This document shows, piece after piece, positions 1 to 64,000 of a stretch of 64,000 nucleotides of DNA. Within the stretch, counting starts at the first letter, position 1. Every line of letters begins with the position of its first letter. Under the pieces are notes generated by a model. It ran no database searches. It saw nothing but the letters and a program-made list of their open reading frames with translations, and had not been told where the DNA came from. The position numbers and the translations under genes were made by a program. The DNA is from Allomyces arbusculus. Lineage: Eukaryota; Blastocladiomycota; Blastocladiomycetes; Blastocladiales; Blastocladiaceae. The stretch is taken from contig JADHYV010000005.1 of assembly GCA_027604705.1 (NCBI GenBank), positions 62,001 to 126,000 on the forward strand, given 5' to 3'.

Positions 1-1780
1 CACGGCCACACTGCCGCTACTGCTGCTCGCAGCGGCTACACCCACACCGCCGGTCCCTCCAGGGGTTGCGGATCGCCGCCCGCCCTGCGCCGAGTAAGAC
101 GACAGGTAGGCGATACGCTCATATAGCGTCATATTCTCGTGCTGCATGCGCTCGAGCGCCGAGTTGAGCTCGGTGATGGTTTGCGACTTGCCGAGCATCA
201 CTTGCTCAAGCTCCTGCGCACGCTGTTTGAGCCTGTCGCGCTGCGCGGTCAGGATCCCGACGAGCCGACTGTCGGAGGCGTCGGTCTGTGCGGCGGAACA
301 GAGTTGGGTGAGAAGTGAGTCGACACGAGACATTGGTGAATGATCGTACGGGGGACAACGGCGTCTGCGCTGTCGGCGTCGCGATCTTGTCCTCGAGCAT
401 GGCGACGTGGTCCTGCATGCGCTTGCGCTCCGTGGCAAACGCGCTGCGCGACGCGTCGAGCTGCTTGCGAAGCTGGTCGAGCTCAACCTGAATGCACAGC
501 AGGACGGGTTGGGGGTCAGAGATCAAGAAAATACGCAAGAAAAACTTGCAGAAGCGGCCCCCGTACCGCATGGCTGTTGGCAAGCAGCTGCAACCGCTGG
601 TTCTCCTGCGACACCTGGGCAAGCTCCTGCTCCAAGCGCTGGACGGTCCCCGACGCGGCGCCCGATGCTTCGAGTTCGGTCTGCAACCGATCAATCTCCT
701 CGTGCGCAACCCGCAACTCGTTCTTGGCCTGGTTCAGTGTGGCCTCGAGCGCATCCACGTCGCCGTGCAACGCGTCGGTCGACTGGTTCGGCGTGCTTTT
801 CCTGAGCACGGCCAGCTCGGCTTCCTAGCCATGATCGCCAATCAGCCATCGCGACCTTCTCCCAAATCCAAAACAGAAGCTTACCTGCTGCCGCAACCGC
901 CGCCGATGCGTCTCCACCTCGGCCGCCAACAACTGCATCTCCTGCTGATGTGCGACCCGCTCGCGATCCCTCGCCTCCGTCTCGGCCTGCAAGAGCGCGG
1001 CCTGCCGATCGACACGACCTTGCAGGTCACGATTGGCCTCGTCGGCTTTGGCCACAGCGCGTTCCAAATCGGTCTCGCGGTCCTTGAGCGCGCGAATCCG
1101 GTCCTCCATGGGTTTCGCGAGCGCGCGTTCGCGCTGCGCGAGCACCTGCGCCATATCGGCCTCGTACCGGTCGACGGTGGTTTGCAGCGTGGCCGCGGTT
1201 TGGAGCTGCGTGGCGGCGGTGGACAGGAGCGGCGTGACGTCCGGCAAGCGCGTCCATTGCGCGAACGTGGAGAGGCAAAAGGACTCGACAGATTTGCTGC
1301 GTGTTGTGAGCGCGTCAATTTCTTTCTGGTAGGCCTTGAGCAGCGCGCCGAGTTGCGAGAGACGCGTGGATTCGTCTTGCTTTCGGAAATCTGATCACAC
1401 AGAGCACACGGTCAGTCCATTATCGCGTGCCAAACAGAATGGAGCGCAATTAGCACGCACCGCGCGTCAACTCGGCCAAGTGCTTGCGTCCCGCGGCACC
1501 CTCGCGCTGATTCTCGACGATTTGCAACGACATGGCCTCGGCGCTGGCCTGGAACGCCGGGAAATCGATTTCTAGCGACAGGACGCGAGTGTCAAAGACG
1601 GGCCCATCGCCGCGCTCCAAAGTGGTAGTGAGTGCTCACGGTACCCTTCCATTGAGACGCAGTCGTTTCCAGACGCGCGGCAAGATCCGCGTCGACGGTC
1701 GCGCCAGATGCGGTGCCGTTGGTCGTGCGCGCGCCATCACCCAGACTGGCGGTGCGCATGCGGGGCGAGTCCATGGCCAT
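1..1780 (-). CDS. CASP/COY1-like Golgi coiled-coil protein (C-terminus off the window)
   Basis: Homologue of CASP (the CUX1 splice product; COY1 in yeast), a tail-anchored golgin acting in intra-Golgi transport. Six exons fit: 1780-1645, 1571-1461, 1390-885, 824-567, 487-350 and 285-1, all in phase, giving 478 residues before the edge. The N-terminal motif WKEIDFPAFQ and the following ENQ..R..LAEL region match the conserved CASP start. Long Gln/Glu/Arg-rich coiled coil follows. The last exon has ILTAQRDRLKQRAQELEQ and LYERIAYLSSY, which match the CASP C-terminal domain just before the Golgi membrane anchor; the anchor itself lies beyond base 1. The first ATG in the open frame is 1780; the frame continues upstream only through non-ATG codons. 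The family assignment is strong; the first exon is the least certain part. Confidence 0.85.
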
Positions 1781-2409
1781 GGTCGCGGTGCGCTTGGTAA
1801 TGGTCTTGAATATTGTCGATGGGTCGGCGCGTGAAATGGTTGATGTCGACACGAGAGCTGGTACTTGCTGGTCTGGACGCTGTTCCGGGCTCGAATGGGT
1901 GTCGTGCGGAGTCAGCGCGTTCCTGGTCCAACTTGCAAACAGTGCTGCAGGTCCGGTACGCGACGGCGGGTGGTTCGTGGTTCGTGCGCCGCGCAGGTCG
2001 ACACGGTGGGTGAGAATGGTGGGTTGGCCCGGACCCGGCTGCGTGCTGGCTCTCGTTCGGATCGGCGTGGCAGGGCGTGGGCCTTAGAGTCAAGCGGAGA
2101 TCACGCCGCGTCTCGCACGTCTCGCGCCATGATTTGACGTGATTTTTCGTTGTCGCGTTGTTGTCAACCTGTTGCGCGCCTCGCTGGAGGGAGGTTCGCG
2201 GCGACCATCATCGATGCCCGCCATGCATCCCGATCTGCGCCGCAGATCTCAAAATATGAGCTGTCCCTCTGGTGCAATCCGGGGTGGTGCTCCAGCGCCT
2301 GGCCGCGCCGAACTTGATGCGACTTGGCGCGAGACCCGACCCCTCTTCGCGAATCACGTCCTTCTCTCCTGAACTCGCACCGTTGCTTACCCCGTTCGAC
2401 TGATCACTA
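1781..2409. other. Divergent intergenic region
   Basis: About 630 bp between the CASP gene (leftward) and the next gene (rightward). I see no convincing coding potential; it presumably holds both promoters. No clear TATA box was found. Confidence 0.5.
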
Positions 2410-3669
2410 ATGGACCCCGGCCGCCGACTGCAAAGCCGCACACGGCCCGATCCGGCGTTCGCAAATGCGCACCAGGGCTGCGAGGCTTTTCTCGACAATG
2501 ACGACGACGAGGAGGACGTCTCCGACAAAGGCGACAACCAATCTGATGATGACCTCTACGACGACCCTCACGCGCGCGTTTTGCACGAGTTCATTGCGAA
2601 CCATGCGTGGGTGCCTGCCGCACCGTCGTCGTCCGATGGCGCGCCGACTACAACTGGCAACCAGCAGAAATACCTGACCGTCCACCTGGTCGACCCCGGT
2701 TCGCCATACGACTCCAAGGACCCTCTCTCCGAACGCACCTCCGAATCTTGCCTCTCAGACGCGTCGTCGACGACCGGATCCCGTCCGCCGCGCCGCGGCC
2801 GCCTGTACTCGGTGAGCCGCGCGGCGATTGGAACGCCCATCTCGTTCTCGTCATCGTTCTCGTTTCCGGTCGTCGAGGGCGACCCGGAAGATGGGCTCGC
2901 CATACCGGGGCCGTCACCCACCGTGACCAACGAGAATGAGGGCCGTCAGCGCCGGCGCAAATCGATGGCGTTGGCCGAGCGCGCATCGACACGGTCTGCA
3001 GCGGCGCAGCCGACCCACAACAGCAGTGAAGGCGGCGCGACAACTGCGGCGCGCCAGCGGCGCAAGAGCTGCCCCGGAATTGCTAAACCCATCACCACGA
3101 CGCTCGCGACCGCGCGCACGCTCGTCCCAGACACGGACAACTCCACCACCAGCACCAACGCGACCGCCCGCGCCGACCCCGCCACCCCACCCCCCGTCCG
3201 TGGCACCACCGCGCTCGGCGTGACGCTCCTGACCTTCTCCACCCCGACCGACCAGCCCGACGCTCCCGCGCGTGTCGTGCAACGCATCGTCGTTTCCCCC
3301 GCCGACGCCAACGGCGTACGGACCTCGTGGCTCCCGCCCGCCATGGCCACGAGCGTTGCCAAAATGATGTCCTCGTCGCGCACGTTTCGCGCTTTTACGC
3401 CGCTCGTCACACAACCGGCCGGCGGGCGCGCGCCGACGACGCACGCGCACGTGTATACGTCGGTGATCACGCACGAGCCAAAGACGGGTGAATACCGGAC
3501 CGTGTACGTGCATGCGGCGCGGAGTAACGCGGTGGAGAGGGCGGGGAATGGTATGGAAGGACGAGCGGAGTGGGGGAAACGGCTGGATTCGTTGGTGGGG
3601 AGGGTCAAGTGGCCGGCCGGGGAGGGAGCGGGGACGAGGGTGCGGAAGTTGAGCGGACAGGGTGTGTGA
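2410..3669 (+). CDS. Hypothetical acidic/Ser-rich protein, 419 aa
   Basis: Single open frame from ATG 2410 to TGA, with no recognised family. The N-terminal 100 residues are very acidic (runs such as DNDDDEEDVSD). The middle is Ser/Thr/Pro/Ala-rich and has two basic phosphosite-like motifs, RRRKSMAL and RQRRKSCPG, of the kind used by AGC kinases. The C-terminal 120 residues look more ordered, with alternating hydrophobic positions (TTHAHVYTSVITHEPKTG, then YRTVYVHAAR). There is no signal peptide or membrane segment. A 257-codon frame also runs on the opposite strand (3719-2946), but its composition looks like the antisense of a GC-rich gene. A regulatory or nuclear protein is possible; function unknown. 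Confidence 0.6.
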   Translation: MDPGRRLQSRTRPDPAFANAHQGCEAFLDNDDDEEDVSDKGDNQSDDDLYDDPHARVLHEFIANHAWVPAAPSSSDGAPTTTGNQQKYLTVHLVDPGSPYDSKDPLSERTSESCLSDASSTTGSRPPRRGRLYSVSRAAIGTPISFSSSFSFPVVEGDPEDGLAIPGPSPTVTNENEGRQRRRKSMALAERASTRSAAAQPTHNSSEGGATTAARQRRKSCPGIAKPITTTLATARTLVPDTDNSTTSTNATARADPATPPPVRGTTALGVTLLTFSTPTDQPDAPARVVQRIVVSPADANGVRTSWLPPAMATSVAKMMSSSRTFRAFTPLVTQPAGGRAPTTHAHVYTSVITHEPKTGEYRTVYVHAARSNAVERAGNGMEGRAEWGKRLDSLVGRVKWPAGEGAGTRVRKLSGQGV

Positions 3670-3998
3670 TGGTGGAGAAGTACTGAAAACTTATAGGAAA
3701 CGTTGCGCCGACGAGGCACTCTCTACCAGCTGGTGTGCCATCACGTTCGAAATGTGCACACGCGTGTGGACTCTGCAACTCCAATTTGCAGTTGTTGCAG
3801 TTGTTGAATGTGACGCAAGAAATTCCAAAGTAAATTTGCACGCAACTGATTTGCCCCACCCACGTCCGGCGCTCGAAAGTCACAACAATTGGAAGAACAA
3901 AGACAGCATGAAGGATAGCAATGGAAAGTATGAAAGAAAAGAGATGGGTTGATGGTACGCCACGACTCACTCCATGCTGTGCAATCACGGGCACGTGT
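3670..3998. other. Convergent intergenic region
   Basis: About 330 bp between two convergent genes. It is AT-richer than its flanks and contains several short direct repeats of TTGCAGTTG type near 3785-3805. Nothing coding is seen; it is likely the two 3' untranslated regions. Confidence 0.5.
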
Positions 3999-4782
3999 TC
4001 ACTCCTCGTCGGACTCGGCCGTGACCGAGCTCTGCGCGAGCCGCGACCGTGACGGCTGCGACTTGAGCCCCGACGCGAGCGGGCGCGCCGCCTGCTTGCC
4101 GGGCAACGCGGCCGGGACCAGGTTCGGCTGGTCGGAGGACGACGTATCGTCGTCGGCGTTTTCCTTGTCGTTGAGCTTGGCCTTGGCAAAGAGCGGGGAG
4201 AGGTCGCGCACAATGGGCTTCCTGACGGGTTGAAGAGGAAGAAGTGTGAGCATCCGGCATTCTCCACCGCATGAAGCATCGAAAACGGAACGTACTTGCG
4301 AGGGCCCCCAGCGAGCTGCTTGGACGCGGGCGACATGAGTTTGTCGGTCGGGCTCGAAATCCTGTTTACAAACAAGAACTGAATAAGCATTCGATCGTTT
4401 CTCTTGCAAGCCTGCGGTCGGTATGAATAGCGTACCCGCCGGCCTGCACGCGCGCGGCCATGTGCTTGGGCAGGTACGGCGCCGCGGGCGTCTGCGGCAC
4501 CGCCGCGGACTCGGCCGCATCAAAATCGTTGCTCTCCTCGACCTCATCCTCGTCCACCCCGTACTGTTCGGCGACGGCGGGCGTGGCCAGTTTGGACACG
4601 GGGGTGCCGACCTTGGCCGCAGGGGTCGCGAACCTCGAGGCGGGAGTCGCCGCCACGGGAGTCGCCACATGGGCCGCGGGCGTGCCGGGAACTCGCGCGG
4701 GCGTGCCAGCAACGGAGCCGGGCTGCGGGGTGCCCGGAGCAGTGCCGGTGCGCGCAGGCGTGGATGGGCCGGCGCTAAGCAT
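3999..4782 (-). CDS. Thr-Pro-repeat hypothetical protein, 211 aa
   Basis: Three in-phase exons: 4782-4436, 4361-4296 and 4221-3999. The N-terminal third is a chain of short xTP repeats (GTPA, ATPV, ATPA, GTPV, ATPA), each a minimal proline-directed kinase site. An acidic patch follows (DEDEVEESNDFD), then SSPTDKLMSPASK, which reads as two CDK-type S-P sites followed by Lys. The tail is Ser/Lys/Arg-rich and ends in ESDEE. No domain or membrane segment is visible. The repeats suggest a heavily phosphorylated disordered protein, perhaps cell-cycle linked, but that is only inference. The start at 4782 is the only ATG in the open frame. Confidence 0.6.
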
Positions 4783-5400
4783 GTTGGCGAGGGGCGTGGT
4801 CGGCGGCGGGTGGGAGGAGGACGATGGACCGGGTGCGGCGGGTTGCAGAGGACGAAAAGCGGCCGGTCGGTGGTCTTTTCGCGGCGGCGAGGTCGATGGA
4901 GTGGAAGAGGATGAGCAATATGATTGACGATTGGCCAGTCATCGCAGCGGTAGAAGGTCGCCCCGGGGCGGCTTTAGTTGCGCGTTCCACGTGTCAGAGC
5001 TGCACTCGGCGGGCTCTCGTCACGCGATCGTGTCGAGGCGGGGCTGGGGCAGATTTCTCGTTCGCACTTGTCCTTGCGCAAGTCGGTCGGCAGCGGCCGT
5101 CCACGAGCACGGCGCTGCATCTGCGCCTGCACCACCAACCACCGCCGCCCCCATCGCGCACACCGACCAGCAACCTCGCGCAGATTGGCGCGGACCACAA
5201 GGGCGACCTGTTCGAGTCCCCGCGCGAGGCCACGGCGCTGCTGCTGCCCTCTCCAAGGTCGCTTACGACGCCAGCACCGAACCGCAACGATCTGCTCTTG
5301 ACCGACCTTATCTGTCCGGTGGACAGTGCAGCGGCTCTTTCGGCTATCCAATCAGCGCTCCTCGACTCGTTTGGTCCACGGTGGTATCAACCCGCGCGCC
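4783..5400. other. Divergent intergenic region upstream of ATG2
   Basis: About 620 bp between the Thr-Pro-repeat gene and ATG2. Long open frames cross it on both strands but none shows family resemblance or coherent splicing. Read as promoter and 5' untranslated sequence. Confidence 0.45.
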
Positions 5401-8400
5401 ATGTGGAGCACATTTTCCGGTGTGTGCTTTTTACCGACCCGCTTTCCGTTACGCGCGCGGATCCTCATCACTCGTTTTGTCCTCCAGCGTTTGGGCTCCC
5501 CGCGGCTCTGCAAAAGCGGCTCGTCAAGTTCCTGCTCAAGCGCACACTCGGCAAGTTCTTGCAGCATGACCTCAATCTTGCGCAAGTCGATGTGTCCATG
5601 GGTACCACCGGCACGCTGATCTTGCGCGACCTGCACCTCAACGTCGACGCCGTCAATGCCCTCATCGAAGACGAACCCGTCATGGCCGTGGCCGGGTCTA
5701 TAGCGACGGTGCGCGTCGTCGTGCCCTGGATGGACCTGGGCGGCAGCAGCTGCGAAATGGAATTCGACGGCGTCGAGCTGTGCTTGGCACCGAAAACCGT
5801 CAGCGGGTCGGCATCGTCGAGTACGTCGTCCATTCTGTCTCGAAGCTGTTCAGTGCAACCGTGAGAGGCTAACCGCAACTGACGTGATAGCGCCTGCAGC
5901 AAGCTACCTCGAGGAAATGGCCAATTCCGTTTACCTCGCCAACGAATTTTTGCGCCGGCAGGATGAGGAATCCGATGACGACGACGGCATCTCCGTCGCT
6001 GGATCCAAGCGCGACGCGACACAACCCGCATTCACCGTCGTCAATGCGCCCACCTCCGTCCCAGACCCGGCCTCGGGCCGGCTCGAGGGCATCCAGCTGC
6101 TCGCGCAGGTGATCGACAAGATCCTGGCCAACCTGCGCGTCACGGTCCGCAACCTCGTCGTGCAAGTCGACATCGCCCCGTCGCTGCCGGTCCTGCAGTT
6201 GCTCGTACCGGAACTGACCATGGCCGAAGGGCCGCCGAGTTTCTTTGCGCCGTCGAAAACGGTCACGGTGCCTGCATTCTCGGTCCAGATGCGCGCGCCG
6301 TTCGACCCAGCGACACCGCGACCGCCGTCGCCGAGCGAGACGTTGCCGCTCCTGTGGTGTCCGCATCCGCTCACCGCGGAACTGTCCCTCGGTGGACGCG
6401 GGATCGCCATGCACGTTACCATGGACGAGCTCGTCGCCGTCATGTGGCCGTCGGACTTGGCCAATCTGATGCAAATGGCTGATGTCTTACAGCAGTCGGC
6501 ACGACGACCCGGTGGTAGCAAGGGGTTCCCGATGCGCTCGCCGCCCGTGGGCGTGTCTTGGGACGTCGACTCGGACTCGGACGATGCGGCTCCCGCGACC
6601 AGCAGCAGTTCACGAAGATTTGCGCCCGCTTCTACTGCCCCGGTATCCGACGACGAGTTTCTCACCGACGATGACGACGACGAGGACCACTTCCACTCGG
6701 TCCAACAAAACACCGTCTTCTACTCGGCCGTGCACGAGTCGGTCCTGCTCCCACCACGCTCCGCTGAGTCGGGCGTCACAGCCACAATTGGCCGCGTAAC
6801 GTGCATTATCGCCCTCGCCGATCCGACACCAACGTGCCCGCGCGCGCTCGCGTCGCTCGATGAGAACGGCGCGCCGCACGTGCGCATTCTCCTCAACCAT
6901 GTGGCGCTCAAGCCGACCATGGACGTGGAAGTCAAGGACGTGACCGTCTTCGAGTTTCAGCGCGGGAAACCACCCAATTCGGTCGTCACGGTTCCCAACG
7001 CGCAGTACGTTGCGGCCGGCCGGTGCCTCAAGATCCCGCGCGTCGCGATCACCGCGGACCCGGGACTCCCTGATCGGCTGCAGCCGTTACTCGCGGCGCT
7101 GGACGCGGCCAAGGTGACGACACCGCCCAGTACCCCACCCACCCGCACCCCGCCGAACCGGACCCCACCAAGGCGACCGACCGTTGCTCCGGCCCCACCA
7201 CCACCACCGCGCATCGGGTTCGCGATTGAAGTAGAGGAAGTCGGCGTGACGCTGCAAGTGACACCTGACCTGGCGCTGGCCGTCACGGTCGAAGGGCTCT
7301 CAATCTCGCCCGCGCTCGCCGGCCAGATTCGCGCATTCAGCGTCCGGCTCGACGGCCGCACGCTCGTGTCGTCGACCAAGCCGCACTCGTTCCAGGTTGG
7401 ATCGCGCATATCACTGCGCGGCTTACCGCCGCATCTCGCACGCGCAGGCGCGGGCAAGCGGCACCTCGCCTGGCGCGCGGGACCCATCGAGTGCACATTG
7501 ACGCAGCACGATTTGGTCAGGTTGACGGCTGCGGCCGCGGCCATGGCGGTGGCGCGCGAGACGGCGGCTGCGGCGACGGCGGCGCCGAGGCCGGGAAAGA
7601 CGCCCGAGTCGCCGTTCTTGGTCGCGGTCCAGGTAGACGGGGTCACAGTGCGATTGCCGGAACTCAATTTCACGTTCAAGGCCGGCAAGGTGCGCTTGAC
7701 GCTCATCGACGGCGAGTACCACGTCAGCGTGCGCGACTTGGTGGCTCGACATGGGCCACGCATCCTGGTGCACCGCGATCGGTTGAGCCGGGACGGCGCG
7801 ATTATTGCGAGCAGCCGTGGGCCCGTGCACCATGTCGTGGTCTCGGCACTGCATGTGGACGTGTCGCCCGAATGTGCCAAGTTTGGGCAAGAGCTGGGCA
7901 AGTTCATGGCACAACTGGTACGCCGTTTCGGTCGTTGAACGGATAGACTTCGATTCAGAACACCAACCTCTGCTCGTAAATCCAATAGGGATCAACGGAA
8001 CGGCCGCCGCTCGACATCATGGTCCATCTCTCGTTCCGCAATGTCGTGTTTGCGCTTCCCACCGACTCGCTCGGCTTCCCGGCGCGTCTCACGATCGAGT
8101 CTGCCGACGGCCAATGGCAACCCGACCGCATCATTGCGACGCTGCACTACGCAACGTTCCTGCTCGACAACGAGCAGGTGGCCACGTGCGAGTCGCTCGA
8201 GCTGCTGTTCACCGAGGCCACGCCGACCGAGCCGTTACGAATTTGGATCCACCATCCGTCGATTGAGGTGACCCTGTTCCCGCACACGATCCCGAGACTC
8301 ATGGATCTCGCAGCATGGGCCCAAGAGAGTATGGTCCCTGTTGTCGCGCCGCGCCGGCCGCCAGCGTCAAGCCCGACCAGCGACACGTTGAGCCCGCCGT

Positions 8401-10244
8401 CGTCGTCGATGCCCACGTCCCCCGTCGCGGCGCGCGGCCTGCTCGACAGTCTCGATGACGACGCCTTCTCCAATAAGCTCAAGCCCGTCAACTACGATCT
8501 CAGCAACTTGTCGATATCCGTTGTCGAGGACTTTGCCGCGTTCGAGGAAGAGCTTGAGCAGACGGTGATGCTCGATACGGACATGACCAGCTCGTCAGAC
8601 GACTCGTCGTCGGCTGCGAGTTCGGTCGCGGCACTCGAGATCGTCGACGACCACTTTGCCGACCTCGATGTGCGGTCGCTCGAAGCGCACCGCGCCGCGA
8701 ACTCGGCCTCGACTGCGACCCCATTTGCGTCAACATTCCTGTGCGAGGAAGTCAAGCTCGTGGTGCACCTCAAGATGCTCGCGCCCGTCGTAATGGGCGG
8801 CAGCGGCGCCGCCGACCGTGAGTTCATGAGCATTATTGCCGTGCACGCGCACGGGTGCCAGATCGAGCACTCGGTTTTCCGTCCCGGTGGCGACTTCATG
8901 GCGTCGACCAAGCTGGCCGTGCGCGAAATCGAGGTGTTTGACCTGGTCGCGACGTCCAACTGGAACAAACTCTTGTCGGCGTACCGCGTGCCCGGCCGCC
9001 CGCTCGCGGCACCCGCCAAGATCCCGTTCATCCGCGCCGATATTCTGACCGTGGCGCGAAGTGAAGTGCGCGTCAAAGTGCGCGTGCAGCCGATCAAGGT
9101 GCATCTCGACCAGGACGCGCTCGATGCGCTCGTTGACTTCTACGCGGCCATGGACTTGCCAGTCGTAGTCCCCGATGAAGGCGATGAGGCCGGTGTGGCA
9201 CCTGCGCCGCCCGTGGGTCCGAAGCCAGGGGACCTGTTCTTTCAGCGCGTGGAAGTCTATCCGATCCAGCTGCGGCTCGACTACAAGCCAAAATCCATGG
9301 ACTTGGGCGACTTGAAGCGCGGCAATTTCGTGCAGCTGCTCAATTTTTTCCACCTCGAGGGCGCCGAAATGAATTTGCGCCAAGTGACCGTCACGGGTGC
9401 GCGTGGGGTGTCAGAACTCGTCGAGGCTCTCTTGTCGTGCTGGTTGCCACACGTCAAGAACACGCAGCTGCCGAATATGGTCTCGGGTGTGGGACCTCTG
9501 CGGTCGCTCGTGAATATCGGCACGGGCGTGGCCGACCTGATTCTGTTGCCTGTCGAGCAGTACCGCAAGGACGGGCGTGTGATCAAGGGTGCGGTTCAGA
9601 CTCTCGTGGCGTTGTTCGGCGGATGGGCCAGGCGGTTATTTTCTGCTGAGTAGAAAATGGATTTCTCACGTTTCCCGGGCACCTGCGCTTTCTAGGTCTG
9701 CAAAAGGGCGCGCACAACTTTGTCAAGACGGCCGCCGTCGAGACGCTGCATCTCGGGACCAAGGTGGCCGTCGGCACGCACGCACTCCTGCAAAAGGCCG
9801 AGGAGCTTATGGCTCCGTCGCCGCCGCCAGCGTCGGCGCCCGTGTCCCCGCACCGTGCACCCACCGCAGGAGCGACTGTTCCCGGCGGCGGCAGCAAGTA
9901 CGCGCACCAGCCGCGCAATGCCAAGGAAGGGATTGAACTGGCGCTGCGCAGTCTGTCGCGCAACGTGTCAGAGGCCGTGCAGGTTATTGCGATGCCGATC
10001 GAGACCATGGAGCGGGATGGGGCCACGGGGACCATGCGTGCCGTGATTCGCGCCGTGCCCGTGGCCGTGCTCAAGCCAATGTTGGGCGCGACCGACGCCA
10101 TGTCCAAGGCCCTCATGGGAATTCGTAATTCTGTGGATCCGGCCAAGGAGCTCGAGCTGCAGGATGTACGTTTTTGTGGGCGTCGTTTGGGTGAAGCAAG
10201 TTAACCAGGAGACTCACCAGAAACCGGATGTGTTTGAAATGTAG
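5401..10244 (+). CDS. ATG2: Autophagy-related lipid-transfer protein ATG2
   Basis: ATG2 is the rod-like bridge-type lipid-transfer protein that feeds phospholipid from the ER to the growing phagophore. Six exons fit: 5401-5419, 5488-5820, 5891-7917, 7989-9588, 9696-10165 and 10221-10244, giving 1490 aa. The tiny first exon encodes MWSTFSA and joins to FGLPAALQKRLVKFLLKRTL, the conserved chorein-N start. Next comes the GTLILRDLHLNVDAVN motif with the VPWMDL turn. Near the C-terminus, the signature GPLRSLVNIGTGVADLILLP then VEQYRKDGR is classic ATG2_CAD/C-terminal sequence. The middle has acidic low-complexity inserts. The length is short for ATG2 (usually about 1600-2300 aa). The last exon is inferred from splice signals only. 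Confidence 0.9.
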
Positions 10245-11163
10245 AAGTACAAGTCTGTCTGAAGAAAACGTGTCGTGATTGGTCGCGATGTCGCTCCGTG
10301 GCCGACCGGTTCATTCGTTTGACGGAGCAAGACGTCCAGTCTTGTTCGATTTTGGTCTGTACATATTGGTGCTTTCCTTTCGTTGTAAATATTGTTTCTC
10401 TCTCGCATCCTGCGAACCAGGGGGCGGGGTTCGGCACATATGAAGCGTTCATGTGGTACAAGTTTCATCAAATCCTCTCAGTTTCGCGCCATCAGGGAGG
10501 TCCTTGTCCATGTCTTGTCCAACTGTACCACCTTGCTCCAGGTTCTCGTTCATAATCAGCTCACAAAAGACTTCGCATCGCACCACCCAGATTGTTGTTT
10601 GTTTACCTGGAGGCTCAAATCAAGACATCAACTGCAAGATATTTTGGTCGTTGCATTTCTGCAGTTGCAGGCCATCCAAGAAGTCGACCGAGAGCTGGTG
10701 AGCGCGAAAACACTGCACAACTACAGAGTGGGTCCGGCTGACAGCCAGAACTGTCGCGAAACCCGCACAAAAGCTGAGGCTGCTCTCCTGTTTTCGACCC
10801 GTCGCAAATCATTTTGCTTTGAACAGTAATCAAACTTGAGCCGAGGAGACGGCCGTTCTGACGGAACAGCGACGTTACCTGATAAAAAAGTTGCGGGCAA
10901 TCCCCATTTCAAGTCAGCCCTGCCATCGATGCCTGCGATGGGACCGGTGTGACCATTAATCCTGTGCAAAATAAGCAGCCTTACGCGGTCACGTTGGCAG
11001 ATCATTTCTCAAGTCCCGTCGCCGGTTTGCGTTCGAGAGCGCCAACAGCGGGGCTTGCAGCTGCCTATTCCAATCAACCCATTCCATGCAGACTATGACC
11101 ACGCGCAAGCTGTTCCAGCATCCAGTTTGAGCGGATTGGACTGCCCATTCAACGACCGCCGTC
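10245..11163. other. Intergenic, 920 bp
   Basis: Lower in GC than the flanking genes. Short open frames on both strands show no coding signature. I see no repeat, RNA gene or obvious promoter motif. Confidence 0.5.
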
Positions 11164-14100
11164 ATGTCGGACCTGCTTCTTGGCGAGCCATCGCCAACAA
11201 CCACAGGCTTGTCGGACCTGGACGTCACGAAAAACGGGCACCAACCCGATAACTCAATCGATTGCGCTCATTCTCCTGCTCCGCCATCACGACGACACCC
11301 GACACCGCCCGTGTCGGTCCGCGCTGCCTTACTGCAAGGAACCAAGAAGTCGAGGCCCACTACCATTTCCACCAATGCCGTCCCAACCAAGCCGAGCCGC
11401 GGATCGCGCACAAACTTACGGGGGACGACGCACTCCACCTCCGCGACGGGCGACGTCACTACCCACCACGACGCCGTGGACGAGCAAATTGCCGCTTTGC
11501 TCGCCGAGTACCCGATCGACGCGACGCCAGAGCTCCTGTTCAAGCTGTCCAAGAAGGTCGCGCAGCTCACCAAGGTCATCTACCAAGTCAATCTGGAGAA
11601 TGATCACCATCATGCCGAAGTCGCCGACATTGTCGAGTCGTACGAGGTCGCGCTGCGCCATGTACGATGAATCGATCCCGCACTGACGGGGTGATTCGGT
11701 CCTGACTGATGAGCAGCGTGTACTAGGAGGAGGAGACGGCGAGCCAACTTACGGCCGAGCTCAAGCGGCGGTTCGAGGACGACCTGCAACGCGCCGCAGC
11801 TGAGTTTCAGGCCGTGCGCGACCAACTCGACAAAGAGCGCGAAGCCGCGCGCGTTCAGCTGGCCAAAGCGGTGGAGGAGGGCGAGCGGCGATGCCACAAC
11901 CTGGAGATGAAGCACCAGGATGCGGTGAGTGCGCTGGTCTTGCAGCACGGTCGCGAAGTCGAGCAACTGGAATGGTATATTCGATCTTGCGCCCCATCCG
12001 CATGTGAAATCGCACCTCACCACCGACTCTAGCCAGCAACGCGATCTCGAGGGCGACTTGGCGTCGAGGACGGGCGAGCTGCTCGAGGCGCGGGCCCTAA
12101 TCGATGAGCAGCTCAAGGAGCTCGAACGGTGCGTATCGAGGTGTTGTCTTCGCAACGTCTCTTCCACATGTGCTCATTTCTGTGTTGGATCAAGGTCTCG
12201 GCAGCTTCTTGAGCGCGAACAGTCGTTCCGCCACCAAGAAGCGCAAGCTCATGGTTTGTCATTTCGACCATGATTCCTGCTCTCCTCCATTCGCGGCTAA
12301 CACTCCACCGTGAATCGAACAGATCGCGAGCTCGAGCAGGCTCGTCAAGATGCCGCTCGACAGGTGGATCAGCTTTCGCAGAGAAACTCCGCGGTCCGTT
12401 TTCCAGCTCGTATATTCGCGCCCGTGGCCTCCTCGACTCACCATCTTCTCTTCAAGAGCATTAATTGTATCCGGCAGCAGCACCACGACGAGCTGGCCGC
12501 TGCTCGGTCCGAAATCGCAACGCTTCAAGCCGCCGTCGCCGCGCGCGTCGAGGACTCGGACGCGGCGATTTGTGCACTCCGGCTCACACACCAGACTGAA
12601 GTAGCCACGCTCCGCGGCGAGCTCGAGTCCGCCAACGCGACCATTTCCGAGCTACAGGCGCAGGTGCAGACTTCTCAGTCGGCCGCGTCAGAGTTGACGC
12701 ACCAGCTCGCCGAGGCTAAGCGCACCGAAACGGTCCTCCGTGATCAGTTGGCCACGACTGAAAGGGCGCTTGGGCACGCGCGCGACGATTTGGCCGCGGC
12801 TAGGCGCGACCTCGATTCGATGCGTGTACAACTTGACGCGCAACGGCACGAATTATCTGACGAACGCAGGCGGCTCGCGGCGGCGCACCACGGCGAGCTT
12901 GAAAAGGTCGTTCTGGCCGAGCAGGGCCGGCGCCGTGAGGCCGATGCGGCGCACGTAAAGGAACTGGCCGAGATGAAGGACCGTTCCGACGCGATGGCGA
13001 GCTCGTTTAAGTCCGAACGGACGCGGCTTGAGCGCGCCGCGCAGGACAAGGACCGGCATATCCGCGACGTGTCTGCCAAGCTCTTGGAGATGGAGAGGTT
13101 TGTATTTGACTTCTCTTGTTTCGCTCGTGCTTCCCCACCCACTTACAAATTGCTCTAGGACCATGCAACTCGAGCGCGAGCGACTTGGTACGGTCCTCGG
13201 TTTCCGCCGCTGCCTTTACGATCCACCTTTTACGCAACCTGACGCGCATGCATGAAGAGACAAGGATACGCGATCTCGAATCAGAGCTCGAGATTGCACA
13301 AGAAGAGTGTCGATCCCAGCAGGCTCAGGGCGAGCAGGTCCGGTTTTCGCGCCAACAACCTGAGTCTCCCACCATGAAGCTGACCGACGCTTCCGCACTA
13401 GTCCAAGGAGTCGGTAATCGAGGAATGGTCCAACCGACTTGAGACACAGGCCGCCGAGTGGCGCCGCAAATGCACCGACCTCGAGGCACAAGTGCGTCTT
13501 TGGCGGACCAAGTACGAGGATATGGCGGCCGAGGGCGACTTGGAGGCTTCGACACTTCGCGAGGTGTGCTCATGCTTCGCTGCCAGCTCATTCGTGTCCG
13601 GCGCTAACTCGAAGGAGTACTAGAACATGGCGGCCGCGTCGGCGCACTTTGACAAGGAGCGTCAAGCGCTGATCCACCAAGTCGAGCGCGGCAAGGCCAA
13701 CCACGCGCAAGCCGAACGCATCCAGGACGAGCTGCGCCAGCAACTGCGCGATACACTGTGCGCTCGCGACCAAGACCGGCAAGAGTTTGAGAAGCACGCC
13801 GCACAAGCGCGCCGCGAGCACGACGAAGTCAATGCACGGCTCATCGCAGCTCGATCGGAAGCCGGCACACTCAAGCAGCAGATTCAGCAGCTCGATTTGC
13901 GTCGGCAAGCGCTCGAGGGCCAAATCGACCAGCTGCGCGGCGAGGGCAAGTCGATGAGGTTCGAGCTCTTTCCATTTTTGTCCCGATTTTTGCTTATCCT
14001 CACCGTTCTGAGCTCGAATTTGTGTGCAGTGACCGTATCGCGGAGCTGACCCGCGCCCTGGCCAACGCACAAGAAGAGCAGGGTACGGCCGACTGATTTG

Positions 14101-15856
14101 TTTATGTCGCCGCCAGGGCCGCCGATTATTCTTGACCCACTGTCCTCACTTCTCCACCCGATAGCGACGCTCAAGAACGAAGTGCAGTCCACCCGCAACC
14201 TCGGCCAACAAGAAGTCTCGGACCTGCAAGAACGTGCACGGAAGGCTGAGGCCGAAGCAACCGAAGCAAAAGCGCACTTGGCCACGGCCAATGCCCGCGT
14301 CGTGTCGCTGCTTCAGATTGACGACGAGCACCGCGCCAAGCTCGCAGGCGCGGACAAGCGGTTTGCTGAGCAGGCCGCGAAGCTCGACCAACTGCAAGCT
14401 CGACTCGAGGATGCTCAAGTACGTCGAGGTCACGGTCGTGCTCTTGTGGATCCGTCTCTTGACCAAAATTTTTACTAATTTAGACTTCGACCGCACGAAT
14501 GCAAATCGAGTTGGATCGACGAGCAGCCGAGGCCTTGGCAGCTCGAGACCATGCTCAGCAGCTGGAAGCCGACCACGCGCACCAACTCGCGGCGGCAAAA
14601 GCGGAGTTCGACAAGCAGCTCGAGTCAAACGACGAGGAGTATCACCGCATGGAGCAGAAGCTGAAATCGCAGCACCAAAAAGAGCTGGAATCGATGCGCG
14701 AAAAGTATGCCGCGCTCGAGTTACGCATCGACGCACAAGAGGTAATGATTTTGTCGCTCAGGTCGTTCCTTGTCGCGTCTGACCTCGGCCCCGCCCCGTT
14801 TTTGCAGGCAGCAATGGCCGCGGTACGAAACGAAGTCCCTCAAGCAAAGCAAGCAGCGGCCGCTCAACTGGAGCAGGAACGAGCCAAATTGAACGACCAG
14901 CTGTGCGGGTCACTTTCACTCCAGGTGTGACCTTGCATTCTTCTCACCAGCAGCGAATAGATCTCACGCTCGAGCGCGGCACGAATCCGAGCTTGCCGCC
15001 GTTCGCGCCGAGTTTCAGCAGGAACGTGAGAGCATTCAGCGTAGTCACCTGTTCCAGACCAACGGCATGCTCGAGGACTTTGAGGCCGCCAAGCAGTTCT
15101 TCGAGTCGGAGATTCAGCGGCGCGACCAAGAGTACGCTGAGGTGAATCCGACAAGGGGCTAACCGCATAGACTGACCGTCCTCTTCCGATCGTTGCTAGC
15201 CTGCAGGCCGCTGAGCACCGCTACCAGCACCGCGAGCCGCGAACCGAGGACCTCGAGCGCATTCGCGAGCTTGAGACGACCGTCATTGCGCGTGAGCGTC
15301 AAGTCGCGCAGCTCTCGGTCCGTCCCATTCCATCGCACGGCACTGTCTGGACTACGTTCTAACGCTCGCGTTGTGGACACCTAGGCCGAGGTCGCGCAGT
15401 ACCGCCTCGAAATCAAGAGCCGCGAGGACAGTCTCAACCGCATGTTCAACACGCGGCCCAACGTCGGCGTCGTCAATCCCACGGCCAGCTTGCCCGCAGG
15501 CAAAAAGGTGCGCGTCGGACTGTTTTCTCCACCGGCTTATGTGCTCGAGTCTCGCTCACTGCCAATGTGTTGGCTCCAACTAGCCGGGTGCGGCCGCGCA
15601 GCTTGGTTCCAAGTCGCGATCCAATCCGGCAATTTTACCGCCGCTTGGCACGCCGAGCGCGAGCCCACCGACGAGGGTTCCAAGCGCCGGTACGACCCGG
15701 ACGGCAGGAGCTGCGGCTGCCGCTGGGGTAAGTGCTACAAGCGGAGGAGCGGGACATTGGCGGTCGTCGTCACTTGCACGAAGTGGGTCCACTCTGACGT
15801 CGAGCGGGACTCGGCCAAAGTCTTCGGGAACGCAACGGAACGGGGGGACTTCTTGA
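11164..15856 (+). CDS. FAM184-like coiled-coil protein, 18 exons, about 1183 aa
   Basis: The conserved head is LLFKLSKKVAQLTKVIYQVN in exon 1 (residues ~125-150), the diagnostic FAM184 N-terminal motif. It is followed by roughly 900 residues of heptad-rich Glu/Gln/Arg/Leu coiled coil. Near the C-terminus SLNRMFNTRPNVGVVNP is another ordered motif, then a Ser/Gly/Thr-rich tail. Exons: 11164-11661, 11727-11974, 12033-12128, 12195-12253, 12323-12393, 12478-13097, 13159-13187, 13258-13337, 13402-13563, 13624-13958, 14030-14082, 14165-14418, 14484-14741, 14808-14908, 14961-15141, 15207-15317, 15385-15507, 15584-15856; all phases agree. The 13258 and 14961 acceptors are the weakest. FAM184 function is poorly known; its presence in flagellated lineages makes a cilium or centrosome role plausible. 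One of the most fragmented genes here. Confidence 0.8.
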
Positions 15857-15955
15857 TTTGTATGGGTACAGCGAAACATATGAACAGATGGGATGCAGTC
15901 GATATTGGCGAGCGGGAAAGAAACTCGCCAAAGAGTGCAAATCACACAGGTCCAA

Positions 15956-16957
15956 TCAGGTCTTGGTGTATGCTGGCGGCGGTGTCACCATGGGAGCTTC
16001 GGCCGGCAAGACAAATGGCCCCGCCGGCGCCAGCCCCGGTGCAGGGATCAGAGGCGATGCTGACGAGGACGACGGCATGGGCTGCAGGTGCGAAGCCGGC
16101 ATCGGCATTGACCCGGTCGACCCGGCGAGCATGGCTGGTGCCGACGCGGTCGTCGCGTTCCCGGCTTCGAGGTGCGCCGAAGACGATGCAGCAACGGCTG
16201 CGTCGTATTCGGCGAGCGTCTGGCCCGGCAGTTGGCCGTCGGCCTCGAAATCAGCGCACATGAGCGCGGCCGCGACCGCGTTCGACCAGCAAAACACCCA
16301 GTTGAGCCCCGGCAGCATTTCGAGGAACTGCATGAGAATGCCGGCCGACCAGTAGCTCGACGAGTTGTGCGACATCCACGCGCGCTGCTTGGCATACCCG
16401 GTGCCGTACAGGTTGAACCACGTCTGCTGGTACTCCCAGAGCATGGCCATGCCGTTGAGCCCGAGCCACGCGGCGGTACCGAGAATCGGCACGGCGTGGA
16501 TCGGCATCGTGACAATGGCAATCAGAATGCGGAACCAGATCGAGACCTTGATGCAGGCGCAGCACGCCGAACAGCACCCGAGCCCGCCAATATCGCCTCC
16601 CGCATCCTCACGCTTGATGCGCGCCGCGGCGGGGCCACCGCGGAGAACGAGCGTCTTGCGGAAGAGCACGTCCAGGTACGCTGGCGGGACCGCGGCAAAG
16701 ATGATGAGCGACGCGAGCGCCGACTCGATGAGCGCCAAAAAGAAGCCGAGCAGCCATCCAGCCCACGACGGCCAGTGCGCGAGCTTGATGAGCGCCAGAG
16801 CCTGTGCCGGGTACGCGACGAGGAAGATGCCGAGTGTGGCCGCAAGACTGATCAGCACGACCATGATGAACGGGCAAATGATGGCCGCCCATAGCGTCGG
16901 GTGCGCGATCAGGTACAGCATGCCCTGGATGGCATAAGTTGACGAGAACAGGACCAT
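15956..16957 (-). CDS. EI24/RRT8(LDS)-like multipass membrane protein, 333 aa
   Basis: Single exon. The open frame continues upstream to 17503 but that part is Arg/Ser-rich 5' sequence; ATG 16957 (MVLFSSTYAIQGMLYLIAHP) fits the family start. Hydrophobic segments at about residues 23-50, 66-92, 140-175 and 215-240 form four membrane blocks. A cysteine cluster (CCSACCAC) lies between the second and third. Aromatic/Asn-rich WEYQQTWFNLYGTGYAKQ follows. The C-terminal 80 residues are Ala/Ser/Pro-rich and end PPPAYTKT, a PPxY motif that could recruit WW-domain (Rsp5/Nedd4-type) ubiquitin ligases. The family includes fungal lipid-droplet and spore-wall proteins RRT8/LDS and animal EI24; I cannot tell which subfamily this is. 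Confidence 0.65.
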   Translation of the reverse strand: MVLFSSTYAIQGMLYLIAHPTLWAAIICPFIMVVLISLAATLGIFLVAYPAQALALIKLAHWPSWAGWLLGFFLALIESALASLIIFAAVPPAYLDVLFRKTLVLRGGPAAARIKREDAGGDIGGLGCCSACCACIKVSIWFRILIAIVTMPIHAVPILGTAAWLGLNGMAMLWEYQQTWFNLYGTGYAKQRAWMSHNSSSYWSAGILMQFLEMLPGLNWVFCWSNAVAAALMCADFEADGQLPGQTLAEYDAAVAASSSAHLEAGNATTASAPAMLAGSTGSMPMPASHLQPMPSSSSASPLIPAPGLAPAGPFVLPAEAPMVTPPPAYTKT

Positions 16958-17683
16958 AGTTGATGGTTTGCTTAGTGTTCGTGGGAGAGCCGGCGATTGT
17001 GGAGCGCGATTCTTGGCGCGGGAACAGGGCGGCGTGAAGTGAGATGCCGCGCCTGTTACGAGTACTGTTGGCGCGCTGCTGCTAGCCTCGGTGCTGATGC
17101 GACCGGTGCAATTCGTTTGCCGCTGGTGCCGGGTTGAAGTTCGTCGGTGGTAAAGTCGTGGAGGGTGGAGAGGACGGAGAAGCAGGCGAGCTGGTGCAGC
17201 TGTTGCACTTTTTGAGAACAAGACTCTGACGGGTCCGGCCGGTGAACTATTGCAGCGTTGGCCGAGGCGGGCCATAAGACGTGCGCACACAGGCCGTCGT
17301 CGCTGCCTTTTTGCCACTCTCCGCCACTCTTGCCCAGGCACTTTGACCCACGATGAGCTTGAATCTCGCTGACGGCATCGTCCGACTTGCGCCCTCCGTT
17401 GTCCACCCATAAAGACCGAAGGGCCATCACCGGGCTGGAGGCAAGTTTGTGCTGTGATCATGGCATCCCGATCCGAATCTGCAAGGACACCGAAATGGGA
17501 CAAATGGATTCAAAATTGGTTTCGGGAGCAGCGACAATAATGGACAAGTGTTCGACAAATGCAAAAATGCAAAATGCTCTACACAGCGAAAACCATTCCA
17601 AGTTCCTTAGCACGCGAACACGCGCGTGCCTCGACTCCGACGACAATACGTTTCTCGTTCATCACTGGTTCATGACAGACCTG
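16958..17683. other. Intergenic, 730 bp
   Basis: Lies upstream of the EI24/RRT8-like gene and downstream of the repeat protein gene. It probably holds a promoter for the former. No gene recognised. Confidence 0.45.
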
Positions 17684-19219
17684 TTACGACGTGAACACGT
17701 TGGGCAGCCCCGCGGTGGCGGCATGGCCATGCGCCGCGCCTGTGCCCGAGATAGACACGTCCTGGAACTGCGACTGAATCTGCGAGATCCAGTCGCCGCC
17801 GCCCGACGTGCCGACCAGGACGCTGGCCTGCTCTTGCACCTGGTGCGCGGCCAGACCTTCGCCGACATGCTGCTCCCACGATGACTGGAACTGCGACTGG
17901 CCCATCGACACGGCCTCGTGGCCTTGACCGGCGCCTGTCGCCGTCCACGACTGCTCTGCGTGCTGCTGCTGCGAGTTGGCGCCAAAATCGGTGTACTGGA
18001 TCTGGTCGGTCTGCTGGTGCGCCGACCCGTCCTGGAACCGCTGTGACTCAGTCTGCAGCTGCGCGTTGCCGTGGCTGTCCCACTGCTGCTGCACCTGCTG
18101 CTGGTTCACAGCCGAGTGGTCGCCGCCAGCCGTCCATGACTGGCCCTGGCCCTGGTTGAGCGCAGCGGTCGGGTCGGAATGGCCCTGGTGCTGCTCGGCC
18201 GAACCGTTCACGACGGCTTGGTTCTGCGAAGACGACGAACTCGCTTCGATCTGGCCGTTGTGCCACGACTGGATGCTCGCGTCCTGGCCCTGGTTGGCCG
18301 TGCCGACAGCGACTTCCGACTGGTGCTAAATGCGCGTAAAGCAGGGTGGAGAAGCAGAGTTAACTCATGATCAACACATTCACCGTGGAATCACTCTGAG
18401 AACGAGAAGGGAAAGAAAAAGGAAGCGCACCTGCACACCACCGGCCTGCGTCTGCGTCTGCGTCGCCGACCCGGACCCAAGCCACTGCGACTGGTCGAGG
18501 TGATCAATGTGCGTGTCGGACGGCAGGTTCAGCGGCGAGAACGGGGCCGAGTGGTCGGCACTCGTGTCGGGCACCGCGACTTCGCCGACCGAAATCGGCG
18601 CAAAGTCGGAACCGTGCGCTGGCGTGTGCGACGTCGACGTGGTCGAAACGACCTGCGACTGGCCAATGTTCGACCCAGTCGCCGTGTTCTGCGCAATTGT
18701 CGTCGTTTCCGAGTGCTGCGCGCCGTTCACGTTGGTCACGGTCTGCGTCTGGTGAATCGAGTCGCCCGAGGCCGTGTTCTGCGCGATCGTGTTGGTATCG
18801 GCATGCGTGCCCGTGCCCGACACGGTCGTGACCGACTGCGACTGGTCCGTGTTCTTGCCCGATGCCGCGTTCTGCGTGATAGCGTTGACTTGCGTCTCAG
18901 CACCGCCCGACGCCGACGTGGCCACGCCCACCTGTGACTGCACGTTGCCGTCGCCGGACGACGCGTTTTGGCCAATGATGTTCGTCTGAACCGTCCAGCC
19001 GTCCGGAACGGGGCCGACATACTGCGACCAGTCCTGCGTCTGCACGTTGCCGCTGCCCGAAGCCTGGTTCGCGACAGTAATGTTGTTTTGGACGATACCA
19101 TGGTCAGCGAGCTTGCCGTCTGCTGGGTAGGTGTTCGACGAGATGACTTGATGCTGGTCGCCGCCGTCGCCACTCGATGCGTTGAGTACGGTCGTATTAT
19201 ATTGGATCACGGTGGCCAT
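17684..19219 (-). CDS. Gln/Asn/Ser/Thr-rich repeat protein, likely beta-solenoid or amyloid-like, 476 aa
   Basis: Two exons, 19219-18431 and 18325-17684, join in phase. Residues 4-200 contain six imperfect units of about 30-38 aa. Each has a QNxASG turn followed by a QxQ strand, for example NTIAQNTASGDSIHQTQTV. The G of the turn falls at residues 17, 55, 89, 121, 152 and 182, so spacing shrinks from 38 to 30. Exon 2 encodes a different Gln/His-rich stretch with Trp or Phe every 15-30 residues (QSW, QQW, RF, QSW, QF, SSW, DW). The protein is poor in Lys and Arg, and there is no signal peptide or membrane segment. The strand-turn-strand pattern recalls curlin repeats but I do not claim homology. 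A TATA box sits about 160 bp upstream of the ATG, hinting at strong or regulated expression. Function unknown. Confidence 0.75.
18610..19210 (-). repeat. Six degenerate in-frame repeats of about 90-115 bp
   Basis: DNA span of the six QNxASG...QxQ protein units in the gene above. The units are diverged at nucleotide level but keep the turn Gly and the two Gln positions, so selection seems to act on the protein. Confidence 0.65.
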
Positions 19220-19378
19220 GGTGCTGCTGGTGCTGTTCGATAGCTGGTTGCGATTTGGGGAGAGAGGAGGAGTTGATGCGGGGCCTGCGGGGTGATGTAG
19301 TGCCGGGCAAGGATCCGCGATGCGTGAAGTTAAAGTAGAGAGATTCCACGAAGAGAGCAAGCGGGCGACGACCTTCTC

Positions 19379-19386
19379 TTTATAGG
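19379..19386 (-). promoter_or_regulatory. TATA box (CTATAAAG on the minus strand)
   Basis: The only well-formed TATA element near this gene, 160 bp upstream of the repeat-protein ATG, implying a 5' untranslated region of about 130 bp. Confidence 0.55.
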
Positions 19387-20651
19387 CCGTGCATTGGTCG
19401 CACGCGAACCGGCTGCGCGTGCGCACCGGCTCGTGCGCGTCGGTGGATGGCTGAACAGTCAGCCGCGAGCGCGCGGACGTGCACTCGCGACGGTTTACGC
19501 GCGGCAGAGCACGGCTTGAAAGGCGGCGCAGCCTCTCCACCCGAAAACACGGCCGCAGCGCCTCCGTTTGGCATTTGTTGGCGCCTGCGAGGGGTGGTCG
19601 ATGTGGTCGACGCCTCCATTCTGGACGTCGCAATACCACCACAGAAAAGGTTGAAAACAGGTAGCAAAATCAACTGAATGCACCGCAACGGACCGCAGGC
19701 AAGCGCCTCCCGTTCAAGAACCGAAGCGGAAGTGACGCGCCGTCGATGGCCGACGGCTGCACGGGACGGCCTGTTCAAAGCGCACGGAGCACGGGGGAGG
19801 ACGCATTACACGCGCTGGAGCAGGCGCTGGAGCATTCGCACGCACGTCAGTCACCGCCTGTCGCACAGGAACTCATTGCTCTCATCGCCAGCAAATGCTC
19901 GCGTCGGCCCGGCACGGCCGACATGCTGTCGCCTCATTCGCGCCCACGCGAGGCCTGGTCGCCATGGCAGCTGTCGGCATCATACCGACGCTCGTTCACG
20001 CGCTCACAACCCTTGGGAGGTGACAAGACGAAGCAAAGTTCTGCGCAACGGGAGCTGGCGGAGGAGACCCAAGGAGGCGAAACTGCCGTGCCCAGGCTGA
20101 TGCCGTTGTTCAGTGACTCATGGGCACGCCTTCCAGGTTTGGCAGCTTGCAGCAAGAACGTGGGCGTGGGCTGAGCACGAGCGTTGGCCAGGCAGTTGCT
20201 GTGACACCGGAAATGCGTGCAAGTTCAGCCAAGGGGCAAGCCACGAGTCAGGTCGCCACGCAAATGGCGTATGCTTCAATGTCAGCCAATCAAATGGTCG
20301 CGGCCAGGTTCGCCTCGCCCCCATGGCCACGCGCGCGCGGGGGTGGCATTCCACCCTGCCGACCAACTCCCCCCGCACAGTCTTGCAAATGTGCCTCAAC
20401 TCATGAACCAGACCGCAAGACGCACTCGTGGAGCGCGTTCCCGTTCTCTTCATAGACTCCAGTCCACGACAGACTGACGCGCCACGGCCGCCCGCAACTC
20501 GCAGCAACCGCTAGACCGGACCCGGCGCACTGCCACGAACCCGCTGCGACTCGCCGCTGCAAATAGATTATCGCCGCGACCACCGACGAGTGAATTCGCG
20601 ACCACCGTGATACTATAGACCAGGCCCCTTGCTTGTCCACCCGAAGGAAAC
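19387..20651. other. Divergent intergenic region, 1.3 kb
   Basis: Lies between the repeat-protein gene and the first tyrosinase. Several open frames occur but none has a family signature. A weak ACTATAG element at about 20612 lies 40 bp before the tyrosinase ATG. Nothing else recognised. Confidence 0.45.
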
Positions 20652-22366
20652 ATGAAGGCGAGCCGCATGCTCTCACTTCTCGCCCTCGCGGCGCTCGTGT
20701 TCCTCGTCATGGCGCACGATGCCACAGCCGACTGTGGTTCGCGCCGCGTGCGCAAGGAAATTCACGACCTGACGCCGAGCGAGATGCAGAGCCTCGTCAA
20801 TGGCCTGAAGACGCTCTACAGCAACGGCGTGGGCAAGTATTACGTACGGCTCTCTCCCTTGTTGTTCATTGCCCATGATGTCCGCATTCCGGTGCTCACA
20901 ACGCTACCTGTTCACTCATGATCAGGTCGACATGCACGTCAACATGAACACGGATGCGCACAATACGCCGCAGTTCTTGCCGTACCACCGGCTCATGGTG
21001 TGGAAGTTTGAGGCGGAGCTGCTCAAGGTCGCGCCCGGGGTACGCGCGTTTCCGTTGCCATAATCTCGCGCATCGAAAAGCTCATCAATGATTTTCGACG
21101 ACGTAGCTGTCCGGCCTCCCGTACTGGGACGCATCGTACCAGGCGAGCAACCCAGCGTCGTCGTTTGTCTTCCGCGAGGACGTGTTTGGTGCCGCAGCCA
21201 ACGGGTGCCTGACAGGCAGTTTTGCGGGTTTGCCCAGCACGGCGTCGGGTATTGCCGGGTGCGTCAAGCGCAGCCCGCAGCCCAACTTTACGCTCTACTC
21301 GCCTGAGCTGATTCTCGGGACCATGACCGGGTCCGACTCGTACGCGGCGTTTGAGCGATCGCTCGAGTACGGGCAGCACGCGTCAGTGCATAACTATGTT
21401 GCAGGCAACATGGGCAACGTGCTCTTTTCGCCGTCCGACCCAAGTACGTGTTGATTTTTTGTGATTGCGGTTCTTTGGTTCGGTTGATTGACAGTCTCTC
21501 ACACTTTGTAGTTTTCTGGTGCGTCGATCCTGCGCGGAAGTGTTTTGGTTTGTGTCGCACCTGCTCACCTGTACATGTTCATGCGCGCTTGCAACAGGCT
21601 TCATCACAGCGCCGTCGACTACTACTGGGCCAAGTGTACGTCTTGATTTGATTTTGCTGTCACGCTCCTGCATTATGGAGGGCATTGAACTGACCGAATT
21701 GCAACAGGGCAGGGCTTGAACAACAACGCTAACTACAACAAGTACAATGGCCAGCACAAGGGCCGCGACGTGTCGCCGAGCAACGTGCTCGCCGACCAGC
21801 CCGTGTCGTTTATGCTCGACTACTGGACCAACATGTGTTACCAGTACCAGGACCCGATCAACGCGCCGTCGGGCAAGGCGCCGTTTGCGCTCGGCGCCAA
21901 GGGTGACACGCCGTCGCCGACGACCACCGGGTCGGCATCGCCTACCGACACGAACGGCAGCAACTCGACCGCGTCGGGTAACGCGACGGCGACCACGTCG
22001 GGCGCGCCCTCGGCCACGGCCACGCCGGTCGCGCAAAAGAACATTTCAATCCCGTCGGGTTTGACGGACGAGTTCATCAAGCAGTTCCAGCTCAATTCCA
22101 CGCAAGCCGCGCGCGTGCACGACATGGTCGTGTCGTTTGTGAACCACTTGAACGAGCAGATTGCCGCTGGGCAAAAGGTGCCGACGCTCGCCGACTTGGC
22201 GATGCTCTCGGCGGGCGACGTGGGCGCGAACCTGCCGGGTGGTTCGAACGCAACGCCGACACCGACGCCCGCGCACAGCGGTGCCGGTGCGCTGACGGTG
22301 GCAGGTGCTCACGTGGGTGGGGCGGTTGCGGCTGTCGTTGCCATGGTCGCTGGGATGCTGCTGTGA
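20652..22366 (+). CDS. Secreted tyrosinase-domain copper oxidase, copy 1 (448 aa)
   Basis: Type-3 copper phenol oxidase. Residues 1-26 are a signal peptide, with cleavage probably after DATA. Copper site A is H68, H76 and H85 (DMHV, DAHN, PYHR). Copper site B is H193, H197 and H220 (QHASVHN, then IFWLHHSAVD). The C-terminal 150 residues are Thr/Ser-rich, then end in a short hydrophobic tail (AAVVAMVAGMLL), suggesting a GPI signal or membrane anchor. Exons: 20652-20843, 20926-21039, 21107-21443, 21512-21518, 21598-21635 and 21708-22366. The fourth exon is only 7 nt, yet it supplies the invariant IFW before the copper-binding HH. The next gene is a tandem paralogue that lacks three of these introns. 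Likely roles are melanin or wall phenol chemistry; substrate unknown. Confidence 0.88.
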
Positions 22367-23363
22367 GATCTGTGCTCGGGTCGCGTCGGTGATGTTTTGC
22401 GTGCCACCGTCCGGATGCTCCGCATTCTTTTTGCTTCCGCTTTTGCGCGACAGTTGCATGTTTGTATCGGACCCAGCAATCAATTTTCGAGGCATCCATC
22501 ACCGTCGTTTCTTCTCCAATCTTCGGGATGCATGCGCACGTCACGCACGCCAGCCCTTGCGTGAGCACGCTCCGTCGTGCCTCTGTCAACCTCTTGCAGC
22601 GTCACCTCGTCGCTTCGCTGGAAGCCCTTGCCGCCTCTTGCCGCCTCGCAGTTCCTGTTGGGGGGCGGTTCGAGTCATTTGCATGTGACCAAGGACGCCG
22701 GCGCGGTGCCGTGCCGCTGCGCTGCCCCCACCGTGCCGACCAATCCGGCCGACCTCACCACCATGCCGCAGGCCGCTCCGCGTCCCAGCGCATTGCTGTC
22801 AGCACCGCACCCGCTTGACCTGACCAAGAATGACCGGCCCCGTCGGCTACTGCCCTCGCCCGTGCAAGTGCGCCCGCGGCGGAGCCAGCACCAACGTTGG
22901 TGCCGCCGCTTGCTCCTGCACACGCACCGTTGAACGGCTGCTTCGCCCCGGCCCCAAGCAATGCGTCCCGTCGAGGATCCCGGCGGGCCCTCGCACACGC
23001 GGGACCTATTTGACTTTTGCTGGCATGGGTCCGGGGCATGCGACGCGATGCGTGCCGCATGCCGCACCGCCAGCGCGTGATTTATGCGGAACGATCAGCA
23101 TCGCTGAGCGTCTGGTCGCGACCGTGGGGGTGCCACCGCACGCACGGCCCTCGATGCGTCCGCCCGCCCGCCGCGACCAGCGGCGACAACGGCGACGGGA
23201 CCGTGCTGGGCGCAGTGCCATGCGCGCGGGGACATAACCCGCGCGCCCGGACGAGCGTCCATGTATAAAGTCCGGCTCCATCCGTGCGTGCCACGAAGCG
23301 ACCCACGTCCACTTTCCCACGGCCGATCTCGCGCCGATTCAGCAGCACGCGCGCAACGCAGCC
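22367..23363. other. Intergenic between the tyrosinases, with Cys-rich fragments
   Basis: About 1 kb. Plus-strand frames around 22690-22930 read PCRCAAP and later YCPRPCKCARGG and ACSCT, which look metallothionein-like, but no solid start, stop and splicing model emerges. The downstream part serves as the promoter of tyrosinase copy 2. Confidence 0.35.
23264..23269 (+). promoter_or_regulatory. TATA box (TATAAA)
   Basis: Perfect TATAAA 100 bp upstream of the ATG of tyrosinase copy 2, in the context ATGTATAAAGT; transcription would start at about 23295. Confidence 0.6.
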
Positions 23364-24914
23364 ATGGCTCACCACCGCTCCACACGTCGTCCACCCGGCG
23401 CCGCGGCCGCACCCGTTGCCGGTCGTCGTTCCGTGCGCCGCCCCCGCGCCGGCAGCGCGCTGGCGCAGCTCTCGAGCCCGGCATTCCTGGCACAGCTTGC
23501 GATCCTGGCCGTCATGGCTCTCGCCACATCGAACCTCGCCTATGCGACCTGCGGCAGCCGTCGAGTCCGCAAGGAAATCTACGACCTGACGGCCGCCGAA
23601 GCCGCGAGTCTCGTAGGCGGATTGAAGACGCTCTACACCAATGGCGTCGCCAAGCGGTTCACCGACATGCACGTCAGCATGAACACCGACGCTCACAATA
23701 CGCCGCAGTTTACGCCGTTCCATCGCGCCATGGTCTGGCAGTTTGAGACGGAGCTGCTCAAGGTCGCGCCCGAAGTGCGTTGTTCGCTTGCGTGCAGGCC
23801 TGATTTGACGCGTCTGGTTCGAATTCTTTGCGTGGTCTGCTCCAAACTGACGTTTCTCGCTGCGCTATGTAGCTGACCGGCCTTCCCTACTGGGACGCGA
23901 CGTACCAGGCCGACGACCCGGGCTCGTCGTTCATCTTCCGCAACGACATGTTTGGCGCCGCCGTCTCGGGCTGCCTGACAGGTAGCTTTGCCGGGATTCC
24001 CAACACGGCGTCGGGCCTGCCGGGGTGCGTGCGCCGCGACCCGCGGCCCAACTTCACGCTTTACTCTTCGACGCTGCTCGCCAACGCGCTCACGTCCGAG
24101 ACCTCTTACTCGTCGTTTGAATCCACGCTCGAGTACGGCGAGCACGCGTCAGTGCACAACTACGTGTCGGGCAACATGGGCAATGTGTTGTACTCGCCGT
24201 CGGACCCCAGTATGTTTAGACTCCCCGCAGAAGCGCGTCGTTTTTGCACGCCTTTGATGCTGATTACTCAAACCTAATTCCGCAGTTTTCTGGGCGCACC
24301 ACTGCGCCGTCGACTACTATTGGACGCGGTGGCAGGCGCTTAACAACGGCGCCAACAGCAACAAATACGACGGATCGCACAAGAACCGCGCCGTCTCGAC
24401 GCGCGACGTGATTATGAACCAGACCGTCGCCGACATTCTCGACTACGCCAACACGCTCTGCTACGAGTACCAGCCGCCGCAAAACGCGCCCGCGGGCAAG
24501 GAGCCGTTCCCGGCCGCCGGCACGTCCGACAACAATGGCAAAAAGGTGTCGGACTCGCTCGCGACGGCCTCAACCGATGGTCCGTCCCGGTCGCCACGCG
24601 CGCGCGCCGTTTTTGCGCCATCGCCGCTCACGCCCGAATTTGTCACCGAGTTTGGGATTGACCGCGATGGCGTCGAGCGCGTGCACCAGCGCGCTGCGGC
24701 CACGGCCAAGCTCTTGCAGGACCAGATTGCGAGTGGGATCGAGGTGCCGTCCATGGAGGACCTCGCGCGGCTGGCGATGGCGGATGGGCCGCTGGTCCAG
24801 GCTGGGGAGGAGAAGCCGAAGAACAATGCAGCCGCACGCGTTGCCGGCGTGCAGCTCTTCAGTGCCGTCATGACGCTCTTGGTTGCGATTGCGTTGTCGC
24901 TGTCGGCGTTCTAG
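23364..24914 (+). CDS. Secreted tyrosinase-domain copper oxidase, copy 2 (458 aa)
   Basis: Tandem paralogue of the gene at 20652. Exons 23364-23774, 23873-24209 and 24286-24914; the middle exon is 337 nt, exactly as long as its counterpart in copy 1. After an unusually long Arg-rich lead of about 42 residues comes a hydrophobic segment (43-61) ending in NLAYA, then TCGSRRVRKEIYDLT as in copy 1. All six copper ligands are present: H103, H111, H120 (site A) and H228, H232, H255 (site B, IFWAHHCAVD). The C-terminus ends in a hydrophobic tail (VMTLLVAIALSLSAF), again suggesting a GPI or membrane anchor. The long basic leader could mean a type II anchor or a start further downstream than annotated. 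Confidence 0.88.
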
Positions 24915-25319
24915 TTCCCTGTTGCTTGTTGCTTGTTGCATTCATTGCCTGCCGTCGGGCTGTAGCTGGCACAGCCTGGTCTGTTTCTTGTTTAGGTTCG
25001 TTTGAATATCGCTGTATACACGCTATGTTGCATAAGTCATCGTTGCCTGCCTTTGTTGTGAAGGTTTTACGTCGTGTCGGTGGTGGTGGGCGGTGCTGAG
25101 GAGCATACAACAGCCAGCATGCTTGAAGGCGTGTGGTTGTAGTGGTGCATGCCAGATGCGAACACACTGCACAGCACAGGCACACCCCACCGCGCCAAGC
25201 GTTTCACCTCCCGCCGATTCCGCCATTCCACCCCTTGCCAGCACCAGCATTCCCGACTCCACCGACAACGCGCGCCCGCAAGCACGGCAAGCGCGCGACC
25301 AACATCACCATCACCAGCA
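24915..25319. other. Intergenic, 400 bp
   Basis: Follows tyrosinase copy 2 and contains TTGCTTGTTGCTTG direct repeats near 24920. Probably 3' untranslated sequence and the promoter of the doubtful gene that follows. Confidence 0.4.
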
Positions 25320-25868
25320 ATGGGCTTTGCGAGCGGCAGGACCGCCGCTGCCGTCGGGTCGGACATCAAGTACCATGCCGTTCCGGGTGCCGGGACCGCG
25401 GCAGCGCCGGGCGACCCGGATCCGTCGGCGACATGCATGGTCGACATGTCGAATGGTGCGAATCGTTGCCGCTCCGATGGCATGAGCGGTGGATGCTTAC
25501 GCCCACGACGTAGAGAAACTGGCACACGTTGGTGCTGGTGTTTACCACAGCCATCCGGGCGCGACGGCGTGGGCCGCGTCGCGATTCCGCCGCGACAGCC
25601 GCGACGTGCTCGACGCGCGACGAGGACGGCGCGCGCTGCCGTGGTATTACGATGGGTGCTTTTTGAGCAAGGTGGGTGCTGTGGATGTCACTAGCCGCGC
25701 TCGCTTGTACCCGTACTCAACTGACGCACACAATCCCTGTCCCGTTCTGTCGCGCACGTCGAACAGCTCGTCATTGCCGTTGTCATCTCTCTCTGGATCG
25801 TGGCCGTCATGTGGATCGCGTTGACGTTTGATCCGAGCCCACCACCACGGGCCGCACCAGACGCATGA
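25320..25868 (+). CDS. Doubtful small single-pass membrane protein
   Basis: The first part from ATG 25320 encodes a Gly/Ala-rich stretch with ATCMVDMSNGANRCRSDGMS. The last part (after about 25770) encodes LVIAVVISLWIVAVMWIALTF, a clear transmembrane helix, followed by a short Pro-rich tail and TGA at 25868. Between them two frames compete. One repeats the cysteine motif as ATCSTRDEDGARCRG; the other reads YYDGCFLSK and splices in phase (intron about 25671-25773) to the helix. I could not find one splicing model that keeps both cysteine motifs and the helix. Treat the ends as indicative. No family recognised. Confidence 0.35.
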
Positions 25869-26217
25869 CGGCGTTTGTAGCTGACGCTGCCACGCGACGG
25901 CAGGTTCACGGGCACCGGCCACGCGCGGGTTCTCACTCTTGCGATTCGCGCTGTACATATTTTCATTGGCTGCCTAAAATAGAGATTTCCAACCGTTCCG
26001 CCCGGCCAATCGCTATCGCCGTCGTCGCGACATGGTAGTCAAGACCCCACACACAATGCAACCGCATGTATTTCTTGTTGTGGCCGCAGAGGCCAGAGAG
26101 GGAGGGGGGAATGGGCAGCCGCGCGCCGGACAGGATGCGAAGGGTCTATCGAGCCCGATTTTTTCGTACGCACGGGTGCCGTCCTTGCGGCCTCGCCCGC
26201 GAAGCGTGGCCAGCACA
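25869..26217. other. Intergenic, 350 bp
   Basis: 3' side of SET1 and of the doubtful gene. No coding signal seen. Confidence 0.4.
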
Positions 26218-29200
26218 TCAATTGAGGAACCCGCGACACGCCTTGGCCTCGCATAAGCACGGGATCTTGGCATCGTCATCCTCAAAGTCAAACTTGTAGT
26301 CGTAGGTGATCTCCTCGCCAACGGCAATCGGCTTGGCCGCGTAAATCACGATGCGCTTGCGTCCGTCAACGGCAATAATCCGGGCAATGCAATTCGGGTC
26401 GCAGCAGTGGTTGATGAACCGCGCATAATTGCCCGTTTTGGTCGCGTCCACGACGCGGTCGTCGTCGAGCCGGAACAGGTACGACGACCCGCCGAGACCT
26501 TCACGCTCGTATTGCAATTCGCGCGTGTCGGCCACTTTTTGACGGACCACTTCGCCCACGTACTCGATGACCAAGTCGCCGGCCTCGATCGGCTCGAGCG
26601 CGTACAAGCCCCAGTTGTGGATGCCAGACTTGGCGATCTTGAGCCGCTTGGCGCGCGCCTTGAGCGTGCTCACACTCATCGTGCCCTCGACCACCCACGT
26701 ACTGCTGCTTGTGCCTGCATCCGGCACACTGCCGGTCGCGGCGGACGCACCGCCACTTTCGTCGTGCCCCAGCGCGCCCAGGACGCCGAGTACCGCCGCA
26801 CCCGCACGCGTCGACGTACCCGCAGCCAACAGCGCCTGGTGCCTTTCCTGCGGCGTGAGCGGCGGGATCCGCGGCAGGTAATGCACCTTGGCATCGAACG
26901 GGATCTTGCGCACGCCCATGGTCCGGGAACACGTGCTCCACTTGGCTGCGGCTGGATCCATGGATGGGGCACCCAGGAGATCGGCCGCGGTCGTCCACGG
27001 TGTCGGCGACCCTGGTTTCCCGGTAGCATCGTGCGAAGGCCCAAGCCCGAGCTTGTCGAGCGGTGCGACAATTGGGTCATCCGGTACGGACACCGCGGGC
27101 GGGAGCATGAGCGGCGGCGGCGGCGCGGCCATGACGGGATCCCGCGCAGCGAGCGGCTTTTCGGGCGACGCGGGTAAGGCCGCGTACCGTTCCTGCAGTG
27201 CCGCGTACATGTACTTGTACTCATCGCGCGCGCCGTGGCCGACCCACGTGACTCTGTCCTGGTCGGGCCAGGACGACGCGAGCCCGTCGAGCACAAAGTC
27301 GGTCTCGAGTGACGCGAGCGTGCCCTCGAGTTGCGACTCAAGAGCCGCGAGCGTGGCGGTACGATCGGTCTCGCGCCGGGCCTCGACCGCGTCCTCATCC
27401 TCGTCGTCGGCGTCGTGACCGTCATTGGCGTCGTCATCGGACCACAGCCCGGCGTCAGGCAAGTAGTCCCACTTGGCGGGCACACCGCGCACGCGCGGGA
27501 CGTCGCGGCGCGTACTTTTCCGCGCCTTGACCGCCGCCGCCGCCGCCGCCTTATTCCTGACCCGCCGCGCGGCCGCCACGGCTTTCGCCGACTTGGGTTT
27601 CGCACGCGGCACAACTGCTGCGGCTGCAGGTTCCCCATCGTCGTCCTCGTCGCCACCTGCAGGCGGGACTGCCGAGACCGCATCGCTATCCACTGCGGCC
27701 TCATCCTCATCCTCGTCCCCGTCCTCCTCGGACGTCGAATCAAAGTCGATATTCCGGCGCTTGCGCGCGGCCGGCGCCGTCGTTGTGCGCCGCCGCACCC
27801 CACCACCGGAGGTCCCCATTGCCAGCAGTTCCGCCTCCGACTCGGATATCGACGTGGACGTCGACCACGACATGGCGCGGCGCCGCCGCGCGGTCGGGCG
27901 TGCGGCGGCCAGACTGTCGCCGTCACTATCGTCGTGCGGACTACGACTCCGTCCGCGGCGCAGCCGCTTCCGCCGCGCACGGCGCGCGTCCTCCGGATCA
28001 GACTCGTCGTCGGACAATTCGCGCCCGCGGCGCCGCGCGTCGGACCGGCGCACCTTGAACGACGGCAAAGCCAAGATCGCGCGGTCGAGCGACCCGTTGG
28101 TCGCGGCGCGGGCGCGCGGGGCCGCGTGGTGGTCTGATGTGGTTGTAGGCGTCGGGAGGTGCGAGTCGCTCGTGAGCCCGGCGTCGTCGTCGAACGTGGC
28201 CGACAGTGACGGGAACTGCACGTCGGCGGAGGGCATGTCCTCGGTCTGCTCTCCTACCCCACCAGCGGCAGCAACCCGTGCGCGCACGCGGTGCTTGATT
28301 GCGTCGAGCAAGTGCTCCGCCATGATGCGGTCCCAGATGGCCTTGCGCGCGTCGATCCGGAGTCGGGTCTTGGCCACGTCCGCGTCACGGTCCCAAGCCG
28401 ATTTTGGTGGTACTGCCCCGGCGGCGGGACCGCTTGGCGTGCTGTCGTGGCCAAGGATGACGTCGGCGCGCAGCACATAGCCTTCGTGCCGCTTCCCGTC
28501 CATAACCCGGTGGCACCGCACGACGTTCTCCGGGTCGGCGAACGTGATGACCCAGGCGCCGTCGACGACAGCGGCACGTCGCGGACCAAAGCTCGATACG
28601 AGCGCGCGCAACTTGTGCGCAGCAAAATGCAGTGGGATGTTGGTGATGCGCAGGTACGGCGGGACGAGCGCGTCGTTTGCGTACGGGTCGCGCTCGTGCG
28701 GCGTCGGTGGTGGGGATCGAGTCGTCCCATTGGCAGGCTTCCGACGCTTCGCGTCAGAGTCGCGAGCGGACGGACGGGAAGTGCGCGAGGAGCGCAAGTC
28801 CTTGGGCATACCTCCAGGGGTCGCGTCGGCCGATGGTGGGCCTGCAGGGGCAGTACCAGGGGGTGCAGGTGGTGGTCGCGAGTAGGCTTCCTGGACGAGC
28901 ATGCGGAACGTTTGCCCTGTTCAAATCGAAGGAAAGTCAGGATCGCCATCGTGTTCATGCACGCAGCCGTGAAGTGACTGTACCCGTCACGTCCGACTCG
29001 ACGCGCAAGAACGTTCCATCGCGCATCGGCCGTGCATCAAACCGGCGAACACAGTCATTCGTCGCAGCGGTCGAGTGAAACTTGATGCGCGCAATCCCAA
29101 GACTCATGCCATTGGCCGGGTGCAGCTCGACGCGCGTGTACTCGATGGGCCCACACTCGGCAAACATGGCGCGCACGCCCGCCGGGTCGAGTGTCGGGTC

Positions 29201-30393
29201 GAGGTTCGCGACGGTCACAAAGGTTGGCAGGTACGTGACGCTCGGGTCCCTCTCCAGCACGTGCGCGCAAGCAACATGTCAGTGTCACTGTGCAACGGCG
29301 GGAGCCACGCCAGGGAGAGTGTGGTACCTGGATCTGCGTGCGCAATAACGCGCGGTTGTGGAACCGGTGCGACTGGAGGAGCCGCGGCACGGCCTGCGCG
29401 GCGATGCGCGGGTCAGTGGGGGTGATCTTGCAGCTCGACTCACCTGGCTACATGGTTTAACGAAAGATAGCATCAGCGGTACCGCCCAAAACTTGAACTG
29501 AGGGAGCACGATTTCCAACTGGAAAGTACCATGACACCATTCGTTCGTCGCGGCGGCTCCTTTTTCGACTGCTTGGCTGGATCCCCGAGAGCCTTCCACA
29601 TCTCGCCAAACAGTGCGGGTGGGGGCGGGACGTATTTTTCGGGTACCGGCGTCGGTACCGGCATCGGCGTTGGTGCCGGGATCGGATCAATGTCCACCCC
29701 AGGCGTCGGCGACAAGAGCAGCGCAGACTCGGGCAAAACTCCCGACGACGTGCGGCTGCGCGGGTACTCGTCGAGCAAAGGCCGCGCGCCCGAATACGAC
29801 CTCGTGCGTGACGATGGCGGGAGCGTTGCGTCGCGATCTCGATCAGAGCTACGGTACCGGTCAATCATGCGCGATGGTGGTGGCGGCGGTGCGTCCCAGT
29901 CCTCTGGGTAACTGCCGCGCGGTCCCGGTGGTGGTGGTGGTGGCGGGTAGCGGTCGCGGTCGCGCATCGGCGGCAGCCAGTCTCCCCTGTCACGATCGCG
30001 GTCGCGCGGGTCGTACCGGTCGACGGAGGAGGTGCCGCGCGGCGGGAGCGGCGCCGACCGGTACGAGTCGATGAGTGGGGCGCGATCTCTGTCGCGGTCG
30101 CGGTCGCGGTGATCCCAATCCCGCTCGCGGTCCCAGTCGCGGTCACGATCCCGATCCCAGTCGCGATCACGGTACTCGTGCGGGTAGGGGCCCCTGGGGC
30201 CACTGCCGTGCGGGCTGCGGCCGCGTGCGTCGTAGTAGTCGTCGCGCACGTCGCGCCGCATACTGTGCGATGACGGTGGCCGCGCAAATGTGCCGGCAGC
30301 CCATGGTGGTGGCGAAGGTGCCGCTGCAGAGCCATGCGGCGGGTCTGGGGTCGGCAGGAACGGCGCGCCCGAGGACGGCGTGTGCACGACCAT
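26218..30393 (-). CDS. SET1: SET1 histone H3 lysine-4 methyltransferase (1316 aa)
   Basis: Catalytic subunit of COMPASS. Four exons in phase: 30393-29530, 29447-29328, 29251-28984 and 28916-26218. The N-terminus (1-288) is Pro-rich with a long Arg-Asp dipeptide tract ([10 protein letters not shown] type). A first RRM lies at about 335-415 ([12 protein letters not shown]...), and a second RRM-like block follows at [17 protein letters not shown]. The middle is acidic and Arg-rich with nuclear-localisation-like clusters. The N-SET motif is [20 protein letters not shown]. The C-terminal SET domain has [28 protein letters not shown] and ITYDYKF, then the post-[17 protein letters not shown] ending at the stop, exactly as in yeast Set1 and SETD1. 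ATG 30393 was chosen because the frame further upstream has only non-ATG codons. Confidence 0.93.
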
Positions 30394-31298
30394 GGCACCG
30401 GGCACGGCGTGGAGCTTGCGGTGCGGGAGCAAGCGCACGGGCTGCTACGCGTACTTGGGCGCAAGAACGGCTGCAGGTGCTCGGATTGGCGCTGGGTGAT
30501 CAGAACAGGCCGAACTTGGCCGTGCCGCAGTTTGCCCCGACTAAGCGCTTCGCGCAAGCGGGTACTTGACCAGCACGGTGGAAGCGCCGCGTTCGCGCCG
30601 TATGGCCTAGATAGTGCTTGTTCGAGTCGTCGTCGTCGTCTTGGGCTCGGCGTGCTCAGTGTCGGCGATAGACGACGGCGTGGTGGTTGACTCTGACGTG
30701 CGGAGCAAAGTCGCGCACACTGCGCGAGGGCGCTTCAGCGGAGCAGCACTTGGTGCAGCCCAGTTCTCGGTCGTCCTCCTCTTCGTCGTCGCGCGCTACT
30801 GCGAGCGTTGCCCTTGCTCTCGTTGGCCGTCGCCGCCGTCGTCGTGGTCTCTTGGTTTGCAGGTCGGCCGCGGCTTCGACCAACGATCGTGCTGGCGCAC
30901 ATGACAGGACCGTGATCGTGTGGCGACCTTACACGCTCCTCTTCACACGTCTTCGCGTCGACACGTGTCGACTCGCCACAGGGTTTACTTGGCCGTGGGC
31001 AGTCATTCCCTCGTCGTTTTCAGCGTCCTGTGTTCGCGCCCGCCCAGCTCTCCACCCTTCTGCACCAGCATCAACCATCCCGTCGGCCCCACATCGCTCC
31101 TCCTTCGAGCACCAACACCAACATCAACACCAACACCAACCCGAACGAGAAGCTGCTGCGAGTTGCCGCAATCTGCGACCCGATCCGTGCAAGAACCAGT
31201 CCGACCGTCGCTTGGACTGTTACTTGTGCTCCGACTCCTGTCGACCACCACCCAGCTCTTTCGCCCTCAACTACCCCATTTGATCCGACGCGCCGACC
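30394..31298. other. Divergent SET1-SAR1 promoter region
   Basis: 900 bp with no convincing gene. It contains the CACCAA microsatellite listed separately, close to the SAR1 start, so that element is likely in the SAR1 5' untranslated region. Confidence 0.5.
31111..31141 (+). repeat. ACCAAC hexanucleotide microsatellite
   Basis: Five near-perfect ACCAAC/ATCAAC units, about 160 bp upstream of the SAR1 ATG. Confidence 0.7.
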
Positions 31299-32151
31299 AT
31301 GTTCATTGTCAACTGGTTCTGGAGCGTGCTGTCGTCGCTCGGTATGCTGCAAATGCGTTGCATGCCCGCAGTTCTCGCTCGAGCAAAACGACCCCGCTCA
31401 CCAACGACGTTCCTGCTGTTCCTGCTGCCGCTATCATTACGGATCCCCAGGCCTCGTCAACAAGAACGCCAAGATCCTGTTCCTCGGCCTCGACAATGCC
31501 GGCAAGACGACGCTCCTGCACATGCTGAAAAACGACCGGTTGGCGACTTTGACGCCGACGCTACACCCGAGTACATACGACTCGCTTTTTTGTTTGCACG
31601 CGTGGCGCGCCCCTGCTTCTGAAAAACATCCCTGACCACGATCTTTCCACGCACTAGCCAAGGAGGAGCTCGCCATGGGCGGCATCTCCTTCACGACGTT
31701 TGATCTCGGCGGCCACGTGCAGGCGCGCCGCATCTGGAAGGACTACTTCCCAGAAGTCGATGCGATTGTGTTCATTGTCGACGCGGCGGACCGCGGGCGC
31801 ATTCCCGAGGCCAAGGCCGAGCTCGATGTGCGTTGCTCTGCACCTACTATCCTCGCCCTGTTGCGTCAACGCCTGACTGACCCCCGTCATATTCATATCC
31901 ATATCTAGGGTCTTCTGCAAATGGAGGAGCTCGCACGCGTGCCGTTCCTCGTGCTCGGCAACAAGATCGATGCGCCCGGCGCACTCTCCGAGGACGAGCT
32001 GCGGTACTACCTTGGCCTGCACCAGACGACGGGCAAGGGCAAGACGACGTTGCCCGAGGGCACGCGCGCGATTGAGCTGTTCATGTGCTCGATTGTGCTC
32101 AAGCAAGGGTACGGCGAAGGGTTCCGGTGGTTGTCGGGCCACATTCCGTGA
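31299..32151 (+). CDS. SAR1: SAR1 small GTPase (191 aa)
   Basis: GTPase that recruits the COPII coat at ER exit sites. Exons 31299-31341, 31451-31570, 31658-31827 and 31909-32151. The N-terminal amphipathic helix [15 protein letters not shown], which inserts in the ER membrane, is intact. G1 is GLDNAGKT, switch I carries the Thr in TLHPT, G3 is DLGGH (with the catalytic His), G4 is NKID, and the G5 region reads MCSIV. The length equals that of other Sar1 proteins. One intron splits the TLHPT codon region. Confidence 0.95.
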
Positions 32152-32276
32152 ATGCGCGTTGCGTTTCGCGTCGATTTAAATTTTTGGTTTGGGGGCAACG
32201 GCAACGACAAGGCGAGGAGATTGGGCATGACGTGCAATGGTGGAAACAAAGATGTTTTTCCTCTTCCTCCTGCTTT

Positions 32277-33105
32277 TCATGATCCCTCCCCCTTCATTTT
32301 CTCCACCACCCCAGACATAGGTCTGGCACCGACCAAATATGCGCCCCACCCATTGGGCAACCTCTCGGGCGGCGGCAGCGTGACCAGCGAATCGTCAAAC
32401 AGTTCCACAAACTGCTCGGCCATGGCGCGCGCCGACGGGAACGAAAAGGCGCGAAACTCAGCGACAATCGCGTTGAAGTTCCACCGCTGCATGCGGCGCA
32501 GGCACGCGACTAGGACCCCCGTCTCGTGCACGCCCGTTGTACAGCAGGCGAGCACCGGGTGCGTGCGCGGCGCGTCGAGGACGAGCTCGAGCGCTTCCTT
32601 GATCAGTTCTTCGGGCACCGGGCGCCAGGTGGCGGGCGGGGACAAGGATGCCGCAGTGCTGCTGAGTGTGGAGGGGGTGCCGAGGGTGGGGCGCCACGCG
32701 TGCGGTTGGCCGAGGTGGATCTGTACGATGTGCGAGGGCGTGAGTGGGTGGAGAGATGTGCGCGAGCCAGCGCGAATGGAGTACACTGACCAGCTCGATC
32801 TTCTGCTCGTCGAGGAACGCGAGGACGGCGCGTGGGGGCAAGTCGGGCGAGAGGACCAGAACCGACTTGAGGTGCAAGGTGCGCAAATATGGAATGTGCG
32901 CCGCGGTCGGCATGCCGCTCCGGTAGACGTTGGGCTCGACTTGCGCAAACGCATCGGGCACGACCAGGAGTGGTGGAGGCGCCCCCGACGACGACGAGGG
33001 GGTTGTGGCTGTGGTAGCCGCGGTCACGGCATCTTGAGCGGTTGCAATGGGTACGGGCGCCACGGCCGCGGTTGGCGTCGCGGTCGAGGATGCGGCTGTC
33101 GCCAT
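32277..33105 (-). CDS. Oca/Siw14-type atypical dual-specificity phosphatase, probably inactive (252 aa)
   Basis: Two exons, 33105-32791 and 32720-32277. After a 45-residue Ala/Thr/Pro leader comes the family start VEPNVYRSGMP and LRTLHLKSVLVLSPD, typical of the fungal/plant PFA-DSP group that in yeast includes Siw14 and Oca1-6. The phosphate-binding loop is degenerate. The family's HCxxGKHRTG is here CCTTGVHETG: Cys165 is present, but the preceding His is Cys164 and the essential Arg is Glu171. The rest of the domain (LRRMQRWNFNAIVAEFRAFS, EQFVELFD) is well kept, so this looks like a maintained pseudophosphatase rather than a decaying gene. Some yeast Oca proteins are also thought to be non-catalytic. 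Confidence 0.82.
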
Positions 33106-33404
33106 GGTCGCTGGTGCTTGCTGGTTGAGACTTGATGATACTGTGGTGATTCTTGGTAATCGCGGCGAGGTCGGTTGGCTGGTTGGCTGGTCGGTTGGTC
33201 GACGACTCGCGGACTGGTTGCTTTGGCGGGTCGGGCGTGGATGCGCGTGGTGGTTTGTGGCGGCGTGCAGGCCAAGGTTGGCCCTTTCCTGCACGCGTCG
33301 TGCTCGAGCATGCATCGACACCCCCGCACCACCACCAACCACGACCGTGGCCTGCACGACCCGACCAAGTCGACGACGAGCACCGCACTCTCTGCACCGC
33401 CAGC

Positions 33405-35592
33405 ATGATGCTCGCTGCAGGCCTCGCGGCCCCGACCGCCGCCGGCACGGCCTCCTCACCCATCCATCACCATATTTCTCGACCCATCAACACCACGTCC
33501 AAGCCAGCGATGCCCGGCTCGTTTGCCTCCCCATCCCGCACACCGCCACGGCTGCGCGCGCCGCTGCACGCCGACTGCGCGTCTACCTCGCGCCCCGCTG
33601 CCCCACAAGCCGCCGACCCGGACCGTCTGCGCGACGATGCACGAGCGCGCCGGTGCGTCGCACGCATGGCGTCTCCCACCATGACCCGCGCCACCTGTCC
33701 TGACCCCTTCTCCACCGTCTGTAGCCTCTTCGAGTCGCACCGTCCCTCGCTTGACGCAGCCTACGCCGACCTGCTTCGCGCGCACGGCACCGACCCGTAC
33801 TTTCTCCACCGCATACTGGCCTTGCTCGCCAAGTGCGACTCACACTACAAGCGCCAGCGCGCCTTGCTCGCGCTCGACAAGCTCGACGCGGAACTGACGC
33901 GCGAGGACGATGAACTGATTCTCGCCGAGTCCGTACGACTGCATGACCTGCAGCTGGACCGGGAAGCGCGTGCCAGCGATGTGCGCGACGCGTCCGCGGG
34001 CACCAGCTGGTGGCGCCCACGTGCTGCTGCCACTACCGCCGTGTCGCAGCCGACCGTGAACGGCAGCGGGGCGGCGGCAAGGACCGCACGGCATGCGCCC
34101 GAGTCATCGACGTCGCCACCGTCGGTGCCGTCGCGGGTACGCGTGTTTTTTTTTCTTTTCCGCAAACGCATGCACGCACGTGTTTCCCATCATGATCATC
34201 GCTCACACTGGTTCTGGATCGTAGACGCAGCGGCACGACGCGTTCCTGAAAGCTCTCCACCCGCGCCTGTCCTCGGCGGACCTCGCACGGCTCGTGGCCC
34301 CCGCTACCGACCCGCACTCGGTCCCGGACCCGCTCCTGCCGCCACTGCCAGCATCATGGCCGACACTTGCAGGCGCGCCGCCCACGTCCACTGGCGGCCC
34401 CACACGCGGTCTCGGCATCGGCGCGTCCTACACGCTCGCTGCCGCCCCTTCCTCGTCCTCGGCCTCCGCGCAAGACGACGACGATGACGACGACGACGAC
34501 GACGACACGTCGACCGTGCCCGATTTCGGCACCGCCGCGCCCACTTCTGGTGCCAACAAGGAAGAACGCCGCGGCCGGTCGCCCAACAAGCGCCCGCGCG
34601 GTGACCTCCGGTTCGCACCGGACACGACGGCCGACCCGCCGCAATGGCGCGAATGGGTGGCCGCCAATGCGGCCTCGTCGGCGGCCGGGTCCGAATCGGC
34701 CATGTCGTCGCCGATTTTGCGCGACATGCCCGCGCCGCACTCGCCCGTGGTCGATCGCCCGGGCATGTTCTCGGCCGACATGAAACACTCGTTGCGCGCA
34801 CACTTGGTGACGGAACGCGATCGGTTGTTGGCGGAACAGGCGCAGTTACGGGCGATGATTGCGGATTTGCGCAGGGATGTGGATGCGCCGGTGGTCGCGG
34901 CGGTGGAGAAACGGGCGGGGGTGGATGCGGTGGCGGCAAACGTGGAGGAGGCCGCGGAGGGTGGCGCGGATCGGGAGCACGCGGCGTGGCATAAGTGGAT
35001 GGTGGATGCCGGGCTGTTGGACGAAGGGGACCGCGATCTCGTCGAGCTTGACCACGAAGACGTCGACGAGGACGCGGTCGACCGCGCGTTGGCGGAAATG
35101 ATCGAGGCCGAGACCGATGGCGACGATGCCAACGCCGACGCCGACGCCGACGCCGACCTGCGCCGGATCCTGAACGACATGGACACGGACGACGACGAGC
35201 CGAGTGACTTGGACGACGACGACGAAAACCGCGAATCCGACGCGACCGTTTTGCACCACGGCGAGCCCGTGGTCGCGGCAAGCCCGCTTGCGGACCTGGC
35301 CGAGCCGGTAGCAGTGACCTCGCAGGCGCGCCCGCCGCTCACGATCGCTGTCCCGCGGCCGCCCGTCGACGGCGAGTGGGGCGAGGCCGCTCTGCAGGGC
35401 GTGGATCCGGGACCGCCGACGACCGTGTCGTTTGAGGAGGATCTCGCTGAGGCGATTTGCGCAACGCGGAGCGCGATGATGGCGGCTGCTGCCGCGGCCG
35501 CGGCCGCGGCCGGTGGTGGGGTGGAGAATGTGGATGCAGATGAGGAGGATGGTGGGGAGTCAGGCGCGGCGCGCGTTGCGGTCGTGTCGTAA
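33405..35592 (+). CDS. Acidic hypothetical protein, about 699 aa
   Basis: Two exons, 33405-34136 and 34225-35592, in phase. Residues ~100-200 form a predicted helical region (DPFSTVCSLFESHRPSLDAAY, then FLHRILALLAKCDSHYKRQR), which is the most ordered part. Another short helix, HDAFLKALHPRLSSADLARLV, opens exon 2. The rest has poly-Asp runs, SPNKRPRGD (possible nuclear signal), SPILRDMPAPHSPV (S-P sites), a coiled segment (LVTERDRLLAEQAQLRAMI) and a poly-Ala tract near the end. I do not recognise the family. The start could be 33405, 33408 or 33666. Confidence 0.6.
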
Positions 35593-37725
35593 TGGAGCGC
35601 GGCGGTGAGGATGGGCGTGAAGGGAGATGAATACAGTGTTGGGTGCCGACTTGGGATTTGGATAGGTGCTCGTGCGAAGCGCAGAGGCAGGGAAAGGCAA
35701 GTGAACGATGCGGGTAATCGGCAGTGACAGTGCGCGTGCGCATCAGGGCGCGATCAGGGCGCGTCCGACACGCATAACACGGTGGCGTCTTGCCCTTCCG
35801 GCATGGGGAAGCTGGAGCGCGTGGCCTTGGCCACCCATCAGTATTTGATCACTGCGGCCGACACCACCGTGACACACCGTCATCGGCAATCAGTCGCGCA
35901 GGAGCCCCGCGTTTTGGATACATACGCACGATCGCGCCCGTCCTCTCGCACGCCCGTCGAGATTGGCGGCCGGCTCAGAAGATTGCGCCAGAAGAGTGTT
36001 ACAGTGCAATGCGCACGTCGTCCAGAACACGCCGTACCACAGCTCCTTGACCCACCGCGCGCATGCCAAGAATCGCGCCTTGAACGGGAATCAAACGCGT
36101 GAAGTTCTGCGTCTCAAGACACAACGACCACCTGGCCAGCTGCCGGCCGTAACCTGTGCGTGTTTCGTGGGTGTGGCGCGCCTTCGCCTCTTCTGCGCTC
36201 GCAGCCAGGCAACGCTTTCATTTTCTGGATTCCGGTGCACGGCGCGACCGTTTCGGCGAGGCGCTGGCCCTGTTTGCACCGATTCACATTTCAATGCTGG
36301 ATTTCAAATGCCCGCTCTGTCGTCCAGGTCCTCCAGGCGCCACGGCCGAAATACTTTTCGGAAGCAAGGAGCAACCATGCGCGTGCAGCTTGAAACTTGG
36401 GGGTAACGAAAGAGCATGCGTGCGCTTGTCGCGCGCCAGGTCCAGTGCCAAGCAACGACTGATTCTGATACCCAACGACCGCAGACACAGGTGCCAAGCG
36501 CGCGGTATGTACGACGATGAACGGGTGCTATACTTGGATCATTGCTGCTGCAGGTGCACGCGCATGTGCTCGTCGCGGACAGCACGCTGGTCAGCAGTGG
36601 CACGATGACACAAATGATGAAGCGCGCGCACCGTGCACCGGCATCGGCGCGCGTATCGAGGCGTGCAGGGTTGCTGAAAACCAAAGAGTATGTAAATCGG
36701 TCGGACTTGTGGCCGAGGGGATCTGGACGGTGGATGGATGCATCCGCAGCGCGCGGGCGGCCCACGGCATCGGCAGCAGATGGCATGGGACTCGGCGCGC
36801 GGTTTTGTGGCGTCCGCAGCTGTTCTTGACGCCCGCGCTTGCCGCCCCGCCTTCCTGACCGGTGCCGTGATGGCCCTTGTGCGGGCGACGCTGCAACACG
36901 GACGGGGCCGGCAAATCGCCCTCCCGTGCGCGCGTCTGCCACGTCCGGGCATGGGCGACAGATGGCGACAAGGGGAGCACGCGCCATGGTTCGTGTCAGC
37001 CGGCGCGTCGGCTGCCAGTTGACGGGCATAAGTCGGCCGCAGCAGCAGTCCTGCTCGCACAGCTACTTCGGCACCTCCCTCGAGTACGATTTGGTTGACC
37101 GGTCAGTGATCGATCCGCTCTCGCGACTCCTCCAGTGCTCGACGTGCACGGTCGCTCTGCTCTTCTTGCCCTCCACCCACCCGCGACCCGCCCGATCGCG
37201 CCCCTGCCAAGTCAGCGACCCATCTTACCGCCGCCAAGTGGATCTGTGACGCGCGCTGCCGGTGCTGCCGCTGCGCTGCGTCTCCTTTGTTTTCTTCTGG
37301 GTGTTTACAAGCAGAGACGGGTGCCATCGCGGGCCTCTCGCCAGAACGCTGCTACTACGTGGAGCCGCGACGCGGTCCAAGGGCGTGCACGCAGAAGTGG
37401 ACCCCGCCGCCCAGCTCCCAAGCCATCATCCGTGTCCGCGATCGGCGGGCCTCCGCGCCGCGCGCCTTCAAAACTCCCTCCTCCACGCGCACGCAGCGCG
37501 CCCCGAGTGTGGCGGCCGCAGCAGCAGCGCCGACGCGACGCGACGCATCCTCTCCACCTGCAACAGCGACAACGACGCGTTCGCCGCGAATTTCATTCAT
37601 CAACGCACAACGCTCGTGCAGGACCTCGAACACGCGCAGAGACCTCGAACACGCGCAGGACCTCGAACACGCGCAGCTCCGCAGCTCCGCTTCTCTCTCC
37701 ACCTACCCCGACATCCGCATCGACC
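35593..37725. other. Long intergenic region, 2.1 kb
   Basis: Several open frames up to about 240 codons occur on both strands but none has ordered-looking protein or paired splice signals. The last 500 bp are probably the 5' region of the NOL4-like gene and contain an 18-bp tandem repeat. No RNA gene recognised. Confidence 0.45.
37622..37676 (+). repeat. Three tandem copies of an 18-bp unit
   Basis: Unit GACCTCGAACACGCGCAG, perfectly repeated at 37622, 37641 and 37659, with one extra A between copies 1 and 2. It lies 50 bp upstream of the NOL4-like ATG. Confidence 0.85.
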
Positions 37726-39343
37726 ATGTGGCACCCGTCGAACGACGCATCGAGCAACGCGGCACCATGCCCGTGCTGCGCTCCGCCGCCGCATCCGCAC
37801 GGTCCACCGGCCTGGCAACGCGACGCGGCTTTCGCGATACCGCATGCGCCAGCGACCCCCGCAGCGACTCCACCAGGCCCGCACGCCGCGAGCCCGCCCG
37901 CGGTCGTGCGCGACCCCGGTTCGGGGCGGATCCCGATCGCGGCGCTGCTGAACAATGACGACGACAATGACGCGACCATGGTCGACGACGACGACGAGGA
38001 CGAGGACGAGACGGGTGCGGCCATACACGACCATGCGTCGCCGCTGCCCATGTCGCCGCTGCCCATGTCGCCGCTGGTCCTGGGCCCGCCGACGTCGCGG
38101 TCCGCAACGTGGCCGCAGATCGGTGCTGTGCAGCATCACGGTCACACAACGCGCGGGTTCCCGGCATTGACGGCGACGTGGCCACCACCGCCCGCAACAG
38201 TCGCTGAGGCCGCCTCCGCATCGGCGTCGCCGCACACTCCCACCGTCCCGCCAAGCCGTCTCGGGCGGGCAAGCCCGGCCATTCCGGCACGACGCGCCGT
38301 CTCTGCGCGGTCCTCGTCCACCTCCTCGCCATCCCCCGCGGCGGCACCCGCTGCGGCCGCGCCCGTGCGACCCTTCTACGTGTTCACGCGCGCGTCGTAC
38401 CGGCTGATGGTCGAGTGCGTGAAACGCGGCGAGATCCCGTCGGCGGCCGCGATCCGCACAGCTGATCCAGAACATGCGCTCTCGCTGAAGCGGTGGAAAC
38501 GGCTGCAAGGGAACTTGAAGGTCGTGCCCGTGCGGGTGCGCGTTCCCGGGCGCGCCGAAGAGACGGCGGCAGTGGCAGTGGTCGATCGGTTGGTGTGGAA
38601 GACGTGTGCGGTGGGGTTGTGGATCGTGCCGGTCGAGGTGCGTTGCATGTGCGATCTGGAAAGGAGAAAAGAGGTGGGTGGATCAGTATGGCTAATGTGA
38701 GAAATGCGATCCGGTGGTAGGATTGGCCCACGGTCGTGCACCAGGCGCACCTCGAGCGCGCGCCCGACGGGTCGGTGCGGCACGCGTCGCTGCAAAAGAC
38801 GCTGCAGCAGGTACGCGATTGCTACTTCACTCGCTTCTTGGAAAATGTGCGATCAGTCATTGACCATCCACCCCCGCGCAAACACAGCTCACGAGCGCGT
38901 ACCAGTACCGCCGGTCACGCAGCGGGCTCACGAGCGACGACGTGCGCCGCATCCTCGCGACATGTACCTGTCACGCGCGCAATCCCGACGAAGACGACGA
39001 TGAGGGCTCGCTCGACCACTCCCACCATCACCACCACCACACACCCGTGTCCCCAACCACGTCCACGTCCTCGGCGAGTGTCGACGGCGAGGTGGAGAGT
39101 GTCGACCCCGACTGGCGCAAGCGCGCGCGGTCACCCTCGCACGACGACGACGAGATTGACGATGAGAGTTCGAGTTTATCCCCTGTGAGCCCGTTACGTC
39201 TGCGCGCGCATGGGCCGCCCACACCGCCGTCGCCGTTACATGGGTCAGGAATGCTCGTGCATCGTGCGCGCGCGAACGTGCGGCGTGCAGTGAGTGTGCG
39301 CGGTGGAGTGCGCCCGTGGACGCCGCCGCAGGTGGAAGGGTGA
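37726..39343 (+). CDS. NOL4-like domain protein with H2C2-type zinc module (485 aa)
   Basis: Exons 37726-38637, 38721-38810 and 38888-39343, all in phase. The ordered domain spans about residues 215-365. It begins RPFYVFTRASYRLMVECVKR, continues through a Trp/Lys-rich segment (LSLKRWKRLQGNLKVVPV), then PVEDWPTVVHQAHLE, RHASLQKTLQQLTSAYQY and DDVRRILATCTCHARN. This order matches the conserved N-terminal domain of animal NOL4/NOL4L, which itself resembles the H2C2 zinc module of integrases; candidate ligands here are H314, H325, C360 and C362. The flanks are disordered: Pro/Ala-rich, an acidic run (VDDDDEDEDE), a His tract and S-P motifs. Probably nuclear; function unknown even in animals. Confidence 0.65.
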
Positions 39344-39564
39344 GGTGCGCGGTTCAGGGGGGTTCGTTGGGGAGCCTTGTGTAAAGATATCCATCCGTCT
39401 GAAAGATCGTTGCGTGCGCGTTGTTGTGGATCGGGCTGAAGCAGGACGAGAGGACAGGGAGGGTTGGCGGGCTTGGCAGCGATATTCGTATATTACACTG
39501 GCGTCGAGCGAGCGTGCCGACGCGCCGCGCGGGTTGCACTCCCAATTCCTGTGGCACCGACGCA

Positions 39565-39910
39565 TCATGGGCTGCTCTTGGCAATGTACAGGACTAGGAA
39601 TAGGAATTCGGTGAATTTTTCGTGCTTGAGACAATTCGCGTTGTCTTGAGCTGGGGACCGTACCATTGTTGCCACGCACGAAGGCGTCGCCGTACTTGTT
39701 AGTGACGCGGCCGTCGGCCACCTCGTGCGTGTCCTCGAGAACAATGTTCATGTAGCCGTCGAGGCACGTCAGCCGGCCGTGGTACTCGATGCCCGAGTGC
39801 AGCTTGACGACAACATGGCTGCCAATGGTCGTTGTGACAAACTCGGCGGGCGACTTGCGCGGAGCGGCCGCGGGCGCGGCGGCAGCCGAGATTGCGGCGG
39901 TTGAAGACAT
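39565..39910 (-). CDS. LSM6: LSM6, U6 snRNA-associated Sm-like protein (91 aa)
   Basis: Subunit of the Lsm1-7 (mRNA decay) and Lsm2-8 (U6 snRNP) rings. Exon 1 (39910-39664) carries Sm1, VVVKLHSGIEYHGRLTCLDGYMN, quoted in part here as YHGRLTCLDGYMN, and the start of Sm2, KYGDAFVRGNN. Exon 2 is just 29 nt (39593-39565) and completes Sm2 as VLYIAKSSP. An Ala-rich leader of about 20 residues precedes the fold. RNA-contact residues (the DGYMN loop and RGNN) are intact. Confidence 0.93.
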
Positions 39911-40296
39911 GGTTGCGGGTAGTTGGAGTGCGCGCGGGTGGCCGACGCAACGGGGATCAAGGGGGCAAAGTGGAGCGAGGTCACCCGCCTGCAGTGTCGG
40001 GTGTGAGACAGTGTCTCCTGCGGTGCACGTGCGTCCACGCCCAGCGCGCGCTGCTCGCGTCTGTCCCTGCCCTTTCTATCGACTTCACCTTAGCCGCGGC
40101 GTTCGCGGCCGGCGACCACCACCACCGTGGGCCACCGCGGCCAATACGATCTGCAATTCGAGAACGCTGCAACTGCCAGGCTGGAAGCCAACCGACGCAA
40201 CTTGCCGCATTAGTTGCCGGCGCCTGATTGCCGCCCCGACGTCAAGTGCTCGCGCCGACCACACGCGCCCAGATCAACTTCCACCAGGCGACGATC
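39911..40296. other. Divergent intergenic region, 390 bp
   Basis: Shared upstream region of LSM6 and the RGG protein. No clear motif seen. Confidence 0.5.
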
Positions 40297-41136
40297 ATGG
40301 ACAGGCCATACGGCGGCCGCGGCCGCGGCCGTGGTAGTGGAGGAGGCGGAGGTATTGGACTTGCACCACGCCATGCGCGAACGCCGGCGAATCGCGCGAT
40401 TGATCAGGCTGTCTTTCCACCGTAAATAGGACGCGGTGGCGGCCCGTTCCGCAACAACGGCAACTCGAACCGCGGCAGTTGGGCGAGCAACGGTTCCTAC
40501 AACGCCGGATCCGCGCCCTCCGTGGGCCCCGGTCCCGCGTGGCGTCCCTCGGCCGCCACCTCCGCACCCGTTCCACCGCCCGCCGAAGCCTTCCCAGCAC
40601 TCGGTTCCGGCACGCCGCGTGCGACGTCGGGCGCACCGGTGGCACGCGGCGCATGGGGTCCGCCCACCGCTGCGGGTGGGCCGCGTGTGCCGTACTCGGC
40701 GATCGTTGCCGCAGGAACCCCCGCGGCCGCCGCGCCGAGTACTGCAACCGCGTCGTCGACGACGGCAGCGGCACAGCGTTCGGCTACTGCAACTCCTTCG
40801 CCGCCGCCCACGGGTGGGTCCCCGACGGCCACGACCGCGCCAGCATTTAATGTGCGCGAGGCGACCATGGTCATGAACAAGCGGTGGGAGATGATGCACC
40901 GTGCAGGCGCGCCGGCGCCGACCGTGTACCAGGCACCGGTGGGGCATGATGGTACGCTAGCGTTGCCCCGGATTTGGTGTAGTAAAACGCGCAGAGAACT
41001 GACGAGTCTGGATGGTGCTGTATGGGTTGGTTCGACAAAGATGCGGCGCCGCGGATCGCGTTTCTCCAGGCCGTGGTGGCCCAAATACAATAAACGCGTG
41101 ATGACGGTCGTGTGGAGCTGGTGCAGCTTGGCGTAG
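40297..41136 (+). CDS. RGG-box low-complexity protein (3' end uncertain)
   Basis: Exon 1 (40297-40333) and exon 2 (from 40430) join to give MDRPYGGRGRGRGRGGGPFR, an RGG box of the type that binds RNA and is arginine-methylated. Next come Asn/Ser/Gly-rich sequence, a PAEAFPALGSG motif (FPALG-type short motifs recur in translation and mRNA-binding proteins), then Ala/Pro/Thr-rich sequence, and a helical MVMNKRWEMMHRAG. After GHDG at about 40950 the unspliced frame turns unlike the rest (Trp/Arg-rich) and runs to 41136. A donor GTACGC at about 40954 suggests a last intron, which would end the protein near 41000 or 41100. Likely an mRNP protein. Confidence 0.55.
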
Positions 41137-41543
41137 ATCACATTTTGGCTTTACGTCGTGAGGGACCTTCCTTGCCAGAGGCCGACGTGACGGCGGCAGA
41201 TAAAGCAAGAGAGACGCGTCAAAACGTTGGTGCGGCACTGTGTGCCGTTTGTTGGCTCTCCACGACCGTTCCAGACGACTTCGCCCTGGCGCTGGCGTCG
41301 CCAACCACTCCCCACAGTCAGCCGGTTCGCCAACTCTGCAACTTCGCGATCCTTTGTGCACAACTGATTGCAACGGCCTTGGGCCTGTGCAGCATGGTTA
41401 TGGCTACAACGACGCGACTGCCCACGCTCCAGTTTTGATCAGGGATCAAACGACTGCACGGCCTTCAACATACGCACCTGACGAGGACCTGTTCGCGTTC
41501 ACTGCCGCAGTCTCTCCAGCTGCGAGCCCCAGATTTCTCGGCC
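41137..41543. other. Intergenic, 400 bp
   Basis: Between the RGG protein and ALG5. Nothing recognised. Confidence 0.4.
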
Positions 41544-42827
41544 ATGGACCTCGGCGCTGCGGGACCCGCCGCACTCGTCTCGTCGCTCCCAGTCCCTGCT
41601 CTCGTGATCGCGCTAGTCGCCGTGATCATGACCGCCGTTATGGCTCGCCGACGCGAGCACACCGCCGTTTCCACGAGTAAAAGGACTACCACGCACGCCC
41701 TCGTGTACGGCACGCCCGCGTACGATGCCGCCATTGAGTACCTCGAGCTCGCGGCCACCAACGACCATCACGACGAGGAGCGATCACGTCCACGCCGTGC
41801 AATCCCGGGCTTGGACCCATTCCTGCGCGTCGTCCGTCGCACCCGCGTCCCAAACCTCGACGACGACACCGACCCGGTCCCGCTTGCGGCGCTCTCGGTC
41901 GTGATTCCAGCCTACAACGAGCAGACGCGGTTACCGGCTATGCTCGACGAAGCCTTCACGTACCTGCTCGCTGAGCGTCGCGCCCCGTCGTCGTTTGAAA
42001 TTCTCGTCGTGGATGACGGAAGTAAAGACCAGACGGTGGCGGTTGCGCTCGCGACCGCACACCGGTGGCGCACGCAGCATGGTGCGAGGGACTGGCGGTT
42101 TGCGGTTGTGCGGCTGCCAAGGAATGCGGGCAAGGGTGGAGCTGTGCGAGTCGGACTGCGCACAGCGCGTGCGGAACTCGTGTTATTTGCTGACGCGGAC
42201 GGCGCGACCCGGTTCGCGGACGTGGAGAAGCTGGTTGCGGCGGTGTCGGGTCGTATTGATGGCGACGTGGCGTGGCCCAGCACGGTGGACAAGGCGCAAG
42301 CGTGGCCGCCGGCTGTCGTGATTGGGTCGCGTGCGCACTTGGTCCGGACCGACGCGGTCGTCAAGGTACATCTCGCGCTAACTCGCACTGTGTGAATTGG
42401 AACTGCCACTCATTCGGCTGTCCCTGTCCTAATCTAGCGCTCCTGGCTGCGCAATCTGCTCATGTACGCGTTCCACTGGGTCCTGTGGCTGCTCGCGGGC
42501 CCACTGCGCGACGTCGGCGACACGCAGTGTGGGTTCAAGCTGCTCACGCGCGACGCCGCGCGGGTCGTTGCACCGGCCCTGCACGTACGCGGGTGGATCT
42601 TTGACATTGAGCTGCTGCTGCTCGCGCGTGCACTCACGTTCCCCGTCGTCGAGGTGGCTGTGTCGTGGCACGAGGTCGGCGGGTCCAAGGTCAGTTTGAT
42701 GACCGACTCAGTGCTCATGTTGCTTGACCTGCTCGTTATTCGCGTAAGTTATTTGGTTGGTCGCTGGAAAGTGCCGAGGGCAAGACCACCACCGCGACCG
42801 GCCGGTGGGCAGGGCAGGCAGCGATGA
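41544..42827 (+). CDS. ALG5: ALG5 dolichyl-phosphate beta-glucosyltransferase (403 aa)
   Basis: ER enzyme that transfers glucose from UDP-glucose to dolichyl phosphate, making the donor for the last sugars of the N-glycan precursor. Exons 41544-42365 and 42438-42827. An N-terminal membrane anchor (residues 9-33) precedes a GT2 fold: SVVIPAYNEQTRLPAML, ILVVDDGSKDQT, the metal-binding ADADGATRF, then RDVGDTQCGFKL and GWIFDIELLLLA, VEVAVSWHEVGGSKV, all ALG5 signatures. A GTAAGT sequence near 42744 looks like a donor but reads VSYLVGRWKV, which matches the family C-terminus, so it is kept as coding. Confidence 0.92.
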
Positions 42828-42998
42828 GGTGTTTGGGGGAGGGTTGGGAATAGACCACGATTGGAAAAGCGTCCAGGAAACTCTGTATCCAGACGAGAGA
42901 GGCAGATAAATACAAGCGAGGTGTCCAAGCTCGACCCCAGCACACCCCCACAACACGCCCAAAAATTGAGATACCAAACCGCGAGCAAACCCACCACT

Positions 42999-44049
42999 CT
43001 ACTTCTTCGAGTTCTGGCGCTTCGACTTACCCGGACGCGGCGCCTTGTACCCCTTGGGCTTGGCGCCCCCGAACCCCTTCTTCTTCTGGTCCTTGGTCGA
43101 GAACGTGAAATCCGCGGCCGACTCGGCCGTATTACGCTTACTCCCGCTCTTCTTGCCACCGTGGCCGTACTTGACGTTCTTGGCCATGCGCTTACTGTTG
43201 GGCAAAGGCTTGGCCGTCTTGGTCTTTTTCCGCGCGGGCTTGACGTCGTCGTCGTCCGACATGATGGCAATATCGAGATCGTCCTCAAACGCCGTATCCT
43301 TGGCCTGCTCGAGTTTGCGCTTCTTCTTGATGTCGGTCACCTTTTCAGCGAGTGCCTTTTCCTTGGCCTTGCGCTCCTTGAGCACCTCGGCCTGCACCTG
43401 CTTGCCAAACTTCTTTTGGTCCCGCAAACGCTTGACTTCTTCGGATTTCTTGACGGACGCCGTCTCCTCAATCAGCTTGGTTCGGATCCGCGCCATGTGC
43501 GCGTCGGTCTTGACCATCTGGGTATGGGATCGATAGGTGATGAGCCGCGGGTGCCAGATGTGCACACAGAACAGAACAGCGAGCGCACCTCGGCAAAGTA
43601 ATCGTCGGGCCGACTAAACGGAACCTTGGCGGCGAGGATCTGCTTGCGCGCGGCAATCACCGACGCGAGCGCCTGGTTGTGGCTGGCATTCGCACTTCGG
43701 TGTCAGCAATCCCGTGCGGTACGGTCATAGGGTCGCAAAATGGCACTTACAAGGCGAGTTCGCGCTTCAAATCATCGTGAATGTCGGCAATCGACGTGGG
43801 CGCGGCCGACACGTGCGCAACACACTCGATGAACGGGACACCCGTCGGGAACGCGAATTCAGCGAGTGCCGCGAGCAGGCCTTTCTGGTAACGGGTGGGG
43901 AAGGGCGGGGCTGGCGTCAGGAACGCGCGGAACAAAAAGTGCGGGTGCGTGGTTCGGATGACTGCGATGGTGGGTTGGGTTGGTTGATGGAGAGGACTGA
44001 CCTCATTGTTAACACCCTCGCGAGCGGTGGGGGCAACGGTGGCGGCCAT
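42999..44049 (-). CDS. EBP2: EBP2 ribosomal RNA-processing protein (264 aa)
   Basis: Nucleolar factor for 27S pre-rRNA processing and large-subunit assembly. Exons 44049-44002, 43884-43751, 43682-43589 and 43517-42999. Matches: IHDDLKRELAF joined to HNQALASVIAARKQI, VPFSRPDDYFAEMVKTDAHM, then KKFGKQVQAEVLKERKAKEK and the Lys/Arg-rich C-terminus ending KSKRQNSKK. The protein is short because the acidic N-terminal third found in yeast and animal EBP2 is missing; only 16 codons precede the core. Either that region is lost or an upstream exon was missed. Confidence 0.92.
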
Positions 44050-44508
44050 GGTCGGAATGATCAGTTGGTGGGTGTAAGAGCCGACTGCAGGGACTTAGTT
44101 CGTCGTGCTGTGGGTCAATAATCGCGGTCACGACGGCGTTCAGTGGATGAAGACGAGCGCGGTGAGGGTGAACCTGCGTCTTTGTCGCGTGATGGCACAT
44201 GGCATGTTGCTAATAGATACATGCGGTGAACTCTACGCTTCGCAAAACTGGCCAACTCTGCTCGATTACAGGGTCCTATCCACCAGCCTTGAACCATGAT
44301 CTGCAAGTCTTCAACACATTGGCGATAGTCGAGTGACGCTACCACCGGCAACATCAGCAACACGACGACGGTCTGGCAGCGCGGCCGCCCTTGAACGCTC
44401 GCTCGGCTCCCTCGGCTCCGACCAAGATCCAAATCCAGGCTGCAGACGACCAGAAATCCAAGCACTCGTCGCGATCTCACACAGCGAGTTATTTGCAATT
44501 CTTCCGCG
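44050..44508. other. Divergent intergenic region, 460 bp
   Basis: Shared upstream region of EBP2 and the E2-like gene; no motif recognised. Confidence 0.45.
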
Positions 44509-45572
44509 ATGAGCATCAGCGAATATTTCCGGCAATTCGAGCTGCTCCTCGAGGCGTACGCGCATCCTAGCCTGCTGTCCGGACTCCACCAATCGCTCGT
44601 TCTGACCCACGACCATCTATGTGTCCACCCCTCAGCAAGAACCTCGGCAATCCGGGCCACTGCCCGCGCGGGATGTACCTGACGCCGTCGCCCGACAACA
44701 TTTACCAGTGGCACGGCGTCTACTTCCCGCCGTCGGGCCCCTACTTCACGGGCGTGTTCCGGCTCGTCATCGACCTGCCGCCGTCCTATCCACAGGACCC
44801 GCCACGCGTCTTCTTTGCGACGGAAATGTGGCACCCGCTCGTGAACGGCACGACACGCGAACTCGACCTCCGCTCTCCCGCGTCGCCCATCTCCGTCTGG
44901 AACCCGGCACGTCACCGCGTGCTCGACGTGCTCTGGGCCGTCAAGTACGTCTTTGCCGACCCGTTCTTCAAGTCGATTCGCGAGATTCCGGACGCGACGC
45001 TTGCGCCGATGCCGCCGGTCGGGAGCGCGTCGCCTGATCCGGCACGTGGCGGGATGGGGGGTGGTGGGGAAGGGTTGAATGTGCCGCCGATCACGACGCC
45101 GGACATGTGCGTGAACCGCGAGGCGTGGAAAATGTGCCACCACGAGCCGAAATTGTTCCAAAAATATGTCGACACGTTTGTTGAAAACTCGCTCGCTGAA
45201 GAAACGCTCTACGCGGCGGTGCCGCCCGAGAACCCGATTCGGTTCTGCTCGTTGCCGGAGACGGAGCTCGGTATGGTTATTCGATGGCTTTGAGCTCTGG
45301 TCGACGTTTGTAGAACTCACAATGGACTGGGTTTGTCGCTTGTAGAGAGGGTCAAGCAAAAAATGCTCAAAACGGTGCGCAGACTTGGATTTCCTCACGC
45401 CGCAACGCATTCGTCCTGGTTCGCTCACTCGTATGCCATGGTTCTGATCTCCTTTTAGCGGCCCAACCCCTACGCGCTCTCGCTCGAAGAACCCATCAAG
45501 CAGCTCGAGAAGGCCAAACGCGCGTCGAGGATATCCGACGGCACGCTGGAGCTGCCGACCGAACATGTTTAA
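44509..45572 (+). CDS. AKTIP/FTS-like inactive E2 (UEV) protein (274 aa)
   Basis: Exons 44509-44555, 44636-45270, 45346-45374 and 45459-45572, all in phase. The E2 fold is visible: RGMYLTPSPDNIYQWHGVYF, YFTGVFRLVIDLPPSYPQDP, PPRVFF and MWHPLVNGTTRELDL. Where an active E2 has its catalytic Cys the sequence reads TTRELDL, as in animal AKTIP (Fused Toes), so it should not conjugate ubiquitin. AKTIP joins Hook proteins to link vesicles to dynein, and fungal FTS homologues do likewise on early endosomes. The C-terminal helix (PIKQLEKAKRAS) fits Hook-binding regions, but that is inference. Confidence 0.8.
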
Positions 45573-47990
45573 TTCGGTCATTCTTGTCGCACTTGTTTGG
45601 TCGAACCTTTGAGCACCGCGCGGTCAGACCCGACACCCAGTCAATTGCCAAATTTCATCTCCACTGATCTACAACAATCTGCGGGTGGACACATTCTCAA
45701 CAGTGACAAGGCTATGGACTACTTCTACATATGTCAGAGCGACCATAGTCATGATTTGCGCAGATTAAGAGGAAACGGCAAGCAACAGGACGGCGGCAGG
45801 GCTGGTACCTGATTTTTCCACATTGAAAGGCTTTGCACGTATCTTCGTCAAGCAGTCTAATTTCTGTGTGTGATCACAAGGCCGCTTGGCCTGAAGCGAG
45901 GCACGTCCATGATAAGACAGCTTGCCAAGACGCGGCTCGTTTCGCGCAAATAGCTCTGTCAAACGACAAGAGGCGCCAAAGCGCTGACGCCCAGTCTCAA
46001 ACGTGACAGTCGCCCCTCGATCATCTCGCACGGCCTGCAATATGACCCCGATTCCATGACACTCATCGACAGTGCAAGTATGACACAGCTCTTGGCCAGG
46101 TTGTGATCTGTAAGAGCAGCAACCTGTCCTGCAGCTAATACATGGCTGGCCGTTCTGTTGCATATACTGCTATGCCTCAGGCCGCGCTCTCCACAAGAAA
46201 TCTTGCTCAGCAGCCACATCTGCCGCCTGGTAGACCTGTGTCATAAAATCATGATCACGAGCTCATACTTTGAAATCTCGCTGCAGAGTGTGGAACGTGG
46301 CACGCCTCAGAAACCTCGTGAGTGACCAAGATTGACTGCACTTCTGCTCACAGTGACATTTCTGGCCCATTTCATCTTTATGGCTTCATAATTTGGCCCT
46401 TGCTGCGGAACGTGCCTCGCCTCATGAATCCCATAAGCGAGCAGCCGTACCGTCGCCTGCCAACATGTCGCATGTTCCCGCTTTCAGTGGGGATAAGATG
46501 GCACTGCTGGCTGCAGCCAAACTGCAACTTCACTTTGTGCCAAGTTGAGCTGAATTCACCAACCCTCTCTTGCTTTCATACTGCTGCACTCTGCCTTCCA
46601 TGGCGATGTCTTCTATGCTCAAACTTGTCCGCTTGCTCTATTATGTGCATTCTCTCTCTCCCCTTTCGCCATTTGTTGGTCGATTGATTTAGTGACTTTG
46701 GTATGCCGCTTGCTCGATGTCCTTCGTTTGTTCTTCACTCCACCTATTTCCCTGCTCTTCCTTGTTTCCTGGCTCATTCCCAGACCCTTGCAGCCATGTG
46801 GGTTGCCTTTTTCAACCTTTTCTGTGCTGTGATGCTTTCTGGGCCGACTAGCAAGGACAATTTGTGTCATTTCCTTTGTCTCTGTTTCGTTCTTGTTCCA
46901 CGTCTCCTCTACTGGCTCATTCCCAGACCCTCGCAGCCATGTGGGTTGTCTTATTGCAACCTTTTCTGTGCTGTGATTCTTTCTGGACCAGCCAGCAAGG
47001 ATTGTTTGCGCCCTTATCATGAAAAGTCCAAAGTGACCGCGCTGCTAAATTTATTGGGCATTTTGTGCGCACTGTGCAATTTATTATATGAACGGTATGT
47101 ATGGGCCGTGCTCCAGTGACTTGTGCTCAATCCATGGAAACAGCTTGCTAGCATGAGCCAAATATGCAACCTCGTCATCGCAAGCACGGGTGAGCACAAG
47201 CACAAAAATCAGCGTTTTCTGACCGATGAACATGATGTACTCGAAATGCAGGACTATTGTCTGAAGAGAAATGTGAACAGTTAGGAGCTGGGACGTCATG
47301 ATCGCGGGGCATGCGACCAGCCAGCGTTTGGTGGCCAGCGTTTCTCTTGCTGAGTCAAAGTGCAAGTGTCACCTGGCGACCAAGGCCCTCCACGCCGATG
47401 AGTCCACCCGCAATCAGCGTTCTCGCACGTGTCGATGAGCTTGTCCAGCGAATGCAAGCGCCGTGGTAAGTCCCAGGTGCATCGACTGCAGGAAGAGAGC
47501 GTGGGTTGTTCGTTGTCAGTTGTTGCTTTGTTGATGGTTGCAGCGGACTGCTATGAAGCACCAAACCACGCCCAGCGAGCGTGACACCTGCACAAGATTC
47601 CGGTCAATACTTTACGCCCGCAAGCTGACCGTGGGTTGTGATCCCTTTCCATGAACGACGCCGCTTGTTGTCGCCCATGCCAAGGCCATGGGTCATGGCT
47701 CAGGTTGTTCAAGTCATCCAGCGGTATCCGCAAGTGACATGGGCGGTCCTGGCCGCTGAAATCGACGTTTTGGTCCGTTCAATGATTCATGAGCAACGCC
47801 AAACCAATGCACGTTACCTGACGGTGGATTACTTTCTTCATCATTTCGTAGTGGCACAACCACACCAAAAAGGAGCGTCATGCAAGTACGAAACGATTTC
47901 TCTACCTTTGCGACATTGTACCGTCGTGAAATGATCTCACCCGAGTTTTGCCCTTAGAACTCTCGGTTCGCCAGGCGGTCTTCAAGCGCC
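45573..47990. other. AT-richer gene-poor region, 2.4 kb
   Basis: Visibly lower in GC than the rest of the window and without any recognisable gene. It includes a duplicated block (listed separately) and frames of up to 130 codons on both strands. It could be a degenerate mobile element or an unusual spacer; no terminal repeats, transposase or reverse transcriptase motifs were found. Confidence 0.45.
46770..47010. repeat. Direct duplication of a ~97-bp block
   Basis: 46770-46866 and 46913-47010 both start TGGCTCATTCCCAGACCC, share GCAGCCATGTGGGTTG and CTGTGCTGTGAT, and end at AGCAAGG. The offset is about 143 bp. Copies differ at roughly 15-20 positions plus a small indel, so the event is not very recent. 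On the minus strand both copies fall in the same open frame and encode similar 35-residue stretches with HSTEKV. Confidence 0.8.
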
Positions 47991-49977
47991 ATGGCGGTCA
48001 ATCCGTCGTCAACGGCGCTCAAATTGCCAGGATTGACCCAGCAACAGGCACGTACTCTTTGCTGCAACGTCGATGATTCCATGCCATTGATGAACACTCA
48101 TCGCTCGGCCTCGCGCTTCGCAGGTGCGCTCGTCCTGGTGCAGGACGACTTCCGCGTCAAGATGTTTCTCGACAAGCCGAGGTTGCAGTTTGCGGCCGCC
48201 TATCAGTCCAAGGTGCGTGCACGCACCAACCAGACGAGTCGTCCTTCCATTTCGCTGACAGAATGGTTGGTTGCGGTCCCCCTACCCGACCACCAGATCC
48301 AGCGCATTTCGTTTGCTCCGCGACAAGTCAACCAGGACCCGCCATTCTTTTTCCCGACGCACGGGTTGGTCTTTCACGTCGCTGACCCCCACACGCACGA
48401 GTCGACCGTGTGGCTGAACGTGACCAAGATCGAGTCGACGGACCACCGAAAATATGCGGTATACGGCAACCTGTGCGAGTCGCCCGCCGCGCTGCGGCCG
48501 AGTCAACGGTCGCAGCCGCATGACCCTGACTCTCTCTACGTCATCAACCTGACTGGGGATGCGACCCAGTTGGTCCCGCTGCTCGCCGTGGTATGCCTTT
48601 GCTTCTCCACCCGAAAACGGAACAGTATCTCTCCTGAAAGTAATTTGCTAACGCTGTGTTTACCCGTCGTAGAAAACCGTTTTCGGGTTTGCGATGCTCT
48701 TGCCGAGCGACGAAGGCTCGCGGTACTTTGAAATCGGACCTGAAACGGTTGTTCAACGGCTCGAAGACTCGCAGGTGTGACCTTTGCAAGGTGCTAGGCG
48801 AGCACGTCCGTAGTATACTGAACCAATTCTGCATCAATCACGTAGCCGAGCGTGCCGATCAAGTCGGGCCAAGAAGGCCGGACCTACATCAGCAGTCTCG
48901 GCCCGGACATGAAGAACCTGACGCTGTTTGGGACGGTGGTTGCAGTCTCGGACAATGTACGTTTGGCCGGAGCGGCATGCACGAAACGAAGCGGTTGCAC
49001 CTCTGACCTTGCTCGCGCGTCCATCTCCAAAGCGGCCGCACGAAGTGGGCGGCCAACGCGTCAACCGTGTCGCGGTCAAGCTTCAAGACGACTCCGGTTC
49101 GTGGAGCACCACCTCGATATCATCTTTTCTCGCGCCGCGCACGTACTCACGCCACACATCTCGAACAGGCGTCTACGACATCACGGTCTGGGGCGACATT
49201 GTGAAGCGCGCCGCTAAGCTGCTGCCGGGTCAGCTCGTTCTCTGGTGCAATCTGTCGACAAGCCACATGAAGGACGGCATCAAGTTTTTCCTCAACGCGC
49301 AACCCACGGCGCACGCGACGCTGACCATCGTCTCGACGATCCCGGCGCTGCTCACGTCGTCGTGCTTGCGCGACTCGGGCCGGATCGTGGACATGCCGGG
49401 CCGCACGTTCACTGCCGTTGCCGTGCGGATCACGGCCATGCCCAAGGCGCCGTACACGCGGTTGAGCCGTACTTATTTTGATTGTTGGCAATGTTCCCGT
49501 TCTTCTCCACCGTGCGGCTCACGACGTTGCCCCTTTTCTTTCCGCCCAGACACGACGTGTCTCAAGCCAATCCACCTCAGAGACGAAATGTGGCAGTGCA
49601 CAACGTGCAAGGAGTATATTTTGCCGGGCGACCTGCGCAAGGTGCAGAGCATTTACTCGCTCGTGTGGAGCATTTCGGACGGCCACGCTAACGCGCAGTG
49701 TCGCGCGACCCCCACGGCGTCGTCGGTACATTTGTGCGTCGATTTTGTTCGCAAACGGGTGTGCCATCTCACGTGTGTCGGTCTGTAGGATATCATTGGC
49801 CTCCCGGCGAGCGATTTCGATCGCCTCAGCCAACAGCAGCAGCACGATTGGCTGGCGCAGCTGGTCGGGCGCCGACTCTTGTGCGGGATCATTACCGTCA
49901 GGGCCCCGCGGCGGCGCGAAGGAATGGCGGGCCCGTCGCACTATTTCCGCATTGAAATGGTGTCGCCGTGGGAGTGA
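47991..49977 (+). CDS. MEIOB-like RPA1-related OB-fold protein (about 489 aa)
   Basis: Exons: 47991-48051, 48124-48590, 48673-48774, 48846-48956, 49033-49096, 49169-49468, 49550-49725 and 49789-49977, all in phase. The first intron is 72 nt and open in frame, so it may be retained. Three regions can be matched to animal MEIOB. A diverged N-terminal OB-like part runs to residue ~210. A middle OB fold follows (YISSLGPDMKNLTLFGTVVA, then QRVNRVAVKLQDDSG and VYDITVWGD). The C-terminal OB has a zinc ribbon (TTCLKPIHLRDEMWQCTTC) and DIIGLPASDFDRL. In animals MEIOB binds ssDNA with SPATA22 in meiotic recombination. It could instead be a diverged RPA1; the ribbon spacing and order favour MEIOB. Confidence 0.68.
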
Positions 49978-50095
49978 CATTGCTGTCGCGCGACGCGTGC
50001 AAGCGCTTGGAGACGGTTTTGGGTAGTTTGGATCCATAAAGAATGAAAGCAGCAAAACTGGCACGGTTTGTATTTCGCCCTCCTTCGTCCATCAT

Positions 50096-52641
50096 TTACA
50101 GCGCGCATGTATCATTGTTACAGAACCGCTCTGCCTCCGGGTCCTTCTCCTCCTTGACCCCCGCGTCGTACACGACCGACTTGCCGAGCGTCGCGCGCAC
50201 ATCCTGAATCTTCGCAATCGCCGTGTCATACTGATCCTTGGTGATCGCCTCGTACGGCATCTGCGGGTACGCCCCGAGCTCCATGCGCGGCAAGAACGAG
50301 ACCCCCTTGAGCGCGTACTGGTAGTACTGCAGCGCGTGTGCGAGGTGCGGGCCCTCCGTCTCTGGGTCAAACGTGACCGTGCACGACACTTGGTTATCGG
50401 ACCAGTGCTTTTGCAAAAACGCGGCCAGGTTCAGCTGCTCCCACATGCTCACGTCCTTGAGCCCGCGCACGCCCGGACCAAAGTCGATCGGGAACTCGAC
50501 GACAAGTGTCGAGTCCTCGGACCCGACGGCGGGCTCGACCTTGTACCCCATCTTGATCAGCGGTTGCACGAGGCTCGAGTGCCGTGAAATTCGCACGCGG
50601 CGAAGACAGTACCGCGATTCGGGGTAGTGCATCCCGGGGGTCGCACCGGCGAGGATCGAGACGGTGCCGGAGGGCTTGACGGTCGTGGTTTTGATACTGC
50701 GCGGGATCGCGAGCCAGTCCGAGACCTACACATCGGTCATAACGTGAGTGAGATGAACCTCACCCTTCACCTCGAAGCTTTGAACACGCCAACGCACCTC
50801 CTTGTCGGTGCTTTGCAGCACGTCGTACCCGCGCTCGCACCAGTCGCGCAATTCCTCGAGCCCGCGTGCCGACACAAACTGGGCAACGCCGGAAATTCCG
50901 CATCCGATGCGTCGGTTGCGCAGCATGACGCGGTTCGTCTTGGGCCAGTGCGTCTGCGCGAGCGTGACGGTCTTGGCATATAGGTAGGCCAGCTTGAGCG
51001 TTTCCTGGAAATCTGCAAAGTCCTTGTGATTGTTGGGGAAGGTCTCGACGAGACAGCACAGCTCGTGCGACTCGAGCGTCTGCTCGAGGCACGGGTTCCC
51101 GCCGCTCGCGCGCCAGTCCTTGTTGTCCTGTTGATTCACATCGGTTAGCGAGAACAATCATGGCGAGACAGGGATGGAGAAGCAAGAGAGAAGGGACGAA
51201 CCGGAACCCCATTCATGCGGCCAAATTGGCGCGCATTGTCGAGCCAAAAGAAGCCCGGCTCGCCGTTAATCCGCACGCGCTCGCACACGTCCTTGTAATC
51301 CATGCCGACCTGGCAAAACACCGAGTTGTTGGACGTCCACCCAAACTCGGCACGATGCGGGTTTACCTGGTAATTCTTCAAATCAATGTACTCGGCGTCG
51401 TTGGCGTCGCCAAACGCAATCTCTGCCGTGCGCCGCACATTGCCGGCCACGACACACTTGCCAATCAGGTTCATGAGGTCGACGATGCCCGTGACCGACA
51501 GCGGCTTCCCGCAGTGCGCATCGAGCACGCCGCGGATCGCGTCGTGCAGCTGCCGCAGCGGCTCCGGGCCTGACGAGAGACCGCCAAAGCCCTTGATGGG
51601 CAAGCCCGCGGGTCGGACAAGACTGTAGTCGAACTCGATGGTGCCGCGCTTCTGGTCAAAGTACGAGTCGATCAGGGCGCCGACCGAGTCAACCCACCCT
51701 TCGCGCGAGTCGGAGATGACCATGGTCGACGTCGGCTTGTTGGGGTTCGGGCCGTGTACGGTGCTCTTGCGGTGATTGGCGCCCTTGGTGTCGAATCCGA
51801 CGCCGACGCTGGAAACGGTTCGGAATGGGTCAGGGATCGGAACGCATCAATCGCATCGGCCAATCCGAGAAGTAAGACCGCGTACGCACCCGAGCATGCT
51901 CGCATCCATCAAGAACGTGAACGGCTCCGACGGCACACTCGTCGTTTCCCACATGCCGGCCGTGGAAATAAACGCGCAATTGTTGAGCGCCGCAAACAGG
52001 CGGCGCGTCTCGGTGATCGGCGACCCCATGGCCCACAAACCACGGCCCGGCGGCAAAAACTTCATGTGGAAAATCCGGTCGTACATGCGCTGCGCCGTCG
52101 CCTGCGCCTTGCGCGCGTCCCATCCGAGATGGTGATGCTCGATCCACTGCCGCTGCAAGTTGAACGTGCCGTTGACGACGCGCGCGACCGTCTCGTACCA
52201 CTGCTCGTTCTCGCCGTTGGGCTTGAGCCGCGAGTAGGTGCGGTAGTAGACGAGCTCGCCGAGCCCGTCGAACCCGAACGGTGGAGGCACATTGGCGTAC
52301 TTGGCGAGAAAGGCGTCGGTCAGCTTGAATGGATGCCCGGCACGCGCGTAGTGGTTGAAGCCCGGCAGCGGGCCTGGGTTCGGATGCACGCTGCTTGGGC
52401 CGCTCGCTGTCGTTGGGGCAGTCGTCGTCGTCTTGGTTGGTGTCGCCGTGGCCGCTGAGTCACTGGTGGCAGCGCGGGCCGCGTTGCTTTGCGACACACT
52501 GGTGCTGACTTGGCGGACGGCGGTAGCCGCGGCCGGAGCGCTGCCAGCTCGAGCCCAATGCGCCGGGGCAAAGTGCTGCTGTCGAGTTGCTGTGGCCAAC
52601 CGACCGGCGGCGCCCACTTGGCGGAGGAGCGTGTGCGACAT
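50096..52641 (-). CDS. Class II (adenosylcobalamin-dependent) ribonucleoside-triphosphate reductase, 770 aa
   Basis: Reduces NTPs to dNTPs using a thiyl radical made with adenosylcobalamin; monomeric RTPR type. Exons 52641-51890, 51808-51208, 51127-50798 and 50725-50096. Key residues: C222 (NNCAFIST), N462, C464 and E466 (GGNPCLEQTL), C475, and a C-terminal CX4C pair (C763, C768, CNNDTC). The C464-C475 gap of 11 and the CX4C spacing equal those of the Lactobacillus leichmannii enzyme (C408/C419, C731/C736). The first ~60 residues are Arg/Ser/Ala-rich with no acidic residue (MSHTLLRQVGAAGRLATATR), which looks like a mitochondrial presequence absent from bacterial forms. Four exons and host-like codon use show that it is not contamination. 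Confidence 0.92.
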
Positions 52642-53353
52642 GGTCACTGGTTGTTGCTCAAGCTGGTTGCTTGGGTGATGCTGGTCGAATCGCTGGCAAT
52701 TCAATTGCGAGAAAGGCGTCGTCCACGGCTCGTCGTCGTTGTCAGGTCTTCAAGCTGCATGCAGCTGGTCGTCTCGTTGCTGCTGCTCGTGCAAGCCAAT
52801 CCGCATCGATTGCTGATGCGTCATCGTCTGATCGTGCGCGTGTTGATGCCCAGCCGGGCCGCCAGGCGTTTGCTCTTGCTCGCCATTGACCAACCAAGAC
52901 CGCATTCGGCGTGGCCCGAACCCGACAAATGCTACAAATGCACTCTCAATCACGAACAGCCCTGCCCCGTACGGGGCAGACGGCTTGCCGCCGCCGCATG
53001 CATCGCGCGATGCGTCTGCCTCGCGGCCGCCTCAGAATTCAACCCACTCGCTGCAACTCGCGCCAAGTCGCGGTGCAGCCCCCAAAAAGCTGAATCTTAG
53101 CGACTTGCAAGACGACGACGAGGATAGAGGGCGGCTGTGTTTGGCGGACGTCTGACCGAGCAATGACCGCAGGCTGACGGAGCGGGACACAGGTATTGGC
53201 AACGCGTCACAGAAGCGCACCTGATCGCGTCAACAACTACCATCGACGCACGGACAGATTGCATCCCATTCAACCATCACGTCAATCACAACATCCAACC
53301 ACGGTCACTTTCCAAAAGTGCCCGCAATCGCATCTACTGAACCCACCAATATC
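52642..53353. other. Divergent intergenic region, 710 bp
   Basis: Between the class II RNR and RRP36. A plus-strand frame near 53040-53150 encodes PKKLNLSDLQDDDEDRG, which looks protein-like, but no ATG start or splicing model supports a gene. Confidence 0.4.
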
Positions 53354-54474
53354 ATGTCCTCGAAATCCGGCCGCCCTGGCGGCCGCACCGCGCCCGCTCC
53401 ACAACCTGCCACTCGTCCACGAACTGCCAAGCCGGCGGCGCGCCGCATGCCGCGAGCACGCGTTTCCGATTCGGAAAATTCGGATCAGGACGAAGACCAC
53501 GCCAACGACAGCGACGACGACGAGGACCGGATGTCAGTCGATGCTGACAGCGACGACGAGGACGGTAAGTAGGCGGCCGACAGTCTCTAAGATTGCAATG
53601 GACGCACGGCACTCACTCCAACGCGTCGCGGAAGCTAGGCTCGTCCGAGGCACCAAGCGACAACTACGCGGACGACGATGACGACGCGGAGGGCCCGTCA
53701 TTTGCCGAGCTCGCCGAGCAGCGCGAGCGTATGGGCAAAAAGGCGTTCACTGAAATGATGCAGGGCCAGCGTGACAAGGCCGCGGCAAAATCTGGCAAGA
53801 GCAAACGGTCCAACAAGAACGCGTATGTTTGCAAGTTGCGCATCGTTTGTCGTTTGGCTCAGCGACTCACGCCCACTTCCTCCGTTTAGCCCCATGGAAA
53901 TGTCGAGCAAGCGGCCAGTATCACGAAAACGGCAAGTTGTCGACGTTGCTGCCCCCGTACATTGTCCCACGCTCGCCTGCAACCCGAATCGGGCGACCCC
54001 ACGATTGACCAACAGCGTGCATTCTAGAAACGCCGCGACCCGCGGTTCGACAATCTGTCGGGCAAGCTCAATGAGGATCTCTTCAAAAAAGCCTACTCCT
54101 TCATCGACGAATACAAGGAGCGCGAGCTCGCCGAGCTCAAGCAAACGCTCGCTAAGACCAAGGACCGCGACGAGTCGACGCGGCTCATCCAGACAATTCA
54201 GGCGATTGAGAACCGCAAGCGCGCCGAGCGTGAGCGCGAGCTGCAGCAAAGGATCAAGCGCGAATGGCGCAAGTCGGAGGTGGAGAAGATCAAGCAGGGC
54301 AAGAAGCCGTTTTTCCTCAAGAAATCCGAGGAGCGGCGACTGCAGCTCATTTCCAAGTTCAAGGCTAAGTCGGACAAGGAGCTCGAGAAGATGGCCGAGA
54401 AGAAGCGCAAGCGCGACGCCGGCAAGGACCGCAAGTTCATGCCACGGCGGCGCGCGGGTGCGGGCGGCGATTAG
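53354..54474 (+). CDS. RRP36: RRP36 rRNA biogenesis protein (302 aa)
   Basis: Nucleolar protein of the 90S/SSU processome acting in early 18S rRNA cleavages. Exons 53354-53564, 53639-53822, 53890-53956 and 54028-54474. The N-terminus is basic then acidic (SDSENSDQDEDHANDSDDDE). Core motifs follow: FAELAEQRERMGKKAF, NKNAPMEMSSKRPVSRKRQVV, RRDPRFDNLSGKLNEDLFKK, YSFIDEYKERELAELKQTL, then KQGKKPFFLKKSEERRL and GKDRKFMPRRR. All the family blocks are present and in order. Confidence 0.93.
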
Positions 54475-54856
54475 ATGGGTTTGGAATGAAAATGGGTGTG
54501 TCCTCGTAGGCTTTTTTGCTCTCGTTCCTCTCGTCCTGGTAATTGACAGTGGAGGGGGAATGACGTGGCGGTTGCGGTGGATGAGGTTATGAACCCCACC
54601 ACTCCAGGGTTTCATCCACTTGCCGCGCGCCGCACCGCCACACGCTGCCCAGCTCGACTTCATTCTTGACGGCGACGACAGCACACAAAAACGACCAGCT
54701 TGGGCCAAGTCAAACTGCAAACGATTGCAACCCATTACTCGCGGCAATCTGCGTGCCCCGCGTTGAGCTCGGTCTTGTCGTCCAACAACGCCAACCACAA
54801 GCCATCCAGCCAGCATCTTGCCTGCAACCACCCTGTCAACCAAAAAATCGACCGCC
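54475..54856. other. Intergenic, 380 bp
   Basis: Between two tandem plus-strand genes; likely the END3 promoter. Nothing specific seen. Confidence 0.45.
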
Positions 54857-56329
54857 ATGGCCACCTACAGCGGCATTTCCATCGCCGAGCGCGACAAGTA
54901 CCGCGACATTTTCGCGAGCCTCGGGCCCGTTGACGGCGTCGTGACCGGTAGGCCCTGACCCTGTGCCTGCCCCGTGCTTTCGAGCCCATCCTCATCACAA
55001 TCTGCCATCCAATAGGCCTGCAATGCCGCAGCGTGTTCCTCAAGTCGGGTCTCGACAACTCGCAGCTCGAGAAAATCTGGAATCTGGCCGACATGGACCA
55101 TGACGGGTCGCTCGACATTGAAGAGTTTATCGTGGCCATGCGCATCATCTACGACTCCATCAATGGCGCGCCGATTCCGCCCGTCTTGCCCGGCTACATG
55201 ATCCCCCCGATCAAGCTCGCTGCACGCAAATTGAACCCGAACCTTGACCCGCTCGCCATGGCCGCGGGCGTGCCGGGCATTCCAACGCTTGCAAGTACCG
55301 CGAACCCGGGGATGGGCATGATGGGCACGGACCCGACGGGGATGATGGGTGGGATGGGCATGGGCGCGTCCATGTACGATCCAATGTACCAGAATCAGCT
55401 CGCGGGGCAGGTATTGCGTGGGGTATGTGGCCTGCTTGACGCGGTGTGAGTTATAGAAGACGCGTTGCTAACTTGGATTGACCCGTTTTGTAGCCGACGA
55501 TCGAGTTTACCGACGATTTTGATTGGTACATGCAGCCAGCTGCCAAGCTCAAGTACGAAATGGAATTTGAACGTGCTCCCACCAAGAACGGCCTGCTGTC
55601 CAGTGCGTACTGTTGCGCTCCTTGTACTCCATTTTTCTCTCCACGTGTCGCTCATCTCGTAGTGTTCCGCAGAGGCGCACGCATACGAGGCATTTGCGCT
55701 CTCGAGGCGCCCTGTTGACGAGTTTGAGATCATCTGGTGCGTGTTCCCGACTCGCGATAGCGCGTTCCATGGCTTCGACGCTCATCTACGACCCCCGCCC
55801 TTCATCCAGGTCCATTGTCGACCTGCTTGGCAAGGACGAAATCAACGTCGACCAATACGTGGCTTTCCAGCACATCATCAACGCACGCAAGGGCAACAAG
55901 CCCTTCCCGCGGCAGTTGCCGCCGGAAGTGATTGCCACGTTCCGCACGACCGCGACGCCCGTGTCGTCGCGCAGTGCCGGCATGTCGCGGTCCGTCTCCA
56001 AGGAGGCCGATCTGTCGCGGTCGTCGTCGAACCAGTCGCTGACGGCCGGCGATGACGCCAAGGTCTCGGCGCTCGAGCAGGAACTGGCCTTCTTGCAGGG
56101 CGAGCTCGACAAGCTGGGATCGGGCGCCGAGAAGCCGCCGTCGCTGATCGACGAGTACTCGGACCTCAAGACCAAGTTACAGGGCATGATTGATTGGATG
56201 AACGAGAACTTGCCGCTCTTGCCGTCGGATAACAGTGCCGTGGACCTGGGCGTCATGCTCAAGTCGCTCAATGAGCAGCTCGTCACGGCGCAGACGACTT
56301 TGCAGCGGGAAAAGAGCACGGCGATTTGA
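54857..56329 (+). CDS. END3: END3, EH-domain endocytic adaptor (392 aa)
   Basis: Part of the Pan1-Sla1-End3 complex that couples endocytosis to actin patches. Exons 54857-54947, 55016-55410, 55494-55602, 55673-55736 and 55810-56329. The N-terminal EH domain holds a canonical EF-hand, DMDHDGSLDIEEF, after KIWNLA. A Gly/Met-rich linker (MGMMGTDPTGMMGG) follows. The second EH/EF-like domain (TDDFDWYMQP, EIIWSLVDLLGKDEINVDQY) lacks a good calcium loop, as in yeast End3. The C-terminus is Ser-rich and then coiled coil. Length and order agree with fungal End3. Confidence 0.9.
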
Positions 56330-56524
56330 ATGCGCGTGTCGGGGGCTTGTCTTTCTCTCTCGTTTTGCAGCCGAAATGGACGATATATGAATACCAGACG
56401 CTGCAATTTTGGATTGATGGACGTTGTGTTGTATTCCACGACAGCGTCGTCGTCAGTCGGTCATGCCCAAAAAAGAGAGTCCCTCGTGTGCGATCCCGTC
56501 CCAGTTCCTCCTCCCGGCCATGCC

Positions 56525-58709
56525 TCAGTTGGCGCCGCCCACGTGTGGTGCGACTGGCGGCGCGGGCGATGCGGGTCCCGCGCCCGCGTGCGGTTTGGGC
56601 CACTCCCACTGGAACACGGCGCCGTCGCTCGACACGCTCACAATCGACCGCTGGTCCGGCGAGATCTTGACCTTCAAGATATCGGTCGAGTGGCCGACGC
56701 CGACGTGCGTCATATCGCCCTCCTCGTACCGGTAAAGCTTGACAATCTTGTCGGACCCGCCGAGCACGAAATGCATCCCGTCTTGCGTGATATCGAGCCC
56801 GTTGATCGCGTCCGACTGCGACGCCTCAATCTCGCGAATCAAGCTGCCGTCATAGGCCTCCCAATACGCGACCTTCCGGTCGGTGCCCGACGTGAGCAGC
56901 TGGTTTTCCTCGGGGTAGTAGCAGACGGCTTTAAAGAAGGACGGCGCAAAGAGCACTTGATTGCGCACGTGCCGAACCAAGTCCCAGATAATGCACGACC
57001 CGTCGGACGAGCTCGAGACACACTCCGAGTTATTTTTCCGGATCTTGATGCACGTCACGGTGCCCTTGTGCTCCTTCATCGCGTTCTCGAGCTGCTGTAC
57101 GTGTCGCGAAATCCGCCAGATCCGCACTTGCCCGTCCTCACCGCCCGAGACAATCCGGTAGGTCCCGTCGCGGCGGTCGATGTCAGTCACGGCGAGCGCC
57201 GTGACACACTTCTTGTGCGCATCGTGGATCTCAAATTGCAGCCGGCCCGACTGCGGCCCAAACGCGCGAATCTTGCCGTCGGTCCACCCGGTAATCAAGG
57301 ACCGCCCGTCCTTTTGGAAGATAATGCACTTGGCCTCGAGGTTCGGCAGCCGAATACGCAAGTACTCCTGCGCCGACTGCGCGCCCCAGATCCGGATATC
57401 CGTGTCGGACGCGGTCGCAAACACCTCGGACGAGTCAGGCGGGAAGGCAATGTCGTTGACGGGCGAGTAGTGCCAAGTGATCACGCGCGTCGAGTCCATG
57501 GTCGCCACATCGACCGCGTAAATGTTGGACTGCGACGTGGCCGCCATGATGTGCGTGCCGCGCACCGGGCAGATGGACGTGACTTTGCCGTCGAGCTTGG
57601 TGCGTCTCGACACTTTGAGCCCGTGCAAAGACATGTGCGCGAGGGTCCCGTCGCCGGCGCCGATGAGGATGCCTTGGCCGTCGCTGCTCAGCGCGCAGCT
57701 GATAATGCCGAGCGAAAAATTGTCCTATCACGAGATGATGCGCGAAACGTGAGATCCCTGTCCGTGAACCGAATCCATGGCGGGAAGCTGCGTAGCGAAT
57801 AGATACCTTTTCCTTTGGCGGCCCCGAATTCTTAAACAATTTGGTCGCGACCGCGACCTGCAACAGATCTCCTGTCGTCGTGCCGCAATACATGAACTCG
57901 TCCTGGTGGTCGACCGTAATACACTTGACAATGCGCTTGATCGTGCCCATTTGACAGTCGGTCGGTTTCACTTTACGCGCGGCCACATTCACCTCCCACA
58001 CGCGCAAGTTGCAGTGCCCGCCCGTGACGAACGCGAGGTCGTCGTTGTTGAGGTATGCCAGGCACAGCGCGACCCCCGCCGAGTCCTTGGACGCCGGCGC
58101 ACCGCAAATCGCGTTCCCGCGCTCCAAGTCCCAGACAATCACAGAATTGTCGTCTTCGCCGCCGAGCGACGCGAGGTACAAGTCGTTGGGCGAAAAGGCG
58201 AGCGCCTCAACCTTGACTTTGTGCAGGGACAGGTGCTTGATGGCCTTGCGCGTCGCAAAATCCCACAGGATGATGTCGGCCTACGGAGGGTCGAGGAGGG
58301 CATCAGTCGCGCATTCCCAGCGGCGGGTTTGCGCTGTCGCGCGCGAGTGAGGAAGTCGAGCGAGCGCACCTGGAACCCCATGTGCGTAACTTGCCCCGAG
58401 GCAATATACCGGCCGGACTTGCTGACGGCCAGGCAGGTGATCAGGTTCGTGTGGCCTTGCAAAAACTCTTGCTCGCCCGTGACCAGGTTCTGCAGGACCA
58501 CGTTCGACCCGAGCGGGTATATGCGATGCGACCCAGACGGGTGCCGCAAGAGGCCCTGCGGGACCGTGCCTAGTCCCCGGAGAACAGCGTCAGCAGCCGG
58601 GGCGGCGTTGGAAGGCGTTCTGCACCACGGCGGCGATGGCGGCGGCGGTACCGGAAAAGCCGATAATGGATCGCAGCTTGAGCTGCTCGGGCTGGTGCTC
58701 GGTCATCAT
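56525..58709 (-). CDS. CFAP52: CFAP52 (WDR16) cilia/flagella WD-repeat protein (643 aa)
   Basis: Axonemal protein located inside the doublet microtubule B-tubule. Exons 58709-58652, 58569-58370, 58280-57807 and 57724-56525. Exon 1 (MMTEHQPEQLKLRSIIGFSG) joins to TVPQGLLRHPSGSHRIYPLG, the CFAP52 start. Clear orthologue motifs: EFLQGHTNLITCLAVSKSG, YIASGQVTHMGFQ, LSLHKVKVEALAFSPNDLYL, GWTDGKIRAFGPQSGRLQ, TSGTDRKVAYWE and THVGVGHSTDILKVKISPDQ. The length is close to human CFAP52 (about 620 aa). This gene is strong evidence that the organism makes a motile flagellum. Confidence 0.95.
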
Positions 58710-59192
58710 CTTGGGTGGGATGGCAGGGCGGGCCGGTGGGCGGTTTGCGGGCGAGTACGGGGCGGTGCTGATGGAATGCCCTCGGTGCGGTGGATTGCAG
58801 GAAGTCGGGCTCGCAGCGAGGTTGGTAGCGTTGCCGTTGGTTGGTGTCGAGGGGTGGATGATCTTTGCAAAATCAAGTCGCCGGCCAAGGGGTCGACGCG
58901 GTCACGGGACGATTTCCTCTCAAACGTCAACGAACACGACAACGTGGACGACGACGACGACGAAATGGGCCTCCATTGGAACAAGTACGCGAGCCAAAAC
59001 CTTACACGAAACCGAGACGAGCACAAACCAAACGCAACAAACGAAATGAATGACACGTCGGCACGCGACGCCGGCCCGCGACGCCGGCCACGTTGCTGCC
59101 GCGGACCTCGAGCGCGAGCGATGCTGCCGAACGTGTCCTACAGACACAGCGCAACGACGAGAGAGGGATGGGATGGGCAGGGGAAAGGCATT
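58710..59192. other. Intergenic, 480 bp
   Basis: CFAP52 promoter side and CK2 alpha 3' side. A run of GACGACGAC trinucleotides near 58950 is low-complexity; no gene seen. Confidence 0.45.
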
Positions 59193-60589
59193 TTACTGCG
59201 CCGACGTCGGCTCCAAGTAGCCCTCCTTCTCCTTGACCACGTCAAAGTAAGGGTGCGTCATGGCCTCCTTGGCCGTAAGCCGGTCCTGGTGGTCGTAGCG
59301 CAGCAAGCGGTCCAAGAAATCGAGCGCCTCGGGCGTCACGAGGTGCTGGTTGTCGGTGTTGACGAACTTGGTCCATGGCTTACGCGGGTAACTGGTGGGT
59401 GGGTGGGGTACGTCAAGTAAGCCAAGGTTCTTGAACAGAATGATACGGATGGCGAGCAGTGCGGACCGGCCAAGGATGTTGTCGAACCGCTCGTCGAGCT
59501 CAATCTCATACTTGGTCAGGTAGGCGTCCAGGTCGTCGGTGCCGAGCACACGTGCAATCTTGACCAGCTGATCGTAGCTGGTTCAAGCGAAGTAGTGGAG
59601 AGTCAGCTTGACCATCCATGCCCAGGGCACGGGAGACAAGAAATATCGTACTTGTCCGATCCGTGGAAGAACGGCTCCTTCTTGAAAATCTGTTTGGGGC
59701 GGCATCAGCGCGTCAGTTATCGGCAAACCGCCAAGCACGCAGATACCACGCAATGAAAAAAAAGAGACGCACCATGCTGGCAAACATGCACCCGAGCGAC
59801 CACATGTCGAGCGAGTAGTCGTAGTCCTGCAAGTCGACGAGCAGTTCTGGGCCCTTGAAGTACCGCGACGCGACGCGCACATTGTATTCGGTGCGCGGAT
59901 GGTAAAACTCGGCCAACCCACAGTCGATCAACCGCAGCTTGCGGTTGGCGTGGTCGATCATGACATTGTGCGGCTTGACGTCGCGGTGCATGATGCCCTT
60001 GGAATGGCAAAAGTCGAGCGCCTTGAGCAGCTCGAAAATGTAGAACCGCACCTCGTAGTCGGACAGCGTCGGGTAGAGCACCTTGAAGTCGGTGTTGTTG
60101 ACGTGCTCGAAGATGAGCGCCGGCGTCTTGGACTAGAGACGGGAGGAGAATGGGGTCAGTTTTCAAAAGAGACGGAAATTCGTTGAGATGCCACGTCAAA
60201 GCGCACCTGCGGGTCGCGCACGACATCGAGCAGCTGCACCACGTTGGTCCCGCCCGACAGGTTTTGCAAGATCTTGATTTCGCGCTTGATCTTCTTTTTC
60301 TTGACGGGCTTAAGGACCTTGATCACGCACTGCTGACCCGTGATGATGTTGATGCCCTCAAAAACCTCCGAATACTTGCCGCGGCCGACCTTGCGCACAA
60401 TCTCGTAGTTGTCGGGCGAGCTATTCGGGGGCGGCATGGGGATGAGCATCGCGACGCGACGGCCAAGTCGGGCAAGAGAGCGCAACCAACGGACCCCCAT
60501 TGCACCGATAAGTTGTCGTAATCCCAGTAGTCCTGGGGCATCGAGGCGTTCACGTCCGCGTAGACGCGGGCGACCGACGGCTCACGCAT
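59193..60589 (-). CDS. Casein kinase II catalytic subunit alpha (338 aa)
   Basis: Constitutively active acidophilic Ser/Thr kinase. Exons 60589-60495, 60420-60207, 60132-59773, 59689-59652, 59577-59467 and 59391-59193. Features: P-loop [11 protein letters not shown], catalytic Lys in [19 protein letters not shown] (which is also the CK2 basic stretch), catalytic loop [21 protein letters not shown] and [18 protein letters not shown]. One notable change: the magnesium-binding DWG motif that marks CK2 is DCG here ([12 protein letters not shown], about residue 165), read directly from GAC TGT GGG. The rest is highly conserved and six exons splice cleanly. Confidence 0.94.
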
Positions 60590-60753
60590 GATGAAGCGGC
60601 GGAGAAGGGGGAGCGTGCGGGCAAACGTCGAGCGGAATGTAAAGTGCCGAGCGGGCGCAGTGATGAGACTGTGCCACACCTGGAACACGAAGATGGGGAC
60701 GAAGGAGGGGCCGTGTCGAGGTCAGACATGACCGCCCACGAAACGGCGACACA

Positions 60754-61364
60754 TTACAAGCTGCACTTCACCGGTCGGTCGAGGGGGTCCGTGACGTGGT
60801 GGAAAGCCGGCCGAGGCCCATCGTTCAAGTCGCGCTTGGCATCGGACACAAATAGAAATGCCTCCGTGGTTGCGGATGCTTGCGTAATAATGGACCCCTC
60901 GACCGACGTGGGTTGCACCCTGGCTGGCAAAGAGTGCCGTGCCTTGACGAGGTTGAATACGGGCGCTGACACGCGTTTCGGTGGTAGTTGGAAACCTGGT
61001 TAGCCAGCACGTCAGGAGCTGGTGCTTGCGCCAACTGCGGCGGCGTCGTAGGTGGGGTCAAGGGCGACGAGGGCGAAGCCTTGCGCCCAGCTGCAGCTGC
61101 GGGTGGTCGGTCGGTCGCGGTGAAGCTCGCTGCGCTGCCGGCGGCCGTCGATGCCGTGTCCTGCAGTCGGGCGGACGTGGCAGGAACACTGGCAGTGGTG
61201 CGCGACGCGACGCATGGTGGGCGTGCCGTGTCGACATCGTCACGGGACCCGTCTCCGGGCACATAACCTAGGGAGCCAAACCTGATCAACCTGGCGAGGC
61301 CAAGTTGCCAACAAACCAAACTCGACCAAACCACAAACCAAACGAGAAGAAGACAACCGCGCAT
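60754..61364 (-). CDS. Small hypothetical protein, splicing uncertain
   Basis: From ATG 61364 the frame opens with a hydrophobic stretch (CLLLVWFVVWSSLVCWQLGLA), a possible signal or membrane anchor, then Ala/Pro/Thr-rich sequence to APAPDVLANQ. A donor (GTTTCC, near 61002) and an acceptor at about 60950 would join it in phase to ARHSLPARVQPTSVEG and a well-ordered ending (TTEAFLFVSDAKRDLNDG, then DPLDRPVKCSL, stop at 60754). The last exon looks like real protein; the beginning is weakly supported and the start may lie at an internal ATG. No family recognised. Confidence 0.4.
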
Positions 61365-61443
61365 CTACGGCAATGGTTCCACAACGAAACTATGTGCTGT
61401 ACTATGAACGAATAACTATGCCCTCCCTCCCCTCGACCCGACC

Positions 61444-62376
61444 CTAGGCGTCGTAAAACAGCCGCTTCCACTTGTTGTAGATGGGCTTCTCCTCGAGAAT
61501 CGGCTTGACGTGCTTGCGCTCCTTCTTGGGCGGCAAAAACCCGCCCTTGCCCTGGAACCGGTTACCGCGGTTTGGCGCAAGCGGCACGTCCGACTCTTTG
61601 AGCTCAATCTTCATGTGCGACGACGGACTCGTAAGCCGCCCAAACCGCCCGCGACCGTGAATGCGAATGCCGTGCTTGTAGATGCCCTTGCCCACCCACG
61701 CCTGTGCAATCACCAGACCGCGGCCTTTCTTGGACTCGTCACCAAACTCGGCCTGCTTGGCCTGGTTCAGTGCCTGCTTGAGCGCACCGACAAGACGCGG
61801 CGCCGGCTTCTTGACGGCAAATTGCATCTGCGCAAGGGCGTCGGAGATCGGGAGGCCCTTGATTTGCCGCGCGAGCATGTTGAGCTTGCGCGGCGAGTAG
61901 TCGATCGAGCCGGTCGTTTGCACAATCTAGGCAGACCGAGCACAGCAGCGTCAGGTTCCGCTCCACCCTGCGAGACCTGATCGGCGATGAGGTTCAACGC
62001 ACCGACTTCTTGGAAATGTACGGGCCCGACCCGGCCGTGGCACGCTCGGCGGCACGCTCCTCGTCCCTTTGCTTCTTCTTGGCCTCCTGTGCGACCTGGT
62101 CAAACACCGACGACGCCGTCACGGACAGGTTGGCCTCACCATCCTCGCCGGTCTTGGCCTTGCCCGACGCATGGCGCGCCTGCATTGCCGTAACGGCGAG
62201 CGGGGACGACACTCGTGGCACCGCGGCCAGCGAGCGACTAATGGGAGCAACGGGCAGGTGACGATTGAGTTCAATTGGCCGCAGATGACGGCGTCCGCGC
62301 GAGCGGCCACGTGGTGGACAAGCTGCGGGCGGTGGTTACGAGTCGGTATGGACCTGAATTGGCGCAGAGCGAGCAT
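61444..62376 (-). CDS. Mitochondrial large ribosomal subunit protein uL22m (246 aa)
   Basis: Homologue of bacterial L22, which lines the nascent peptide exit tunnel. Exons 62376-62354, 62237-62003 and 61926-61444. The 23-nt first exon joins to give MLALRQFSRSLAAVPRVSS, a textbook mitochondrial presequence. A helical Lys/Glu-rich segment follows (DQVAQEAKKKQRDEERAAER). The L22 core reads YSPRKLNMLARQIKGLPISD, LNQAKQAEFGDESKKGRG, AWVGKGIYKHGIRIHGRGRF, then HMKIELKESD. The C-terminal extension (PPKKERKHVKPILEEKPIYN) is typical of mitochondrial forms. Confidence 0.9.
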
Positions 62377-62918
62377 TGTGATCGCCAACGGGGTGGGATT
62401 GCGTCAATCTTGGCTCGGCCGGAAATGATTGAAGCACCGGATCTTGCAGCTGTTGTCCACACGCTCGGGATTGCTGAGGCGACGCTGGACAATTTGCAAC
62501 AAGTTGGTTGCCGTTGCGGTTGACACGACGTTGATGGATTCGCGGGCCGACCGACGCTCGCTTCCTGCAAGCTGGACACGACTGGATGAAGCAGGCTACA
62601 AAATGCAATGCTGCGGTGGAGGATCGCTCATTCGCACGTGGTCCACCTTTCAAACCCACCCGCTGGCGTTTCGACCCTGCCAACGCTTCCAACCGGCTAC
62701 AGCAGCACGTTTGGCGACTTTGTCACGTCTGCACGAGCCATTCAACTTCGAGCACAAGGACACTCATCGACATTCATCACGCTTGGACCACGCGAACCAA
62801 CTCGGTGGCCGTGGGTGTGGACCAACGCCCGCCGTGCCGTTCAACCCGCCCCCTCCACGACCAACGGAAGCGTGGCGCAGCTTCGCTCCAAGCGTGCCAG
62901 AACCTCGTCCATTTCGCA
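62377..62918. other. Divergent intergenic region, 540 bp
   Basis: Between uL22m and the CNH-domain gene. The frame of the latter stays open upstream of 62919, so its start could lie further left; nothing else recognised. Confidence 0.4.
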
Positions 62919-64000
62919 ATGTATTCAGTCTTCCCGCTGCTAAATGTCACCAACGACATTGCCAATGCCGCGAAACCGGCCGCCGAAACCTCGAGGTCCT
63001 TCGGTCTGCCTTGGCTCCCAGGCAGCAGTAGCAGCAGCAGCGCGTTCGATGGTGCGGCGTTGGCCAAGTCGGCCGCGATTACGTGCATGGACATGCTTGG
63101 TACGCTAGGACCATCTTGTCGAAGCAGGCGAGAAGGAGGCGCTCATTTCGTGTTCTTGCACGACGTTGCGATCCTTTAGACGAAATGGTCTACGTGGGCC
63201 TGCTCGGCGGCCAAGTCATCACGTACCAATTCAACGTGCGATCCATTATGGTCCCTTTTTGATAGGTGATCATGATCAATCGAGGGCGTCACGGCACGGT
63301 GTTCATGGGGTAAGCTGACGCGTCGTTTTGCTCTTCATTGTTGAGTAGAAAAAGGAGGGCTCGTTCACTTTCATTCAATCGCAATCGACCATCCCGCAAC
63401 AAGTCCGGATCGTGCAGCTCCATGTCTTGCCGGGAACGCAGACGGTCGCAGTGCTCGCGGGTGCGCTGAGGCGTCTCCCTTAACATCAAATGACCCCTTT
63501 CTCATTTGCGTGACTGCTCATAGTAGACACGGTTCTCGCATTCTACGACCTCAGCATGCACCCGCTCTCGATCCGGCCGCTCAAGGGGATCACGGCCATT
63601 GCCGTGAACCAATCGGCGGTCGAGAACGGCCCGCCCGTCGACCAGCTCGTGATTGCGCGACGACGCACCTTGACGCAACTGCAACTCAAGCGCGCCGGGT
63701 CGAGTCTGGCCATTTCCGAACTCAAGGTGTGTTGCTCTTCCCGCTTCGGCACCACCGTGAGAAGCGCACTCACGCTCTCCCCCGTCCACCAGGAAATTCC
63801 CTTGCCCGACGGCGCGCAGAAACTCGTATGGCGCGACAACCACGTGCTCGTCGCCGATGCGCGCGACTACCGGCTCGTGCGACTCGCTGACGGGCAGCGG
63901 CTCGCGCTGGCCCCGTTTGACCAGCATTCGCCCAACTCGCCGCGGCAAGACTTTCGACCGCATATGGCATTCACTTCGAGTTCCGAGGTGCTCGTGACGT
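62919..64000 (+). CDS. CNH-domain protein, VPS39/TRAP1-like vacuolar tethering subunit (5' part only)
   Basis: Exons 62919-63099, 63180-63235, 63349-63460, 63527-63726 and 63793 to the window edge, in phase. The sequence fits a citron-homology (CNH) beta-propeller as in Vps39/Vam6, Vps3 and TGFBRAP1. It opens MYSVFPLLNV, has a Ser-rich loop, then SAAITCMDMLG, DEMVYVGLLGGQVITYQ, VRIVQLHVLPGTQTVAVL, DTVLAFYDLSMHPLSIRPL, KGITAIAVNQ and EIPLPDGAQKLVWRDNHVLV. Those proteins are subunits of the HOPS/CORVET complexes that tether endosomes and vacuoles. The diagnostic clathrin-repeat region lies off the window, so the exact subunit cannot be told. The start may be upstream of 62919. Confidence 0.72.

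Follow-up and report, generated by a model that had tools for sequence, protein, structure and literature searches.

A predicted monomeric class II ribonucleotide reductase with a mitochondria-like N-terminal leader in the fungus Allomyces arbusculus

Gene structure and catalytic residues

The class II ribonucleotide reductase (RNR) gene is located on the minus strand at positions 52641–50096 of the window, i.e., the 64,000-nt stretch of DNA analyzed here, and its model consists of four exons encoding 772 amino acids. Exon 1 (51890..52641, 752 nt) contains the leader, the RNR_Alpha domain, and C222. Exon 2 (51202..51808, 607 nt) encodes the remainder of the insertion domain and the start of the barrel, exon 3 (50798..51127, 330 nt) the active-site loop N464-P-C466-L-E468 and C477, and exon 4 (50096..50725, 630 nt including the stop) the end of the barrel and the C-terminal CX4C tail. 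Introns 1 (51809..51889, 81 nt), 2 (51128..51201, 74 nt), and 3 (50726..50797, 72 nt) are all of the GT-AG type. The gene model and the GC content uphold the coordinates, strand, four exons, and host-like composition given in a first-pass annotation of this DNA. When frames of the window were scanned with Pfam, six of the ten gave a match, to ATG2, SET, glycosyltransferase 2, CDC24-type OB, WD40, and, marginally, tyrosinase. The CDC24-type OB domain (48922–49785), an RRP36 frame (54028–54474), and the WD40 repeats (56528–57724) are neighbors of the RNR gene. Judged from its sequence, the class II RNR gene is nuclear, intron-bearing, and eukaryotic. Elsewhere in the window (21689–24911), the similar stretches NNNANYNKYNGQHKGRD and NNGANSNKYDGSHK suggest repeated tyrosinase-like genes; one of them barely reaches the Tyrosinase profile (22.8 bits, with the cut-off at 22.6), and the other has no Pfam match.

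In a profile search, the fungal protein matched TIGR02505, which represents RTPR, the monomeric adenosylcobalamin-dependent ribonucleoside-triphosphate reductase, with an E-value of 8.5e-113 and 377.9 bits (curated cut-off 340.05), far exceeding chance. A PDB search with the same protein returned a single match, the Lactobacillus RTPR (PDB 1L1L). The Pfam profiles of RNR_Alpha (PF17975), the class II insertion domain (PF21995), and the RNR barrel (PF02867) all exceed their cut-offs. RNR_Alpha covers residues 107–207 (52021..52323, minus strand; 142.5 bits). The insertion domain, which mimics a dimer interface, is present with 46 bits against a cut-off of 27 and spans profile positions 34–104 of 107.

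In the alignment with 1L1L, C222 (51976..51978), N464, C466 (51089..51091), E468, and C477 (51056..51058), all encoded on the minus strand, correspond to C119, N406, C408, E410, and C419 of the Lactobacillus enzyme. Lactobacillus C408, the partner of C466, is taken here to be the thiyl-radical cysteine, and the roles of the active-site cysteines, the finger-loop Asn and Glu, and the tail pair are likewise assumed from family knowledge. The tail pair C765-NNDT-C770 (50105..50122, minus strand) is supported by the gene model, the TIGR02505 match, and conservation. It presumably represents the counterpart of Lactobacillus C731/C736, as the TIGR02505 match runs to residue 772. All of these residues are invariant among the relatives with a letter at the site: C222 in 121/121, N464 in 123/123, C466 in 124/124, E468 in 123/123, C477 in 123/123, C765 in 115/115, and C770 in 114/114, the counts being based on 124 aligned loci that are partly overlapping or redundant copies. 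The exact spacing of the catalytic cysteines claimed in the first-pass annotation is correct, with 11 positions between C466 and C477 as between Lactobacillus C408 and C419, but its numbering (C464 and C475) is not; the C-terminal CX4C motif it described is present as C765 and C770. Finally, the alignment with 1L1L and a published rule place an apical phosphate loop at P197-P-G-R200 (52042..52053, minus strand). A G-R pair in this loop marks triphosphate reductases, according to the relevant part of PMC8365446, and by that rule the P-P-G-R loop of the fungal protein points to triphosphate substrates. Collectively, the protein is a complete monomeric class II RNR (NrdJm/RTPR), with predicted activity.

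The N-terminal leader and control N-termini

The region preceding RNR_Alpha consists of a presequence-like segment (residues 1–45; 52507..52641, minus strand), with the putative helix TLLRQVGAAGR, and an Ala/Thr/Ser/Pro-rich linker (residues 46–105; 52327..52506, minus strand) that is absent from the Psychroflexus, TM6, and phage relatives. An R-3-type site, R43-Q-V-S46, suggests cleavage after residue 45, although such a cut would follow a V rather than the F/Y/L found in RAFS, RHYA, RHLS, and RPFS. The leader is free of acidic residues through residue 60, with D61 as the sole acidic residue in the first 80, which agrees with the acid-free stretch of about 60 residues reported earlier. By a home-made measure, it combines a basic amphipathic helix, free of acidic residues and close to the N-terminus, with a site of the MPP type. 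The Psychroflexus copy (L093), the TM6 copy (L095), and one Lokiarchaeota copy (L094) have frames that open around residue 100 of the fungal protein, which thus has approximately 100 additional N-terminal residues; two other Lokiarchaeota copies have an ATP-cone-like stretch in the leader position. A start codon downstream of the leader, which the first-pass annotation had named as evidence against its reading, was sought in the sequence: in-frame Met codons occur at residue 1 and next at 186, and RNR_Alpha already starts at residue 107, so a downstream AUG start is ruled out. An unrecognized upstream exon may be spliced into the leader. The GC3 of the leader is 0.71, versus 0.88 in the remainder of exon 1, a difference counted against the presequence reading.

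The leader was compared with N-termini of other proteins from the same genome, whose compartments were presumed from their families. The first helix measure used 14 residues without an inner Pro within the first 45 residues. It gave 0.55 for the leader, 0.57 for HSP60, 0.55 for succinyl-CoA synthetase beta, 0.50 for NFS1, and 0.45 for GcvH; mitochondrial controls with weak values were MUT (0.29) and ISU1 (0.00), and non-mitochondrial proteins reached 0.50 (GMP synthase, cytosolic) and 0.38 (the class I small subunit NrdB on contig C16). This measure did not separate the control sets and was dropped. The second measure, chosen after the first had failed, took the highest hydrophobic moment of any 11-mer within the first 25 residues. 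With few controls, all from one genome and with starts picked by eye, it gave 0.64 for the class II leader, 0.50–0.75 for the mitochondrial N-termini (7/7), and 0–0.41 for the others (8/8). The mitochondrial set comprised MUT, the cobalamin adenosyltransferase MMAB on contig C21, HSP60, ISU1, succinyl-CoA synthetase beta, NFS1, and ATP synthase alpha; the other set comprised enolase, GMP synthase, IMPDH, NrdA C22, NrdB C22, NrdB C16, MMAB C12, and RRP36. Nine mitochondrial loci (including GcvH) and three of six cytosolic stretches were left out because the matched exon showed no start, or no certain one. None of the seven mitochondrial controls has an acidic residue before position 25. An R-3-type site occurs in six of the seven, that of ATP synthase alpha lying beyond a read-through intron and ISU1 being the one without; among the eight others, only NrdA C22 has one (RRVT at 47).

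Composition proved less informative. Among 682 open ATG starts in the window, 74 lack acidic residues and carry a net charge of +4 or higher across 45 residues. Eight of the 682 additionally reach the helix strength of the class II leader by the 14-residue measure, and in two the helix lies within the first 10 residues, the start of the class II gene itself being counted by construction within both figures. Moreover, the class I protein NrdB C16 (L007; G000:C16:36398-37204) has an acid-free, Arg/Ala/Thr-rich N-terminus with one bulky hydrophobic residue in the first 25 and no amphipathic helix. An acid-free, Arg-rich composition was therefore rejected as proof of import: in this genome composition alone is weak evidence, with NrdB C16 as a warning, and the amphipathic helix is the discriminating feature of the leader. 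The mitochondrial leader proposed in the first-pass annotation is hence mitochondria-like by its helix, whereas the composition invoked for it carries little weight here. The leader looks like the mitochondrial N-termini of this genome, and a mitochondrial location is predicted.

Host genome, B12 enzymes, and relatives

The genome assembly comprises 25.9 Mb in 197 contigs. Chitin_synth_1 gave 12 exon matches in six spots of the genome and none in 14 control genomes, all of them prokaryotes, so that fungi are not set apart from other eukaryotes by this comparison; the matches support a fungal host. A search for class I RNR, as the first-pass annotation had proposed, located two large-subunit genes (C1 and C22) and two small-subunit genes (C16 and C22) elsewhere in the genome. 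Class I is thus not the sole RNR of this fungus, which has two class I sets and the class II gene. A second class II copy was not found, the NrdJ query matching just this gene with 17 of 32 candidates scored.

Within the second class I set, NrdA (L002; G000:C22:127817-130534) has an intein-like stretch, with LAGLIDADG at 31.7 bits (cut-off 22.5) and Intein_splicing at 20.5 bits, under the cut-off. In NrdB (L008/L009; G000:C22:303248-304957), profile positions 95 and 96 are separated by a long insert, which opens with C-V-T-G-D-T directly after ...MENIH and in which Pfam detects no intein domain. The inserts in this NrdA and NrdB hint at a giant-virus origin of the second class I set. An NCLDV gene in Allomyces is reported in part of PMC5294986.

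Two cobalamin adenosyltransferases (PF01923) are present, at G000:C12:454182-454932 and G000:C21:146740-147459, so the final step to adenosylcobalamin (AdoCbl) is encoded. Other B12 enzymes include methylmalonyl-CoA mutase (MUT) and a MetH activation domain. Since MMAB C21 and MUT have presequence-like N-termini, the matrix plausibly contains AdoCbl; MMAB C12 apparently starts without a leader, making cytosolic AdoCbl possible as well. AdoCbl synthesis is perhaps split between matrix and cytosol. For MMAA/MeaB, one 52-bit fragment was found at the edge of contig C197, and the ArgK query had no match; a CblC search gave no match in the genome or in any of the 14 control genomes. Of the route to AdoCbl on which the earlier proposal depended, the adenosylation step and B12-using enzymes have thus been located.

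With tblastn, 1194 phage records matched, all below 60% identity. Pattern scans gave 111 viral relatives, the best 80 being kept, and five loci in prokaryote genomes: Psychroflexus, TM6, and three Lokiarchaeota. These searches yielded no further RTPR from a eukaryote. The best identities were 54–55% for Psychroflexus and TM6, 51% for the phage contig L013, and 51–52% for the Lokiarchaeota pieces, with a maximum of 55%. A first tree had 58 rows, namely the fungal one and the 57 that dereplication left from 120. In it, the fungal gene groups with the Psychroflexus MAG, the TM6 MAG, and L013 (100/97), and 27 hand-picked rows gave the same grouping (100/98); both trees include this single eukaryotic row. 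Psychroflexus as the exact sister of the fungal gene has a support of just 80/37. The phylogeny suggested in the first-pass annotation to find the donor therefore points to these three as the nearest relatives among the rows sampled. A vertical Asgard origin was rejected: with one eukaryotic row, grouping the fungus with nine Asgard rows, a group named after the first tree had been seen, gave p 8.5e-46 in the AU test.

Because three of the five prokaryote loci belong to Lokiarchaeota, the phylum of the Lokiarchaeota record G002 was searched; 59 of 227 genomes pass the TIGR02505 cut-off, and 144 of 227 have some match. Loci with monomeric class II RNR in this phylum are L094, L096, L097, L098, and L108–L136; L096 and L097 have an ATP-cone-like stretch (under the curated cut-off) and intein-like inserts. 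The relevant part of Lundin et al. 2010 (PMC3019208) describes all archaeal class II RNRs as dimeric.

Proposed function and comparison with known systems

The most probable reading, held with reasonable though incomplete confidence, is that of a complete, nuclear-encoded monomeric class II RNR whose leader directs it into the mitochondrial matrix, where it would supply dNTPs independently of oxygen and of class I. By family chemistry, AdoCbl homolysis would generate a thiyl radical on C466 and so start NTP reduction; C222 and C477 would give the reducing electrons and be re-reduced via the tail pair C765/C770 by a thioredoxin, and the product would be dNTP directly. The leader would direct the enzyme into the matrix, as the indirect evidence above suggests, and adenosyltransferase C21, with its similar leader, could make AdoCbl there. 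If RTPR chemistry and matrix location both hold, a mitochondrial dNTP supply that relies on neither oxygen nor the iron class I enzyme would follow. The fuller version, in which a B12-dependent, oxygen-independent RTPR works beside the adenosyltransferase in the matrix, so that mtDNA precursors are made on site as triphosphates and uncoupled from cytosolic class I, is put forward only tentatively.

The same enzyme could instead be a functional AdoCbl-dependent RTPR that resides in the cytosol or nucleus and backs up class I without requiring oxygen, its leader being a low-complexity extension. The genome is GC-rich with many Ala/Arg/Thr-rich N-termini; the 74 acid-free, positively charged starts, the similar N-terminus of NrdB C16, and the seemingly leaderless adenosyltransferase C12 are consistent with this explanation. 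Unlike NrdB C16, however, the class II leader has an amphipathic helix in the mitochondrial range and an R-3-type site, and such a location is considered rather unlikely. A dual location in the matrix and the cytosol or nucleus, which would provide for both genomes under iron or oxygen shortage, is favored by the two adenosyltransferases with differing N-termini and by the single class II gene matched; yet, with no in-frame AUG before residue 186, it presupposes either a non-AUG start or import of low efficiency, and it is accordingly improbable. It is highly improbable that the gene lacks a role and stems from a prokaryote or phage, as a contaminant or a recent capture. Its closest matches among the searched collections are indeed bacterial or phage, but the gene has three spliceosomal-type introns, host-like GC, and the eukaryotic neighbors described above; it keeps all catalytic residues and shares at most 55% identity with any relative found. 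Moreover, in the tree in the relevant part of Orlowska et al. 2021 (PMC8085122), the neighbors of the fungal class II RNRs are Fonticula and oomycetes.

Mitochondria are usually assumed to obtain their dNTPs by import or salvage. If a class II RNR is indeed directed to the matrix, it would be an independent mitochondrial dNTP source, and it would explain why some eukaryotes retain class II beside class I.

To date, class II RNRs have been described in early-diverging, non-Dikarya fungi (e.g., KNE69215.1), and class I RNR in all genomes analyzed, in the pertinent sections of Orlowska et al. 2021 (PMC8085122). Monomeric class II RNRs of Dictyostelium, Euglena, Monosiga, and Phytophthora appear in those of Lundin et al. 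2010 (PMC3019208), where eukaryotic NrdJ is ascribed to horizontal gene transfer from bacteria. The surprise expressed in the first-pass annotation at a class II enzyme in a fungus was therefore overstated: its presence in an early fungus is already known, and the novelty may lie in the mitochondrial address. No mitochondrial class II RNR was found in the open-licence papers searched, and a term search for "mitochondri" and "fung" gave nothing in PMC9531940 or PMC9669993. As for the cofactor, passages of PMC6557843 hold that eukaryotes make adenosylcobalamin in the mitochondrial matrix, and that RNR II uses methylcobalamin, which is at odds with the RTPR family name.

Compared by description only, the fungi of Orlowska et al. 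(PMC8085122) resemble the present one in being early-diverging, in having B12 enzymes, and in carrying this enzyme family; the sections compared make no mention of a mitochondrial class II RNR. The eukaryotic NrdJ proteins of Lundin et al. 2010 (PMC3019208) share the monomer-type insert, and the corresponding sections describe no leader. Closest by identity and in the tree are the Psychroflexus (L093, 54%), TM6 (L095, 54%), and phage (L013, 51%) proteins; L093 and L095 lack a leader, whereas the fungal protein has one. The TM6 copy (L095:2980-5907) carries an intein-like LAGLIDADG insert (40.7 bits), and its pieces are under the TIGR02505 cut-off. With the Lactobacillus leichmannii RTPR (PDB 1L1L), the fungal protein shares the domain order, the catalytic cysteines, the counterparts of N406 and E410, the G-R loop, and the insertion domain. 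Yet, its insertion domain is shorter by about 29 residues (19 vs 48, at residues 262–282), its N-terminus is extended by a leader of about 100 residues, and its gene is nuclear and contains introns.
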